58,812 bases of DNA from Bacillota bacterium (GTDB taxonomy: Bacteria; Bacillota; JADQBR01), in NCBI GenBank assembly GCA_016278515.1, contig JADQBR010000040.1:1-58812 (forward strand), read 5' to 3'. Position numbers and translations under genes: made by a program. Of the stretch, positions 1 through 58,812 are shown piece after piece; positions within the stretch are counted from its first letter, which is position 1; each line of letters opens with the position of its first letter. Below the pieces are notes generated by a model. That model ran no database searches. It was not told where the DNA came from and worked only from the letters and a program-made list of their open reading frames with translations.

Positions 1-33
1 ATGGAAGAATTAGAGGAAATGGCAAATGAGTAA
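1..33 (+). CDS. YefM-like antitoxin, C-terminal end only (partial)
   Basis: The first 33 bases read as an open frame ending in EELEEMANE and a TGA/TAA-type stop; the rest of the gene lies outside the window. It is assigned as the antitoxin only because it overlaps the start of the adjacent yoeB toxin gene (ATG at 26), the usual arrangement of yefM-yoeB pairs. The visible residues alone identify no family. Confidence 0.5.
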   Translation: MEELEEMANE

Positions 34-286
34 TCTTACCTTCTCTGATAAAGGTTGGGAGGATTATATGTATTGGCAATTTACTGATAAAAGCATCATA
101 CGAAAAATAAATGAATTGCTTAAAGATATACAAAGAAACGGTTATGAAGGTATTGGAAAACCGGAGCCGCTAAAGTATCGGAAAGCATGGAGCAGACGAA
201 TCAATCAGGAACATAGATTGGTTTATACCATAGATGAAAGCGGAAATGTTTTCATTTTGTCCTTGAAAGGGCATTACGAAGATTAG
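26..286 (+). CDS. yoeB: YoeB-family ribosome-dependent mRNA interferase toxin
   Basis: This 86-residue protein has the full length and pattern of the Txe/YoeB family, type II toxins that cut mRNA in the ribosomal A site. The family catalytic set is visible: Glu in GKPEPLK (about 47), Arg in EHRLVY (64) and His-Tyr near the end in KGHYED (83-84). The start codon overlaps the end of the preceding frame by 8 bases, so toxin and antitoxin are translationally coupled. In this family the antitoxin normally represses its own operon and neutralises the toxin; the promoter and antitoxin body are outside the window. The toxin looks intact. Confidence 0.93.
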   Translation: MSNLTFSDKGWEDYMYWQFTDKSIIRKINELLKDIQRNGYEGIGKPEPLKYRKAWSRRINQEHRLVYTIDESGNVFILSLKGHYED

Positions 287-419
287 ATTAAAAGTACCAA
301 ACTTCCTGACTCTACTTTGAATCTATATTTTCAGACGCTTACATTCAATCGGAAGCATAGAAAACAGCTTGACATTGAGCCGGTATGCTCAGGGGAATCC
401 GCTAATCTATGTGAATTCC

Positions 420-543
420 TCAAGGAAAAAGTATACTTTCCGTAGCTCTAGGTGCAATTGGAATAGTTGCCGGGGTTGTTACAGTTGTTGCTTTTGTGCC
501 TGTTACAGTTGCTGCGATGGTAGTAGTTTCAGAAGGTTATTGA
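420..543 (+). pseudogene. remnant of a small hydrophobic peptide frame
   Basis: One frame here reads about 35 strongly hydrophobic residues (pattern LGAIGIVAGVVTVVAFVPV, then SEGY and a stop), as in a transmembrane helix. No start codon with a ribosome site precedes it, and a stop lies just upstream. A competing Cys-rich frame over the same bases has no plausible protein character. It is best read as the decayed end of a small membrane protein. The function is unknown and the call is weak. Confidence 0.25.
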
Positions 544-569
544 TCGAGCCATACTTCCTGTAAGAACAG

Positions 570-911
570 TGGTTTAGTTTTCGGATTATTTTGTTGAGGG
601 CAACAAAATGATAGAAATAGGCAAAGGTGAAAAACAATTGACTATGAGTTGACTCGAGATGCTGTTATTTAATTGTTTAAAACGGCGACCCAAGAAAAGA
701 AATAATTGCTTTGGGCCAAACTTATTTCAGAACAACAACTTTAATCAGTTTGCGCTGTTTTAGCAGATACCAATAGGGGGCTAATACGAAAAAAGTACTT
801 GGTCAGGAATTATTTTTAGGTTATTGAACTTGAATTAGTAGGGCTTTTTCTGATAACTTTTTGATAACAAAAAAACGGCAAGCGTCGAATAATATGGAAA
901 ACAGATAAATA
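570..911. other. gene-poor AT-rich stretch ending in the probable CRISPR leader
   Basis: No frame with a start and ribosome site was found in these ~340 bases. Several short frames hint at decayed coding sequence but all are interrupted. The last ~70 bases (about 840-911) are AT-rich and lie directly before the first CRISPR repeat. They are on the side opposite the degenerate repeat end, which is where a leader would be. Confidence 0.35.
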
Positions 912-1008
912 GTTTTTAGACTACCTATAAGGAATTGAAACACGTGAATTTTCTTCCCACCCAAAACACTTTCTATTTGTTTTTAGACTACCTATAAGGA
1001 ATTGAAGC
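912..1008 (+). CRISPR. minimal orphan CRISPR array: two 30-bp repeats, one 37-bp spacer
   Basis: A 30-base repeat at 912-941 (begins GTTTTTAGACTACC, ends GGAATTGAAAC) recurs at 979-1008 with one mismatch (A to G at the next-to-last base). The 37 bases between them (942-978) are unique. The repeat has the GTTTTTAG...ATTGAAAC form typical of type I-B and type III arrays in Clostridia. The altered repeat end at the right suggests that the leader-distal end is at 1008 and the leader lies to the left. No cas gene is in the window, so the array must use Cas proteins encoded elsewhere or be inactive. Confidence 0.82.
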
Positions 1009-1031
1009 CTTCCTTTCAATAAAAATATTAG

Positions 1032-1160
1032 TTAGGGGTCGAAGTACCCTACAACTTACTTGAAAAAATATCCTCCCGCATAGTTAACGAGGTAGACCAA
1101 GTTAATCGGGTGGTTTATGACATTACCTCCAAACCGCCAGGGACTATTGAGTGGGAGTAG
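1032..1160 (+). pseudogene. guaA: 3' fragment of guaA (GMP synthase C-terminus)
   Basis: The frame from 1032 to the stop at 1160 ends in residues such as [25 protein letters not shown] and GTIEWE, the hallmark C-terminus of glutamine-hydrolysing GMP synthase (dimerisation domain). Only about 42 codons remain; a stop lies directly upstream and the rest of the gene is missing. It begins 24 bases after the CRISPR array, which marks a recombination breakpoint. guaA is often found just upstream of the pur operon in related Clostridia. A working guaA must exist elsewhere unless the cell salvages guanine. Confidence 0.85.
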
Positions 1161-1218
1161 GAAAAAAGCTCTACAAACCAAGGTTTTAAGCGATTTCTAG
1201 TTCGCATAGTGATAGGGT

Positions 1219-1276
1219 AAGTGGTTTAGATTTTTAGCCGGTTTTGGCTATATCTGAACCACTTATTTTTTGTTTT
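1219..1276 (+). terminator. Rho-independent terminator after the guaA fragment
   Basis: The long stem AAGTGGTTTAGAT pairs with ATCTGAACCACTT, with an inner TAGCC/GGCTA helix, and a T-rich tail follows (1265-1276). It is placed as the natural terminator of the guaA transcript. Confidence 0.8.
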
Positions 1277-1453
1277 ATTGGCTTGTGAAATTTAAAGGGG
1301 TTGGTAAAATGGAAGCTAAAAGTCATAGCAGTAGACAAGGGGACCTGCTACTATAGACCTTTATTAAAAGTTACTTATAATCCAGTACCCTTTTAATGAA
1401 AATATCTATACTATATACTAAGTGACAAAATCTCAACTGAAAGGAAGAATCAA

Positions 1454-1645
1454 ATGGCTCGTAGACAACTGAGGCTTAGAAGGGAATTAAGCGGTAGGAG
1501 ATTAATTGGTGAGGTTTTCGCAGATTTAGCTTATGAAGTAGATCTGGAATTAGTTTCACCTGTATTTCTAGAGCTTCATCCCACATTTGCAAATGTCTTA
1601 GTTCTTCAGGAGGATAGAGATACCATTCCTGAAAGGATAAGTTAG
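1454..1645 (+). CDS. small protein of unknown function (63 aa)
   Basis: This short protein has an Arg-rich N-terminus (MARRQLRLRRELSGRR) followed by a more hydrophobic, acidic segment. An AAAGGAAG-type ribosome site sits 8-9 bases before the ATG, so it is probably translated. It has no signal peptide or clear membrane helix, and I do not recognise a family. It precedes another unknown small gene by 86 bases on the same strand, between the guaA remnant and a toxin-antitoxin pair. Both may belong to a transferred or decaying segment. Confidence 0.5.
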   Translation: MARRQLRLRRELSGRRLIGEVFADLAYEVDLELVSPVFLELHPTFANVLVLQEDRDTIPERIS

Positions 1646-1731
1646 GGGTTTGTTAAAGAAAGATAGAAGTGTGATAAAAGAATTCAGGATCGGAGATAAG
1701 AAATGTTTAACATGGGGGGTGAAGGTGAAGT

Positions 1732-2091
1732 ATGTCAATTGGGACTATAGGTGGAATTAATGTTACCGATTTGCTTTTCAGTGACGTAACCCCTTTGTTA
1801 AACGTAATGAACCAATTAACCGAAGATTTTCGCCTGCTAGTCGGGTCAGCTGAAGAACTTACTAGGACTCCGGGTGTCAACCAACGAACTGTTAACCAAG
1901 CTATCGATAGAGTGGAAAATACCGGAACATTAATCGACCTAACAATTGTAAGTTTGTACGTCAAAATATTGTTTGTAACAGATGTTATGGACACCACCGG
2001 CCTGCCTTTAACTCTTATAATAGGCCTACTTGAAAAGATACTGGAAGAGGCGCAAAGCCAAGAGGATATCCTGCCACGCCCCCGATCTTAA
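1732..2091 (+). CDS. hypothetical helical protein (119 aa)
   Basis: The protein is mostly predicted helix, with two hydrophobic helices near the C-terminal half (around IVSLYVKILFVTDV and LPLTLIIGLLEKILEE) and an acidic tail. A purine-rich GGTGAAGGTGAAG precedes the ATG. The family is not recognised. A second frame, open from 2034 to 2234, overlaps its end and encodes a Lys/Arg-rich tail (see separate entry). The C-terminus could therefore have been altered by a frameshift. Confidence 0.5.
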   Translation: MSIGTIGGINVTDLLFSDVTPLLNVMNQLTEDFRLLVGSAEELTRTPGVNQRTVNQAIDRVENTGTLIDLTIVSLYVKILFVTDVMDTTGLPLTLIIGLLEKILEEAQSQEDILPRPRS

Positions 2092-2234
2092 GAGAGGTCA
2101 ATAGAAAGAATTCTAAAGGCCGTAGAAAAACCAATTACGCCAGTAGTGATAAAAGTGCTTCGGTTGGTTATTTGCGGGCTCAAAAAAGGTTAAAAAGACA
2201 TAAGGAAAGAGCCCGAAAAAAGCTGGATCGATAA
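2034..2234 (+). other. overlapping Lys/Arg-rich open frame, possible frameshifted tail
   Basis: This frame overlaps the end of the 119-aa gene and reads about 66 residues rich in Lys and Arg (for example RAQKRLKRHKERARKKLDR) to a TAA stop. It has no good start codon or ribosome site of its own. It may be a tail once joined to the upstream gene by a lost frame, or chance. Sequencing of relatives would decide. Confidence 0.25.
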
Positions 2235-2310
2235 AAACAAGATTTCCTATGTTATTCGATCTTCATATAACCTTATAATCAAATTGAAGTTTCAGATTAG
2301 ACAAAAATGA

Positions 2311-2334
2311 GACAACCGGCTGTGGTTGTCTTTT
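2311..2334 (+). terminator. intrinsic terminator
   Basis: The hairpin GACAACC/GGTTGTC with a 6-base loop is followed by TTTT. It separates the unknown small genes from the HEPN/MNT pair. Confidence 0.65.
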
Positions 2335-2436
2335 CATATTTATGGATACCTGGTAGAATAAGGTTATACTGTAATTAAATATATTGGGCAGACAGTGGAT
2401 GTCATGGGGAAAACACTGGGTGGAGGCGTAAATTTA

Positions 2437-2838
2437 GTGAATCTAAAAGAAACAAGGTGGCTGCAAAGATTTGAGAATTTCCAAAAGGCTTATTTACAGC
2501 TTAAAAGTGCTGTGGAGCGAGTCAATGAGCTAAGTGATTTGGAAAAAGAGGGCTTAATACATAGATTTGAATATACCTTTGAGCTGGCATGGAAGACCTT
2601 AAAAGACTACTTAGAAGCACAAAACGTCCCGGCTGCTTTTCCGAGAGAGGTAATTAAGACAGCATTTCACTATGAACTGATTAAAGATGGAGAAATATGG
2701 ATGGATATGCTGGAAAAAAGAAATCTTATGGCACATACTTATGATCAAGAAAAATTTGATAATGCCGTTCGACTTATTCATTTAAATTATTTCGATGCAA
2801 TTTCACAGGTTTATTCTACCTTAGGGGTAAAAAAATGA
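2437..2838 (+). CDS. HEPN-domain protein (HI0074 family), toxin of a HEPN/MNT module
   Basis: The 133-residue protein matches nucleotidyltransferase substrate-binding proteins of the HI0074 family, which are HEPN proteins: helical, with FEYTFELAWKTLKDYL and the RNase-like motif R-N-x(3)-H in KRNLMAHTYD. In HEPN/MNT type VII toxin-antitoxin systems this protein is the RNase toxin, and the partner MNT enzyme neutralises it by AMP addition near the RxxxxH motif. GTG 2437 is preferred because GGAGG at 2422-2426 sits at proper distance. An upstream in-frame GTG (2395) would add 14 residues without such a site. The stop overlaps the ATG of the partner gene. Confidence 0.88.
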   Translation: MNLKETRWLQRFENFQKAYLQLKSAVERVNELSDLEKEGLIHRFEYTFELAWKTLKDYLEAQNVPAAFPREVIKTAFHYELIKDGEIWMDMLEKRNLMAHTYDQEKFDNAVRLIHLNYFDAISQVYSTLGVKK

Positions 2839-3140
2839 ATTTTGGACTTTCGAATAAAACTTTAACTTATATTATTGACAACATAAAAGAGTTTAGCGAA
2901 ATTGAGGGCGCAAAAATATATGGCAGTAGGGCTTTAGGAAATTATAAGCGGGGATCTGATATTGACTTGGTATTACTCGGCGCGGAAGTTAATGAACAAA
3001 TAGTTTTAGAACTAAGTAAGAGGTTTAATCAGGAATTGCCGCTTCCCTATCATTTTGATGTTATTGCTTACGGAAGTATTAAAAATGAAGCGCTGGTTGA
3101 GCATATTGATCAGTATGGTATCATCATTTTTTCGCAGTGA
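2835..3140 (+). CDS. MNT-family nucleotidyltransferase (antitoxin of HEPN/MNT module)
   Basis: This 101-residue minimal nucleotidyltransferase carries the family core GSRALGNYKRGSDIDLVL (about residues 31-48), where the two Asp of DID bind metal, and a third acidic position in HFDVIAY (about 75). Family members AMPylate the cognate HEPN toxin. Its ATG overlaps the HEPN stop (ATGA), so the two are translated together. It is complete in length for the family. Confidence 0.9.
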   Translation: MNFGLSNKTLTYIIDNIKEFSEIEGAKIYGSRALGNYKRGSDIDLVLLGAEVNEQIVLELSKRFNQELPLPYHFDVIAYGSIKNEALVEHIDQYGIIIFSQ

Positions 3141-3266
3141 GATCAAGAGCATCGCCGCATAACAACGATTTACCAAAAGTACACCCAATTTTAAAACCGC
3201 TATTGAGGTTTTGTTGATAAACATGAATGTTTCTTGCGAATCATATAATAATGTTCGGATATTTTA

Positions 3267-3302
3267 TTGACAAATTTTGCGCTGTTTGATATTATGATTT
3301 TG
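3267..3302 (+). promoter_or_regulatory. sigma-A-like promoter of the purine operon
   Basis: TTGACA at 3267-3272 and TATTAT at 3290-3295 are separated by 17 bases. A start near 3302 would place the transcript 5' end just ahead of the guanine aptamer (3315), as expected for a leader-controlled operon. Confidence 0.7.
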
Positions 3303-3314
3303 ACAAACTAACGT

Positions 3315-3384
3315 CGCTGTATAATTGTGAGGATACGGCTCACAAGTACCTACCGGGTAACCGTAAATTACCCTGACTACAGCG
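3315..3384 (+). promoter_or_regulatory. purine riboswitch aptamer, guanine-specific (first half of tandem)
   Basis: P1 is CGCTGTA (3315-3321) paired with TACAGCG (3378-3384). P2 is GTGAG/CTCAC with loop GATACGG; P3 is GGGTAA/TTACCC with loop CCGTAAA. The two loops carry the kissing-loop pattern of purine riboswitches, and the junction TATAAT and GACTAC elements are present. The ligand-pairing position (C at 3377, in GACTAC) is C, which specifies guanine; adenine aptamers have T here. Guanine binding is expected to favour transcription termination of the pur operon. Confidence 0.92.
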
Positions 3385-3476
3385 GAAAGTGCACCTAGAG
3401 TTCCGATGCGTCAGCATGCCTGGATCAAGTGGTGCAGGTGCCTATTTGTGCACTACACCGTAGGGATAAAAGCCCA
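3385..3476 (+). promoter_or_regulatory. ykkC subtype 2 riboswitch aptamer, probably PRPP-sensing (second half of tandem)
   Basis: Directly after the guanine aptamer comes a ykkC-type fold. An outer GTGCAC helix encloses CCTAGAGTTCCG, a small ATGC-GTCA-GCAT hairpin and CCTGGATCAAG. The strongly conserved GGGATAAAAGCCC 3' element (3463-3475) follows. ykkC subtype 2 RNAs sense ppGpp or PRPP, and the tandem with a guanine aptamer before purine genes is the published arrangement of PRPP riboswitches. PRPP binding would hold the GCCC strand in the aptamer, so the terminator at 3473-3527 cannot form and transcription continues. Confidence 0.85.
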
Positions 3477-3527
3477 GACGGGTAGGTTTCTGCTAAGCAG
3501 TCATTCTACCCGTCCGGGTTTTTTTGG
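3473..3527 (+). terminator. riboswitch-controlled terminator before purE
   Basis: The stem CCC-ACGGGTAG (3473-3487) pairs with CTACCCGT-GGG and is followed by a run of seven or more T. Its 5' strand shares CCC (3473-3475) with the 3' helix of the PRPP aptamer, so aptamer and terminator exclude each other. This gives a transcriptional on-switch for PRPP, overridden by the guanine aptamer only when PRPP is low. Confidence 0.88.
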
Positions 3528-3750
3528 TTTTATTCAATAATCGAATGGGGTTACCCCTGTGAAGAAAATATTGAAAAAGAGGTGGAATTAATCGCCGGAT
3601 TTAGCAGGATAAGCAGTAATTTACGGGATAAACTAAATTCAAAGGAAGTGAGTAGGATTGTGACAAGGGTGCAAAAGGTGCGAGGTTCGAACTAATCCGT
3701 TTTCGAGTTTGGCACGTTTTACATTCAAAAATACTAAGGAGGCGTTATAT

Positions 3751-4275
3751 GTGGCTAATCCAAGAGTTGGCATTGTCATGGGAAGTGATTCTGATCTACC
3801 TGTTATGAAGGATACTACAGAAGTATTGGAACAATTAGGTATTGAATATGAAGTGGTGATATCCTCTGCTCACAGAGTACCGCAAAAGACCGCTCGTTAT
3901 GCAAGTAGTGCAGAAGAACGTGGTTTAGAGGTGATTATCGCTGCGGCGGGTGGAGCTGCACATCTGGCCGGTGTTATAGCTGCCGAAACGGTTTTGCCTG
4001 TAATTGGTGTTCCTATCAAGACTTCAACCTTAGGAGGATTGGATTCTCTATATTCTATTGTGCAAATGCCCCGTGGTATTCCGGTAGCGACTATGGCTAT
4101 TAATGGTGCAAAGAATGCTGGGATTTTTGCTGCCCAAATTGTTGGAATAAACGATGCTGCGGTAAGGAAAAGGGTTAAGCAGTTTAAGCTGGAAATGGCA
4201 AAAGGTGTAGAGCAGAAAGATGAAAAATTGCAGGAGTTAGGTGTTAAGGCGTATCTAGCGGAGATGAAAAAGTAA
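3751..4275 (+). CDS. purE: PurE, N5-carboxyaminoimidazole ribonucleotide mutase
   Basis: PurE converts N5-CAIR to CAIR in de novo purine synthesis in the cytosol. The P-loop-like GSDSDLPVM, the class I signature SAHRVP, AAGGAAHLAGVIAA and GLDSLYSIVQMP are present, and the length (174 residues) is normal. GTG 3751 is chosen as start because AAGGAGG (3736-3742) lies 8 bases upstream; the frame is open further up (3709), but without a ribosome site. It is the first gene of the pur operon, about 220 bases after the riboswitch terminator. The usual partner purK is absent from the operon although the enzyme has class I features. Confidence 0.96.
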   Translation: MANPRVGIVMGSDSDLPVMKDTTEVLEQLGIEYEVVISSAHRVPQKTARYASSAEERGLEVIIAAAGGAAHLAGVIAAETVLPVIGVPIKTSTLGGLDSLYSIVQMPRGIPVATMAINGAKNAGIFAAQIVGINDAAVRKRVKQFKLEMAKGVEQKDEKLQELGVKAYLAEMKK

Positions 4276-4398
4276 CAGAGGATGTTCGAGTACGGACTAA
4301 GCAGTTCCCGGTATCTAAAAATCATATTGCTGCCTGGGAATTATGTTATTTTCAAATGACTACGTTTTTGCAGTAGTAATTTCATGGAGGTTGGTTGA

Positions 4399-5694
4399 AT
4401 GATAGAGCGATATAATTTACCTGAGATGAAAGAAATTTGGTCCGAGGAAAATAAGTTTCAGAAATGGCTGTTGATTGAGGTTTATGCTTGCGAGGCTTGG
4501 GCAGAATTAGGAAAAATACCTCAAGATGCTTTGAAGGAAATTCAGAGCAAGGCTGGCTTTGACATCGAGAGGATTGAAGAAATTGAAAATGTCACGAGAC
4601 ATGATGTACTGGCCTTTACTACTGCGGTAGCTGAAAAAGTTGGCGATGCATCCAAGTATATTCACATGGGAATGACTTCTTCAGATGTACTAGATACGGC
4701 TTTGGCCGTAATGATGAAAGAAGCCGCAGAAAAGATTTTGGAGAAATTGGGGCTGCTCCGTCAAGTATTGGTCCGGAGAGCGAAGGAGGAAAAATATACT
4801 TTGATGATTGGCCGTTCTCACGGCATTCATGCTGAGCCCGTAACCTTTGGCTTGAAGATGGCGCTCTGGGTGGCTGAAGTAGATAGGAACATTGAACGCT
4901 TAAAGGATGCCATAAAAACCATTAGCGTTGGTCAGGTATCGGGAGCGGTAGGAACATTTGCTAATGTTGATCCCAAGGTGGAGGAGTACGTTTGCAGAAA
5001 ACTGGGTTTGGAAATTGCACCAGTTTCGACCCAAATTATTCAAAGGGACAGGCATGCTCACTACCTTAATACGTTGGCCATTATTGGCAGTTCTTTAGAC
5101 AAGTTTGCCACTGAGGTAAGAAACCTGCAGCGCACTGATATTTTGGAAGTGGAAGAGCAGTTTGCCAAAGGTCAAAAGGGTTCATCAGCTATGCCTCATA
5201 AAAAAAATCCTATCACCGCGGAAAGAGTGGCGGGCCTATCACGACTGCTGCGGGGAAATGCAATAGTTGCTCTGGAAAACGTTGCTTTGTGGCACGAACG
5301 TGATATCACCCACTCATCAGTGGAAAGAGTCATTATTCCGGATAGTACCTCTGCACTTTATTATATGCTTCATAAATTCATAGATGTTATGGACAATTTG
5401 GTTATACATCCGGAAAATATGAAAGATAATCTCAATAAAACCTTGGGGTTGGTTTTTTCACAACGGGTAATGTTAACTTTGGTGGAAAAAGGCGTATTAA
5501 GAGAAACGGCCTATCATTGGGTGCAGCGTAATGCTATGAAAGCATGGGAAGATAAGGTGGAGTTTATTAAACTGGTAAAACAAGATGAAGATATTGCTCA
5601 AAAATTGTCCCAGCATGAGATAGAAGAGTTATTTAATTATGATTACCATACCAAAAATGTAGACTATATCTTTGATAGGGCGGGAATCAAATAG
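4399..5694 (+). CDS. purB: PurB, adenylosuccinate lyase
   Basis: The lyase splits fumarate from SAICAR in the IMP pathway and from adenylosuccinate in AMP synthesis. The protein has 431 residues, the usual size. It carries the fumarase/aspartase-superfamily signature SSAMPHKKNP (about residue 262) with the catalytic Ser loop, the TSSDVLDTA substrate motif and GRSHGIHAEP with the catalytic His. A GGAGG site precedes the ATG. It lies 123 bases after purE, the largest gap within the operon, and no terminator is seen in that gap. Confidence 0.97.
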   Translation: MIERYNLPEMKEIWSEENKFQKWLLIEVYACEAWAELGKIPQDALKEIQSKAGFDIERIEEIENVTRHDVLAFTTAVAEKVGDASKYIHMGMTSSDVLDTALAVMMKEAAEKILEKLGLLRQVLVRRAKEEKYTLMIGRSHGIHAEPVTFGLKMALWVAEVDRNIERLKDAIKTISVGQVSGAVGTFANVDPKVEEYVCRKLGLEIAPVSTQIIQRDRHAHYLNTLAIIGSSLDKFATEVRNLQRTDILEVEEQFAKGQKGSSAMPHKKNPITAERVAGLSRLLRGNAIVALENVALWHERDITHSSVERVIIPDSTSALYYMLHKFIDVMDNLVIHPENMKDNLNKTLGLVFSQRVMLTLVEKGVLRETAYHWVQRNAMKAWEDKVEFIKLVKQDEDIAQKLSQHEIEELFNYDYHTKNVDYIFDRAGIK

Positions 5695-5764
5695 AGTAAC
5701 AAACGAATTATTGGAAGTTTGGCAAGATATGTGAATTAATCAAAAATTTTAGGAGGAGATAATG

Positions 5765-6481
5765 ATGGTTGAAAAAAAACAGATGTTATATGAAGGTAAG
5801 GCTAAAAGGGTTTATCAGACAGATAACCCGGATTATTATTGGGTGGAATATAAGGATGATGCTACTGCCTTTGACGGTAAGAAAAAGGGAACTATTAAAG
5901 AAAAGGGATATTACAATAATCAAATTTCTGCCATAATGTTTGATTTCTTAAAAGATAAAGGCATCGACAGTCATTATATTGAGTTAAAAGGCGATCGCGA
6001 AATGTTGGTTAAGGCATTGGAGATTATTCCTGTAGAGGTTATTGCCAGAAATATTGCGGCAGGCAGTCTGGCAAAACGGCTGGGTATGGAGGAAGGTACG
6101 GAGCTTTCAAAACCGGTACTGGAGTTTTGCTATAAGTCAGACGAATTAGGGGATCCAATGATTAATGATTACCATATTGATGCGCTTGGGTTGGCAACGG
6201 TGGAGCAAATGAAAGAAATTAAGAAACAAGCTTGGGAGATTAACAAGTTGATGGTTGACCATTTCAAGGATTTAGGCATTATTTTGGTCGATTTTAAGCT
6301 GGAGTTTGGTCTGCACCATGATAAAGTACTATTAGGAGATGAAATTTCACCGGACACTTGCCGTTTCTGGGATGCGGAAACTAAAGAAAAGTTGGATAAA
6401 GACCGTTTTCGCAGGGATCTTGGCAAGGTGGAGGATGCATATCAAGAAATTTTAAACCGATTGAAGGGAGATGTGAGCTAG
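5765..6481 (+). CDS. purC: PurC, SAICAR synthetase
   Basis: PurC joins CAIR with aspartate using ATP. Family features are the N-terminal [11 protein letters not shown] nucleotide-binding strand, [17 protein letters not shown] and [11 protein letters not shown], and the length is about 238 residues. Two ATG codons stand in tandem (5762 and 5765); AGGAGG (5751-5756) is at the better 8-base spacing from the second. The last base of its TAG is the first base of the purS GTG, so the two are coupled. Confidence 0.96.
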
Positions 6482-6735
6482 TGTACCAAGCCAAGATAAA
6501 GGTGACTTTAAAGAAAGGGGTTTTGGACCCTCAAGGCAGCGCAGTACAGCGTTCTTTACGCGCCCTGGATTATGGTGAGGTAACATCGGTACGCATCGGA
6601 AAATATATGGAAGTGAATCTTGAAGCCTCTAATAAGGAAACTGCCGAGGAGCAGGTTAAGGAAATGTGCCAACGGCTTTTGGCCAACCCGGTTATTGAGG
6701 ACTATACCTATAACTTAGTGGAGGTAAAATCATGA
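6481..6735 (+). CDS. purS: PurS, FGAM synthetase small subunit
   Basis: An 84-residue subunit bridging PurQ (ammonia from glutamine) and PurL (synthetase) in the three-part FGAM synthase typical of Firmicutes. The pattern [20 protein letters not shown] and the end of the protein ([12 protein letters not shown]) are diagnostic. It starts with GTG overlapping the purC stop by one base, and its stop overlaps the purQ ATG (ATGA), so purC-S-Q are tightly coupled. Confidence 0.95.
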
Positions 6736-7439
6736 AGTTCGGCGTAGTTGTTTTCCCCGGATCTAATTGCGATACTGATGTAAAATACGCGATTGAAACT
6801 GTGTTGAAACAACCGGTGGACTACTTATGGCATCAGGAAGGTGATATTGCCGGTTACGATTGTCTTGTTCTTCCGGGAGGATTTTCCTTTGGTGATTATC
6901 TGAGAATTGGTGCTATTGCCCGCTTCTCGCCTATCATGAAAAGTGTTGAGCAATTTGCTGGGAACGGGGGTTTGGTTGTCGGCATTTGTAATGGTTTTCA
7001 GATTTTATTGGAAGCCGGGCTGCTGCCTGGTGCCATGAAAATGAACGATAGTTTGCAATTTAGGTGTCAGGATGCTTACTTAAAAGTAGAGAATAATGAG
7101 ACAGCCTTTACCAATAAAATGATGCCCGGTAATATTTTGCGTGTTCCCGTGGCCCATGGAGAAGGTAACTACTATGCCGATGAGTCAATGGTAGCTGAAT
7201 TGGAAAGAAACGGACAGATTGTTTTTCGTTACAGCAGCAGTAAAGGTGCTGTTGTTCCTGAAGCTAATCCTAATGGCTCCACGGCTAATATTGCAGGTGT
7301 AATAAATAAAGAGGGTAATGTTTTAGGCATGATGCCCCACCCGGAACGTTGTGCGGAAACTCTATTAGGCGGTGAGGACGGAAAACTTATTTTTGAATCT
7401 ATTATCGATTGGCATCAGGGAGGTGGTAAGCTTGGCTAA
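6732..7439 (+). CDS. purQ: PurQ, FGAM synthetase glutaminase subunit
   Basis: A class I glutamine amidotransferase of 235 residues that supplies ammonia to PurL. It shows FPGSNCD at the N-terminus, the nucleophile elbow [18 protein letters not shown] with the catalytic Cys, and the His-x-Glu pair in [13 protein letters not shown] precedes the ATG, which overlaps purS. The end overlaps the TTG start of purL by 8 bases. Confidence 0.96.
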
Positions 7440-9627
7440 ACTATTTCAAGAAATGGGGCTATTAGCCTCAGAATATGAAAAGATAGTAAAGCTGATGGGT
7501 CGCGAGCCTAACTATACCGAATTAAGCATGTTCTCCGTTATGTGGTCCGAACACTGCAGTTATAAACATTCTCGGCCTGTATTGGGAACCTTTCCTACTA
7601 CCGGCCCTCAAGTACTCCAAGGCCCGGGGGAGAATGCCGGCGTAGTGGATATTGGCGATAACCAAGCGGTTGCTTTTAAGATAGAGAGCCATAATCATCC
7701 TTCTGCCATTGAACCTTTTCAAGGGGCTGCTACCGGTGTCGGGGGTATCATCAGAGATGTATTTACCATGGGTGCACGCCCTATTGCTCTATTAAATTCT
7801 TTGCGGTTTGGTTCATTAGACAATGATAGGGTCAAATATCTTTTTGATGGTGTTGTGTCCGGGATCAGTTGGTACGGAAATTGTATCGGGATACCCACTG
7901 TAGCCGGTGAAGTTTACTTCAATGACAGTTATGCGGGTAATCCGCTGGTTAATGCTATGTGTGTTGGTTTGCTTAATCATGACGAATTGAAAAAAGGCGT
8001 GGCCAGTGGCATAGGAAATCCGGTCATGGTTATCGGTGCTCGTACAGGCAGGGATGGTATTCATGGTGCTACTTTCGCGTCTGAAGAACTGAGTGATAAA
8101 TCCGAAGAGAAACGTCCTTCTGTCCAGGTCGGTGACCCATTTATGGAAAAGCTGCTCCTAGAAGCCTGTTTGGAATTAATACGTTCGGGAGCAGTAATAG
8201 GCATGCAGGATATGGGAGCTGCTGGACTAATAAGCTCTTCTTGTGAAATGGCTACTCGCGGTGGCAGTGGGATGGTCATGGACGTAGCAGAGGTCCCGAG
8301 AAGGGAAGAAGGAATGGAGCCTTATGAAGTACTGTTGTCAGAATCCCAAGAACGGATGCTGGTAATTCCCCGAAAAGGTAAAGAACAAATAGTCGAAGAG
8401 ATTTTTAATAAGTGGGGCTTGGAGGCTGCTGTTATCGGGCATGTTACCGATGATGGAATGCTTACTATTATGGAAGGCGATAAGATTGCCGCACAAGTTC
8501 CTGCCACTGCATTAACCGAGGAATGTCCGGTTTACCGGCCTGAGGCAAAGGAACCGGAGTATTTAAGCCGTGTTAATGCATTTTCGCCAGAAGATTTACC
8601 TTTGCCCAAGGACTGTAGCGAAGTATTACTATCTCTTCTGGCATCACCGTCTATTGCCAGTAAGGAATGGGTTTATCGGCAATATGATTATATGGTGCGT
8701 ACAAATACGGTTATCGGCCCCGGGTCAGACGCTGCCATACTACGAGTAAAGGGTACTAACAAAGGGATAGCAGTCACCACTGATTGTAATTCGCTTTACT
8801 GCTATCTTGATCCGTTTACAGGAGGGGCTATTGCTGTAGCAGAGGCTGCTCGAAATCTGGTCTGCAGCGGTGCAAAGCCACTGGCTGTAACGGACTGTCT
8901 TAATTTTGGCAATCCGGAAAAACCGGAGATTTACTGGCAGTTTAAAGAAGCGGTAGCCGGGATGAGCGAAGCATGTAAAAGATTGTCTACACCGGTGGTC
9001 AGCGGCAACGTGAGCTTTTATAATGAGACTAACGGCGGGTCTGTTTACCCTACGCCTGTAGTAGGTATGGTTGGCTTAGTTGAGGACTTGAATCATCGCT
9101 GTAGCATGGATTTTAAGGAGGAAGGGCATCTGATGTTCCTCTTGGGGCAGACAAAGTCGGAACTGGGCGGAAGTCAATATTTATCAGTGATTCACGGGAA
9201 GGACATGGGTAAGACCCCGTCGTTGGATTTAGATACTGAAGCGGCAGTGCAAGAATGCTGCTTGGAAGCAATAAAAAAAGGCATAGTTGTTTCGGCCCAT
9301 GATTGTGCCGAGGGCGGTTTGGCAGTTGCGGCGGCAGAGAGTGCAATCAGTGGGGGCATAGGCTGCAGCGTAAATATCAACACTGAGCTGGCTTCACACG
9401 AACTACTCTTTTCAGAAAGTCAATCTCGAATAATTATTACCGTTGCGCCCAAGGATGTTGAGAAACTAATGACAACAGCCAATAAATTTGGCGTAATTTG
9501 CGAAGAAATAGGTACAGTTGGTGGCAGTACCATAGAAATGACTGTTAGCGAAAAACTGCAAATAAGTGTATCCCTGGAAATAGCGGCCAGCACTTGGCGG
9601 GAGGCGATCGCATGCAAGTTGACTTAG
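7432..9627 (+). CDS. purL: PurL, FGAM synthetase large subunit
   Basis: The ATP-dependent synthetase subunit (small, PurSQ-dependent type; 731 residues) converts FGAR to FGAM. The N-terminus [16 protein letters not shown] and the glycine-rich [12 protein letters not shown] match the family, with two AIRS-type repeat halves. TTG 7432 is taken as start because GGGAGG (7418-7423) is 8 bases upstream; the frame extends further into purQ without a site. It overlaps purQ by 8 bases and purF by 16. Confidence 0.96.
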
Positions 9628-11036
9628 ATAAAGTAAAGGATGAATGCGGGGTTTTTGGTATCTATGCTCCCAACAAGGACGTTGCACGGTTAACCTATTT
9701 TGGTCTATATGCGCTCCAGCATCGGGGTCAGGAAAGTGCCGGAATAGCAACCAGCAATCAAAACGATATACAACTCCATAAAGATATGGGATTAGTAACG
9801 GAAGTGTTTTCCGAAGATGTCTTAGCTAAGCTAAAAGGCAGCATCGCCATTGGTCATGTTAGATACTCTACCACGGGGTCTAGTCTATTGACTAATGCTC
9901 AGCCATTGTCCTTTCGTTACATGCGCGGTATGGTGGCTTTGGCCCACAATGGAAACCTCACTAATGCCAATGAATTGAGAGACAGCTTGGGGGCAACAGG
10001 TTCCGTATTTCAATCCACGACTGACAGTGAGGTTATCGTAAACCTAATTGCCAGGTATGGACAGAATCCAATAGAGGATGCGTTAATGAAATGTATGATA
10101 GATATCAAAGGAGCCTATTCGCTTTTAGTTATGACTGAAGATAAATTAATCGGGGTCAGAGATCCGTATGGGGTGAGGCCATTATGTATCGGTAAGTTGG
10201 ACGGAGGCTATATTATTGCTTCGGAAAGCTGTGCTTTGGATACAGTTGGAGCGGAGTTCGTAAGAGATATTGAACCTGGCGAAATTGTGGTTATTGATAA
10301 TAAGGGGCTTAGATCCATCAAAAATTTGTGCAGCTCTCGCCAGGCGTTATGTATTTTTGAGTTTGTCTATTTGGCAAGGCCCGATAGTAATTTAGACGGC
10401 ATAAATGTTGTGCAGACCCGCAGGCAATTTGGCCGACAATTAGCAAAGGAATGCCCAATCGATGCAGACATTGTTATTCCCGTCCCTGATTCCGGTATTG
10501 CTGCTGCTGTCGGTTATGCTGAGGAAACAGGAATACCTTTTGAAGAGGGATTAATGAAAAACCGCTATGTTGGACGCACCTTTATCCAACCTTCTCAAGA
10601 AATGCGTGATTTGTCTGTGCGGCTGAAACTTAATCCTATTAAAAGTGTTCTAGAGGGTAAGCGAGTTATTATGGTGGATGACTCGATTGTGCGGGGTACC
10701 ACTAGCAAAAAAATTGTGGAGATGTTGCGTAAGGCAGGCGTAAAAGAAGTGCACATGTTAGTCAGTTCTCCGCCTATTTTACACCCCTGTTACTATGGTA
10801 TTGACACGTCTGCCAGGGCCGAATTAATAGCGGCGCAAAATGATCTGGAAGCGATACGTCAGCATATTTCTGCAGACAGTTTGCATTATCTGAGTCTGGA
10901 AGGAATGTTAGCCTCCATGGGAAAACAGCCTGATTGTTTTTGTAATGCTTGTTTCAGTGGAAAATACCCTATCGAAATTCCGGATTTTAAGCATATGGGG
11001 AAATATATCATGGAAACGGAGGTAAAACATGGTTAA
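9612..11036 (+). CDS. purF: PurF, amidophosphoribosyltransferase
   Basis: PurF makes phosphoribosylamine from PRPP and glutamine, the committed step. From ATG 9612 an 11-residue propeptide precedes Cys12 (CGVFGIY), which becomes the N-terminal nucleophile after cleavage, as in the Bacillus enzyme. The PRPP loop [14 protein letters not shown] is present. The C-terminal cysteines (HPCYYGI and CFCNAC) fit the [4Fe-4S] class. The 474-residue length is normal. GGGAG lies at correct spacing inside the end of purL. The final 8 bases overlap purM. Confidence 0.96.
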
Positions 11037-12033
11037 GGGAATGTCTTATAAGGATGCAGGAGTTAATATCAATGAAGGTAGCCGGGCTGTATCCTTAATG
11101 AAAGATGCTGTCAGCAGTACATGGCGCCCCGAAGTTTTGACGGAATTGGGGGGCTTTGGCGGCCTGTTTCAATTGGATGTCAACAAATATCGGCAGCCCG
11201 TATTAGTTTCAGGAACAGACGGAGTGGGGACGAAATTAAAGATTGCCTTTGCTATGGATAAACATGATACAATCGGTATTGATGCGGTGGCAATGTGCGT
11301 AAATGACATTTTGGTTCAAGGTGCAGAACCATTATTTTTTTTAGATTATGTTGCACTAGGCAAGCTAATTCCCGAGCAGGTTGCAGCTGTGGTGAAAGGT
11401 ATTGCATTCGGATGTAAACAGGCCGGCTGCGCTTTAATTGGAGGAGAGACTGCGGAAATGCCTGGTTTCTACGCCAAGGGCGAGTATGATATTGCAGGTT
11501 TTGCCGTAGGTGTGGTAGATAAAGAAAAGATTATTGATGGGCAGGGCATAAAATCCGGAGATGTCATAATTGGTTTACCCAGTTCTGGATTACATAGTAA
11601 CGGTTATTCCTTAGCTAGAAAAGTTTTGTTAGGCGAAGATTACGAAAACTTAAAAGTATATGATGAGAAATTAGGTATTACATTAGGGGAAGAGATGCTT
11701 AAACCTACAAAGATCTACGTCCAAGAGGTACAACCGCTGATCGAGAAACAGTCTATTAAGGGGATGGCTCATATTACGGGGGGCGGCCTAGTAGAAAATG
11801 TTCCGCGGGTACTGCCAAACAATTTGAAGGCAGATTTCATTTGGGGGTCTTGGCCTGTGCCGCCGATTTTTCAGTTAATACAATCTCAAGGGAATGTTCC
11901 CGAAAATGAAATGTATCGGACTTTTAATATGGGCATAGGATTTGTTCTGATTGTGCCCCAAGAAGAGGTTGAGGCAATAATCAGTCAATGTAGTGAAGAC
12001 GCATACGTCATCGGGAAAGTAACCAATAAATAG
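11029..12033 (+). CDS. purM: PurM, AIR synthetase
   Basis: PurM closes FGAM to AIR with ATP. The AIRS fold markers are [45 protein letters not shown] and [16 protein letters not shown]. The 334 residues are slightly short of the common ~345, the difference being at the C-terminus. ATG 11029 is 6 bases past a GGAGG within purF. The stop is followed by a 33-base gap before purN. Confidence 0.96.
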
Positions 12034-12066
12034 TCTTCATCCCTAACGATATTGGGAGGTATCTAT

Positions 12067-12699
12067 ATGCGTTTAGTTGTACTGGCTTCAGGCAGGGGTT
12101 CCAACCTGGAGGCAATTATGGAAACAGTTAAAATTGGTAAACTAAGGGCAGAGATTGTTTCGGTAGTAAGCGATAATGCTAACGCAAAAGCTTTAGAAAA
12201 AGCGCAATCCCACGGGATACCAACAAAAGTCCTTTCTATAAAAAATTTCCAGTCTAGACAGGATTATGATGATGCTTTGGCAAAAGCTATTGAAGATGCA
12301 GGTGTGGATTATGTGGTGCTTGCAGGTTTCATGCGTGTATTAGGTAATGGCTTTGTTCGGCGTTTCAGAAACCGGATCATAAATATTCACCCGTCATTAT
12401 TACCTGCTTTTCCTGGAGTAAATGCACAGGCCCAAGCTTTAGACTACGGCGTTAAAGTATCGGGATGCACCGTACATTTTGTTGATGAAGGGATGGATAC
12501 GGGCCCTGTCATTGCCCAAGCTGCTGTTTCGGTATATGATAACGACACTGCCGACAGTCTTACCCAAAGAATATTAGTCCAGGAACATAAGCTGCTCCCT
12601 AACGTGCTACAGATGTTAAGTGAAGAGCGGGTAGAGGTTTCTAACCGCAAAGTATCTATTAAAAGGAATAATCTCAATAGAGAGGACGGTGGGTTATGA
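12067..12699 (+). CDS. purN: PurN, GAR transformylase (10-formyl-THF dependent)
   Basis: PurN formylates GAR. The N-terminal [12 protein letters not shown], the catalytic [12 protein letters not shown] (Asn and His) and the Asp-bearing [17 protein letters not shown] are all present in a 210-residue protein. ATG 12067 is 8 bases after GGGAGG (12053-12058). An upstream in-frame TTG (12052) overlaps that site and is unlikely. The stop overlaps the purH ATG. Confidence 0.96.
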
Positions 12700-14228
12700 A
12701 TAAAAGAGCTTTAATAAGTGTTTCTGACAAAAACGGGATTGAAGATTTTGCCAAAGGATTGGTTGTCCTAGGGTACGAGATAGTTTCTACCGGCGGCACT
12801 GCAAAAGCGCTTGAAATCGTCGGAGTGCCGGTTACACCTGTCAGTGACATTACGGGTTTTCCAGAAATATTAGGTGGTCGAGTTAAAACTCTGCACCCAA
12901 AGGTACACGGGGGAATTCTGGCTAAGCGTAACCAGGAACATTTGGGGCAGTTGGGTCAGCACGATATTGTCCCAATAGACATAGTGGCGGTTAATTTATA
13001 TCCTTTCAAGGAAACAATTAGAAAGGCCAATGTTACCTTGGAAGAAGCAATAGAAAATATTGATATTGGTGGTCCGACTATGGTGAGAGCTGCGGCAAAA
13101 AATTACGAAAGTGTGCTAGTTGTAGTTAATCCGGAAAACTATAACGAAGTATTAAAACACTTGGAAGCCGATACAGCGGACAGACAGTATCGCCTGCGTT
13201 TGGCATCGGAGGCTTTTGCACATACGGCCGATTACGATTGTGCCATTAGCGGTTATTTAAATAAAGAGCAAAGTAATAATGGATTTCCACTTAATTACGT
13301 TGTTGTCGGTCAGAAGATGCAGCAGCTGCGCTACGGTGAAAACCCGCACCAAAAGGCTGCATTTTATCGTAAAGACGGTAGTAATCACGCCTGCGTGGCA
13401 AACGCGGAACAGCTTCAGGGGAAAGAGCTTTCATATAACAATATTGTAGATATAGAAGCTGCTCTAGAATTGGTACGTGAATTTCCAGGCACTGCTGCGG
13501 TGGTAATTAAGCATACTAATCCTTGTGGAGTTTCTCAGACCGGAAGTTTGGTAGAAGCTTATAAAGCCGCTTACAATGCAGATTCGATTTCTGCATTTGG
13601 TGGAATTGTTGGGTTGAATAGGAAAGTAGATGCTAAAACGGCAGAGGCCATGGCTGCCACTTTTTTAGAAGCGGTGATTGCTCCGGACTATGGCAAAGAA
13701 GCTTTAAAAATACTAGCAGAAAAGCCCAATTTGCGGGTATTGGCGGTGGGAGACCTGAGCAGGCAGAATGCAAATAGACAAATTAAAACTGTCAATGGCG
13801 GTTTTTTAGTTCAAGAAACTGATTACGCTCAAGCTTCTGCAGCAGAATTAGAAGTGGTGACTAAAGCACAGCCGACGAAAAAGGAATTGGAGGAGCTGCT
13901 TTTTGCCTGGAAGGTAGTTAAACATATCAAATCTAATGCCATCGCTATAACCAAAAACAGAACTACTCTTGGCGTTGGTGCAGGACAGATGAACCGGGTA
14001 GGTGCAGCTAATATAGCTATTAGACAAGCCGGTGATAGGACACAAGGTGCTGCCCTGGCCTCGGATGCTTTCTTCCCGTTTAAAGATACGGTGGCACTTG
14101 CTGCCAAATCGGGAATTACTGCGATTATACAACCCGGTGGTTCGAAAAGGGACGAAGAATCTATCGAAGAGGCTGATAAACATGGGATTGTTATGGTCTT
14201 TACCGGCATACGACATTTCAAACACTAG
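12696..14228 (+). CDS. purH: PurH, AICAR transformylase / IMP cyclohydrolase
   Basis: This bifunctional enzyme does the last two steps to IMP. The N-terminal MGS-like cyclohydrolase domain ([34 protein letters not shown]) is followed by the transformylase domain with [22 protein letters not shown] and SNAIAITKN. The length of 510 residues is normal. It overlaps purN by four bases and is followed by purD after 11 bases. Confidence 0.97.
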
Positions 14229-14239
14229 GAGGTGTTCTT

Positions 14240-15511
14240 ATGAAAATGCTCATAATTGGCGGGGGCGGCCGAGAACATGCTATAGCCTGGAAAATCGCTC
14301 AGAGCCCTAAAGTAGAAAAAATATTTTGTGCACCGGGAAACCCGGGAATTGCGGACTATGCACAGTGTTTAAATATAGATGTCAATGATATTACCAGTCT
14401 ACTGACATTTGCTTATGAGGAACAAATAGACTTAACTATCGTCGGACCCGAGGCGCCTTTAGTTGCAGGTATTGTAGACGTATTCGAAGATCACGATTTG
14501 CGGATTTTTGGTCCCAGTAAGGTTGCGGCTCAGTTAGAAGGGTCCAAGCAATTTGCTAAGGAGATAATGGAGAAGTATGACATACCTACTGCTCGTTATG
14601 CGTCATTTAATGAGGCCAAGGCCGCCAAAGACTATGTTAGAAAGCATGGTGTCCCATGCGTGATTAAGGCTGACGGGTTGGCCGCCGGTAAAGGTGTTGT
14701 AGTTGCGTTCACCGAACAAGATGCGTTATCCGCTATAGTTACCATCATGGAGGATAAGGCCTATGGTGAGGCCGGTTTGCAGGTGGTAATAGAGGAATTT
14801 CTTGAAGGAGAAGAGGTTAGTATTTTGGCATTTACTGACGGCAAAACCATTATGCCCATGGTTTCTTCTCAAGACCATAAACGTATTTTTGAAGGTGATG
14901 AAGGTCCTAATACAGGGGGGATGGGGGCATATTCACCAGCACCGGTTTATACCTCCGAGATTAAGAAAATAACTGAAGAACGGGTATTAGCGCCAATTAC
15001 CAGGTGGATGAAGGAAGAGAAAATCAGCTATCACGGTATTATCTATGCCGGACTAATGATAACAAAAAGCGGACCTAAGGTATTGGAATTTAACTGTAGA
15101 TTTGGTGACCCGGAGGCTCAACCAGTACTAATGCGCCTAGAGAGTGATTTAGTTGATATTATGTTGGCAGTCACTGAAGGCCGATTATCAGACCAAGAAA
15201 TTAGCTGGTCGGATGATGCCAGCGTCTGTGTTGTTTTGGCGTCGGGAGGTTATCCTGGGGGCTATGAAAAGGGAAAGATAATAGAGGGTTTAGATAAAGT
15301 AGATGAGGCAGTTGTTTTCCACGCGGGAACCAGAGAGGTTGACGGTAAGGTAGCCACCGGCGGCGGTCGTGTTTTGGGGGTAACAGCGAAAGGAAGCAGT
15401 ATCCATGAAGCCATAAATAAAGTATATCCGGAGGTAGCAAAAATCTCTTTTGACGGTATGCAGTATCGTAAGGATATTGGACAGAAGGCACTAAAAAGGA
15501 CTAGTAAATAG
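14240..15511 (+). CDS. purD: PurD, GAR synthetase
   Basis: PurD ligates phosphoribosylamine and glycine using ATP-grasp chemistry. It shows MLIIGGGGREHAIAWK at the N-terminus, TIVGPEAPL, VIKADGLAAGKGV, and EFNCRFGDPEAQ with metal-binding acidic residues, in 423 residues. AGGAGG precedes the ATG. It is the last gene of the operon, followed by a weak hairpin at 15528-15557. Confidence 0.97.
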   Translation: MKMLIIGGGGREHAIAWKIAQSPKVEKIFCAPGNPGIADYAQCLNIDVNDITSLLTFAYEEQIDLTIVGPEAPLVAGIVDVFEDHDLRIFGPSKVAAQLEGSKQFAKEIMEKYDIPTARYASFNEAKAAKDYVRKHGVPCVIKADGLAAGKGVVVAFTEQDALSAIVTIMEDKAYGEAGLQVVIEEFLEGEEVSILAFTDGKTIMPMVSSQDHKRIFEGDEGPNTGGMGAYSPAPVYTSEIKKITEERVLAPITRWMKEEKISYHGIIYAGLMITKSGPKVLEFNCRFGDPEAQPVLMRLESDLVDIMLAVTEGRLSDQEISWSDDASVCVVLASGGYPGGYEKGKIIEGLDKVDEAVVFHAGTREVDGKVATGGGRVLGVTAKGSSIHEAINKVYPEVAKISFDGMQYRKDIGQKALKRTSK

Positions 15512-15527
15512 AGAATTAGTTTTAGCC

Positions 15528-15557
15528 AAAGGAGAGCTAGTATTTAGGTTCTCCTTT
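15528..15557 (+). terminator. weak hairpin after purD
   Basis: AAAGGAGA (15528-15535) pairs with TCTCCTTT (15550-15557) across a 14-base loop, but no T-run follows. It may be a processing or weak termination site for the pur operon. Confidence 0.4.
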
Positions 15558-15643
15558 CTCCTACGCCTTCCATTATCTGTTGGACTGCGGTATAATATTA
15601 GTAATATATTGGTATAATAAACTTAGAATGGGGTGAAAAAAAA

Positions 15644-16321
15644 ATGACGTTTGATACGGCTAACCACAATCAACCGGGTCGCTCACTGGTAAGTAGATAT
15701 ACGGCACGTGAGGAAATTTTTAATAGTGTCAGTCATGGAATTGGCGCCCTCCTTAGTATTGCTGCCTTAGTAATACTGGTGGCTTTTGCCAGCGTTCATG
15801 GAAGCGTGCGGCAAATTGTTAGTTTTAGTATCTATGGATCTACGTTATTTTTCCTTTATTTATCTTCGACCCTTTATCATAGTGTTTTTCATGAAAAGAC
15901 AAAGAAGGTTTTTCGGGTTTTTGATCACATCTCCATCTATTTACTGATAGCCGGCAGTTATACTCCCATCACTTTAGTGTCCATGAGAGGGGCATGGAGT
16001 TGGGTATTGTTCGGCATGGTATGGGCCTTAGCTGCAGTGGGCATTATTTTAAATGTAATTAGTGTCGAAAAAGTAAAACGTGTTTCACTTGCCTTATATA
16101 TAATAATGGGTTGGTTAATCATTATTGCCGTACGTCCTATGCTGGATATGGTCCCCCACGGGTTGCTTGCGTGGCTGCTAGTTGGCGGTTTAATCTATAC
16201 TTTTGGTGTAATTTTTTATGTGACAAAGCGGATTCCCTATAACCACGGAATATGGCATCTGTTTGTACTGGGCGGGAGCATAGTCCACTATTTCGCTATT
16301 CTGTTTTACCTAGCCATCTAG
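15644..16321 (+). CDS. hemolysin III / PAQR-family seven-helix membrane protein
   Basis: A 225-residue integral membrane protein of the Hly-III (YqfA-like) branch of the PAQR superfamily. It has about seven hydrophobic helices and the conserved metal-site motifs: SVSHGIGALLS in helix 1, STLYHSVFH, DHISIYLLIAGSYTP and a final NHGIWHLFVLGGSIVHYFA. The His/Asp/Ser set fits a zinc site seen in PAQR proteins. The cellular role in bacteria is not settled; membrane lipid homeostasis is suggested in some. It is a single gene with its own terminator. Confidence 0.9.
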   Translation: MTFDTANHNQPGRSLVSRYTAREEIFNSVSHGIGALLSIAALVILVAFASVHGSVRQIVSFSIYGSTLFFLYLSSTLYHSVFHEKTKKVFRVFDHISIYLLIAGSYTPITLVSMRGAWSWVLFGMVWALAAVGIILNVISVEKVKRVSLALYIIMGWLIIIAVRPMLDMVPHGLLAWLLVGGLIYTFGVIFYVTKRIPYNHGIWHLFVLGGSIVHYFAILFYLAI

Positions 16322-16343
16322 AATAAAAAAATACAGCATTTCA

Positions 16344-16367
16344 CCAGGGGTTATCCCCTGGTTTTTT
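16344..16367 (+). terminator. strong intrinsic terminator
   Basis: CCAGGGG-TTAT-CCCCTGG followed by TTTTTT, directly after the hemolysin III gene. Confidence 0.92.
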
Positions 16368-16394
16368 GCGTTTTGGCTGAGGCTAACGCTTTCT

Positions 16395-16425
16395 TGCATA
16401 TATCAGGTTGGCGGTGGTAATCCTA
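16395..16425 (+). promoter_or_regulatory. candidate forespore (sigma-G-like) promoter of the ger operon
   Basis: TGCATA (16395-16400) matches the sigma-G/F -35 pattern TGNATA. AATCCTA (16419-16425) is a partial match (5 of 7) to the -10 CATACTA, at 18-base spacing. Expression of gerA-type operons in the forespore under sigma G is known in spore formers. The assignment here is by pattern only. Confidence 0.42.
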
Positions 16426-16456
16426 ATCTTAATGCAAACATGTGTGATGACAGGTC

Positions 16457-18127
16457 GTGAATATACAGCGGCTTTTTGAAAGGTTAGGAGTGGTATGGTT
16501 GCGCAGATTCATAAGGCCACTGGAGATAGATGAGTGGAAGGAAAAGCGGATTAAAAAGAATCCCAAATCGGTAGAAATAGCTGTTGATCTGAAAAAATAT
16601 GTTTTAGAGCAAGACATTGCAAAAAATGAACACAGTTACCGGACAATATTCCGTAAATGCAGTGATGTTGTCATACGCCCATTTATGCTGGGCAAGGACT
16701 GCGAGGCAGGCGCATTATTGCTATATGTCGATGGACTTGTGGATAAAAGTATGGTAAACAATTACCTCATGCGTTCAGTGATGCTGATGATGTCTGATAA
16801 GTCGGATATGCTTACCAAGGAGAATTCGTTTAAATTACTGAAGGACTGTGTAATTAATATCGGTGAAGTCTCCGTAGTCAAAACCATGGAGGAAGCTGTG
16901 GAGGCGGCCCTGGTTGGTGAATGTATTTTTATGGTGGACGGCCACAGTGAAGTACTGGTAATATCCGTTCGCGGCTGGAAAAGCCGAGGAATTAGTGAAC
17001 CGGGTACGGATTCTGTTGTGCGAGGGCCGAAAGAAGGATTTACTGAAACAATGCGTTTTAACACGGCCATGCTGAGGCGTAAGATAAAGAGCCCTGATTT
17101 AAAAATTGAAGTAAAAACCAAAGGAAAGTTCACCAAAACTGATATTGCGATTTGTTACATATCGGGCTTAACAAACCAGGGAGTAATTCACGAGGTTTTT
17201 GCCCGCATAGATAGAATAGACATTGACGGAATCTTAGAAAGTGCTTATATAGAAGAATTAATCGAGGATGAACCATGGTCACCTTTCCCTCAAATGGAAT
17301 ATAGCGAACGACCTGATGTGGTGGCTGCCAACTTGTTGGAAGGAAGAGTAGCAATTATGGTCGACGGCACACCGTTTGTATTAATGGTACCGACCATATT
17401 TGCTCAGTTTCTGCAATCTGCCGAGGATTATTACCAGCGCTACTACTTATCAACCATTTTTAGGATGTTTAGGTTTTTTGCATTGAACATAGCATTATTG
17501 CTGCCCTCGGCATATGTGGCTGCTACTACCTTTCATCAAGAAATGATTCCGACGCCCCTTTTAATCAGCATTGCCAGTCAACGGGAAGGAGTGCCCTTTC
17601 CTGCCTTAGTAGAAGCCTTAATTATGGAACTCACTTTTGAACTACTTAGGGAGGCAGGTATCAGGCTGCCTAAGCCGATCGGCCAGGCCGTCAGTATTGT
17701 TGGGGCCCTAGTAATTGGTGATTCAGCGGTTTCGGCAGGGTTGGTTTCACCAGCCATGGTAATTGTAGTGGCTATTACTGCCATTGCCTCCTTTTCGCTG
17801 CCGGCATTTAATATGGCGATTACCCTAAGAATACTGCGTTTCCCTATTATTCTGTTAGCCGGAACCTTAGGTTTTTACGGGATAATGCTGGCGCTTTTGG
17901 CTACCTTAATCCATCTTATGGGACTACGTTCCTTCGGTGTGCCTTATCTGGCGCCGGTCGCTCCCTTGAGAGTGAGCGAATGGCGGGATGTACTGGTGAG
18001 AGCTCCTTGGTGGGCTATGGATGATAGGCCGCAGTCCATAGAAGCGCGGGACCAAAAACGGCAGGCTAGCGGACTGAAACCCGGTCCCAACAACGATCGG
18101 GAGGAAGGAGACCAAGGCGATGCTTGA
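16457..18127 (+). CDS. GerA-family spore germinant receptor subunit A
   Basis: This 556-residue protein has the GerA layout: a soluble N-terminal half (to about residue 290) and a C-terminal half with several membrane helices, including TTFHQEMIPTPLLISIASQREGVPFPALVEA-like sequence and PKPIGQAVSIVGALVIGDSAV. It sits in the inner spore membrane and, with the B and C subunits, recognises nutrients that trigger germination. The GTG start has only a weak ACAGG site, so the exact start is uncertain. It overlaps gerB by 8 bases. Confidence 0.93.
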   Translation: MNIQRLFERLGVVWLRRFIRPLEIDEWKEKRIKKNPKSVEIAVDLKKYVLEQDIAKNEHSYRTIFRKCSDVVIRPFMLGKDCEAGALLLYVDGLVDKSMVNNYLMRSVMLMMSDKSDMLTKENSFKLLKDCVINIGEVSVVKTMEEAVEAALVGECIFMVDGHSEVLVISVRGWKSRGISEPGTDSVVRGPKEGFTETMRFNTAMLRRKIKSPDLKIEVKTKGKFTKTDIAICYISGLTNQGVIHEVFARIDRIDIDGILESAYIEELIEDEPWSPFPQMEYSERPDVVAANLLEGRVAIMVDGTPFVLMVPTIFAQFLQSAEDYYQRYYLSTIFRMFRFFALNIALLLPSAYVAATTFHQEMIPTPLLISIASQREGVPFPALVEALIMELTFELLREAGIRLPKPIGQAVSIVGALVIGDSAVSAGLVSPAMVIVVAITAIASFSLPAFNMAITLRILRFPIILLAGTLGFYGIMLALLATLIHLMGLRSFGVPYLAPVAPLRVSEWRDVLVRAPWWAMDDRPQSIEARDQKRQASGLKPGPNNDREEGDQGDA

Positions 18128-19238
18128 AAAAGGGCGTATTGGTAATTACCAATTGTATTTAATAATATTGTTTATTATTTTACCGACGGCGATTCTTTCA
18201 GTGCCGGCTGTTACTACCGGTATTGCTAAACAAGACGGGTGGCTGGCCACGGTGCTCGCGTCAGGTTTCGGGATTGCCATGGCAGTATTGTACAGTATTT
18301 ACTTTATCAAGTTTCCTAACAAGAACCTGCTTGAAGTAGGAGAAATAGCCTTTGGAAAATGGATTGGCAGACTAATCGGTATCGCTTATATAACGTTTTT
18401 ATTACATTCTGGTGCTGCTATTATTCGGGAGTTTGGTGAGTTTTTGGTCACTGCTGTTATGCCCGATACTCCTTTATCCGTATTCATTATTAGTATCACT
18501 TTACTGTCTGCATGGGCCGTATATAACGGTCTTGAAGTAATAGGCCGGATGAGTGAATTCATATTTCCGCTTTTATCCGCAGCCACCTTAATAGTTATTA
18601 TCTTGGTAGTGGGGGAATTTGATTTAGCGCGTATGAAACCCATTCTGAGTGTCGACCTGAAGGTATTGATTGGTGCTTCATTGATACCTTCCAGCTGGCT
18701 GGGGGAAGCTGTTTTAGTTACTTTCTTAATTCCTTATGTATATCAAGCAAAAAAGCAGAGCTGGTTATGGATAATCGGTGCTGTTGTGACAGTAGGGGGT
18801 ATTCTCGTAATTATTACCTTGGCTACGATTTTAGTATTCGGCCATGCAGAAGCTGCACGGCTGACTTTTCCTACTTTTTCCCTAGCAAGAATAATAAGCA
18901 TAGGAGATATTATTGAACGAACAGAATCTTTAGTGATGGCAGTCTGGGTGGCAGGCGTTTTTTTGAAGATTACTCTTTGGTTTTATGTTTTAGTATTGGT
19001 AACGGCTCAAACATTTGGTTTGAGAAGCTATAAACCTTTAATTATACCTTACGCTTTTTGTCTTATTACACTCTCTTTTTGGTTATTCCGCAATATTATG
19101 GGCTTCTTCCAATTTATCAGCACCACCTTTCCAATCTGGGCACTGAATTTTGAAATGTTAATTCCTATTGCGGTTTTAACGGTGGCATTGGTAAGGAAAA
19201 GGGGGAAGAAAACAAGTGAAACGAAACAGGAGGCTTAG
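18120..19238 (+). CDS. GerB-family spore germinant receptor subunit B
   Basis: A 372-residue, about ten-helix membrane protein of the amino acid permease-related GerAB/GerKB family. The first helix ILFIILPTAILSVPAV and the GNYQLYLII lead-in are typical. In the receptor the B subunit forms the germinant-binding pocket. GGAGG-like AGGAAGGAG in the end of gerA serves as ribosome site. The end overlaps gerC by 23 bases. Confidence 0.93.
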   Translation: MLEKGRIGNYQLYLIILFIILPTAILSVPAVTTGIAKQDGWLATVLASGFGIAMAVLYSIYFIKFPNKNLLEVGEIAFGKWIGRLIGIAYITFLLHSGAAIIREFGEFLVTAVMPDTPLSVFIISITLLSAWAVYNGLEVIGRMSEFIFPLLSAATLIVIILVVGEFDLARMKPILSVDLKVLIGASLIPSSWLGEAVLVTFLIPYVYQAKKQSWLWIIGAVVTVGGILVIITLATILVFGHAEAARLTFPTFSLARIISIGDIIERTESLVMAVWVAGVFLKITLWFYVLVLVTAQTFGLRSYKPLIIPYAFCLITLSFWLFRNIMGFFQFISTTFPIWALNFEMLIPIAVLTVALVRKRGKKTSETKQEA

Positions 19239-20391
19239 TGGGTTTGTAATATTAATGGTGTTTTTGTCAACGACGGTAACAGGATGCTGGTCTAGAAATG
19301 AAATTGAAGACTTGGGTATTGTTTCTGCTGCCGCTCTTGATGCTGCACCCAACGATAAAGTACAGCTCAGTTTAATGATACTGCAGCCACCGGCCCTGGC
19401 CGGTGGGCAGGCGGGAGGCGGCGGAGGCGGGGCGGAAGAACCTGCAATTATAATTTCAGCTGAAGGGAATAACGTAGCCGAAGCTACTCGGAATATAGCA
19501 ACGATGCTGCCGCGAAAAATATTCTGGTCCCATAACAGGTTGATCCTAATTGGTGGGGATTTGGCCAAAAGAGGTTTGCATGATATGGATTATTTTTCCC
19601 GGGAGCGTCAAACTCGCTTAACCAGTTGGGTAATGGTTTCTTCGGGAAAGGCAGCAGACCTTCTTAAAGTGAAAACCTATATGGAGAAGACAGCGGCAGA
19701 GAGTCTGTCCCAGCTAAACCGCAGTCGGGTTTCTCTGCCGATTCAAGTTTACGAATTCTTATCGGCCCTGTCTACCGAGGGCGTTGGTCTGGTAGTACCC
19801 AGGGTAGATAAAACACCGTCTTTGGAAGCCGGAAAAGGAAAAGAAGAGGCTTTAAAATTAACAGGTACAGCTATTTTTAAGGAAAATAGGCTGGCTGGTT
19901 GGGCAAATATGAATGAAACTAGAGGCCTGCTTTGGCTGCGGGGCGAGATGGCTGGTGGTGTAATCACAATTAATGATCCCATACATGCTGAAGGATATAT
20001 TTCCGTCAAGATACGTGATGCCTCCCGGAAAGTGGCAGTTATAAGTGTAGACGAAGGCTTGGGAATTAGGGTGAAAATCACAACGGATGTGGATGTGGAA
20101 GAAGTACAGCAGAAATCCCAATTCGGTAATCCCCAGTACATAAAGGCAATTGAGGAAGCGGTTGCCAAAGAAATTTCTGATCGTTGTAATAAATCTCTGG
20201 CTTTAGCGAAGGAACTACGGGTGGATGCATTCTCGTTCGGCGCTGAAATCAGGGGCAATGTTCCGGATTATTGGGAGCAGGTGCATGATGAATGGGATGA
20301 TATCTTTCCGGAAATCCCCGTGGTCATAGAGGTTGAGGTTAACATAAGGCGGATGGGCTTGCGGAATAACACATTGGAACGAAAGGATTAA
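19216..20391 (+). CDS. GerC-family spore germination lipoprotein (subunit C)
   Basis: A 391-residue lipoprotein of the Ger(x)C family. The signal peptide ends in a lipobox TVTGC (Cys about residue 24), followed by WSRNEIEDLGIVSAAALDA, the hallmark N-terminus. A Gly-rich insert (GGQAGGGGGG, about residues 60-70) interrupts domain 1 and is a low-complexity oddity. It should sit on the outer face of the inner spore membrane with A and B. GTG start inside gerB. Confidence 0.94.
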   Translation: MKRNRRLSGFVILMVFLSTTVTGCWSRNEIEDLGIVSAAALDAAPNDKVQLSLMILQPPALAGGQAGGGGGGAEEPAIIISAEGNNVAEATRNIATMLPRKIFWSHNRLILIGGDLAKRGLHDMDYFSRERQTRLTSWVMVSSGKAADLLKVKTYMEKTAAESLSQLNRSRVSLPIQVYEFLSALSTEGVGLVVPRVDKTPSLEAGKGKEEALKLTGTAIFKENRLAGWANMNETRGLLWLRGEMAGGVITINDPIHAEGYISVKIRDASRKVAVISVDEGLGIRVKITTDVDVEEVQQKSQFGNPQYIKAIEEAVAKEISDRCNKSLALAKELRVDAFSFGAEIRGNVPDYWEQVHDEWDDIFPEIPVVIEVEVNIRRMGLRNNTLERKD

Positions 20392-20409
20392 AGAAGGTGA
20401 AGTAAGGTG

Positions 20410-20637
20410 ATGGTTTTTATAATGTTGACAACAGTTGGTCTAATAGCATGGTTGACTGCCTATCCTTTGTTCAAACAAAAACTGTATGGAGAGTTGATTG
20501 TAACTATGGGTATTACCATGCTGGCCTTAGCTATTTCCCTGATTCAATTATACGATCTTCCTATTATTAATCCTACTGATGTCTTGGGAATAATTTTTAA
20601 GCCGGTGGTCAGCTTTGTGGGGAATTTGTTAAAATAG
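20410..20637 (+). CDS. small two-helix membrane protein of the ger operon
   Basis: A 75-residue protein with two predicted membrane helices (FIMLTTVGLIAWLTAY and ELIVTMGITMLALAIS) and a short hydrophobic end. ATG 20410 is preferred over GTG 20407, after the GAAGTAAGG site. It follows gerC by only 18 bases. Small extra membrane proteins (D-type) accompany some germinant receptors and modulate them; that role here is inferred from position. Confidence 0.72.
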   Translation: MVFIMLTTVGLIAWLTAYPLFKQKLYGELIVTMGITMLALAISLIQLYDLPIINPTDVLGIIFKPVVSFVGNLLK

Positions 20638-20701
20638 TTGAGGGGTTAAAAGGATTGCGGTTGCTGGGCGTCGAAAAAGAGGATAACAGGAGGTGGGATT
20701 C

Positions 20702-21004
20702 ATGGCTTATAGCAGCAAACTGAAGGATCTCTTTATTGATGATTTGTTCCAAGCTATTATCCTTTTAGAAAATGAAGAAGAGTGTTACCGGTTTTTTGAA
20801 GATATATGTACCATTTCGGAACTAAAAGCCATAGCGCAGCGGCTACAGGTGGCTAAAATGCTGCGGGATAATCGTAAATATTCGGATATTGCAGAAGAGA
20901 CCGGAGCCAGTACTGCTACTATCAGCAGGGTTAAACGGTCCCTCAATTACGGCGCGGACGGTTATAACGTTATTCTAGACCGAATGGATAAAATAAAGCA
21001 GTAG
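20702..21004 (+). CDS. YerC/YecD-family TrpR-like DNA-binding protein
   Basis: A 100-residue helical protein of the TrpR-related YerC family. The helix-turn-helix is ELKAIAQRLQVAKMLRDN...YSDIAEETGASTATISRVKRSL. AGGAGG (20688-20693) lies 8 bases before ATG 20702; the upstream in-frame GTG overlaps the site and is rejected. The family is widespread in Firmicutes and next to his or pcrA genes, but its ligand is not established. Here it lies just before the histidine operon, which could hint at a link. Confidence 0.88.
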   Translation: MAYSSKLKDLFIDDLFQAIILLENEEECYRFFEDICTISELKAIAQRLQVAKMLRDNRKYSDIAEETGASTATISRVKRSLNYGADGYNVILDRMDKIKQ

Positions 21005-21010
21005 ACTATT

Positions 21011-21035
21011 GGCGGCGGATACTACCGCCTTTTTT
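21011..21035 (+). terminator. intrinsic terminator
   Basis: GGCGG (21011-21015) pairs with CCGCC (21025-21029), followed by TTTTTT. The dispersed hairpin repeat begins two bases later. Confidence 0.8.
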
Positions 21036-21036
21036 A

Positions 21037-21128
21037 TACTATCAGAAAGTATAACTTTCTGATTAGTATAAATGCAACTAAGGCTTTAACCAGCGACTAA
21101 AGACTTGGCGAAAGCCAAGTTTTATTAA
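21037..21128 (+). repeat. dispersed ~92-bp palindromic repeat, copy A
   Basis: This intergenic element is nearly identical to 38820-38911 and partly to 29527-29598. It holds the hairpin CAGAAAGT-ATA-ACTTTCTG and, at the end, ACTTGGC-GAAA-GCCAAGT followed by TTTT. It starts directly after the T-run of a terminator, as copy B does. Confidence 0.82.
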
Positions 21129-21170
21129 ATTTAGTAGAAATTTTTCTCGCGGTAAATATAAAAAAAGACA

Positions 21171-21199
21171 TTGACCGCAAACTTCCTTTATGATAGCAT
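21171..21199 (+). promoter_or_regulatory. candidate promoter of the his operon
   Basis: TTGACC (21171-21176) and TAGCAT (21194-21199) at 17-base spacing lie 40 bases before hisZ. The -10 match is modest. No T-box or other leader structure is seen. Confidence 0.42.
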
Positions 21200-21238
21200 T
21201 GTATTAACCTATTAACGAACTAAAGCGGGGTGAGATAA

Positions 21239-22396
21239 TTGAACGGTTTATATGAAGTGCCGCATGGGGTAAAAGACCTGCTTCCAGACCAAGCAAAGTG
21301 GAAGCGAGAGATGGAAAATAAACTGGCGGATTTGTTCGCGTTGTGGGGTTATCAGGAGGTATTAACACCTACGTTTGAGTATTATAAGGCCCTAACTGAT
21401 CGGGACAGCGGTTTAAATGAAGATATGCTTTATAAGTTTATTGACCGCAATGGAAAAGTTTTATCATTAAGGCCGGATATGACTACACCTATTGCCAGAA
21501 TGGTGTCCAGTAGGATGAGGGAAGCTACTTTGCCATTGAGATTATTCTACCTGGCAAATGTTTTTCGCTACGAAAAGACCCATACGGGCCGCCAACGAGA
21601 ATTCTTTCAAGCAGGAGTCGAATTGATGGGAGCATCCGGGCCAAAAGCAGATGCTGAAGTGCTAAGTATGGCTATTTTTGCCCTGGAAGAACTGGGGGTA
21701 AAAAACTTTCGCATTGGAATCGGGCAAGTAGAAGTTACAAAAGCTTTGCTGGGAACCTTGGACCAGGCCGTTGGCTTTGCAGTGAAACAGGCTATTGCAA
21801 GAAAGGATTTTGTGGAGCTGGAAGCACTGCTGACCGATAAACTATCTGTTAAGGAACGAGACGTATTGATGGAAATGGCTATGTCCCGGGGCGACATTAC
21901 TGACTTGGAGCAGTTGATGAACCTGGTAGAGAATACGAAGGCCCGGGATGCATTAAGTGACCTGGTAGAGGTTTTTCGCATATTGAACTATCAAGGTCTG
22001 TCTCAAAAGGTGTTCTTTGATTTAGGGATATTCCGGGATCTTAACTACTATACAGGGATAGTATTTGAGGGTTACGTGCAGGAATTAGGATTTCCAATTT
22101 GTGGTGGCGGACGGTATGATAATTTATTGGAAGGCTTTGGATATCCTCTGCCGGCAACGGGTTTCGCTTTGGGAATTGAAAGAATAATGCTGGCCTCAAA
22201 ACAACCCCAAGCAGATTCCGGCAAAGGATATTTCTTGGCGGGAGATTACACGAACATACTTGACAGAGCACAAAGTTTGCGCGCCCAAGGACACATAGTT
22301 CGGGTTGCTCTGGAATCCTTAACACGGGAACAGGCCGAAGAGCGGGCTGCGGCCCAAGGACTGTCTCTCATCTATGGGGGGGATAACGTTGAATAA
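21239..22396 (+). CDS. hisZ: HisZ, regulatory subunit of ATP phosphoribosyltransferase
   Basis: A 385-residue histidyl-tRNA synthetase paralogue that pairs with short-form HisG and confers activity and histidine feedback. The N-terminus LYEVPHGVKDLLPDQA, the class II motif 2 region YRYEKTHTGRQREFFQAG-like sequence and the C-terminal GGGRYDNLLEGFG are present; the anticodon-binding domain of true HisRS is missing. It starts with TTG after GGGGTGA. The end overlaps hisG by 8 bases, forming a stoichiometric pair. Confidence 0.95.
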   Translation: MNGLYEVPHGVKDLLPDQAKWKREMENKLADLFALWGYQEVLTPTFEYYKALTDRDSGLNEDMLYKFIDRNGKVLSLRPDMTTPIARMVSSRMREATLPLRLFYLANVFRYEKTHTGRQREFFQAGVELMGASGPKADAEVLSMAIFALEELGVKNFRIGIGQVEVTKALLGTLDQAVGFAVKQAIARKDFVELEALLTDKLSVKERDVLMEMAMSRGDITDLEQLMNLVENTKARDALSDLVEVFRILNYQGLSQKVFFDLGIFRDLNYYTGIVFEGYVQELGFPICGGGRYDNLLEGFGYPLPATGFALGIERIMLASKQPQADSGKGYFLAGDYTNILDRAQSLRAQGHIVRVALESLTREQAEERAAAQGLSLIYGGDNVE

Positions 22397-23057
22397 AGAT
22401 TGGTTAACTATTGCCCTGCCCAAAGGTAAGCTGGGGGAACAGGCTCTGGAATTGGTACAAAAAACTCAATTTGCCGTTGACATGAAATTAAACTCAAGAA
22501 AGTTATATTGGGAGTTTCCGGATAAAAAGCTGCGATTTTTGGTTTGTCGACCGACAGATATTCCTGTCTATGTCGATTATGGTGCAGCCGATTTAGGTAT
22601 AGTTGGCAAAGATACGATTGTGGAAGCAGACGCAAATGTTTTTGAGTTGGTGGATTTAAAGTTTGGCGGCTGTAAATTTGTGGTGGCTGTTCCTAAGGAA
22701 AGGCTGGACATTGCTGGTGAATACAATCTTGACAAGCTGAATTTAGGCAGGATAGCAAGTAAGTTTCCCAATGTAGCACGGAAGTTTTTTCAGGAAGCAG
22801 GCTTGCAGGTAGAAGTAATAAAACTGCATGGCAATATAGAGCTGGCGCCGAAAGTAGGCCTGGCTGATGCTATTGTGGATATAGTGTCTACAGGAAAAAC
22901 TCTTAAAGAGAACGAGTTGATTGCGGTAGATGATATTTTTTATGCGACTGCTCGTTTAATCGCTAATAGGGTTAGTTACCGCATGAAGAACTCAACAATC
23001 AAATCTATTATGACAGAATTAAAAGAGGCAGTACAGCGGGGTGAGATAAATGATTAG
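22389..23057 (+). CDS. hisG: HisG, ATP phosphoribosyltransferase (short form)
   Basis: The first committed enzyme of histidine synthesis, joining ATP and PRPP. The short form (about 222 residues) lacks the C-terminal regulatory domain and depends on HisZ. Motifs are LTIALPKGKL, CRPTDIPVYVDYGAADLGIVG and the PRPP loop AIVDIVSTGKTLKEN. TTG 22389 follows a GGGGGG site. ATG 22374, 15 bases earlier, is an alternative in the same frame. Overlaps hisD by 8 bases. Confidence 0.94.
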   Translation: MNKDWLTIALPKGKLGEQALELVQKTQFAVDMKLNSRKLYWEFPDKKLRFLVCRPTDIPVYVDYGAADLGIVGKDTIVEADANVFELVDLKFGGCKFVVAVPKERLDIAGEYNLDKLNLGRIASKFPNVARKFFQEAGLQVEVIKLHGNIELAPKVGLADAIVDIVSTGKTLKENELIAVDDIFYATARLIANRVSYRMKNSTIKSIMTELKEAVQRGEIND

Positions 23058-24330
23058 AATATTTTCCGATCCCTCGGAGTTTAAAAAATTTATGCAACCC
23101 CAGAGTACTGCAGCTTTTGAGGCAGAGGAGACAGTTAGAAAAATTATTAGTAAGCTGAGGGCGGCAGGCGATGAAGGATTACTGGAATTGCGTCAGCGTT
23201 ACGATGGAGTCTCCAATGACGTTCCTATTAAAGTAACCGCATTAGAAGTGGACCGGGCCTATAAAGAGATAGATGACGAATTCTTACAGGCTTTAAAACA
23301 GGCAAAGGAAAATATTACTGTCTATCACAAACAGCAGGTCAGACATTCATGGTTTATGGATACAAAGACCGGTTCTAAATTGGGACAGTTGGTTCGCCCT
23401 TTGGCGCGGGTTGGGATATATGTGCCCGGGGGAACAGCGGCATATCCTTCATCTGTCTTAATGAATGCCATTCCCGCTAAGGTTGCTGGCGTGCAGGAAA
23501 TAGCAATGGTTACTCCGCCAAACAAAGAGGGTAATATCCCTGCGCCTACGCTGGTAGCTGCAGCTGAGTTGGGCATTACGGAAGTTTACAGAGTGGGTGG
23601 CGCCCAGGCCATAGCTGCGTTGGCCTATGGTACGAAGACAATAAATAAGGTAGAAAAAATCAGCGGGCCTGGAAACATTTATGTTACACTGGCAAAGAAG
23701 CTAGTTTATGGTCAGGTGGATATTGACATGCTGGCAGGGCCCAGCGAAATTTTGATTGTAGCAGATAAAACCGCCAACCCGCGATTTATTGCTGCGGATT
23801 TATTATCTCAAGCAGAGCATGATGCGCTGTCTCGTTCCATACTGATTACGGACGATTTACTGCTGGCGCAAGAGGTACAGCAGGGAGTGGAGGAACAGCT
23901 TGAGCAATTAAGCCGAAAGGAAATTGCTCGAACAGCCATAGATAATAATGGGTTAATACTTGTAGAGAATGACTGGGAAGAGATATGGCGGTTGGTTAAT
24001 CAAATTGCTCCCGAACACTTGGAACTGCATTTGAATAAAGCCTGGGAGGCTTTGAATTATGTCAGGAATGCCGGGGCAGTTTTTCTTGGCCCATACTCAC
24101 CTGAACCGCTGGGGGATTACTTGGCTGGGCCTAATCATATTCTACCTACCGGTGGTACCGCAAAGTTCTATTCACCGTTGGGAGTGGACAGCTTTATCAA
24201 GCGCTCAAGTGTCATCGCTTATTCAGAACAAGATTTCTATAATGAGGCTTCAAATATTGTGTCACTGGCTGAGGTGGAAGGTTTGGACGCTCATGCAAGA
24301 GCGGTGAAAGTACGACTGGAGGGGAAATAG
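23050..24330 (+). CDS. hisD: HisD, histidinol dehydrogenase
   Basis: A zinc- and NAD-dependent enzyme oxidising histidinol to histidine in two steps. The 426-residue protein shows PGGTAAYPSSVLMNAIPAKVAGV, GGAQAIAALAYG, GPGNIYVTLAKK, LAGPSEILIVAD, QAEHDALS and the C-terminal GPNHILPTGGTAKF with zinc-binding His. ATG overlaps the hisG end. Followed by hisB after 3 bases. Confidence 0.97.
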   Translation: MIRIFSDPSEFKKFMQPQSTAAFEAEETVRKIISKLRAAGDEGLLELRQRYDGVSNDVPIKVTALEVDRAYKEIDDEFLQALKQAKENITVYHKQQVRHSWFMDTKTGSKLGQLVRPLARVGIYVPGGTAAYPSSVLMNAIPAKVAGVQEIAMVTPPNKEGNIPAPTLVAAAELGITEVYRVGGAQAIAALAYGTKTINKVEKISGPGNIYVTLAKKLVYGQVDIDMLAGPSEILIVADKTANPRFIAADLLSQAEHDALSRSILITDDLLLAQEVQQGVEEQLEQLSRKEIARTAIDNNGLILVENDWEEIWRLVNQIAPEHLELHLNKAWEALNYVRNAGAVFLGPYSPEPLGDYLAGPNHILPTGGTAKFYSPLGVDSFIKRSSVIAYSEQDFYNEASNIVSLAEVEGLDAHARAVKVRLEGK

Positions 24331-24333
24331 TTT

Positions 24334-24918
24334 ATGCGTTCCGCATTAATAGAAAGAAAGACCAACGAGACAAATATTAAACTGGCATTGGAATTGGACG
24401 GGCAGGGAAAAATAAGTGGCACCAGCGGCATCGGCTTCTTTGACCACATGTTAACTGCCCTTTGCAAGCATGCACATTTCAGCCTTCAGGTGGAAGTTTC
24501 AGGGGATCTAGTCGTTGACGGCCATCATACGGTTGAGGACCTAGGTTTATGCTTAGGACAGGCCTTCCATGAAGCATTGGGAGATAAAATCAACATCCGG
24601 CGTTTTGGTACGGCATTGATACCGATGGACGAGTCGTTAGCCCAGGCAGTGATAGATATTAGCGGGCGGCCCTTTTTGCATTTTGACGCTTCTTTGGCTG
24701 CTGGGATGCTGGGGACTTTTGATTTAGAATTGGTGGAAGAGTTTTTTAGAGCGTTTAGTAATGAAGCTAAATTAACTCTTCATTTACGTTTGCTGTACGG
24801 TTCCAACAGTCACCATAAAGTAGAAGCCTTATTCAAAGCTGCAGCTAGAGCGTTGGCTGAGGCGGTCTCTATCGATGAAAAAGAAACCGGCGTACCTTCA
24901 TCCAAAGGGGTGCTCTAG
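24334..24918 (+). CDS. hisB: HisB, imidazoleglycerol-phosphate dehydratase
   Basis: Monofunctional IGPD of 194 residues, with FFDHMLTALCKHA, the manganese-binding GHHTVEDLGLCLGQA and GSNSHHKVEALFKA. It lacks the phosphatase domain of the enterobacterial fusion. The GGAGGGGAAATAG before the ATG lies in the end of hisD. Note that hisC, often between hisD and hisB in Firmicutes, is not here. Confidence 0.97.
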   Translation: MRSALIERKTNETNIKLALELDGQGKISGTSGIGFFDHMLTALCKHAHFSLQVEVSGDLVVDGHHTVEDLGLCLGQAFHEALGDKINIRRFGTALIPMDESLAQAVIDISGRPFLHFDASLAAGMLGTFDLELVEEFFRAFSNEAKLTLHLRLLYGSNSHHKVEALFKAAARALAEAVSIDEKETGVPSSKGVL

Positions 24919-25536
24919 ATGAGTGACAGTATTGCAATTATAGACTATGGGGTGGGCAACCTGCGCAGCGTGCAGAAGGGCCTGGAAAAGGTAGGATTAA
25001 AAGCGGCTGTTATCAGCGAGCCTGATGATCTTTATGGTGCATCAGGGGTAATACTGCCAGGGGTAGGTGCATTTGCTGACGCCATGGTAAATTTAAAGAA
25101 CCGGGGTTTCTTACCGGCAATAAAAGATGTGGTTGCCAAGGAAATCCCGTTATTAGGAATTTGCCTTGGCATGCAGCTGTTATTTTCCGAAAGTGAGGAA
25201 AATGGCCTTTATCAAGGATTGAATTTGCTGCAGGGTAGGGTAGTTCGGCTGCCCAAGGGTTTGAAAGTGCCCCACATGGGCTGGAATCAATTAGAAAGCA
25301 TCACTCCCCATCCCTTAATGGAGGGAATAAAGAAAGGGGACTACTTTTATTTCGTCCATTCTTACTATGCAATGCCTAAGGAAGAAAATGTCGTCATTGC
25401 CTCTACTGATTACGGACAAATGCTACCAGCTGTTGTAGGCAGCAAAAACATATTTGGGATTCAGTTTCACCCGGAAAAAAGTAGTGATTTGGGTCTAAAG
25501 ATATTAAAAAACTTTGGGGAGTTGATTGTATGTTAG
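24919..25536 (+). CDS. hisH: HisH, glutaminase subunit of IGP synthase
   Basis: A class I glutamine amidotransferase that delivers ammonia to HisF. It shows IIDYGVGNLRSVQKGLEKVG, the oxyanion PGVGAFADAM, the nucleophile elbow GICLGMQLLFSES with Cys and FGIQFHPEKSS with the catalytic His/Glu. Length 205 residues. It starts on the base after the hisB stop and overlaps hisA by 7 bases. Confidence 0.97.
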   Translation: MSDSIAIIDYGVGNLRSVQKGLEKVGLKAAVISEPDDLYGASGVILPGVGAFADAMVNLKNRGFLPAIKDVVAKEIPLLGICLGMQLLFSESEENGLYQGLNLLQGRVVRLPKGLKVPHMGWNQLESITPHPLMEGIKKGDYFYFVHSYYAMPKEENVVIASTDYGQMLPAVVGSKNIFGIQFHPEKSSDLGLKILKNFGELIVC

Positions 25537-26258
25537 TCATTCCTGCTATAGATATTCGGGAAGGTCGCTGTGTAAGATTGCTGCAAGGCCGGTTGGAAGA
25601 CGAAACTGTGTACTCAGACAGCCCTGTTGCCATGGCCCATTCCTGGCAGGACCAGGGAGCGAAATATCTGCATTTAGTAGATTTGGACGGAGCCTTTGCC
25701 GGCAAGCCCAAAAACTTGGATGCGGTAAAAGAGATAATCAATGTGATAAACATTCCTGCACAACTAGGTGGGGGTATTCGCGATTTGAAAACCATTGAAC
25801 GGTTTTTGGACATAGGGATAGACAGGGTAATACTAGGTACGGTTGCTATTAATAACCCTGGGTTAGTAGGCGAAGCATGTGAAGAGTTTGGTCCTGAAAG
25901 AATTGTAGTCGGGATTGACAGCAAAGATGGTAACGTGGCTGTAGAAGGTTGGGCGGCCACGGTAGAAAAGAAGGTTGAACAACTGGCTGCTGAGATGGTG
26001 GACCAAGGCGTGGAGAGAATAGTCTATACTAATACCAGTTTGGATGGCACGCTTTCGGGGGTAGATGTGGAAGCAACTGCTCAACTAGCAAAAAGTAGCG
26101 GCTTAAAGGTGATTGCATCGGGAGGGGTATCATCCGTCGCCGATATCATAAGGTTAAAAGAAACCGGAATTACTCAAATTGAGGGAGTGATTTTGGGTAA
26201 AGCACTATACAGCGAGGCCATAACACTGGAAGAAGCCTTGGCGGCTGCGGAGGGATAA
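25530..26258 (+). CDS. hisA: HisA, ProFAR isomerase
   Basis: A (beta-alpha)8-barrel isomerase of 242 residues, converting ProFAR to PRFAR. It starts VIPAIDIREGRCVRL with the catalytic Asp and has the phosphate-binding GGGIRDLKTIE and ASGGVSSVADI loops. The second acid (Asp in VYTNTSLDGTLSG) is present. Overlaps hisH. Confidence 0.97.
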   Translation: MLVIPAIDIREGRCVRLLQGRLEDETVYSDSPVAMAHSWQDQGAKYLHLVDLDGAFAGKPKNLDAVKEIINVINIPAQLGGGIRDLKTIERFLDIGIDRVILGTVAINNPGLVGEACEEFGPERIVVGIDSKDGNVAVEGWAATVEKKVEQLAAEMVDQGVERIVYTNTSLDGTLSGVDVEATAQLAKSSGLKVIASGGVSSVADIIRLKETGITQIEGVILGKALYSEAITLEEALAAAEG

Positions 26259-26261
26259 AGA

Positions 26262-27020
26262 ATGCTATGTAAACGAGTTATACCATGTTTAGATGTTGAC
26301 CAGGGACGAGTAGTAAAAGGCACAAACTTTGTTAATTTACGGGACGCCGGTGACCCGGTGGAATTGGCACGGAATTACGATCTAGAAGGTGCAGATGAAC
26401 TGATATTTCTGGATATTACTGCTTCGCATGAAAAGAGAAATATTATGGAAAGAGTGGTCCGGCGTACAGCAGAAGAGGTATTTATACCATTTACTGTCGG
26501 CGGAGGGTTACGGTCGCTGGATGATATTAGAGGTATCTTGGCAGCGGGTGCTGATAAAGTATCGTTAAATACTGCTGCGGTAAATGATCCTGATCTTATT
26601 AAAACCAGCTCCAGACGGTTTGGCAGTCAATGTATAGTTGTTGCTGTGGATGCCAGACGAAAAGACGACGAGTCTTGGGAAGTATTTATTCATGGCGGCA
26701 GGACAGCAACGGGCATGGATGTTCTGGATTGGGTGAAAAAAGTGGAAAGTCTTGGCGCAGGGGAAATTCTGCTGACTAGTATGGATAAGGACGGTACAAA
26801 AGATGGTTTTGATACCGAATTAACAAAGGCTGTCAGCGAAGCAGTTTCAATTCCGGTCATTGCATCAGGCGGTGCCGGTAATTTAGAACACTTAGCCGAT
26901 GGTATTATTAAGGGAAAAGCCGATGCTGTACTGGCGGCCTCAATTTTTCACTTTAAAGAATACTCCATAGCGGAGGCTAAAGAATATCTGGATGCAAAAG
27001 GGGTGGCTGTAAGATGTTAG
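26262..27020 (+). CDS. hisF: HisF, cyclase subunit of IGP synthase
   Basis: The barrel partner of HisH, producing IGP and AICAR; AICAR feeds directly into PurH of the pur operon in this window. Residues [18 protein letters not shown] (catalytic Asp), [24 protein letters not shown] and [11 protein letters not shown] are the family set. Length 252 residues. The end overlaps hisIE by 7 bases. Confidence 0.97.
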
Positions 27021-27643
27021 ATGTGGACTTGGATAAACTATTTTCCCAGTTAAAGTTTGATGCTCATGGTTTAATACCTGCTGTAGTTCAACATGACTTA
27101 ACAGGGCGAGTATTAATGGTGGCTTATATGAACAAAGAAGCATTGGAGCAGACAATCAGCACTGGTGAAACAGTGTTTTACAGCCGCAGTCGCCAGGAAC
27201 TTTGGCATAAGGGTGAGACATCCGGTAATACTCAAACAGTGAAAGCGATACATTATGACTGCGATGAGGATACACTATTGATACAGGTACTGCCTCAAGG
27301 TCCTGCCTGTCATACCGGGGAAAAAAGCTGCTTTTACAGGTCTGCTGCGGCAGACGATAAGCAACCGGGAAACATCTTGGAGCAACTAAAACAAGTAATT
27401 GCCGATCGCAAAGTAGAAATGCCTGAAGGGTCTTATACTACGTACTTATTTAGTAAAGGTTTGGATAAAATACTTAAAAAATTGGGAGAAGAGACGGCGG
27501 AAGTGATTATTGCTTCTAAAAACAGCGGAAAAGACGAATTAATCTACGAAACCGCCGACCTGATTTACCACTTGTTAGTATTACTGGAGGAAAAACAAGT
27601 TAGTCTAGAAGAAATATACCAAGAACTAGACAAACGCCGTTGA
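27014..27643 (+). CDS. hisIE: HisIE, bifunctional PRA-CH / PRA-PH
   Basis: A fusion of phosphoribosyl-AMP cyclohydrolase (N-terminal ~115 residues, with [25 protein letters not shown] and [10 protein letters not shown] metal and catalytic residues) and phosphoribosyl-ATP pyrophosphatase (C-terminal ~90 residues, [16 protein letters not shown] and the [13 protein letters not shown] helix). Length 209. It closes the operon and is followed immediately by three hairpin repeats. Confidence 0.97.
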
Positions 27644-27652
27644 ATTTGGGGT

Positions 27653-27826
27653 ACCCGCAGGGGGCATATCCAAAACTCTAAGAGCAACAAGTTGCTAAGA
27701 GTTTTGCTATACTCGCAGGGGGCATATCCAAAACTCTAAGAGCAACAAGTTGCTAAGAGTTTTGCTATACCCGCAGGGAGCATATCCAAAACTCTAAGAG
27801 CAACAAGTTGCTAAGAGTTTTGCTAA
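27653..27826 (+). repeat. three tandem 58-bp repeats, each with a strong hairpin
   Basis: Units at 27653-27710, 27711-27768 and 27769-27826 are nearly identical; unit 2 and unit 3 each differ by a base or so, and the last few bases of unit 3 differ. Each holds a palindrome (27671-27706, 27729-27764, 27787-27822) of CAAAACTCT pairing with AGAGTTTTG and an inner AGCAAC/GTTGCT. They start 9 bases after the hisIE stop. They may act as terminator, stability element or protein-binding array for the his transcript. Confidence 0.93.
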
Positions 27827-27869
27827 CGGTTCTCAAGTTGAATTTTCCTAAGTTCGAAAGGACAATAGT

Positions 27870-28232
27870 ATGCGAAAAAGGCTTCTTTTATTAGTGATAA
27901 TTATATTGGTGTTTTTAGGAATTGGTTTTAGCCTGTCCTTTCTAAAATATGATGCGGCTATACGCAGCAACACTCAGTTAATTGTTAGTCAAGCTAACGA
28001 TTTTGAGGAACACATTGTCGTTAAGTTGGGTATCACCTCCATGGAAGAAGCCCAGGAGAATAATGAATTGTCCAAGCTAATCAGTCTTAAGGGAAAAGTG
28101 TTAAGTATTAACGAGCAATATAATAGTGCAAATATTTTTGTTAGAGATTTTCTGGGCAAACATTACCTGGATAAATTGCTGGAAGCGGGAGAGGATATAC
28201 ACGATGTAGAGCAGGTAATAGGAGAATTATAA
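27870..28232 (+). CDS. hypothetical protein with one N-terminal membrane helix (120 aa)
   Basis: Residues 4-24 form one membrane anchor (LLLLVIIILVFLGIGFSLSF). The rest is polar and helical, with ANDFEEHIVVKLG and a final acidic helix, and should lie outside the membrane if the anchor is uncleaved. A GAAAGGA site precedes the ATG. No family is recognised. It follows the hairpin repeats and is probably a separate transcript. Confidence 0.7.
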   Translation: MRKRLLLLVIIILVFLGIGFSLSFLKYDAAIRSNTQLIVSQANDFEEHIVVKLGITSMEEAQENNELSKLISLKGKVLSINEQYNSANIFVRDFLGKHYLDKLLEAGEDIHDVEQVIGEL

Positions 28233-28271
28233 CGGCAGGGGGACGGTAATGGCCGGTAACGGTAATGGCCG

Positions 28272-28489
28272 GGGGACGTTTTGTTTGCCATCTATTTAAA
28301 AATATTATCGTAACTATGAGTGAGGCGATAATTATAACGAGAGAGCTCAAGAGCAAGTGGGATGGGAATACACACCTTGTTAAGCCAGGGGCATTCATCA
28401 GATAAGCGCAACTAGCAACTGCCTAAGGTGTAATATTTGGAAAGGGGTATTTTGATAGGCTTAAGTAACATGGCAAACAAAACGTCCCC
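28272..28489. repeat. 20-bp perfect inverted repeats bounding ~180 bp
   Basis: GGGGACGTTTTGTTTGCCAT at 28272-28291 is repeated inverted at 28470-28489. The 178 bases between hold no convincing gene. Just left of the first arm, two direct copies of ACGGTAATGGCC occur (about 28243-28268). The layout resembles a small non-autonomous mobile element or a long hairpin transcript; no flanking target duplication is obvious. Confidence 0.7.
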
Positions 28490-28556
28490 GTGGCTTACCT
28501 GTTATACTCTAAATAGAGTTACAGTTATTAGTAAAATGCAATCTGGGGGAACGAGG

Positions 28557-29444
28557 GTGATTGGGGTGGAGAAACGAGCGAAGTTGATATATAACCCGGT
28601 TTCGGGAAAGGGAAGTTTCGGGCGAAGCTTAGATATGGTGATAGAGGCCTTCCAACGGGCAGGCTGGCAGTTAATGCCTTATCGTACCGCCCCGGATATC
28701 CCGATTTCGACTATGCTTAAAGATAACCGGGGATTTGATGCAATTATCGCGGCCGGGGGAGACGGTACGGTTCATCATGTAATCAATGGGATGGTTGAAG
28801 CAGAAACTTCGCTTCCACTAGGAATAGTTCCAGTCGGGACGGTAAATGATTTTGCCACTTTTTTAGGTATTCCCCAGGGTGTTAAGGAATGCTGTGAAAT
28901 TATTCTAAAAGGGAAAATTAAACCCTTAGACGTTGGAGCAGTCAACGACCAATATTTTTTAAATGTTGTTAGTGGTGGATTGTTAACTGACGTTCCCCAT
29001 ACAACATCGGTAAGATTGAAAAACATGCTGGGTAGATTGGCTTATTATGCAAAGGGACTGGAGGTATTACCCAAATTCAAGCCGTTGCAGTTGAGTATCT
29101 CTGCCGACTGTGGTGTTTGGGAGGAGAGTTGTTATCTATTTTTAGTCTTAAACAGTACGTCGGCCGGTGGGTTTAAAAATTTGGCACCATATGCACAGGT
29201 GGATGATGGCGTATTAGATGTACTGTTGATTAAGGACTGTCCCCTGTCCAGTCTCCTACCATTATTGATTAAGCTGCTGCGGGGCCAGCATTTAGCTGAT
29301 AGTAATGTAATTAATTTTCAGACCAACCGTTTATCAATTGTCAGTCGAGAGAAGGTTAAGTGTGATGTTGACGGTGAAATTGGACCGGGCATGCCGCTTA
29401 ATATTCATTTGCTGCCTAAGGTAGCAAATGTTTACGTCCCATGA
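28557..29444 (+). CDS. YegS/DgkB-type diacylglycerol or lipid kinase
   Basis: A 295-residue lipid kinase of the DAGK catalytic family, phosphorylating diacylglycerol or a related lipid at the membrane face. It shows AKLIYNPVSGKGSFGR, the nucleotide loop AAGGDGTVHHVINGM and PLGIVPVGTVNDFATFLGIP. GTG 28557 is chosen because GGGGGA lies about 8 bases before; the upstream open frame (from 28437) crosses the inverted repeat and has no good site. Solitary gene with a clear terminator. Confidence 0.9.
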   Translation: MIGVEKRAKLIYNPVSGKGSFGRSLDMVIEAFQRAGWQLMPYRTAPDIPISTMLKDNRGFDAIIAAGGDGTVHHVINGMVEAETSLPLGIVPVGTVNDFATFLGIPQGVKECCEIILKGKIKPLDVGAVNDQYFLNVVSGGLLTDVPHTTSVRLKNMLGRLAYYAKGLEVLPKFKPLQLSISADCGVWEESCYLFLVLNSTSAGGFKNLAPYAQVDDGVLDVLLIKDCPLSSLLPLLIKLLRGQHLADSNVINFQTNRLSIVSREKVKCDVDGEIGPGMPLNIHLLPKVANVYVP

Positions 29445-29483
29445 ATGAGATTTATTTTAGGATCAGGATATAATGAAATCAGT

Positions 29484-29520
29484 TCACATTTAAGGTTAAC
29501 TTAAATGTGAGCTTTTTTTA
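29484..29520 (+). terminator. strong intrinsic terminator
   Basis: TCACATTTAAG-GTTAA-CTTAAATGTGA followed by GCTTTTTTTA, after the lipid kinase gene. Confidence 0.93.
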
Positions 29521-29526
29521 TTTTAG

Positions 29527-29598
29527 CCAGAAAGAATAACTTTCAGATTAGCATAAATGAAACTAAGGATTTCCCTGGTGATCAAGTTTTTATAAATA
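29527..29598 (+). repeat. degenerate copy C of the dispersed palindromic repeat
   Basis: About 70 bases resemble 21037-21128 and 38820-38911: CAGAAAGAATAACTTTCAG, ATTAGCATAAATGAAACTAAGG and ATCAAGTTTTTAT. The second hairpin is largely lost. Like the other copies it lies right after a terminator T-run. Confidence 0.65.
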
Positions 29599-29730
29599 TA
29601 AATGAGAATAAATAGGATTGCGGGAGACAGTTGTCGTATCTCTAGGAATATCAAGATAAGGTTATGCTTAGTGATACAAAATGGAAGTAATTTTCCAGAA
29701 TATTATATTTACTTGCTGGAGGGTTTGACT

Positions 29731-30699
29731 TTGACAGAAGATTTGTTACGGGTAGAAAATTTAAGTACACATTTCATTACGAAAGCAGGAACTGTAAAAG
29801 CCGTTGATGGTGTCAGCTTCAATGTTAAAAAGGGGCAAACCCTTGGTATAGTTGGGGAATCCGGATCAGGAAAGACTATTACAGTAATGTCTATCATGCG
29901 TCTTATTCCTCAACCGCCCGGAAAGATTGTTGCGGGGGAAGTTATATTTCAGGGTGAGGATTTGCTAAAAAAGACGGAAAAAGAGATGAGGAAGATAAGG
30001 GGGAACGAAATATCAATGATTTTTCAGGACCCTATGACGTCATTAAATCCGGTAATGACTGTAGGACAGCAAATCATGGAAGCAGTCTTGTTTCATCAAA
30101 GAGTCACGAAAAAAATTGCAAAGCAAAAGGCCCTAGAGGTGTTAAATAAGGTGGGAATTCCTGAACCTGAACAGAGGCTGGGGGAATACCCGCATCAGTT
30201 TAGCGGGGGTATGCAGCAAAGGGTTATGATTGCCATGGCTTTGGCTTGCAGTCCGAAGCTGCTAATTGCGGATGAACCTACTACGGCACTAGATGTAACC
30301 ATTCAAGCCCAGATATTAGAATTAATGAATGAACTGCAGCGAGATTTTAATACTTCCGTTATTATGATTACTCATGACCTGGGTGTAGTAGCAGAGGTAT
30401 GTGAAGAAGTTTTGGTAATGTATGCCGGTAATCCTGTAGAAAAAACGAGTATAAATAGGCTTTTTGAATCTCCTAAACACCCGTATACTTTAGGTTTGCT
30501 GCGTTCCTTGCCCAAGTTGGGTGATGCACAAAAGGAGAGGCTTATTCCTATAGAAGGCAACCCGCCTGATCTACACATCTTACCTCCCGGTTGTAATTTT
30601 GCCGAACGTTGTGATAAAAGAAGCGAAGCTTGTCTGTTAGATAAACCTAAATTTAAAGAAATTGAACCGGGGCACTGGGTCAGTTGTCATATATATTGA
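29731..30699 (+). CDS. oligopeptide/dipeptide ABC transporter ATPase (DppD/OppD type)
   Basis: One of two ATPases energising peptide uptake. Walker A GESGSGKT, signature [15 protein letters not shown] and Walker [13 protein letters not shown] are intact. The C-terminal oligopeptide-transporter domain includes [18 protein letters not shown], cysteines known to hold an Fe-S cluster in some family members. TTG 29731 is taken as start, 7-8 bases from GGAGGG; the longer upstream frame has no site. First gene of a five-gene operon. Confidence 0.95.
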
Positions 30700-30715
30700 A
30701 GTAAGGAGTGTTATT

Positions 30716-31699
30716 GTGGCTGAATATCTAATGGAAATTAAGAATTTAAAAAAATATTTCCCTGTAATCAAAGGGATTATCCCCCGACAGGCTGGGTCTG
30801 TTAAGGCTGTTGACGGGGTTTCTTTTGCTGTAAAAGCTGGTGAAACTTTAGGTCTGGTGGGTGAAAGCGGCTGCGGTAAGTCAACTACGGGAAGACTCCT
30901 GCTGCGTTTGCTTGAACCTACCTCTGGGCAAATTTACTTTGACGGTAAAGAGATTACAAAGCTTAATGAAAAAGAAATGCGTCCCTTGCGTAAGGAGCTT
31001 CAGATAGTCTTTCAAGACCCATATGCTTCTTTGAATCCAAGGATGACTGTTGAGGAAATAATTATTGAGCCAATGCGGGTAAACCGCATCGGTGATAAGA
31101 GAACCCGTGGTAAGAGGGTGCTTGAGTTACTTAATGTAGTAGGTTTGGCTAACTATCATGCTCAGCGTTATCCCCACGAGTTCAGCGGAGGCCAGCGGCA
31201 GCGAATTGGAATTGCCAGGGCATTGGCTGTTAATCCGAAACTAATTGTTTGTGATGAACCTGTTTCTGCCTTAGACGTTTCTATTCAAGCCCAAGTAATT
31301 AATCTATTGGAGGATTTACAAAAGGAATTTGGTTTGACTTATGTTTTTATCGCACATGATTTAAGTGTTATAAGACATATCAGTACCAGGGTGGCTGTAA
31401 TGTATTTAGGGCGGATAGTGGAATTAGCTTCTTATATAGAGTTATATCAACAGCCTCAGCATCCATATACGCAGGCATTACTGTCAGCAATTCCTATTCC
31501 TGACCCTAAAAAAAGTAAAAACAGGATAATTATTAGAGGGGATGTGCCCAGTCCAATTAATCCCCCGGATGGGTGCCACTTCCATAACCGTTGCAAGTAT
31601 GCTTTTGATATATGTCGTGTTGAGAGACCTGAATTGCAGGAGATAAGAAAGGACCATTGGGCGGCCTGCCATTTGCATCAAGCATCGCAGACGGCGTAA
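30716..31699 (+). CDS. oligopeptide/dipeptide ABC transporter ATPase (DppF/OppF type)
   Basis: The second ATPase, 327 residues. Walker [10 protein letters not shown], signature [15 protein letters not shown], Walker [13 protein letters not shown] and the C-terminal [18 protein letters not shown] cysteine motif are present. GTG 30716 follows AAGGAG (30702-30707) at 8 bases; earlier in-frame starts lie inside the preceding gene without a site. Confidence 0.95.
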
Positions 31700-31834
31700 C
31701 TGTAATTTAGAGGTCAGGCATCGACCTGTTTAACAATGGTATAAATTTTAAGGAGGTGGTGGCAAGAGGTTAATTTATGGGAGTTAAGAATATGAGAGAA
31801 AAAGAAGAAACAGTTTTTACGAGGAGGTTAATAA

Positions 31835-33472
31835 ATGAAATTTCTGCATAATAAGAGAGTTTTGACTTTAGTGATACTTTTGGTTTTTAGTGTCTTAGTT
31901 GCTGGATGCGGCCAAGATACAGGTTCTTCGGGCACAGAGAGCAAAGATGATGGGGGGCAGCAGGCGGCAGCACCAAGTGAAAAGGTGTTGATATGGGGCC
32001 GAGGCGGTGATTCTTCAGGTCTCGATCCGGCAAATGTTACTGATGGAGAATCGGCTAAAGTAACTATTAATATTTATGACGGGTTGGTAAAATATCAGCG
32101 GGACAGCACGGAAGTTGCGCCTGCCCTGGCAGTAGATTGGGAAACGTCAGAAGACGGCAAGACCTGGACTTTCAATTTGCGTGAAGGTGTCAAATTCCAT
32201 GACGGTACTGACTTTGATGCTGATGATGTTGTATTTAATTTCGAACGCTGGATGAATGAAGACCATGAATATCATATCGGCGGTACATTTGATTACTGGG
32301 GATATATGTTTGGTGGGTATCCCGGCGTGGTAGAGTCTGTTACTGCCGTAGATCAATATACGGTAGAATTTAAACTTGCATCGCCCATGGCAACGTTTAT
32401 TGCAAACGTAGCTATGTTCCCATTTGGAATTGCAAGTCCTGAGGCTGTTAAGGAACACGGCGAAGATTATTTCAAGAACCCTGTCGGCACCGGTCCGTTT
32501 AAGTTCGTAGAATGGGCCCCTGATGATAAGGTTGTCTTGGTGAAGAATGAAAATTACTGGGGTGAGCAAGCCAAGCTTGATCAACTTATTTTCCGTTCAA
32601 TACCTGATAACGCTACTCGTTTAATGGAACTTCAATCAGGCACCATAGATATTATGGACGGAATTACTCCTGATGATGTGGCAACTATTAAAAACGATGA
32701 TAATTACCAACTTACTTTGAGACCGAGTATGAACGTTGGTTACTTGGCCATGAATACGGAAAAGGAACCATTTGACGATCCTAAGGTACGTAAAGCTGTT
32801 AATATGGCTATAAATAAAAAAGAAATTATCAATGCGTTCTTTGCTGGTTTGGCAAAAACAGCTAAGAACCCGCTGCCTCCTTCACTATGGGGATATAATG
32901 ATGCTATTGAAGAATACAAATTCGACCCTGCCCAGGCAAAGTCCTTGTTAGCTGAAGCTGGTTTCCCCAACGGTTTTAAGACTACCTTATGGGCAATGCC
33001 TGTACCGCGCCCATACTTTCCGCAGCCACAAAAAATCGGTGAGGCTATGCAAGCAAATCTTGCCGAAATAGGCATTGAAGCGGAGATAGTTAGTCACGAT
33101 TGGACAACTTATCTTGATAAGACTGAGCATGGTGAACATGATATGGCCATGTTAGGTTGGACCGGGGATAATGGTGACCCCGACAACTTCTTATATGTAT
33201 TGCTGGACAAGGATAATGCTGTTGCCCCTGCAGGTAACATTGCTTTCTATAAAAACGATGAATTACATGACTTATTAATTGAGGCCCAGCAGGAAATGGA
33301 TCAGGACGTAAGGGCTGATCTTTATAAACAAGCCCAGGTAATAATCCATGAGGATGCACCATGGGTGCCTATGAGTCACTCTACGCCACCTATAGCCAGC
33401 AAAAAGACTGTTTCTGGTTATGTGCCGCACCCGACCGGTGTTGAGCCGTTAGATACTGTGGATATTCAATAA
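31835..33472 (+). CDS. peptide-binding lipoprotein of the ABC transporter (DppA/OppA type)
   Basis: A 545-residue family 5 solute-binding protein: signal peptide with lipobox VLVAGCG (Cys about 25), then an acidic linker and the binding domain with VTDGESAKVTINIYDGLVKY, WTFNLREGVKFHDGT and the YLAMNTEKEPFDDPKVRKAVNMAIN hinge region split here by position. It captures peptides outside the membrane. A strong GAGGAGG precedes the ATG. A 24-codon frame (31777-31851) overlaps the start and could couple its translation. Confidence 0.95.
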   Translation: MKFLHNKRVLTLVILLVFSVLVAGCGQDTGSSGTESKDDGGQQAAAPSEKVLIWGRGGDSSGLDPANVTDGESAKVTINIYDGLVKYQRDSTEVAPALAVDWETSEDGKTWTFNLREGVKFHDGTDFDADDVVFNFERWMNEDHEYHIGGTFDYWGYMFGGYPGVVESVTAVDQYTVEFKLASPMATFIANVAMFPFGIASPEAVKEHGEDYFKNPVGTGPFKFVEWAPDDKVVLVKNENYWGEQAKLDQLIFRSIPDNATRLMELQSGTIDIMDGITPDDVATIKNDDNYQLTLRPSMNVGYLAMNTEKEPFDDPKVRKAVNMAINKKEIINAFFAGLAKTAKNPLPPSLWGYNDAIEEYKFDPAQAKSLLAEAGFPNGFKTTLWAMPVPRPYFPQPQKIGEAMQANLAEIGIEAEIVSHDWTTYLDKTEHGEHDMAMLGWTGDNGDPDNFLYVLLDKDNAVAPAGNIAFYKNDELHDLLIEAQQEMDQDVRADLYKQAQVIIHEDAPWVPMSHSTPPIASKKTVSGYVPHPTGVEPLDTVDIQ

Positions 33473-33555
33473 AAGAGTTTTAACGGGCAGTACAGTTCGC
33501 TGTCACTGTCCGTTTCTTTTTAAATCATCCCCCAAGTTAGTTAGAGGTGAGTTTA

Positions 33556-34560
33556 ATGTTAAGCTATATTTTCCGAAGATTGCTCATGATAATACCCGTA
33601 CTAATAGGCGTATCAATTTTAGCATTCTTATTAATTCATTTAATTCCTGGTGATCCTGCAGTTGCTATGCTGGGCGAAAGAGCGACTCCTGAGCGGATAG
33701 CTCATTTGGAAGAAGTGCTGGGTCTCGATGATCCACTATACGTTCAATATGGACGATTTATGGGACAGATTTTACAGGGGGATTTTGGAAGGTCTATTCA
33801 TAGTAATAGTCCGGTTTTATGGGAAATGGGCCAGCGTTTTCCGGCAACAATAGAGTTAACAATCGCTGCAATGATTATTGCCATTGTTGTGGGTATGGGC
33901 GCCGGCATAATTTCGGCTGTTAAACCCTACTCCATCTTTGACCATATCTCGATGGGTACGGCATTGGTTGGGGTATCTATGCCCATATTTTGGCTGGGTT
34001 TGATGTTAATTTACTTGTTCGGTGTTAAATTGGGACTACTTCCTCCATCGGGGAGGCTGGATGTCACCATTGATTTGGAAACAGTTACAAATATCTATGT
34101 TTTGGATGCAATTATTACTGGTAATTGGGTTGCACTTAAGGATGCACTAAGGCATTTAATTATGCCGGCGGTTGCTCTGGGGACTATTCCTATGGCTATG
34201 ATTGCCCGTATGACGCGGTCTAGTATGCTGGAAGTAATGCGTCAGGATTTTGTTCGGACGGCTCGGGCTAAGGGTCTGCCGGAAAAAACTATAGTATTCA
34301 GACATGCCTTAAAGAATGCTTTTTTACCTGTGTTAACAGTAATTGGCTTACAATTCGGTTATCTGCTGGGTGGAGCTGTTATGACCGAATGGATTTTTTC
34401 CTGGCCCGGTATTGGTCGTTGGATGTTCATGGCTATTGGCGCACGGGATTTTCCAATAGTTCAAGGAGGAATCTTACTGATAGCAACGGTTTTTGTCTTT
34501 GTCAACTTAATAGTAGATGTATTGTACAGCTATGTTGACCCCAGGATACGTTACGATTAG
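33556..34560 (+). CDS. peptide ABC transporter permease (DppB/OppB type)
   Basis: A 334-residue six-helix permease. MLSYIFRRLLMIIPVLIGV at the N-terminus and the EAA loop RQDFVRTARAKGLPEKTIVFRHALKNA, which contacts the ATPases, are classic. ATG 33556 is preferred over GTG 33547, with GAGGTGA as ribosome site. It lies between the binding protein and the second permease. Confidence 0.95.
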   Translation: MLSYIFRRLLMIIPVLIGVSILAFLLIHLIPGDPAVAMLGERATPERIAHLEEVLGLDDPLYVQYGRFMGQILQGDFGRSIHSNSPVLWEMGQRFPATIELTIAAMIIAIVVGMGAGIISAVKPYSIFDHISMGTALVGVSMPIFWLGLMLIYLFGVKLGLLPPSGRLDVTIDLETVTNIYVLDAIITGNWVALKDALRHLIMPAVALGTIPMAMIARMTRSSMLEVMRQDFVRTARAKGLPEKTIVFRHALKNAFLPVLTVIGLQFGYLLGGAVMTEWIFSWPGIGRWMFMAIGARDFPIVQGGILLIATVFVFVNLIVDVLYSYVDPRIRYD

Positions 34561-34575
34561 GGAGGAAAAGTAATT

Positions 34576-35469
34576 ATGGATACTCAAATAGCCGCGAAAA
34601 AATCTGTAAATCAGCAAGCAAATCAGTCCCGGGGTATTTGGGCGGATTCTTTTAGCCGACTGTTGAGGCAAAAATCAGCTATTTTTGGTCTTATTATTGT
34701 TGTGACCCTAATTTGTGCGGCACTCTTTGCCCCCTATATTGCCCCTTATAATCCTGAAAAGGGAATATTAGGCGATAGGCTGCAAGCACCGTCGGAAGGT
34801 CATTGGTTTGGCACCGACAGTCAAGGGCGTGACATATTAAGCAGGATTATTTTTGGTTCAAGAATATCTATTCAAATTGGTATTATTACTGTAGGTATTT
34901 CTTTGGTTGTTGGTACGTTTATGGGTGCGCTGTCAGGTTACTTTGGAGGAGTATTGGACTTATTAGTAATGCGATTTATCGATATTATGATGGCATTTCC
35001 TTATATTTTATTAGCTATAGCTATTACTGCGGTGTTGGGTCCAAGCTTGGTAAATGCTATGATTGCCATTGGAATAGTAGGTATACCTATCTATGCTCGA
35101 GTGGTACGTGGGGCAGTACTTTCTGTCAAGGAAAATGAATATGTAGAGGCTGCGCGAGCTGTAGGGTGCTCTAAATCGCGGATTATTTGGCGGCATGTGC
35201 TGCCAAATTGCATTGCGCCAATTATTGTTCAGGCCACTTTAGGTATTGGTACTGCAATTTTGGATTCTGCAGGTTTAAGCTTCTTAGGCTTAGGGGCTAG
35301 ACCACCAAAGTCTGAGTGGGGATTAATGCTTAACCAGGGTAAGGACTCGTTGCAAACGGCGCCTTGGGCGGTTATGTTCCCTGGGTTGGCAATCCTGTTA
35401 GTTGTTCTGGGTTTTAACCTGCTTGGTGATGGTTTGCGGGATGCATTGGACCCTAAATTAAAAGAATAG
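34576..35469 (+). CDS. peptide ABC transporter permease (DppC/OppC type)
   Basis: The partner permease, 297 residues: N-terminal helix after SFSRLLRQKSAIFGLIIV, the HWFGTDSQGRDILSRII motif, EAA loop ENEYVEAARAVGCSKSRIIWRHVLPN and PPKSEWGLMLNQG. Last gene of the operon, ended by a strong terminator. Confidence 0.95.
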   Translation: MDTQIAAKKSVNQQANQSRGIWADSFSRLLRQKSAIFGLIIVVTLICAALFAPYIAPYNPEKGILGDRLQAPSEGHWFGTDSQGRDILSRIIFGSRISIQIGIITVGISLVVGTFMGALSGYFGGVLDLLVMRFIDIMMAFPYILLAIAITAVLGPSLVNAMIAIGIVGIPIYARVVRGAVLSVKENEYVEAARAVGCSKSRIIWRHVLPNCIAPIIVQATLGIGTAILDSAGLSFLGLGARPPKSEWGLMLNQGKDSLQTAPWAVMFPGLAILLVVLGFNLLGDGLRDALDPKLKE

Positions 35470-35476
35470 ATTATCT

Positions 35477-35508
35477 GCCACGCTCAGTCACAGCGTGGCT
35501 ATTTTTTG
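35477..35508 (+). terminator. terminator of the peptide transporter operon
   Basis: GCCACGCT (35477-35484) pairs with AGCGTGGC (35492-35499), followed by TATTTTTT. Confidence 0.92.
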
Positions 35509-35564
35509 TCCTTTTTTGCCTCAGTCAGCAACCGTGCGAGACAGCCAGGCATAGTACAGTTCTC

Positions 35565-35593
35565 TTGTTCCCTTGCCTTCTGTATGTTAAAAT
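35565..35593 (+). promoter_or_regulatory. candidate promoter of the thioesterase gene
   Basis: TTGTTC (35565-35570) and TAAAAT (35588-35593) at 17-base spacing, about 97 bases before the ATG. Confidence 0.42.
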
Positions 35594-35689
35594 ATAGAAA
35601 AAATGAATATAGCAATATGTCGCGAGAAGTAAAAGAAAAACGTAAAATGAGGAAAATGTATCCGTCCTACTTTGAAGGGGTTGAAATAA

Positions 35690-36109
35690 ATGAGTGTGGT
35701 AGAGCTAAGAGTACGCTATCAAGAAACTGACCAAATGGGGGTTGTATATCATAGCAATTATTTGGTTTGGTGTGAAGTCGGTCGTACTAACATGTTGCGT
35801 GAAATAGGGGTGAGTTATCGGGAAGTTGAAGCTGCAGGTATCTACTTACCTGTACATGAAGTGAACTGCTACTATAAGAAACCTGCTAGGTACGACGATA
35901 TTATCCTTGTAAAAACAGCAGCACAGAATTTGAGCGGCGCAAGATTGGATTTTGACTATCAAATAGTAAGAAAAGAGGATAAGCAAGTATTAGCTGTAGC
36001 AACTACACGTCATGTGTTTGCAGATGATAGTGGTAGACCTGTTAATATTAAGAAAAAGGCTCCGCATTTGTGGAAGATATTAGAGACTGAACTAAGTAAA
36101 ACACGTTAG
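35690..36109 (+). CDS. hot-dog fold acyl-CoA thioesterase (YbgC/FadM type)
   Basis: A 139-residue 4HBT-family thioesterase. The family signature RYQETDQMGVVYHSNYLVWCE (catalytic Asp in ETDQMG, residues about 10-30) is intact. It hydrolyses acyl-CoA or acyl-ACP; the substrate cannot be told from the sequence. The gene stands alone with a terminator behind it. Confidence 0.9.
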   Translation: MSVVELRVRYQETDQMGVVYHSNYLVWCEVGRTNMLREIGVSYREVEAAGIYLPVHEVNCYYKKPARYDDIILVKTAAQNLSGARLDFDYQIVRKEDKQVLAVATTRHVFADDSGRPVNIKKKAPHLWKILETELSKTR

Positions 36110-36130
36110 TCCGTTGGAAGGGCTTTTTTT
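36108..36130 (+). terminator. intrinsic terminator
   Basis: Short stem AGTCC/GGGCT (one G-T pair) followed by seven T, overlapping the end of the thioesterase gene. Confidence 0.6.
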
Positions 36131-36203
36131 GTGACAAATGTTAATTATTAGTGTAGGTATTTTTACACCCTTGGCGAATAAGTGATAGAGGTGCAAGATA
36201 TAA

Positions 36204-36797
36204 ATGAGAAGAATACCAATGCTAACTATGCTAATTATGATTATTATTCTGACATCGTTGTCCGCATGTGCTGCGCAGGATGCAAAGGTTAATCCTTATT
36301 TTGTGCCGCATTTACCTAGACCATTAGCTCATGAACGGGCTGTTATTACATCCGCAGGGCAAGGTGTCGAAGGGTTAGTTATATCTAAGATAGCTTCTCA
36401 GTTAAATATTAAAAACCGTTTTTGGCGTAAGGTTAGAGGTAAGGATTTGAGTGATAGGTATGACGGCTTAATTATTTTGCTGGGATTATCACACCAAAAC
36501 TTGGAACGCCTCAAAACGAATACTACTGAGGAAAGACAGCGGCTGGAAGCCTTGGCGAAAGGGGCGAAAGAACTGGGTACTGCAGTAGTGATGATAAATG
36601 TAGGTAAGCTGTCTCGACATTCGGAGACTGACAATATGGCACAACTGCTAGCACCTTATACAGATTATATAATTGTAGTTGGAGAGGGTAACTATGATGG
36701 ATTTTTTTCGCAGCTTGCCTTTCATGAAGATATCCCTTTAACCATTGTAAATGATCTACAAAAGATAAAAACCCCTTTGAATTCCGTTTTCCGCTAG
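36204..36797 (+). CDS. putative lipoprotein (DUF6305-like), sensor partner candidate
   Basis: A 197-residue exported lipoprotein: signal helix LTMLIMIIILTSLSAC with the lipidated Cys near residue 22. The mature part reads as an alpha/beta fold with ITSAGQGVEGLVI near the start, as in periplasmic-binding-like domains, and YDGLIILLGLSHQNL. It lies 12 bases before a histidine kinase that lacks an obvious extracellular sensor domain. A role as the ligand-binding partner of that kinase is inferred from position only. Confidence 0.72.
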   Translation: MRRIPMLTMLIMIIILTSLSACAAQDAKVNPYFVPHLPRPLAHERAVITSAGQGVEGLVISKIASQLNIKNRFWRKVRGKDLSDRYDGLIILLGLSHQNLERLKTNTTEERQRLEALAKGAKELGTAVVMINVGKLSRHSETDNMAQLLAPYTDYIIVVGEGNYDGFFSQLAFHEDIPLTIVNDLQKIKTPLNSVFR

Positions 36798-36809
36798 AAG
36801 GTGTGCAAA

Positions 36810-38162
36810 ATGAATGATTTTATTACTGATAAAGAAAAAATTGTTCAGGGGCTATTTATTGCGCTTTTGTCGGTGTTAATACAACAAGTGCTTAAAACAC
36901 CCTTTTGGCAGGTATATGTTAAGATTGAAGAAAGTATTATTCTGGAGGATAGTGGTACGCTTATTTTGGCTGCAGCCGTACTGGTTGTATTGAATTCCGC
37001 TAAAGCACTGCCAATTTTTGTGGGGGCATTTAGGGCTACCGAAGGATTGAAGAAAACAGGTGGGATTGGTGCTACCCTATTGGCAGCATTGATGGTAATT
37101 GTGTTTTATTCTATAATCTATGGGCTCCAACCGGGACAATGGAACTGGGGCGTCCCTTTAGTAGTGTTTTTGTTTGGTATTATATTGCTGCTGGTTTGGG
37201 GCAGAGGCGTGCTGAAGAGTTGGCATAAGATAATAATTTTTTCTCAGCTATTAATGGGTTCCTATTGGTTGGCAATTACTCCTGGGTTAACGTTTATTGG
37301 TTTTGGTCAAGATGAAACCTCGTCCAGCATAAAATTGGTAGCCCAATATTTAGAAGCCGATAGTGCTTTGAATTTTTTTAGTTTTGCATTCTTTGCACCT
37401 ATGCTTATTATTGCAATAATAACTATGGGCTTGATAGATAATTACTCTAAAATCATTAAACATATTAATGCAGGTAAGGAGCAGGAAAAGCAGATGAGGA
37501 AAGTCAGGGTTGCTGCAGCTCAGGCTAGAGTGCTTGAAGAACTAAATGCACTTGTACACGACTTAAAGACGCCGCTGACGACAATTCAAGGCTTAAATTC
37601 TTTGTTGGGCATGACAGGAAGTAGTGATAAACGACGGGAATACGCGGAGAAAGTAGAGGCATCGGTAGATAACATGAATGGCATGATATCTGAAATACTT
37701 TATGAGGATATTCGTAAACCTATTAAGGTTGCTTCATTGATAAATTATGTTAGGGCACAAATTATCCCCGAAAATTTGAATCAGAAGTTTTATTTTCAAA
37801 TCCAAGAAGACCTGCCGGAACTAAATGTTAATAAGGTGAGATTAGCTCGAGCACTGGTTAATGTGATAGAAAATGCTATTAGAGCTACCGAAAATAAGCC
37901 TGACGGTGAAATATCCATTACGGCCCAAGAGAAGGGAACTAGTATCATATTTACGGTGAAAGATAGTGGGATTGGAATAAGCGAAGATGATATTGAGCGT
38001 ATTTGGGAACCGGGATTTAGCTTAAATTTATCTTCGGGACTGGGGTTGACTTTCGTTCGAAAAGTGATAGAAAACCACGGTGGGGAAATAGATATTAGCA
38101 GTGAATTTGGCAAAGGTACCAAAGTTATTATGAGCTTACCAAGAGGGCAGGTGGAAGAATGA
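36810..38162 (+). CDS. membrane sensor histidine kinase
   Basis: A 450-residue kinase with about six N-terminal membrane helices (residues ~10-220) and no clear PAS, Cache or HAMP domain. A dimerisation helix carries the phospho-acceptor His250 in LVHDLKTPLTTIQG. The ATPase domain follows with N box NVIENAIRATE, G1 DSGIGIS, F box WEPGFS and G2 SGLGLTFV. ATG 36810 follows AGAAGGTG; GTG 36801 is inside that site. Its stop overlaps the response regulator start, so they form a cognate pair. Confidence 0.93.
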   Translation: MNDFITDKEKIVQGLFIALLSVLIQQVLKTPFWQVYVKIEESIILEDSGTLILAAAVLVVLNSAKALPIFVGAFRATEGLKKTGGIGATLLAALMVIVFYSIIYGLQPGQWNWGVPLVVFLFGIILLLVWGRGVLKSWHKIIIFSQLLMGSYWLAITPGLTFIGFGQDETSSSIKLVAQYLEADSALNFFSFAFFAPMLIIAIITMGLIDNYSKIIKHINAGKEQEKQMRKVRVAAAQARVLEELNALVHDLKTPLTTIQGLNSLLGMTGSSDKRREYAEKVEASVDNMNGMISEILYEDIRKPIKVASLINYVRAQIIPENLNQKFYFQIQEDLPELNVNKVRLARALVNVIENAIRATENKPDGEISITAQEKGTSIIFTVKDSGIGISEDDIERIWEPGFSLNLSSGLGLTFVRKVIENHGGEIDISSEFGKGTKVIMSLPRGQVEE

Positions 38163-38788
38163 TGCATGTTTTAATTATTGATGATGAAGCGGATATCCGC
38201 TATACCCTGCAGGAAATCTGTCTAATGGCAGGATGGCAGAGTTCCGAAGCTGCTAATGGCACAGAAGGCCTGGCTAGGTTTGACAAGGAGCGTCCGGATT
38301 TAGTTCTTTGCGATTATCATATGCCGGAGAAGGATGGATTGATTACTGTAAAGGAACTGCGCAAAAGATCGAAGTTGGTTCCGATTGTCGTTCTTACTGT
38401 GGATGAACGGCAGGAAATTGCAGATGCTTTTCTTGAAGCAGGGGCCAGTGATTTTGCTTTAAAGCCAATAAAGGCACCAGACTTAATCAGCCGTTTAAAA
38501 GTACACTTGCGCCTGTCTCGGGCGGATGCGGAGGTTGGGAATGAAGAAGAAATTCATGTAGTTAAGGGCATTAGCAAGATGACGTTAGAGCTAATTAAAG
38601 AGCACTTAATAAATTCAAAATCTGCGCTAACAATTGCTGATATAGCTAACAATAGTTCCTTGGCTTACCCGACGGTGCATAGATACTTAATGTATTTGAT
38701 GGACAAAGGTGAAGTAGAGGTTGAGGCGGATTACGGCAAAGTGGGACGCCCTAAAAATAAATATGTTTTAAAAAACATTGATGTTTAA
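38159..38788 (+). CDS. response regulator with CitT/DcuR-like C-terminal HTH
   Basis: A 209-residue regulator. The receiver domain has the acidic pocket DD at 8-9, phospho-acceptor Asp52 (LVLCDYHMPEKDG) and Lys in FALKPIK. The C-terminal part (about 145-205) reads LTIADIANNSSLAYPTVHRYLMYL and ends VGRPKNKYVL, like the helix-turn-helix of DcuR/CitT-family regulators. Those typically control carboxylate uptake; the target here is unknown. Co-translated with the kinase. Confidence 0.92.
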   Translation: MMHVLIIDDEADIRYTLQEICLMAGWQSSEAANGTEGLARFDKERPDLVLCDYHMPEKDGLITVKELRKRSKLVPIVVLTVDERQEIADAFLEAGASDFALKPIKAPDLISRLKVHLRLSRADAEVGNEEEIHVVKGISKMTLELIKEHLINSKSALTIADIANNSSLAYPTVHRYLMYLMDKGEVEVEADYGKVGRPKNKYVLKNIDV

Positions 38789-38819
38789 TGTTCTTCTTTT
38801 TAAGTGGAACATTTTTTTA
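38787..38819 (+). terminator. terminator of the two-component operon
   Basis: AATGTTC (38787-38793) pairs with GAACATT (38807-38813), followed by a T-run. The stem begins in the stop-codon region of the response regulator. Confidence 0.75.
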
Positions 38820-38911
38820 TACTATCAGAAAGTATAACTTTCTGATTAGCATAAATGCAACTAAGGCTTTCGCCGGCGTCTAAAGACTTGGCGTAAGCCA
38901 AGTTTTATTAA
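38820..38911 (+). repeat. dispersed ~92-bp palindromic repeat, copy B
   Basis: Nearly identical to 21037-21128. The first hairpin CAGAAAGT-ATA-ACTTTCTG is fully kept. The second reads ACTTGGC-GTAA-GCCAAGT, so its tetraloop differs from copy A (GAAA) but stays in the GNRA class. It follows a terminator T-run directly. Confidence 0.85.
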
Positions 38912-39070
38912 TGGTTTTATTAATTTCTCCAACTTACGGCAGGAAACCTTAATATACTTTTAGAAGTGTAGAATTTTGACAGCCAAGAATATTGGAGACG
39001 TTTGCTAAAGGAAATTTCAGTTTATGCCGTCGTTACCGTTGGGTATACTATATTAGGGAGGCCATTATCT

Positions 39071-41212
39071 TTGAAGGATATACTATCCAGTTTAAATGAG
39101 CAGCAAAAGGAAGCTGTTAGTACAGTTAGTGGACCGGTTTTGGTGGTAGCCGGTGCCGGTTCGGGAAAAACCAGAGCAATTACTCACCGCATTGCCTACT
39201 TGATAGAAAAATGTGAGGTTGATCCATGGAACATATTGGCAATAACTTTCACCAATAAAGCGGCAAATGAGATGAAGGAGCGGTTGGGAGACCTCTTAGA
39301 TCATCCTATTTCCGGAATGTGGGTCAGTACTTTTCACTCTGCTTGTGTTCGTATACTACGCCGGGAAACCGAACATTTGCCATACGGCCGCAACTTTGTT
39401 GTTTATGATAGCTCGGATCAAATATCACTGTTAAAGTCATGTATTAAAGAATTTGGCTTAGACGATAAAAAATTTAATCCCAGAGGCGTCGCAGCCAAGA
39501 TATCAAATGCCAAAAATGAGTTATTGACACCTAGCAAATATCGGCAGCGGGCAGATGGCTTTTATGAAGAACAGGTGGCACTTATTTATGAGTCATATCA
39601 AGACAAATTGTTTAAATACAATGCCATGGACTTTGACGATTTAATAATGCAGACAGTCCTATTATTTAGTAGAAAACCGCAGATCCTGGCAGATTATCAG
39701 CATCGCTTTAAATATATTTTGGTTGATGAATATCAAGATACAAACCATGCTCAATACATTTTGGTTAAATTATTGGCCCAGGCTCATGAAAATATCTGTG
39801 TCGTAGGTGATCCAGATCAGTCCATTTATGGCTGGCGGGGTGCAGATATTCAAAATATTTTAGATTTTGAAACCGATTATCCTAAAGCAAAGGTAATTCG
39901 CCTGGAGCAAAATTATCGTTCTACAAAAAGCATATTAGGTGCTGCCAATGAAGTAATTAAGAATAACCTAGGCCGAAAGCCGAAGAACCTATGGACTGAT
40001 AATGATGATGGTGAGTTTATCACAAAGTTTCGGGCGGAGGATGAACAAGCAGAGGCTCGCTTTGTGGCGGAGGAAATATTTGCGCTGCATCAGAAGGGTT
40101 ATAAATTAAGTGACTGCGCGGTTCTTTATCGGGTACATGCCCAATCCAGAGCTATTGAAGATTGGCTGTTAAAAGGTAACATTCCCTATGAGATCATTGG
40201 TGGACATCGTTTCTACGACCGTAAAGAAATCAAAACCATTTTAGCTTATTTGCGGGTGCTGGTTAATCCTGCGGACAATATTAGTTTAAGCCGGATCATT
40301 AATGAACCGAGGCGTGGTATTGGTCAAGCTACTTTGGAAAGGTTGCTGGCAGCAGCAGAAGAGCTAGACTATTCTGCTGCACAATTAATTTTATCAGGAG
40401 AAGAAATTGCGGGGTTGTCTGTAAGGGCGCGCAATAATATTAAAAGTTTTAGGGACTTATTGAAAAAGTTAATGGAAAAGAAACAGTTATTGCCAGTTAC
40501 AGAGCTGGTTGAGGCAATTTTATTAGATACAGGCTATTGGGAGATACTTGAACAGGACAAGACGCCCGAAGGGCAAGCGCGCCAAGAAAACTTGCGAGAA
40601 TTCACCACAGTGACCAAAGAATACGACCGTAATAATGAAGAGAAAGATTTAGAAGGGTTTTTAGCAGAGATCTCTCTGCAATCAGATATAGATAATTTTG
40701 ATGGTGAAGATAAGGTTGCATTAATGACTCTCCATACTGCCAAGGGATTGGAGTTCCCTGTAGTATTTTTGGTTGGTATGGAAGAAGGAATTTTTCCTAG
40801 TTTTCGTTCCTTTCAAGACCCGGAGCAGTTAGAAGAGGAACGACGTATCTGTTATGTGGGCATGACCAGGGCGCGGCAGCAACTTTATTTGACACATGCA
40901 TGGCGTCGGCATATGTACGGAAGTTCTCAGCATAATAGTCATTCGCGTTTCTTGGGGGAAGTACCGCACCAGTTCTTTGGCTTGGAAGAGCAAAGTGAAC
41001 GTGTGCCAAAAAAGAAAAATGAACCTTCGGAAAGTGGAAGCAAGGAAACCCAGATGTTTAACTTGGGGGATAAGGTCTATCATGCTAAGTTTGGTCAAGG
41101 TGCTATTGTAAAGCTTGAAGGAGCAGGCAAGGATGCTAAAGTTAGTGTCGCTTTCCCCGGTAACGGAATTAAGGAACTTATTTTGGCTTATGCGCCACTT
41201 AAGAAGATATAG
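39071..41212 (+). CDS. pcrA: PcrA, UvrD/Rep-family DNA helicase
   Basis: A superfamily 1 3'-5' helicase for repair and replication fork maintenance, 713 residues. Motifs in order: Q motif LNEQQKEAV, Walker A GAGSGKT, motif Ia ITFTNKAANEMKER, Walker B LVDEYQDTN, motif III GDPDQSIYGWRGA, motif IV LEQNYRS, motif V TLHTAKGLEFPVVFLVGMEEG-like block and motif VI VGMTRARQQLYL. The C-terminal Tudor-like RNA polymerase-contact domain (GDKVYHAKFGQGAIVKLEG) is present. TTG 39071 lies 9 bases from GGGAGG (39056-39061). Adjacent ligA is a common pairing. Confidence 0.96.
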   Translation: MKDILSSLNEQQKEAVSTVSGPVLVVAGAGSGKTRAITHRIAYLIEKCEVDPWNILAITFTNKAANEMKERLGDLLDHPISGMWVSTFHSACVRILRRETEHLPYGRNFVVYDSSDQISLLKSCIKEFGLDDKKFNPRGVAAKISNAKNELLTPSKYRQRADGFYEEQVALIYESYQDKLFKYNAMDFDDLIMQTVLLFSRKPQILADYQHRFKYILVDEYQDTNHAQYILVKLLAQAHENICVVGDPDQSIYGWRGADIQNILDFETDYPKAKVIRLEQNYRSTKSILGAANEVIKNNLGRKPKNLWTDNDDGEFITKFRAEDEQAEARFVAEEIFALHQKGYKLSDCAVLYRVHAQSRAIEDWLLKGNIPYEIIGGHRFYDRKEIKTILAYLRVLVNPADNISLSRIINEPRRGIGQATLERLLAAAEELDYSAAQLILSGEEIAGLSVRARNNIKSFRDLLKKLMEKKQLLPVTELVEAILLDTGYWEILEQDKTPEGQARQENLREFTTVTKEYDRNNEEKDLEGFLAEISLQSDIDNFDGEDKVALMTLHTAKGLEFPVVFLVGMEEGIFPSFRSFQDPEQLEEERRICYVGMTRARQQLYLTHAWRRHMYGSSQHNSHSRFLGEVPHQFFGLEEQSERVPKKKNEPSESGSKETQMFNLGDKVYHAKFGQGAIVKLEGAGKDAKVSVAFPGNGIKELILAYAPLKKI

Positions 41213-43255
<2,043 letters not shown>

Positions 43256-43288
43256 GGAATTCAGTTGGTAAGTTAGTTAAGGTTTGAA

Positions 43289-43325
43289 ACCTTTCCAACC
43301 TTCCAACCTTCCAACCTTCCAACTG
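43289..43325 (+). repeat. short tandem repeat, CCAACCTT units
   Basis: Four or so head-to-tail copies of the 8-base unit CCAACCTT lie between ligA and gatC. GTTGG-containing sequence just upstream could pair with it. Length may vary by slippage. Confidence 0.8.
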
Positions 43326-43388
43326 ACCAACTTTAAAACTATTCACTTAATGTTGTTTGCCAAAACTATGAAAGGAAGGGTGAATGAG

Positions 43389-43673
43389 ATGAGCATTAGC
43401 AAAAAAGAAGTCGAGCATGTTGCAATGCTTGCACGCCTAGAGTTTTCTGAGCAGGAGTTAGAGGAGTATACAGAAAAAATGAATGATATCTTAGGCTATA
43501 TGGATAAACTTAATCAATTGGATACCAGCAAGGTTGCAGCTACTTATCATGTGCTGCCAATTAATAACGTACTTCGCGAGGATAAAGACCGTCATTATCT
43601 AGACAATGAAACCGCACTAAAAAATGCTCCGGACAAGAAAGACGGTATGTTTAAAGTGCCTAGAATTGTTTAG
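43389..43673 (+). CDS. gatC: GatC, Asp/Glu-tRNA amidotransferase subunit C
   Basis: A 94-residue helical linker subunit that holds GatA and GatB together. It reads SISKKEVEHVAMLARLEFSE at the start and RDKDRHYLDNE-type sequence near the end. ATG 43389 follows GGAAGGG; the frame is open further up through the CCAACCTT repeat, where translation is unlikely. First of gatCAB. Confidence 0.94.
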   Translation: MSISKKEVEHVAMLARLEFSEQELEEYTEKMNDILGYMDKLNQLDTSKVAATYHVLPINNVLREDKDRHYLDNETALKNAPDKKDGMFKVPRIV

Positions 43674-43711
43674 GGGTTAGAATTTGAAAACTAAAGTAGG
43701 GAGGGATGGCA

Positions 43712-45178
43712 TTGACAATTCACGGCCTGACTGCACATGAAATGCATGACAAGCTAAAGAATAAGGAACTTAGTGCAACGGAAGCAACAAAATCAGTACT
43801 TGATAGGATTAGTAAGACAGAGTCCCGGGTTAAAGCGTATTTGACATTGCTTTCGGAAGAAGCATTGAAAAAGGCTGAACAAGTAGACAAGAGATTGGCC
43901 GCGGGTGAAGATCTTAGACCGCTTGAGGGAATCCCCATGGCCTTGAAAGATAATATGTGCACCGAAGGTATTAAGACCACCTGTGCATCAAAAATTCTAC
44001 ATAATTTCATTCCGCCGTATAATGCCACCGTTGCGGAAAAACTGGAAAAGGCTGGAGCAGTTTTAGTAGGAAAATTGAATATGGATGAGTTTGCCATGGG
44101 ATCTTCTAATGAGAATTCATCATTTTATCCTGTTCATAATCCTTGGGATCTAGAGAGGGCGCCTGGCGGTTCCAGCGGCGGTTCAGCGGCTGCAGTGGCG
44201 TCTGATGGAGCAATTTATACATTGGGCAGTGACACAGGTGGTTCTGTCCGTCAGCCTGCTTCATTTTGCGGTGTTGTCGGGTTAAAACCAACATATGGGC
44301 GGGTGTCCCGATATGGTCTAATTGCTTATGCATCTTCTCTGGATCAAATAGGTCCGGTAACCAAAGATGTGAGAGATTGCGCATGGGTTTTGGGAGCTAT
44401 TGCCGGCCACGATGAGAAAGATTCCACATCAGCTAATGTCCCGGTTTCCGACTATAGCCATGCTTTAAATAAAGACATTAAAGGGATGAAAGTCGGAATT
44501 CCCAAGGAATACTTTGCGGAAGGTTTAGATGAAGAAGTAAAAGCGAAGATATTAGAAGCTGTTAAGAAACTGGAAGACTTGGGTGCCGTTTGTGAGGAAA
44601 TGTCTTTACCCCATACGGAATATGCTTTGCCCGCATTTTATTTGCTGGCACCGGCAGAAGCTAGTTCAAACTTGGCTAGATATGATGGAGTACGGTATGG
44701 CTATCGGGATAAGAATGCCGAAGATTTAATCACCATGTATAAGCAAACAAGAAGCCAGGGTTTCGGACCGGAATTAAAAAGGCGAATAATGCTGGGGACT
44801 TATGCTTTAAGTTCGGGATATTATGATGCTTACTATCTTAAAGCGTTAAAAGTAAGGACATTGGTTAAACAGGATTTTGATCAGGCTTTTGAGCGATATG
44901 ATGTGATAGTAGCTCCTACTGCTCCTACGGTTGCATTTAGATTGGGTGAAAAAGCCGATGATCCGCTGTCGATGTATTTATCAGACTTATTTACTATCCC
45001 GGTCAATTTGGCAGGCTTGCCGGCTATATCCATTCCTTGTGGTTTGAGTCAGGGTATGCCCGTAGGGTTACAAATTATAGGCAAACCTTTTGATGAGGCG
45101 GCTTTGCTGCAGGTAGCTTATAACTTTGAACAGAATACACCCCACCATAAATTAAAACCACAACTGGAGGTGGAGTAA
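43712..45178 (+). CDS. gatA: GatA, Asp/Glu-tRNA amidotransferase amidase subunit
   Basis: The amidase-signature subunit that frees ammonia from glutamine, 488 residues. The catalytic Lys ([14 protein letters not shown]), the cis-Ser region [14 protein letters not shown] and the nucleophile Ser in [16 protein letters not shown] are all present. TTG 43712 is chosen with 7-base spacing to GGGAGG (43699-43704); the nearby ATG 43706 is only one base from that site. Last base overlaps gatB. Confidence 0.96.
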
Positions 45179-46623
45179 TGAGCAACCAGTGGGAAACTGT
45201 AATCGGCTTAGAGGTCCATACAGAACTAAAGACAAAATCTAAAATATTTTGTGCTTGTTCCACTGAGTTTGGGGGCGAGCCCAATACTCATGTTTGCCCA
45301 GTTTGCTTGGGGATGCCGGGAACATTACCAGTTGCTAATAAAAAAGTGGTAGATTTTGCAATCAAAGCCGGCTTGGCATTAAATTGTGAAATTAAAGAGT
45401 TTAATAAATTTGATCGTAAAAACTATTATTACCCTGACTTGCCAAAAGGGTATCAAATATCTCAGTTCGATTTGCCCGTCTGTGGACAGGGGCATTTGGA
45501 CATAGAAGTAAATGGGCAAACCAAACGCATTGGCATTACCCGCATTCACATGGAGGATGATGCGGGTAAATTAAATCACGAAGGGGAGGTTATAGCTCAG
45601 GCGGAATCCTCTTTGGTAGATTATAACCGAGCCGGCGTACCTTTGTTAGAAATAGTCTCGGAACCGGACATGCGCTCGCCGGAGGAGGCTGCAGCTTATC
45701 TTGAGAAGGTAAAGGCGATCTTACAATACACTGAAGTGTCTGATTGTAAAATGCAGGAAGGCTCATTGCGCTGCGATGCTAACATCTCCATTAGACCCCT
45801 AAGTGCGACCAAATTAGGTACAAGAACTGAATTGAAGAATATGAACTCTTTTAAAGCGCTGCAAAAAGCCTTAGAGTATGAGGTTGAAAGGCATATTGAA
45901 CTTGTAGAAGATGGTGGAACGGTTGTCCAAGAAACTCGTTCCTGGGACGAAAGTAAAGGTATGACTGTATCTTTACGCAGCAAAGAGGAGGCACATGACT
46001 ATCGCTATTTCCCTGATCCTGATTTAGTGCCTCTTGTGATAGACGAAAAATGGATTGAAAGTATTCGCAATTCGCTGCCGGAATTGCCTGATGAAAGAAA
46101 ACAACGGTTAATTAACGATTATGACTTACCGAAATACGATGCTGAGATTATTACCAGTTCCAAAGATTTGGCCGATTATTTTGATCACTGTTTAGATCAT
46201 TTTAGAGATGCAAAAAAAATAAGTAATTGGATTATGGGTGAGTTATTGAGACTGCTGAATGTCAATGATAAGGAAGTTGCAGATTGCCCAGTCGCACCGA
46301 AAGAGTTAGGTGAACTACTTCACTTAATAGAAAAGGGCACTATTAGCGGCAAAGTAGCCAAACAGGTTTTTGAGGAAATGTTTGCTAGCGGCAAAAACGC
46401 CAAGCAAATTGTAAAAGAAAAAGGTTTGGAACAGATCAGTGATACTGGTGAATTAGAAAAGATTATCGAAGAAATAATTGCGGCTAACCCAGATCCAGTT
46501 TCGGACTATAAGTCGGGTAAAGGTCAGGCAATAGGTTTCTTGGTTGGTCAGGTCATGAAAGCTTCCAAAGGAAAAGCCAACCCGCAAATGGTTAAAAAGA
46601 TGTTAAGTGATAAACTAGGCTAA
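45178..46623 (+). CDS. gatB: GatB, Asp/Glu-tRNA amidotransferase subunit B
   Basis: The kinase/transamidase subunit that turns Glu-tRNA(Gln) or Asp-tRNA(Asn) into the amide form. The start [21 protein letters not shown], the [18 protein letters not shown] motif and the C-terminal YqeY-like domain ([16 protein letters not shown]) are diagnostic. Length 481. It implies that this organism makes Gln-tRNA and/or Asn-tRNA indirectly. Confidence 0.97.
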
Positions 46624-46659
46624 AATATGAGTGTGGTTTGTGCATAACAATTTATTTTA

Positions 46660-46697
46660 AGTGAAAGAGGGCTGCATAGGCGGTTCTCTTTTTTAAT
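46660..46697 (+). terminator. weak terminator after gatB
   Basis: AAAGAG pairs with CTCTTT across a G/C-rich loop, followed by a T-run. The stem is short. Confidence 0.45.
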
Positions 46698-46830
46698 ATA
46701 CAGGAAACCTTTTGTATCTTCTTATTTATAACTAGGGCTTATTAAGTTTAAGTTATTTTAGAAACCATCACCTAACCACTAGGGTCGGCATATACTGGAA
46801 TAAAGACTAATTTATAAGGAAGTGACCAGA

Positions 46831-47694
46831 ATGCCGTGTCCATCAGGAACTCAACCTTACACCATCCGGTCAGGCGATACCTGTTTCGCCCTGGCCCAGC
46901 GCTTTGGCACCACCGTCCAGGCCATTCAGAATGCTAACCCTGGCTTAAACTGCAATAACCTGCAGATTGGCCAGATAATCTGTATCCCCGGTGCCCCAGC
47001 TCCCGGTGAATGCCCGTCCGGTAGCCAAGAATATACCATTAGGTCAGGCGATACCTGTTTCGCCCTGGCCCAGCGCTTTGGCACCACCGTCCAGGCCATT
47101 CAGAATGCTAACCCTGGCTTAAACTGCAATAACCTGCAGATTGGCCAGATAATCTGTATCCCCGGTGCCCCAGCTCCCGGTGAATGCCCGTCCGGTAGCC
47201 AAGAATATACCATTAGGTCCGGCGATACCTGTTTCGCCCTGGCCCAGCGCTTTGGTACCACTGTCCAGGCCATCCTGGACGCCAACCCCGGTTTAGATTG
47301 CGATAGACTGCAGGTTGGCCAGATAATCTGTATTCCCGGTGCCCCAGCCCCCGGTGAATGCCCGCCCGGTAGCCAAGAATATACCATTAGGTCCGGCGAT
47401 ACCTGTTTTGCCCTGGCCCAGCGCTTTGGCACCACCGTCCAGGCCATCCTGGACGCCAATCCCGGTTTAGATTGCGATAGCCTGCGGGTTGGCCAGATAA
47501 TCTGTATCCCCGGTGCCCCAGCTCCCGGTGGTTGCCCGCCCGGTAGTCGAAGATACACCATCCGAGCCGGCGATACTTGTTTTGCCTTGGCAGAGCGCTT
47601 TGGTACCACTGTCCAGGCAATCCGTGACGCCAACCCCGATTTAGACTGCAATAGACTGCAAATTGCCCAGATAATCTGTATCCCGCAGACCTAA
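46831..47694 (+). CDS. five-LysM cysteine-rich protein
   Basis: A 287-residue protein made of five consecutive LysM modules, each 58 residues (174 bp), starting at 46858, 47032, 47206, 47380 and 47554. Each has YTIRSGDTCFALAQRFGTT, an NPGLxC centre and QIICIP, joined by GAPAPGECP linkers, with about four Cys per unit. LysM binds peptidoglycan or chitin-type glycans. There is no signal peptide or anchor, so release by mother-cell lysis or a spore-coat site is possible. ATG 46831 follows AAGGAAG. The gene is visibly richer in GC than its neighbours. Confidence 0.93.
   Translation: MPCPSGTQPYTIRSGDTCFALAQRFGTTVQAIQNANPGLNCNNLQIGQIICIPGAPAPGECPSGSQEYTIRSGDTCFALAQRFGTTVQAIQNANPGLNCNNLQIGQIICIPGAPAPGECPSGSQEYTIRSGDTCFALAQRFGTTVQAILDANPGLDCDRLQVGQIICIPGAPAPGECPPGSQEYTIRSGDTCFALAQRFGTTVQAILDANPGLDCDSLRVGQIICIPGAPAPGGCPPGSRRYTIRAGDTCFALAERFGTTVQAIRDANPDLDCNRLQIAQIICIPQT
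46858..47694 (+). repeat. 174-bp tandem repeats within the LysM gene
   Basis: Five units of 174 bp. Units 1 and 2 are almost base-identical over most of their length, units 3 and 4 likewise, and unit 5 is most diverged. This pattern points to recent duplication or gene conversion and to possible copy-number change. Confidence 0.92.
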
Positions 47695-47754
47695 ACCCCC
47701 ATAGTTCCAGCTGCGGCTTCATTCATCCCGGGCAACAGAAATAGCTAACAGGTA

Positions 47755-47791
47755 AGGCTCAACAATCGGCATCTATCCGATAGTTGAGCCT
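47755..47791 (+). terminator. long hairpin after the LysM gene
   Basis: AGGCTCAAC-ATCGG pairs with CCGAT-GTTGAGCCT around a short loop; only TATTTGG follows, so it is either a weak terminator or a stability element. Confidence 0.6.
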
Positions 47792-47794
47792 ATT

Positions 47795-48338
47795 TGGTGC
47801 GCAAAACTTCCGATGCTAAGAGTTTTCCTGACAAGGGGTCGGTGAAATGCTTTAGTTTTTTTCAAACATTCTGGACAAGTAGAATGAAAGAGATTTTTGA
47901 TATTTAATTGATTTAGAGGGGGTATAGTTATTACCAGGTAACAAACTGTATTTAATGGCGATAGATATAATGAGATATAACACATCCATAGAAGATTGGC
48001 GTGAACAGTTTACTCTAATTTCTGTATATATTAAAATTTGGCTGAAAAAGAAGGAATTTAATGATCAGGTGGTGAATATAATAGTAACCAGAGGAAAGCA
48101 GTATTATATGGGAGGCCAACCTTGCCGACATTAACCATTAGAGATCATGCAAGCTAGAACACAAATGTGCTAAGAATTCTCTATTTCGGTGCCCCCGGGT
48201 ATTATTGCTTTGGAGGTGTTTTTTTATTATGTCAATTTGTTTACAAATGGCCTATTTAATTCTTGATTTGTAGCAAACTTCAAATGCAAATAATGTTTAG
48301 ACTAAGATAATAAAAAATAAAATTGGAGGGAAATCAAA
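47795..48338. other. intergenic region with one doubtful short frame
   Basis: About 540 bases between the LysM gene and nifV. The only frame of note is 47955-48134, 59 codons from ATG (ending QYYMGGQPCRH), with no ribosome site and no known family. The remainder is AT-rich and contains the GGAGGG site of nifV at its end. Nothing else is supported. Confidence 0.4.
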
Positions 48339-49484
48339 ATGAACAAAAAGCATGTTGTGATTGTAGATACAACCCTAAGAGATGGCGAGCAAACGGCAGG
48401 AGTGGTATTTGCCAATAAAGAAAAGATACGCATAGCGAAACTGTTAGACGCGGTCGGTGTACACCAAATTGAAGCCGGGATTCCAGTTATGGGCGGCGAC
48501 GAAAAAGAAGTTATTAAAACCCTAGTTGATTCTAACCTAAATGCAAGTATTATGGGGTGGAATCGGGCAGTAGTTTCTGATGTTCAACATTCGGTTGATT
48601 GTGGTGTGGATGCTGTAGCCATTTCTATTTCAACATCGGATATTCACATTAAGTACAAATTGGCAAGTACTAAAGAAAATGTATTGAAGAGTATGGTTAA
48701 GGCGACTGAATTTGCAAAGAAAAAAGGTTTATACATCTCAGTTAATGCGGAAGATGCTTCTCGCAGCGATATGGATTATTTAATTCGCTTTGCAACGGAA
48801 GCTAAAAATGCAGGGGCGGATAGAATTCGCTATTGTGATACAGTTGGTATTATGACACCATTTGAAACCTATCAAAGAGTAAAACATCTGATAGAAAAGA
48901 TACAGATCGATGTAGAGATGCACATGCATGATGATTTTGGTATGGCCACAGCTAATACTTTTGCTGGAATTCAGGCAGGAGCAACTCACGCCGGCGTAAC
49001 CGTAGTTGGTTTAGGGGAAAGGGCAGGCAATGCAGCCTTGGAAGAGGTTGTTATGGCATTAAAGTATTTGGATGATACTGATTTGAAATTTAAGACTAAC
49101 CGTTTCCGTGAGCTTGCAGAGTATGTATCCAGGGCATCAGGACGGGATCTGCCCGCTTGGAAAGCTATTGTAGGAGAGAATATGTTTGCCCATGAATCAG
49201 GAATACATGCTGATGGGGCACTGAAAAATCCTCTGACTTATGAAGCTTTTAAACCTGAGGAGGTTGGCTTAGCGCGTCAAATAGTAATTGGAAAGCACTC
49301 CGGAACTAAAGCCATATCATCAAAATTCCATGAATATGGGATTCATATTACGGATGAGGAAGCAGTAGAGATGCTTGCACGGGTTAGGAATGCTGCAATA
49401 GATTTGAAACGCTCCTTGTTTGATAAAGAATTAGTGTATATGTATGAAGATTATTGTGTCAGCAAAAAAAAACAAGCACAATAA
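48339..49484 (+). CDS. nifV: homocitrate synthase (NifV-like) or related acyl-CoA/2-oxoacid condensing enzyme
   Basis: A 381-residue DRE-TIM metallolyase: VDTTLRDGEQTAGVVF at the N-terminus (metal and catalytic Arg/Asp), GIPVMGGDEKE, RIRYCDTVGIMTPFETY, and HMHDDFGMATANTFAGIQAGATHAGVTVVGLGERAGNA-type metal site split here. The length and GIPVMG motif favour NifV (acetyl-CoA + 2-oxoglutarate to homocitrate, for the FeMo cofactor) over LeuA, but citramalate-type activity cannot be excluded. GGAGGG precedes the ATG. No nif genes are nearby. Single gene with terminator. Confidence 0.87.
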   Translation: MNKKHVVIVDTTLRDGEQTAGVVFANKEKIRIAKLLDAVGVHQIEAGIPVMGGDEKEVIKTLVDSNLNASIMGWNRAVVSDVQHSVDCGVDAVAISISTSDIHIKYKLASTKENVLKSMVKATEFAKKKGLYISVNAEDASRSDMDYLIRFATEAKNAGADRIRYCDTVGIMTPFETYQRVKHLIEKIQIDVEMHMHDDFGMATANTFAGIQAGATHAGVTVVGLGERAGNAALEEVVMALKYLDDTDLKFKTNRFRELAEYVSRASGRDLPAWKAIVGENMFAHESGIHADGALKNPLTYEAFKPEEVGLARQIVIGKHSGTKAISSKFHEYGIHITDEEAVEMLARVRNAAIDLKRSLFDKELVYMYEDYCVSKKKQAQ

Positions 49485-49526
49485 ACGTCTAAGATTGAAA
49501 AAAATAAAATTGAGAGACGTAATTTT

Positions 49527-49560
49527 CCAACCTTGGAGTTATCAAGGTTGGTTTTTATTT
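49527..49560 (+). terminator. terminator after nifV
   Basis: CCAACCTTG-GAGTTAT-CAAGGTTGG followed by TTTTTATTT. It also lies just past the end of the convergent 41-aa gene. Confidence 0.92.
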
Positions 49561-49565
49561 GTACT

Positions 49566-49691
49566 TTATCTAACCAGGTGCCACAATAGCGGGACAATAT
49601 AACGGGCAAGAAAATATAAGACAGCCAATAATCCGATGATATAGGCACCATATTTAAAAGCTGTACTCCAATCAGTTGTTTTTGATTCCAT
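49566..49691 (-). CDS. 41-residue single-helix membrane protein
   Basis: On the minus strand ATG 49691 follows the strong site GAGGTGAG and encodes MESKTTDWSTAFKYGAYIIG, then LLAVLYFLARYIVPLLWHLVR. Residues ~15-37 form one membrane helix with a basic end. A longer minus frame in another phase overlaps but has no ribosome site. The function is unknown. It is convergent with nifV and divergent from the CBM25 gene. Small proteins of this type are often missed by gene callers. Confidence 0.72.
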   Translation of the reverse strand: MESKTTDWSTAFKYGAYIIGLLAVLYFLARYIVPLLWHLVR

Positions 49692-49839
49692 GTTTACTCA
49701 CCTCATTAATGATTCTTCCCTAAACATAAAATTTTAGCCTCAAAAATCTGTGAAAAAATTTTTGCTGTTACATAGAAAACCATTGGTTGTTCCATAATAT
49801 ATAAAGAAGAAAAAATTTTCACTTTAAAGGAGGATTTAC

Positions 49840-50208
49840 ATGAGTGGGAATAAGGATTCGCGTTACGGCAGTCAAACAGAACGGCTTAAAGCTATGCGAG
49901 ACGCGAACAACCCTGACGGTGTCGCATTAAATCCGATACCGGTTACTCAAGGGGATGAAGTTACTGTTTTGTATTATGGAACACTAGCCGACGGTGCTGA
50001 TCAACTGTATCTTCACTATGGCTACGGAGATGCTCAAAGATGGCAGCAAACTCAAGATTTAAGGATGGAACAAACAGATAGGGGTTGGGCAACAACGTTT
50101 CAAGTAAAAGATACCAGCCAAATGAATTTCTGTTTTAAGGACAGTGCAAATAATTGGGATAACAATGGTGGATTAGATTGGACTGTGGGGATTCATCGCG
50201 GGGATTAG
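49840..50208 (+). CDS. CBM25-type carbohydrate-binding protein (stand-alone)
   Basis: A 122-residue protein with an N-terminal polar region and a starch-binding family 25 module (about 30-118): EVTVLYYGTLADGADQLYLHYGYGD, GWATTFQV, and FCFKDSANNWDNNGG with aromatic binding residues. No catalytic domain and no signal peptide, so it probably binds an internal alpha-glucan. It heads a cluster with a CBS protein, a glycosyltransferase and a sugar nucleotidyltransferase, which supports a storage-glycan role. AAAGGAGG site before the ATG. Confidence 0.85.
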   Translation: MSGNKDSRYGSQTERLKAMRDANNPDGVALNPIPVTQGDEVTVLYYGTLADGADQLYLHYGYGDAQRWQQTQDLRMEQTDRGWATTFQVKDTSQMNFCFKDSANNWDNNGGLDWTVGIHRGD

Positions 50209-50349
50209 TATGGGCTAGAGGGCCCTTTGTGTTTACACGGAGGGCACTTTTCTCTTTATCCGATAGCTAATCGCTACTGATACTAGTACTTTTTCATCGG
50301 AGATGACCCGCTAATTATACAGTCCTTGGAAATGAGAGGTGTCCTTTCT

Positions 50350-50796
50350 ATGATGGGATTAGAGGCAATGGACTTAATGATAAAGGACGTAGTAACTATT
50401 GATTTAGACACTCCGGTTCCCGACATTGCCAGAATGTTTATTGACCACCAACTTGGCTCGTTGCCGGTAATGGAAAGTAAACAGGTTAAAGGTATCGTTA
50501 CCATCAAAAACCTGTTAAAGTTGTTTCTTCCCCGGCATGTAAAGTTCTTGGACATAATGTTATATTTCGAGAACTCCGATAATGTCGGGGTACTGTTAAA
50601 AAGGGCGCGCGGCTTGAGGGCGGAAGACATAATGAATTTGGAAATAGTTTCAGTTAAACCGGACGCCGGGTTTGCCAGTATAGTGGCTTTGCTTTTTGAA
50701 AAGAAAGTTCATCAACTGTTGGTAATGGATGGAGCAAATCTCAAAGGGATTATAAGCCGATTAGATATAATCAAAGCGTTTGAAAATCATATGTAA
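50350..50796 (+). CDS. two-CBS-domain protein
   Basis: A 148-residue protein consisting of a tandem CBS pair: first AMDLMIKDVVTIDLDTPVPDI and GSLPVMESKQVKGIVTI, second AEDIMNLEIVSVKPDAGF and HQLLVMDGANLKGIISRLDII. Such modules bind adenine nucleotides and sense energy state. ATG 50350 with GAGAGGTG is chosen over an upstream TTG. It is 14 bases before the glycosyltransferase start, so an adenylate signal controlling glycan synthesis is plausible. Confidence 0.9.
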   Translation: MMGLEAMDLMIKDVVTIDLDTPVPDIARMFIDHQLGSLPVMESKQVKGIVTIKNLLKLFLPRHVKFLDIMLYFENSDNVGVLLKRARGLRAEDIMNLEIVSVKPDAGFASIVALLFEKKVHQLLVMDGANLKGIISRLDIIKAFENHM

Positions 50797-50810
50797 CAGG
50801 AGTGGACAAC

Positions 50811-52097
50811 TTGCGGGTTTTAATGTTAACTTGGGAATATCCACCGGCTAGTGTTGGCGGTCTGGGTAATCATGTCTACCAATTATCCAAAGCAATGGAC
50901 GATGATATTGTTCTAGATATAATTACTGTGGCGGGAGAGGACCTGCCTCTGAAGGAAAATTTTAAGAACGTTACAGTTTATCGAGTACCTGAATTTCCCG
51001 TCAATACGCCGGATTTTGCTACATATGTTATGCAGTTTAATATGGCGTTATTAGAAAAAGCCAATGAACTCGGGCGCGCATACAGCTATGATATATTACA
51101 TGCCCACGACTGGTTGGTTGCTTACGCAAGTAGAGTGTTAAAGAGTACTTTAAAATTACCCCTGGTTGCAACAATTCACGCTACCGAGGCAGGCCGTAAT
51201 CAAGGACTGCATAATTCTTTGCAGCATTTCATTAACAGCGTGGAATGGTGGTTAACTTATGAGGCCTGGCGGGTGATAGTCTGCAGTCGTCATATGTATC
51301 AGGAAGTTAAAAGGCAGTTTCAACTGCCGGAGGATAAATTATACATCATTCCTAACGGTATTGATCCGTCAGAGTTTCAATTGAAACAAAAAGCAAATAA
51401 GCCAGATAACAAAACCCCGGTGATTTTTTTTGTTGGACGTTTGGTTAGGGAAAAAGGAGCCCAGGTCTTACTAGAAGCTTTTCCTCGGATATTGAGACAT
51501 TATCCCAACGCACGGTTGGTTATAGCGGGAAAAGGTCCGATGCGGGATCAATTAATTAGTATGGCAGGTCTACTTGGGGTTCAAGAAAATGTTGATTTCC
51601 CCGGGTTTGTTGATGATGACACCCGTAATAAATTTTATCATGGAGCACAGGTTGCTGTGTTTCCGAGTTTATACGAGCCGTTTGGTATTGTTGCTCTTGA
51701 GGGGATGGCGGCCGGGACAGCCGTTGTTGCAAGCGATACCGGCGGTCTCGGAGAAATTATTACTCACGGTGTTAATGGATTAAAAGCATATCCGGGAAAT
51801 CCAAATTCCCTTGCCGATAATATTATTGCTTTGTTACGGGATAGGAAGTTGGCTGCAACTATTACTGAAAATGCAAAAAGGCTGATAAAAAAAGAATATG
51901 ATTGGGAAAGTATTGCTAAAAATACTTTAAATGTCTACCAACAAGTATTGCGAAGTAAGGACCAGGTAGGATTGATACCGATAGAGCCGGAAAGAGCTCC
52001 ATTACAACAATGTTTAGGCAGCTACGAATTGCGTAGTTCACTGATGGCTCAACGAGTAAAAAGTAGAAAGGGGAAGCCGATATTATGCAAGGAATAA
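50811..52097 (+). CDS. GT4-family glycosyltransferase (glycogen synthase-like)
   Basis: A 428-residue retaining GT-B enzyme. The N-terminal VLMLTWEYPPASVGGLGNHV and ILHAHDWLVAYAS match glycogen/starch synthase-type starts. The C-terminal domain has FVGRLVREKGAQVLLEAFP and the nucleotide-binding EPFGIVALEGMAAGTAVVASDTGGLGEII with the two Glu. TTG 50811 has 8-base spacing to AGGAG (50798-50802); the nearby GTG 50802 overlaps it. Product could be an alpha-glucan or a surface sugar. It overlaps the nucleotidyltransferase gene by 13 bases. Confidence 0.92.
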   Translation: MRVLMLTWEYPPASVGGLGNHVYQLSKAMDDDIVLDIITVAGEDLPLKENFKNVTVYRVPEFPVNTPDFATYVMQFNMALLEKANELGRAYSYDILHAHDWLVAYASRVLKSTLKLPLVATIHATEAGRNQGLHNSLQHFINSVEWWLTYEAWRVIVCSRHMYQEVKRQFQLPEDKLYIIPNGIDPSEFQLKQKANKPDNKTPVIFFVGRLVREKGAQVLLEAFPRILRHYPNARLVIAGKGPMRDQLISMAGLLGVQENVDFPGFVDDDTRNKFYHGAQVAVFPSLYEPFGIVALEGMAAGTAVVASDTGGLGEIITHGVNGLKAYPGNPNSLADNIIALLRDRKLAATITENAKRLIKKEYDWESIAKNTLNVYQQVLRSKDQVGLIPIEPERAPLQQCLGSYELRSSLMAQRVKSRKGKPILCKE

Positions 52098-54460
52098 TTA
52101 TGGCCGGCGGTTCAGGAAGCAGGTTAAGGCCACTTACTTGTGACTTACCCAAACCTATGGTACCCATGGTAAATAGGCCGGTTATGAGTTATGCCATTAA
52201 TATTTTGCGAGATTTGGGCGTTGAAGATGTTGGCGTCACTTTGCAGTATTTGCCGGAAAAGATACAATATTACTACGAAGATGGAAAGGATTATGGATTG
52301 AATTTATCCTATTATGTAGAGAATTCACCGTTAGGTACGGCCGGGAGTGTAAAGAACACCAATAATTTTCTACAAGATACTTTTATAGTCATCAGCGGTG
52401 ATGCATTAACGGATTTCGACTTGCAGCCCGCCATAGACTTCCATCGCGAGCAAGGGGCTTTAGCGACTCTAGTTTTGACTAAAGTATCTGTTCCCTTGGA
52501 ATACGGAGTTGTTATTACCGATAGTGAAAAACGGATAACCAAGTTTTTGGAAAAGCCCGGTTGGGGTGAAGTATTTAGTGATACAGTAAATACCGGAATT
52601 TATATTTTGGAGCCGGAAATTCTCCAATATATTCCTAACAACAGCTTTTTTGATTTTAGTAAAGATCTATTTCCACTGCTTTTAGAAAAAGAGTTGGGTC
52701 TTTATGGTTATAATTTAAACGGTTTCTGGTGTGACATTGGTGATTTGGATCAGTACAGACATGCCCAATACAGGTTGCTGTCGGGAGAGACCCGTTGGGA
52801 TATCAAGCCAGGCAGAGAAATCAAACCAGGGATTTGGTTAGGCGACGATTGTGTTGTTGAGGCTGGCTCAACCCTCATTCCGCCTGTAGTAATTGGCTCG
52901 AACTCATATATATCACGAGAGGCAGAAATAGGCCCCTACTCTGTCATCGGGGAAGGAGTGCATATTGGGCCGGAATCATCAATTAGACACTCCATAGTTT
53001 GGCCGGAAGCAAAAATAAATAAAGGCGCTGCAATTAGGGGTGCGGTAATTGGCAGAGGTGTGGACGCAGGACCCAGGGTGCGAGTGTTTGAGGGGGCAGC
53101 AATCGGTAATAAGGTAAGGCTCCATGCAAAGGCTGCTGTTCATTCTAATGTTTTAGTTTGGCCGGAAAAAGAAATCATTGAAAGTCAGGTTTTGACAGAG
53201 AATTTAGTCTGGGGAAATCTGGTCCGGGAAAGAAACTTATTGACCCTCGAACAGGGAGTTGCATTAGGCCGAGCGTATGCTAATCTTTGGAAAAAGACTG
53301 CTTCGTCTATGGTCTTATCTTGTGGTTTCGGTCATTTAGCATACCAAATGCTGCAAAATGCCGTATCCTTGGGAATACAAGCTTCAGGGATTGTCGTGAA
53401 CAGAATTTTCAACGTTCCGTTACCGGTTGCTCGCTATTACAGCAGACGATTGAAACTACCTGCTATTCACTTAGGAATAGGGGAGGATGGTGAAGTTGAA
53501 CCCCAGTTTCTAAATGAAATGGGCGTAACAATCGGTAATGCACGTCGAAGGAAATTAAGTCAGCTGCAGCGAAGCCAAGAATTTGTTGAAGTGCCTTTAA
53601 ACAATTGGAGTGATTCTAGGCAGACGGAGGTTGACTATGATCAATATACTTTAGAGATAAGCAGCAGCTGTCAAAAAGCAGCCGTAGGCAGTACTATAGC
53701 ATTATCTGGTCCGCAATTCTTTTTTTGGAACAAGCGGTTTGAAGATTTGGGCCATCAGTTGATTTATAGGGAAAATCGACAAGGGATCATCACTGCAATT
53801 CAAAATGGGGAGGCGGACCTAGGCGCGGAGGTTGGGTTAAATGGCGAGCGGCTGATTATGCTGAATGAGCAGGGTGTTGGGGTTAAGCACGAAACAATAC
53901 TTACTTTACTTTTAGAAATAGTCCTATTTCACAATAAGGGTGGTTCGGTGGTTGCACCGGTTACCATAGTGGACGCGGTGGAACGACTTGGCCAAAAGTG
54001 GCATGCAGAAGTTTTAAAGAGCAAGGTGGATTCTGCGGTAAGTTGGGCCGCAATAACTAGTGATTTCGTAGATAAAAGTCAACCATGGTTGAAACAAAGG
54101 GATGTTTGGGGGGACGCCTATGCTCAACTTCTTTATATTTGCGACTATCTGGCAATTCAAGGCAGAGGTTTAGCCAGTTTAATAGAACAGCTGCCGTTAG
54201 GACATAGACTTGAAAAAAATATTTCTTGTCCATGGGAGGTAAAAGGTCAAGTTGTAAGAAAATTGTTGGAAGCATACCCTAGTAATTTAGTGGATACGAC
54301 AGATGGTGTTAAGGTGCTTCGACCCGATGGGTGGGTGTTAGCCATTCCAAATTTAACTCACCCCGAGTATCGTATATTGGCAGAGGGAGCCAGTCAGGAA
54401 ATAGCCCGTTCTCTCACTGGGGAACTGGAAGAAAAAGTTTCGGAAATTCTAACACAATAA
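52085..54460 (+). CDS. sugar-phosphate nucleotidyltransferase fused to a mutase-like domain
   Basis: A 791-residue fusion. Residues 1-235 are a nucleotidyltransferase (MQGIIMAGGSGSRLRPLT, KPMVPMVNRPVM, SGDALTDFD, EKPGWGEVFSDTVNTGIYI), of the mannose-1-phosphate guanylyltransferase or glucose-1-phosphate type. Residues ~240-370 form left-handed beta-helix hexapeptide repeats. Residues ~375-790 resemble a phosphomannomutase, but the phosphoserine loop TASHNP and the metal loop DPDADR are not found; comparable positions read GIGEDGEVEPQF and NGEADLGAEVGLNGERL. The mutase domain is probably inactive or regulatory. Overlaps the upstream GT4 gene. Confidence 0.9.
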   Translation: MQGIIMAGGSGSRLRPLTCDLPKPMVPMVNRPVMSYAINILRDLGVEDVGVTLQYLPEKIQYYYEDGKDYGLNLSYYVENSPLGTAGSVKNTNNFLQDTFIVISGDALTDFDLQPAIDFHREQGALATLVLTKVSVPLEYGVVITDSEKRITKFLEKPGWGEVFSDTVNTGIYILEPEILQYIPNNSFFDFSKDLFPLLLEKELGLYGYNLNGFWCDIGDLDQYRHAQYRLLSGETRWDIKPGREIKPGIWLGDDCVVEAGSTLIPPVVIGSNSYISREAEIGPYSVIGEGVHIGPESSIRHSIVWPEAKINKGAAIRGAVIGRGVDAGPRVRVFEGAAIGNKVRLHAKAAVHSNVLVWPEKEIIESQVLTENLVWGNLVRERNLLTLEQGVALGRAYANLWKKTASSMVLSCGFGHLAYQMLQNAVSLGIQASGIVVNRIFNVPLPVARYYSRRLKLPAIHLGIGEDGEVEPQFLNEMGVTIGNARRRKLSQLQRSQEFVEVPLNNWSDSRQTEVDYDQYTLEISSSCQKAAVGSTIALSGPQFFFWNKRFEDLGHQLIYRENRQGIITAIQNGEADLGAEVGLNGERLIMLNEQGVGVKHETILTLLLEIVLFHNKGGSVVAPVTIVDAVERLGQKWHAEVLKSKVDSAVSWAAITSDFVDKSQPWLKQRDVWGDAYAQLLYICDYLAIQGRGLASLIEQLPLGHRLEKNISCPWEVKGQVVRKLLEAYPSNLVDTTDGVKVLRPDGWVLAIPNLTHPEYRILAEGASQEIARSLTGELEEKVSEILTQ

Positions 54461-54461
54461 T

Positions 54462-54493
54462 AAGCAGTCACCCTGTTTTGAGGGTGACTGCTT
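54462..54493 (+). terminator. hairpin after the glycan cluster
   Basis: AAGCAGTCACCCT pairs with AGGGTGACTGCTT around GTTTTG. A second hairpin (GTGCGCC/GGCGCAC, 54499-54520) follows. Confidence 0.8.
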
Positions 54494-54524
54494 CACTATG
54501 TGCGCCCATGCCAGGCGCACATAA

Positions 54525-54558
54525 TTAAAGGCCGTATTTAACGGCCTTTAATTTTATT
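54525..54558. terminator. bidirectional terminator between convergent operons
   Basis: TTAAAGGCCGT (54525-54535) pairs with ACGGCCTTTAA (54541-54551), with T-rich DNA after it on the plus strand and AT-rich flank on the other. It touches the end of the minus-strand lipoprotein gene. Confidence 0.75.
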
Positions 54559-55636
54559 AATTTGTATTGCTTATTGACCTTGGGCTCCATTGAGGTGATA
54601 TGCCACCGTCAATATAATATAGGTTATTAGTTTGCCAATTCATGATGTATACTTCTTTTTTATTATCCTTTCTAGTATTTCGTACAGCAAATGCTACGTA
54701 CTTATCCTGGGGAGCCCATGAATAAGAAAGAATTACTGGAGGTAATAGCTTTCGTATTCTATCTACAACCAACTTTCTATTACTTATAATAACTTCTTTT
54801 TCATTAAGAATTTGTTTAGTTATTAGGTCATATTTTACTATTTCTGTAGTAGTACCTTTCTGTTTAGAATAAGTTGTTTTGTTTATTAAAACTTTGTTTT
54901 TCGAGAGCCGTTCTATAGGGAAGTAAATGGTTTTTTGGTCAGTTTTAATAAGTGTTTCTACAACACCATCAGGCAATAAGGTTCTTGCTAACTCTGTAGC
55001 TTCACCACTCCCTAAAGGCAAGGGGAGGGGCGTTTCTACCTGCTTACCATATACTAAGGTTTTGCCATTAGATCCCCATTTAATTCCATAGGCATAATGG
55101 CCTTGGTAGATTATTCCCCATGTTTTACTGGAAACTACCTGAAACATCTTCCCACCAGGTGCCGTACCAAAATCAAGTAAAACATACGAACCTTTAGGTG
55201 CCCATGAAACACTCGATAATAGTTTTTGCGAGAATTTATTTACCTTTTTTATATCATCTTCTTCCATATAATATATTGCTAATGTACTTTGTGTACTATC
55301 GTCTAAAATTAAAGCGATATGTTTACCGTTTGGTGACCATGAGAAATTTTTTATTTTGATATCTTTATCAAATGTTACAACTCTTTTAATAGCATCTTTA
55401 AAAATGACTAGATTCCCGTCTATATCAATATAAGCTAAGTCACCAATTTTTTTAATGAATTGGGAGGCTTGTTTTATAGGAAGTTCGTTATGTTTATCGT
55501 TATTTTTATCTGTCTGATTAGTTTGTGAAGGTATTTTGGTACTATTGAGGGTAGATGTATCCTTAGAGATACTACACCCCATTAGAGCCATACTAATTAA
55601 AATAACAATTATAGTAATTTTTCTTTTCATTATCAC
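54557..55636 (-). CDS. beta-propeller lipoprotein (TolB/WD40-like repeats)
   Basis: A 359-residue exported lipoprotein: signal helix with lipobox LMGCS (Cys about 21), a Ser/Thr/Asn-rich linker (to ~60), then repeated blades with the motif SWSPNGKHIAL, SWAPKGSYVLLDFG, KWGSNGKTLVYG and SWAPQDKYVAFAV, as in TolB-type propellers. Binding partner unknown. GTG 55636 lies about 6 bases from a GAGGGGGG site; ATG two codons on is an alternative. It is 23 bases after the C39-like peptidase gene and shares its transcript. Confidence 0.82.
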   Translation of the reverse strand: MIMKRKITIIVILISMALMGCSISKDTSTLNSTKIPSQTNQTDKNNDKHNELPIKQASQFIKKIGDLAYIDIDGNLVIFKDAIKRVVTFDKDIKIKNFSWSPNGKHIALILDDSTQSTLAIYYMEEDDIKKVNKFSQKLLSSVSWAPKGSYVLLDFGTAPGGKMFQVVSSKTWGIIYQGHYAYGIKWGSNGKTLVYGKQVETPLPLPLGSGEATELARTLLPDGVVETLIKTDQKTIYFPIERLSKNKVLINKTTYSKQKGTTTEIVKYDLITKQILNEKEVIISNRKLVVDRIRKLLPPVILSYSWAPQDKYVAFAVRNTRKDNKKEVYIMNWQTNNLYYIDGGISPQWSPRSISNTN

Positions 55637-55659
55637 AACAAGCCCCCCTCTTACAATTC

Positions 55660-56364
55660 CTAGTTGGTACCTTTTGTATCTTTATATTGCCGTATAGAAT
55701 CTAAGGACCAACCGTCATTAGTCCAACCTGAAAGGTTTGTATATATATTTTCTGGATCATTAATAAGGAAATCATCAGCAGAATCCCCTTCACCGTCAAT
55801 ACCGGTAACAACTACAAAATGCATACCACCACCCTTAGTAAGTTTAACTATAGGGGGATGACCGGCAGTGAGAGCTTCAACAAGGTTTGAATAACTAAAA
55901 GCATAGTAACCTACCCAAGCAACATCTGCTCCCCCACAGTTATCTGCTGCATATTCCCATTCAAAAGGACAAGCATGGTCGCCCATACAGTAATTGAGTT
56001 CACCTGGGTCTAACCAACCATTATTATGATAATCGAATATCATAGCAGCAGATGTTACAGCACAACCTGCCTCAGCAAGAGTAGAAGAACAACCACCGAG
56101 AATATCCTCACCCCATTCGGGATCATTTTGGTCATAAAAGGGTACTAGAATATTAAAATCATAATAGGTGGTGCTGTTTATTGCCACCTCACCTTTTGCA
56201 CCGTCAACCGGAAAGTAAATTTGTTCTTCAAATTCTAATACAGGTTCAAGGTATTCTGGTTCAACTTCAATTGGATTGTGCATATTCCCTGCCCAAGCAG
56301 GTACAACAGTAACACTAAGAAGTAATACAGTAACAACAATTAATCTAGCTATTTTACATTTCAA
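55660..56364 (-). CDS. secreted C39-like cysteine peptidase
   Basis: A 234-residue secreted protein: signal peptide VVTVLLLSVTVVPAWA cleaved near residue 25, then a C39_2-type papain-fold domain with FYDQNDPEWG, catalytic Cys in AGCAVTSAAMIF, catalytic His in GGGMHFVVVTGI and Asn/Asp in FLINDPE. Extra cysteines (GGCSS, YCMGDHACPF, DNCGG) could form disulfides. It acts outside the cell; the substrate is unknown. TTG start after GGAAGGTGG. First gene of a two-gene operon. Confidence 0.87.
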   Translation of the reverse strand: MKCKIARLIVVTVLLLSVTVVPAWAGNMHNPIEVEPEYLEPVLEFEEQIYFPVDGAKGEVAINSTTYYDFNILVPFYDQNDPEWGEDILGGCSSTLAEAGCAVTSAAMIFDYHNNGWLDPGELNYCMGDHACPFEWEYAADNCGGADVAWVGYYAFSYSNLVEALTAGHPPIVKLTKGGGMHFVVVTGIDGEGDSADDFLINDPENIYTNLSGWTNDGWSLDSIRQYKDTKGTN

Positions 56365-56389
56365 TATAAACTACCACCTTCCTCTGAAA

Positions 56390-56407
56390 TATAGATGCGC
56401 ATCTATA
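56390..56407. promoter_or_regulatory. 18-bp perfect palindrome, candidate operator
   Basis: TATAGATGCGCATCTATA is a perfect palindrome 25 bases upstream of the C39-like peptidase start, between its ribosome site and probable promoter. It is a good candidate for a dimeric repressor site. A looser 7-bp inverted repeat AGGTTCC (56433-56439)/GGAACCT (56474-56480) flanks an AT-rich block further up. Confidence 0.65.
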
Positions 56408-56547
56408 AATTAAGATAGAGTAAGGTTCTATCAGGTTCCCAAAATTTATTTAAAAAAAAATTTTTATTTTTAAGGAACCTCAATAAGCCTGTCCTTATCT
56501 AAGTATAGTATCAGAAAACCAAAACTATATTTAGGAGGTTGATAAAA

Positions 56548-56631
56548 TTGTTATTCATAAAAAAGTTGTTTATTTTCATTAACGAGAAGCCGCATTTTGT
56601 CGTACAAAAATGCGGCCAATTAAAGAAATAG
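56548..56631 (+). CDS. possible 27-residue peptide overlapping a hairpin
   Basis: TTG 56548 follows AGGAGG (56533-56538) and encodes MLFIKKLFIFINEKPHFVVQ then KCGQLKK. A hairpin, GCCGCATTTT paired with AAAATGCGGC, lies inside the frame. The perfect ribosome site makes translation plausible, but no family is known and the hairpin may be the real feature, such as a terminator or leader. Confidence 0.35.
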   Translation: MLFIKKLFIFINEKPHFVVQKCGQLKK

Positions 56632-56633
56632 TT

Positions 56634-56860
56634 GTTTACTTTTATTTGTTCTTCTAATAACGGCTGGTAGTTTCATAGTAAAGTTGAGAGTCTTAAATTT
56701 CGTTGGCAAAAGGGGCAAACAAGATACGAATAAGATCAATATTCTAAACGGCGTTCAATTTTATAGATATACAGATGGTATTTTACAAAAGGGAGTTAAT
56801 ATTTCTAATGCTACTAAAGAGCGATATCGAGTTGATCAATGGTTGTCTCTGCTTGAATAA
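56634..56860 (+). pseudogene. remnant open frame with a membrane-helix start
   Basis: An uninterrupted frame of about 75 codons without a good start reads SCLLLFVLLITAGSFIVKLR followed by a polar part ending QWLSLLE. It looks like the decayed or truncated N-terminal anchor plus a short tail of a small protein. Family not recognised. Confidence 0.28.
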
Positions 56861-56912
56861 TTAAGATAGCATAAGAAGCACTTAGTTTCTAAGGTAGCGA
56901 GAGGGGGATTTA

Positions 56913-57062
56913 ATGAAAGCGATAACTTTATATAGTGTCTATGCTTTTCTAATCGCTATCGGCCAAAAAACAATAGAACCCGCCCCTGGCGTACCCATTA
57001 CAGAGGCTCGCTGGCACTACATAGCGCAAAAACTACGCCGGCATGGGTTAAACAGATCATAG
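56913..57062 (+). CDS. short protein (49 aa), possibly truncated
   Basis: ATG 56913 follows GAGAGGGGG at 8 bases. The product begins [20 protein letters not shown] and ends in a basic stretch ([11 protein letters not shown]). It runs into the broken chemoreceptor gene in another frame, so it may be the start of a gene cut by a rearrangement. Family unknown. Confidence 0.4.
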
Positions 57063-57575
57063 ATATGATAGATGAGAGTGCTAACCAAACGAATCTCCTG
57101 GCTTTAAACGCAGCGATAGAAGCAGTAAGAGCAGGGGAAGCGAGGGAGATTAGGGATTTAGTTGAAAGATCCCAGGGAGATACTAATCAGATAGCAGGTC
57201 TCATTAAAGAAATTCAAGCAGAGTACAGGGCACAGTAGTAACTATTGAGGAAAACGATAAAGCGGTAAGTGCTGGGCTTAAGGACACCCGAAGCACTGGG
57301 GGAAGTCTTTGAAAAAATTGAGAAACAAAACAATATGCTTGCTGACTACAGAAAATACCCAGGCAATCAACCGAGGAAGTAGCTGTGCAAGTGAGTCTAT
57401 CCAAAAGGCAGCAAGCGACAGTAAAGAGTTTGCCGCTACCTCCAAAGAAGTTTCGCTATATAGTCAGGAACAAGCCAGTGCCACACAAGAGATAGCCAGT
57501 TCGGCCCAGGCGTTAACCGAACTAGCAGAGGACCTTTATAAGGTAATCGGCCAATTTAGTTTTGGTAGAAAGTAA
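57041..57575 (+). pseudogene. broken methyl-accepting chemotaxis protein
   Basis: Two pieces of the cytoplasmic signalling domain remain. The first (57041-57238) holds the hairpin tip [20 protein letters not shown] but lacks the usual following GKGFAVVADE segment and ends in a stop. The second (about 57309-57575, another frame) covers the C-terminal helix with SQEQASATQEIASSAQALTE and FSFGRK. The receptor N-terminus, membrane helices and HAMP are missing. The gene cannot make a working receptor. Confidence 0.85.
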
Positions 57576-57690
57576 TTATTACCCTCCGTGCAATATATTT
57601 TCTTAAAGCCACTTTTTATAAAGCGGTTCTTTTTCTATGAATGATGAATTTTTAGTCTAACAGGCTTTACTAAAGATTTTATTTCTTCTT

Positions 57691-58131
57691 TCATTTATAT
57701 AAATCCCCCTCTTTATACAGGGTGCCTAGTAGAATGAACCCAAAAATTATTGCTGTTGTATCTAAAACCAAACTGCTTTGACTAAAAAAGAAAAATTTAG
57801 GTGCATATAAATAATTAATAAGGGGAACGTAATAAAAAATTCGAAATGCGCTAATATAAAAAGATGGAATCCCGATGGCTAAGAACTTTACCCAATCCCA
57901 TTTCCAAGAGCCTTTTTTGGTTATTTCCTCGCATACTTTTGGGATAGACAATAAGAAACCAATTAAATATGGTAGTAAGATTTTTAATATCGTAGAAGTA
58001 GAAAATCTACCTGTTTCCTTTACCTCATTTGTAAGAAAATGAATATAAAAATCCACGCTATGTTCTAGAAATAAAACGAAAATAATGTAGAGAAACAAGG
58101 CGATGAACCGTTTGGTTTTTAATAAGATCAT
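57691..58131 (-). CDS. hypothetical four-helix membrane protein (146 aa)
   Basis: Four hydrophobic segments (about 8-28, 48-64, 84-104 and 122-138) in a 146-residue protein, with short charged loops such as CEEITKKGSWKWDW. GGAAGTGG precedes the ATG on the minus strand. It is AT-rich relative to the core operons, and no family is recognised. Its end faces the chemoreceptor remnant. Confidence 0.7.
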   Translation of the reverse strand: MILLKTKRFIALFLYIIFVLFLEHSVDFYIHFLTNEVKETGRFSTSTILKILLPYLIGFLLSIPKVCEEITKKGSWKWDWVKFLAIGIPSFYISAFRIFYYVPLINYLYAPKFFFFSQSSLVLDTTAIIFGFILLGTLYKEGDLYK

Positions 58132-58218
58132 TCGACCACTTCCTTTACAGTAAAATATTCTTTAATAACCAGTAAGACCCTGCTATTTTACTAAATATAA
58201 TAAATTTTGCCAATATAA

Positions 58219-58250
58219 AGAAGTAGGAGAATATGTTCCCCTACTTCTTA
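58219..58250. terminator. hairpin between the membrane gene and right-end remnants
   Basis: AAGAAGTAGG pairs with CCTACTTCTT around a loop of about 12. No T-run; it could serve the minus-strand frame ending at 58278. Confidence 0.5.
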
Positions 58251-58277
58251 AACTATGACTTAACAAATATCATACAT

Positions 58278-58373
58278 TTAAAAATCGCTTTCAACGTTAG
58301 GATGACCATGATTCCAATTATATTCTTCTGTCCAAGTGTATCCTCCCCTGCTCTCTAAAGATATAACTATACT
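58278..58373 (-). pseudogene. C-terminal remnant of an unknown gene
   Basis: A minus-strand frame of 31 codons ends TWTEEYNWNHGHPNVESDF. It has no start codon and a stop lies just upstream. The composition looks protein-like (Trp, Asn, His, Glu), so it is listed as a probable decayed 3' end. No function can be given. Confidence 0.3.
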
Positions 58374-58379
58374 TCAGGT

Positions 58380-58632
58380 ATTTGTATTGATTAGGCTTTC
58401 GCGAAGAACACACATATATAAGGGTTGGGCGATTAACGTCTGGCCCTTTCTCTATTATCGGCATGTTTAGGATTAATGAACAAAGGTTGAACAAAGAATA
58501 AGGTAGTCATGATAAGGGTTTGGATGCGAACACACAAAATATTGATAGCAAAATATATATGTTGTGCGATTAAATATAATAGCGACATAGATTGTCTGGT
58601 GAATATTGAAGGTTATTTGGTTAGTTATAAGA
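58380..58632. other. AT-rich stretch before the intron, no supported gene
   Basis: Short overlapping frames occur on both strands without ribosome sites or family features. Two loosely similar stretches (GCGAAGAACACACATATAT and GCGAACACACAAAATATTG) are present. No gene is called. Confidence 0.35.
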
Positions 58633-58812
58633 GTGCGACAAGAAGCGGCTTCTTCTCGAAAGAAAGTGCAGACAAGTGTCTGATGTCTCAGTAGTAGAGA
58701 TATTCCCATCCAAAACTGCGTCCGGGGTAACCCGGGGGTGGGTTGCATGAGGAAAAGCCAACTGGGTGCCTAGTATCCATGGCAAACAGGGGCAAGGGAA
58801 AGGGTGGTATGG
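58633..58812 (+). mobile_element. group II intron, 5' end (runs off the window)
   Basis: From 58633 the sequence begins GTGCGACAAGAAGCGGCTTC, fitting the conserved 5' end GUGYG of bacterial group II introns. It continues with structured, GC-richer DNA (AACTGCGTCCGGGG, ACCCGGGGGTGGG, CAAGGGAAAGGGTGG) that resembles domain I of introns known to me. The reverse transcriptase, domains V-VI and the 3' end are outside the window. Identification rests on pattern recognition of the 5' part only. Confidence 0.62.

Follow-up and report, generated by a model that had tools for sequence, protein, structure and literature searches.

A probable tandem guanine–PRPP riboswitch ahead of a Bacillota purine operon, with comparative support for a strand shared between its aptamers

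Known guanine–PRPP tandems and the purine operon of the window

Tandem riboswitches in which a guanine aptamer precedes a PRPP aptamer are already known, with 127 examples in the survey of Sherlock 2018 (PMC5912903) and 192 by 2022 (PMC9481103). The codA tandem of Bacillus megaterium comes near to IMPLY behaviour, being off at high guanine unless PRPP is also high, and in this RNA the 5′ end of the PRPP aptamer is cleaved more with guanine and less with PRPP, the mechanism having been left open (PMC5912903). In the same year, the guanine P1 and PRPP P0 helices were predicted by Knappenberger 2018 to be mutually exclusive (PMC6031431), and as of 2022 the exact structural rearrangements were still considered unestablished (PMC9481103). 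A literature search, with subscription papers and preprints outside its scope, returned no post-2018 paper testing the P1/P0 exclusion. In the literature surveyed, the device is the only natural RNA IMPLY gate reported.

The window analysed here is a stretch of 58,812 nucleotides from a Bacillota bacterium (contig JADQBR010000040.1). As in the Sherlock tandems (PMC5912903), a guanine aptamer immediately precedes a ykkC aptamer of subtype 2b, with a shared overlapping terminator and purine genes downstream (Table 1). The original prediction of a guanine–PRPP tandem with a single terminator before purine genes is borne out by the Rfam matches, the class markers, the predicted terminator and the identity of the genes. 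The RNA is very likely a tandem riboswitch controlling purE to purD via one shared transcription terminator, with ligand binding and the regulatory outcome predicted at this locus. The device type is thus a known and experimentally validated one and for the host organism would mean ordinary purine regulation; what is added here is the P0 extension, the covariation of the shared strand and an internal ppGpp-type control.

Table 1. Features of the riboswitch and the downstream operon in the window.
Feature	Position	Strand	Basis
Sigma-A-type promoter TTGACA-17-TATTAT, extended -10 (putative)	3267-3295	+	Consensus 11/12, TG before -10
Guanine aptamer	3314-3385	+	P1 3314-3321/3378-3385, P2, P3, C74-equivalent C3377; Rfam Purine match
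Shared strand B, AGCGGAAA	3381-3388	+	3381-3385 in guanine P1, 3381-3388 in PRPP P0 and extension; covariation, energies
PRPP-type ykkC (subtype 2b) aptamer	3385-3490	+	Covariance match, marker residues (PMC6031431)
Strand C, UUUCUGCU, P0 3′ strand and extension (proposed antiterminator strand)	3487-3494	+	Energies, covariation
Intrinsic terminator (predicted)	3468-3526	+	18-bp stem 3468-3523, U-tract 3519-3525 (T7)
purE	3751-4275	+	GTG start, AGGAGG upstream; TIGR01162
purB	4399-5694	+	Curated model
purC	5762-6481	+	Curated model
purS	6481-6735	+	Curated model
purQ	6732-7439	+	Curated model
purL (putative start)	7414-9627	+	Curated model
purF (putative start)	9594-11036	+	Curated model
purM	11029-12033	+	Curated model
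purN	12052-12699	+	Curated model
purH	12696-14228	+	Curated model
purD	14240-15511	+	GARS N, A and C domains

The putative promoter sits just upstream of the guanine aptamer, and the hairpin at 3468–3523 is the only predicted terminator, a strong one with seven T after the stem. A consensus terminator scanner found nothing at this hairpin, probably because its 3–8 nt loop limit is shorter than the actual loop. The predicted stem sequesters the P3 3′ strand together with G3477 and A3484–G3486 and so buries the PRPP ligand-contact bases, in agreement with the earlier claim of one shared terminator overlapping the 3′ helix of the PRPP aptamer. The genes that follow are arranged as purE-B-C-S-Q-L-F-M-N-H-D, and since all eleven are identified by curated models, the anticipated 11-gene purine operon headed by purE is confirmed from the GTG at 3751 to the end of purD at 15511. 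Together they make up the entire route from PRPP to IMP, with purB additionally serving AMP synthesis. The intergenic gaps are short or negative save those between purE and purB (123 nt) and between purB and purC (67 nt), and a haemolysin-III-like gene begins 132 nt past purD; from spacing and order, the eleven pur genes presumably reside on one transcript. Just upstream of the promoter, positions 2395–3140 encode a nucleotidyltransferase-substrate-binding protein and a nucleotidyltransferase, resembling a HEPN/MNT toxin-antitoxin pair. Two CRISPR-DR2-type repeats, 67 nt apart and enclosing one spacer, are found on the minus strand at 912–1008, and no longer array was found within the window beyond these two repeats.

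Class assignment of the two aptamers

In a window-wide scan, positions 3297–3399 matched the Rfam Purine family (RF00167) with 76.0 bits (E 8.8e-12), the gathering score being 37. Alignment to the published guanine-contact bases (PMC9295807) places C3377 at the position of C74 and also recovers the equivalents of U22 and U51, which upholds the earlier description of a complete guanine aptamer with C3377 as the specificity base. By class the element is a guanine aptamer, and it would be expected to bind guanine here.

The second aptamer is matched at 3384–3482 by the Guanidine-I model (RF00442) with 54.6 bits (E 5.3e-9), below the gathering score of 63, and no PRPP-specific Rfam 15 family was reported for this region, so that a gathering-level Rfam scan alone misses it. 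Such a score is to be expected of a related ykkC subtype that is not a guanidine aptamer. According to the published markers, guanidine aptamers have an A at position 49, where subtypes 2a (ppGpp) and 2b (PRPP) both have a pyrimidine; both subtypes also possess extra conserved ends, which form the P0 helix in the PRPP structure, and a conserved G96 paired with C75 is present in 2b and absent from 2a (PMC6031431). In the window, position 49 corresponds to U3430 in the alignment to the Guanidine-I model, which argues against the guanidine class, position 96 corresponds to G3477 paired with C3456, which argues against the ppGpp class, and the P0 helix is present as GAAA 3385–3388 and UUUC 3487–3490. 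The core fold is the same as that of the Guanidine-I riboswitch, which however lacks a P0 helix, and a guanidine aptamer was rejected on account of U3430 and the sub-cut-off score. The closest described counterpart is the Thermoanaerobacter mathranii PRPP aptamer (PMC6031431), with which the window RNA shares P0, the C75–G96 pair, the contacts A5/G6 (A3388 and G3389) and G104/G105 (G3485 and G3486), and the predicted P1/P0 exclusion.

The ykkC fold spans 3384–3494 when the P0 extension is included. It follows the guanine aptamer as originally proposed, but does not end at GGGATAAAAGCCC, taking in also the conserved AGACGGGTAGG and, beyond it, the P0 3′ strand TTTC (3487–3490) and the extension TGCT (3491–3494). 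In an alignment of 18 tandem sequences, 95.7% of the cells in the PRPP-aptamer helices are paired; pairs changed on both sides number 15 versus 8.3 in shuffles, and the cells with such changes 61 versus 17.7. At columns 17/62, the G-C of the other aligned sequences is replaced in the window by a compensatory A-U. By the published markers the second aptamer is of the PRPP subtype 2b, as had been predicted, and these markers favour neither the ppGpp class nor a lack of any ykkC class; PRPP would accordingly be the presumed ligand, with expression turned on upon its binding.

Two doubts about these identities deserve consideration. The second aptamer could sense ppGpp, which would make the RNA a guanine–ppGpp device: the ppGpp riboswitch (2a) has the same fold, the same pyrimidine at position 49 and the same conserved ends, a single G96A change swaps the specificity (PMC6031431), and a PRPP-trained model also detects the ppGpp-like sibling in this genome, with 78.8 bits. 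Subtype 2a, however, lacks the conserved G96 and is followed by amino-acid genes, whereas the window has G3477 paired with C3456 as well as a de novo purine operon and a guanine-aptamer tandem, both hallmarks of 2b. The sibling, L133 (C112:24382-24502, minus strand), is the only other subtype-2 ykkC RNA of the genome; it has no guanine aptamer in tandem and is followed by a class IV aminotransferase (IlvE-like) gene and then ilvD. Position 96, read from the ilv-linked sequences without a gap, is an A in L133 (AAAAG-ACUCA) and likewise in its counterparts L131 and L132 from two other genomes of the family, and this A96 against the G96 of the purine-operon RNA serves as an internal control for the PRPP assignment. 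Among 156 distinct loci, G is found at this position in 152 and A in the three ilv-type RNAs. A ppGpp-sensing element is thus extremely improbable here, and in this genome branched-chain amino acids appear to be served by a ppGpp-type copy and purines by a PRPP-type one, the two differing at the specificity-switching base. The other doubt is that the guanine aptamer may be degenerate, leaving the PRPP switch to work alone in the window, as its J2/3 departs from the consensus at two bases (AGUACCUACC where AGUUUCUACC is expected) and one extra U is present at 3374 near J3/1. This is very unlikely in view of the match score and the retained contact bases, and P1 has moreover been maintained through compensatory change, with the guanine aptamers of the family relatives retained at 77–79 bits.

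A strand shared between guanine P1 and PRPP P0

The P1 stems of the two aptamers are about 4 nt apart (3385/3386 to 3390), the typical spacing in published tandems being 5–7. The earlier description of the aptamers as having no gap is right in that they directly adjoin, but understates the matter, as bases 3381–3385 are common to both, and it overlooked the P0 helix and its extension, the part which joins the two. Strand B can pair with strand C, and its first five bases are also part of P1 with 3314–3321 (strand A). As isolated duplexes, P1 is estimated at about -10.4, the extended P0 at about -8.2 and the 4-bp P0 alone at about +0.3 kcal/mol. Forcing either P1 or the P0 extension gives near-equal energies when the 3′ end lies at 3498–3504 (-61.6 versus -61.2 and -64.4 versus -64.9, a difference of about 0.5 kcal/mol), and once the 3′ end reaches 3526 the terminator fold dominates (-82.5 versus -69.6); all these values are secondary-structure estimates that leave out ligands and tertiary contacts.

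In the proposed mechanism, strand B would pair alternately with strand A or with strand C. The A–B pairing would close the guanine aptamer, while B–C would represent the PRPP P0 helix lengthened by about four pairs and, by keeping the 3′ end of the PRPP aptamer away from the terminator, would act as an antiterminator. Guanine would stabilise A–B and withdraw strand B from P0, allowing the terminator to form (OFF), and PRPP would stabilise P0 and B–C, opening the guanine P1 and blocking the terminator (ON). With neither ligand, B–C could compete before the terminator is completed, resulting in an ON or leaky state. The IMPLY logic of the window RNA is presumed by analogy to the B. megaterium relative (PMC5912903).

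For a comparative evaluation, tandems were sampled in two ways. A DNA pattern in named genomes gave 120 matches, of which 39 with a full aptamer were kept, the window included; many matches, in Pseudomonas, archaea and others, were due to chance and were dropped for want of a full aptamer. A covariance model was also run over 398 genomes of the phylum and the loci aligned to it. After removal of identical loci, the comparison set comprised 79 PRPP-type (G96) loci that also had a guanine aptamer, and these reduce to 52 when only distinct switch strands are counted. Across these 52 tandems, the guanine P1 (A–B) has a native energy of -8.1 versus -5.65 kcal/mol when shuffled, a test favoured by the choice of strand A, for which the candidate that paired best at the expected distance was taken in each sequence. 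The B–C tests involve no per-sequence strand choice, and here P0 plus the extension gives -6.58 versus -5.48 and the extension alone -2.99 versus -2.0 kcal/mol. None of 5000 shuffles was as good in any of the three comparisons, in which shared ancestry is ignored and 41 of the 52 tandems are of one B type (GAG or GGG). With this class removed (n=11), the B–C extension remains at -2.98 versus -0.86 kcal/mol, again with 0/5000 shuffles as good.

The strands themselves differ between lineages. The commonest tandems have CUCGUA (A), UACGAG (B) and UUUC(A/G)CUC (C), another lineage has CACGUA, UACGUG and ACACG, and the window has UCGCUGUA, UACAGCGG and UUUCUGCU, respectively, with both helices retained. 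The corresponding A/B/C cores are CUCG/CGAG/CUC in most lineages, CGCUG/CAGCG/UGCU in the family of the window and CACG/CGUG/CACG in the other lineage. Unlike the common Sherlock-type GAG/CUC tandems, the shared strand of the window is AGC-type, as in its family and in a genome of another family (G004). The covariation of the guanine P1 3′ strand with both its P1 partner and the strand just 3′ of P0 provides comparative support for the shared-strand mechanism. In the T. mathranii model (PMC6031431) the exclusion comes from an mFold prediction of one sequence. The present test draws on covariation in many lineages, and the helix that excludes P1 extends beyond the 4-bp core of P0. The extension covaries also in a set without a recognised guanine aptamer, which also contained a small number of misclassified or ppGpp-type RNAs, and is hence not confined to tandems; this suggests that it might be an old antiterminator element onto which the guanine aptamer was built.

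A mere steric interference of the aptamers, with no common pairing strand, was offered as an option in the 2018 survey (PMC5912903), and the fixed and tight aptamer spacing would agree with it. Crowding, however, predicts no complementarity such as that of B and C, and the covariation seen across the 52 distinct tandems likewise speaks against it; crowding as the only cause is unlikely, although steric effects may add to the shared-strand pairing. Probably, then, one switch strand lies at the centre of the IMPLY gate, serving both as the 3′ strand of guanine P1 and as the 5′ strand of an extended PRPP P0 antiterminator. The three-strand exchange would be kept by pairing and not by sequence in many lineages of the Bacillota, and the P0 core, with an extension that is imperfect, is present in Ktedonobacterales (Chloroflexota) as well. 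Such a model would answer the question of mechanism that stood in 2022, and the window would represent a natural compensatory variant whose three strands have changed together from the common type. The comparative data support one directly testable arrangement of one strand, two partners and one terminator, for which the natural strand variants are at hand for compensatory tests.

Gene context in relatives and other riboswitches

In two other genomes of the family (G001 and G002) and in G004, the tandem is located about 1.6 kb upstream of purE. In G001 and G002 a purine-permease-like gene, identified from translations, lies between the two, directly after the tandem. This gene is absent from the corresponding place in the window, and a 70% identical counterpart lies elsewhere in the genome (C55:35859-37151), close to a xanthine-dehydrogenase-like cluster linked to a guanine riboswitch. 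Short stretches of the window leader at 3527–3750 resemble the relatives' sequence immediately ahead of the permease gene and that immediately ahead of purE, and such matches to both flanks are consistent with loss of the gene, which appears to have occurred between tandem and purE in the lineage of the window. Two single guanine-type aptamers, L002 (C55:40991-41092, minus strand, 75 bits) and L003 (C55:58986-59087, minus strand, 69 bits), are located upstream of molybdenum hydroxylase (xanthine-dehydrogenase-like) genes, the J3/1 of L002 having GCUAC in place of ACUAC.

In the 2018 survey, guanine–PRPP tandems were found in Firmicutes only (PMC5912903). Four Ktedonobacterales (Chloroflexota) assemblies also contain such tandems (L007, L056, L065 and L077), which have very long P2/P3 arms and are matched by the model with E 6.5e-13 to 5e-16, though they lie outside its training set. 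In all three that were checked (L007, L065 and L077), the next gene is a nucleobase permease.
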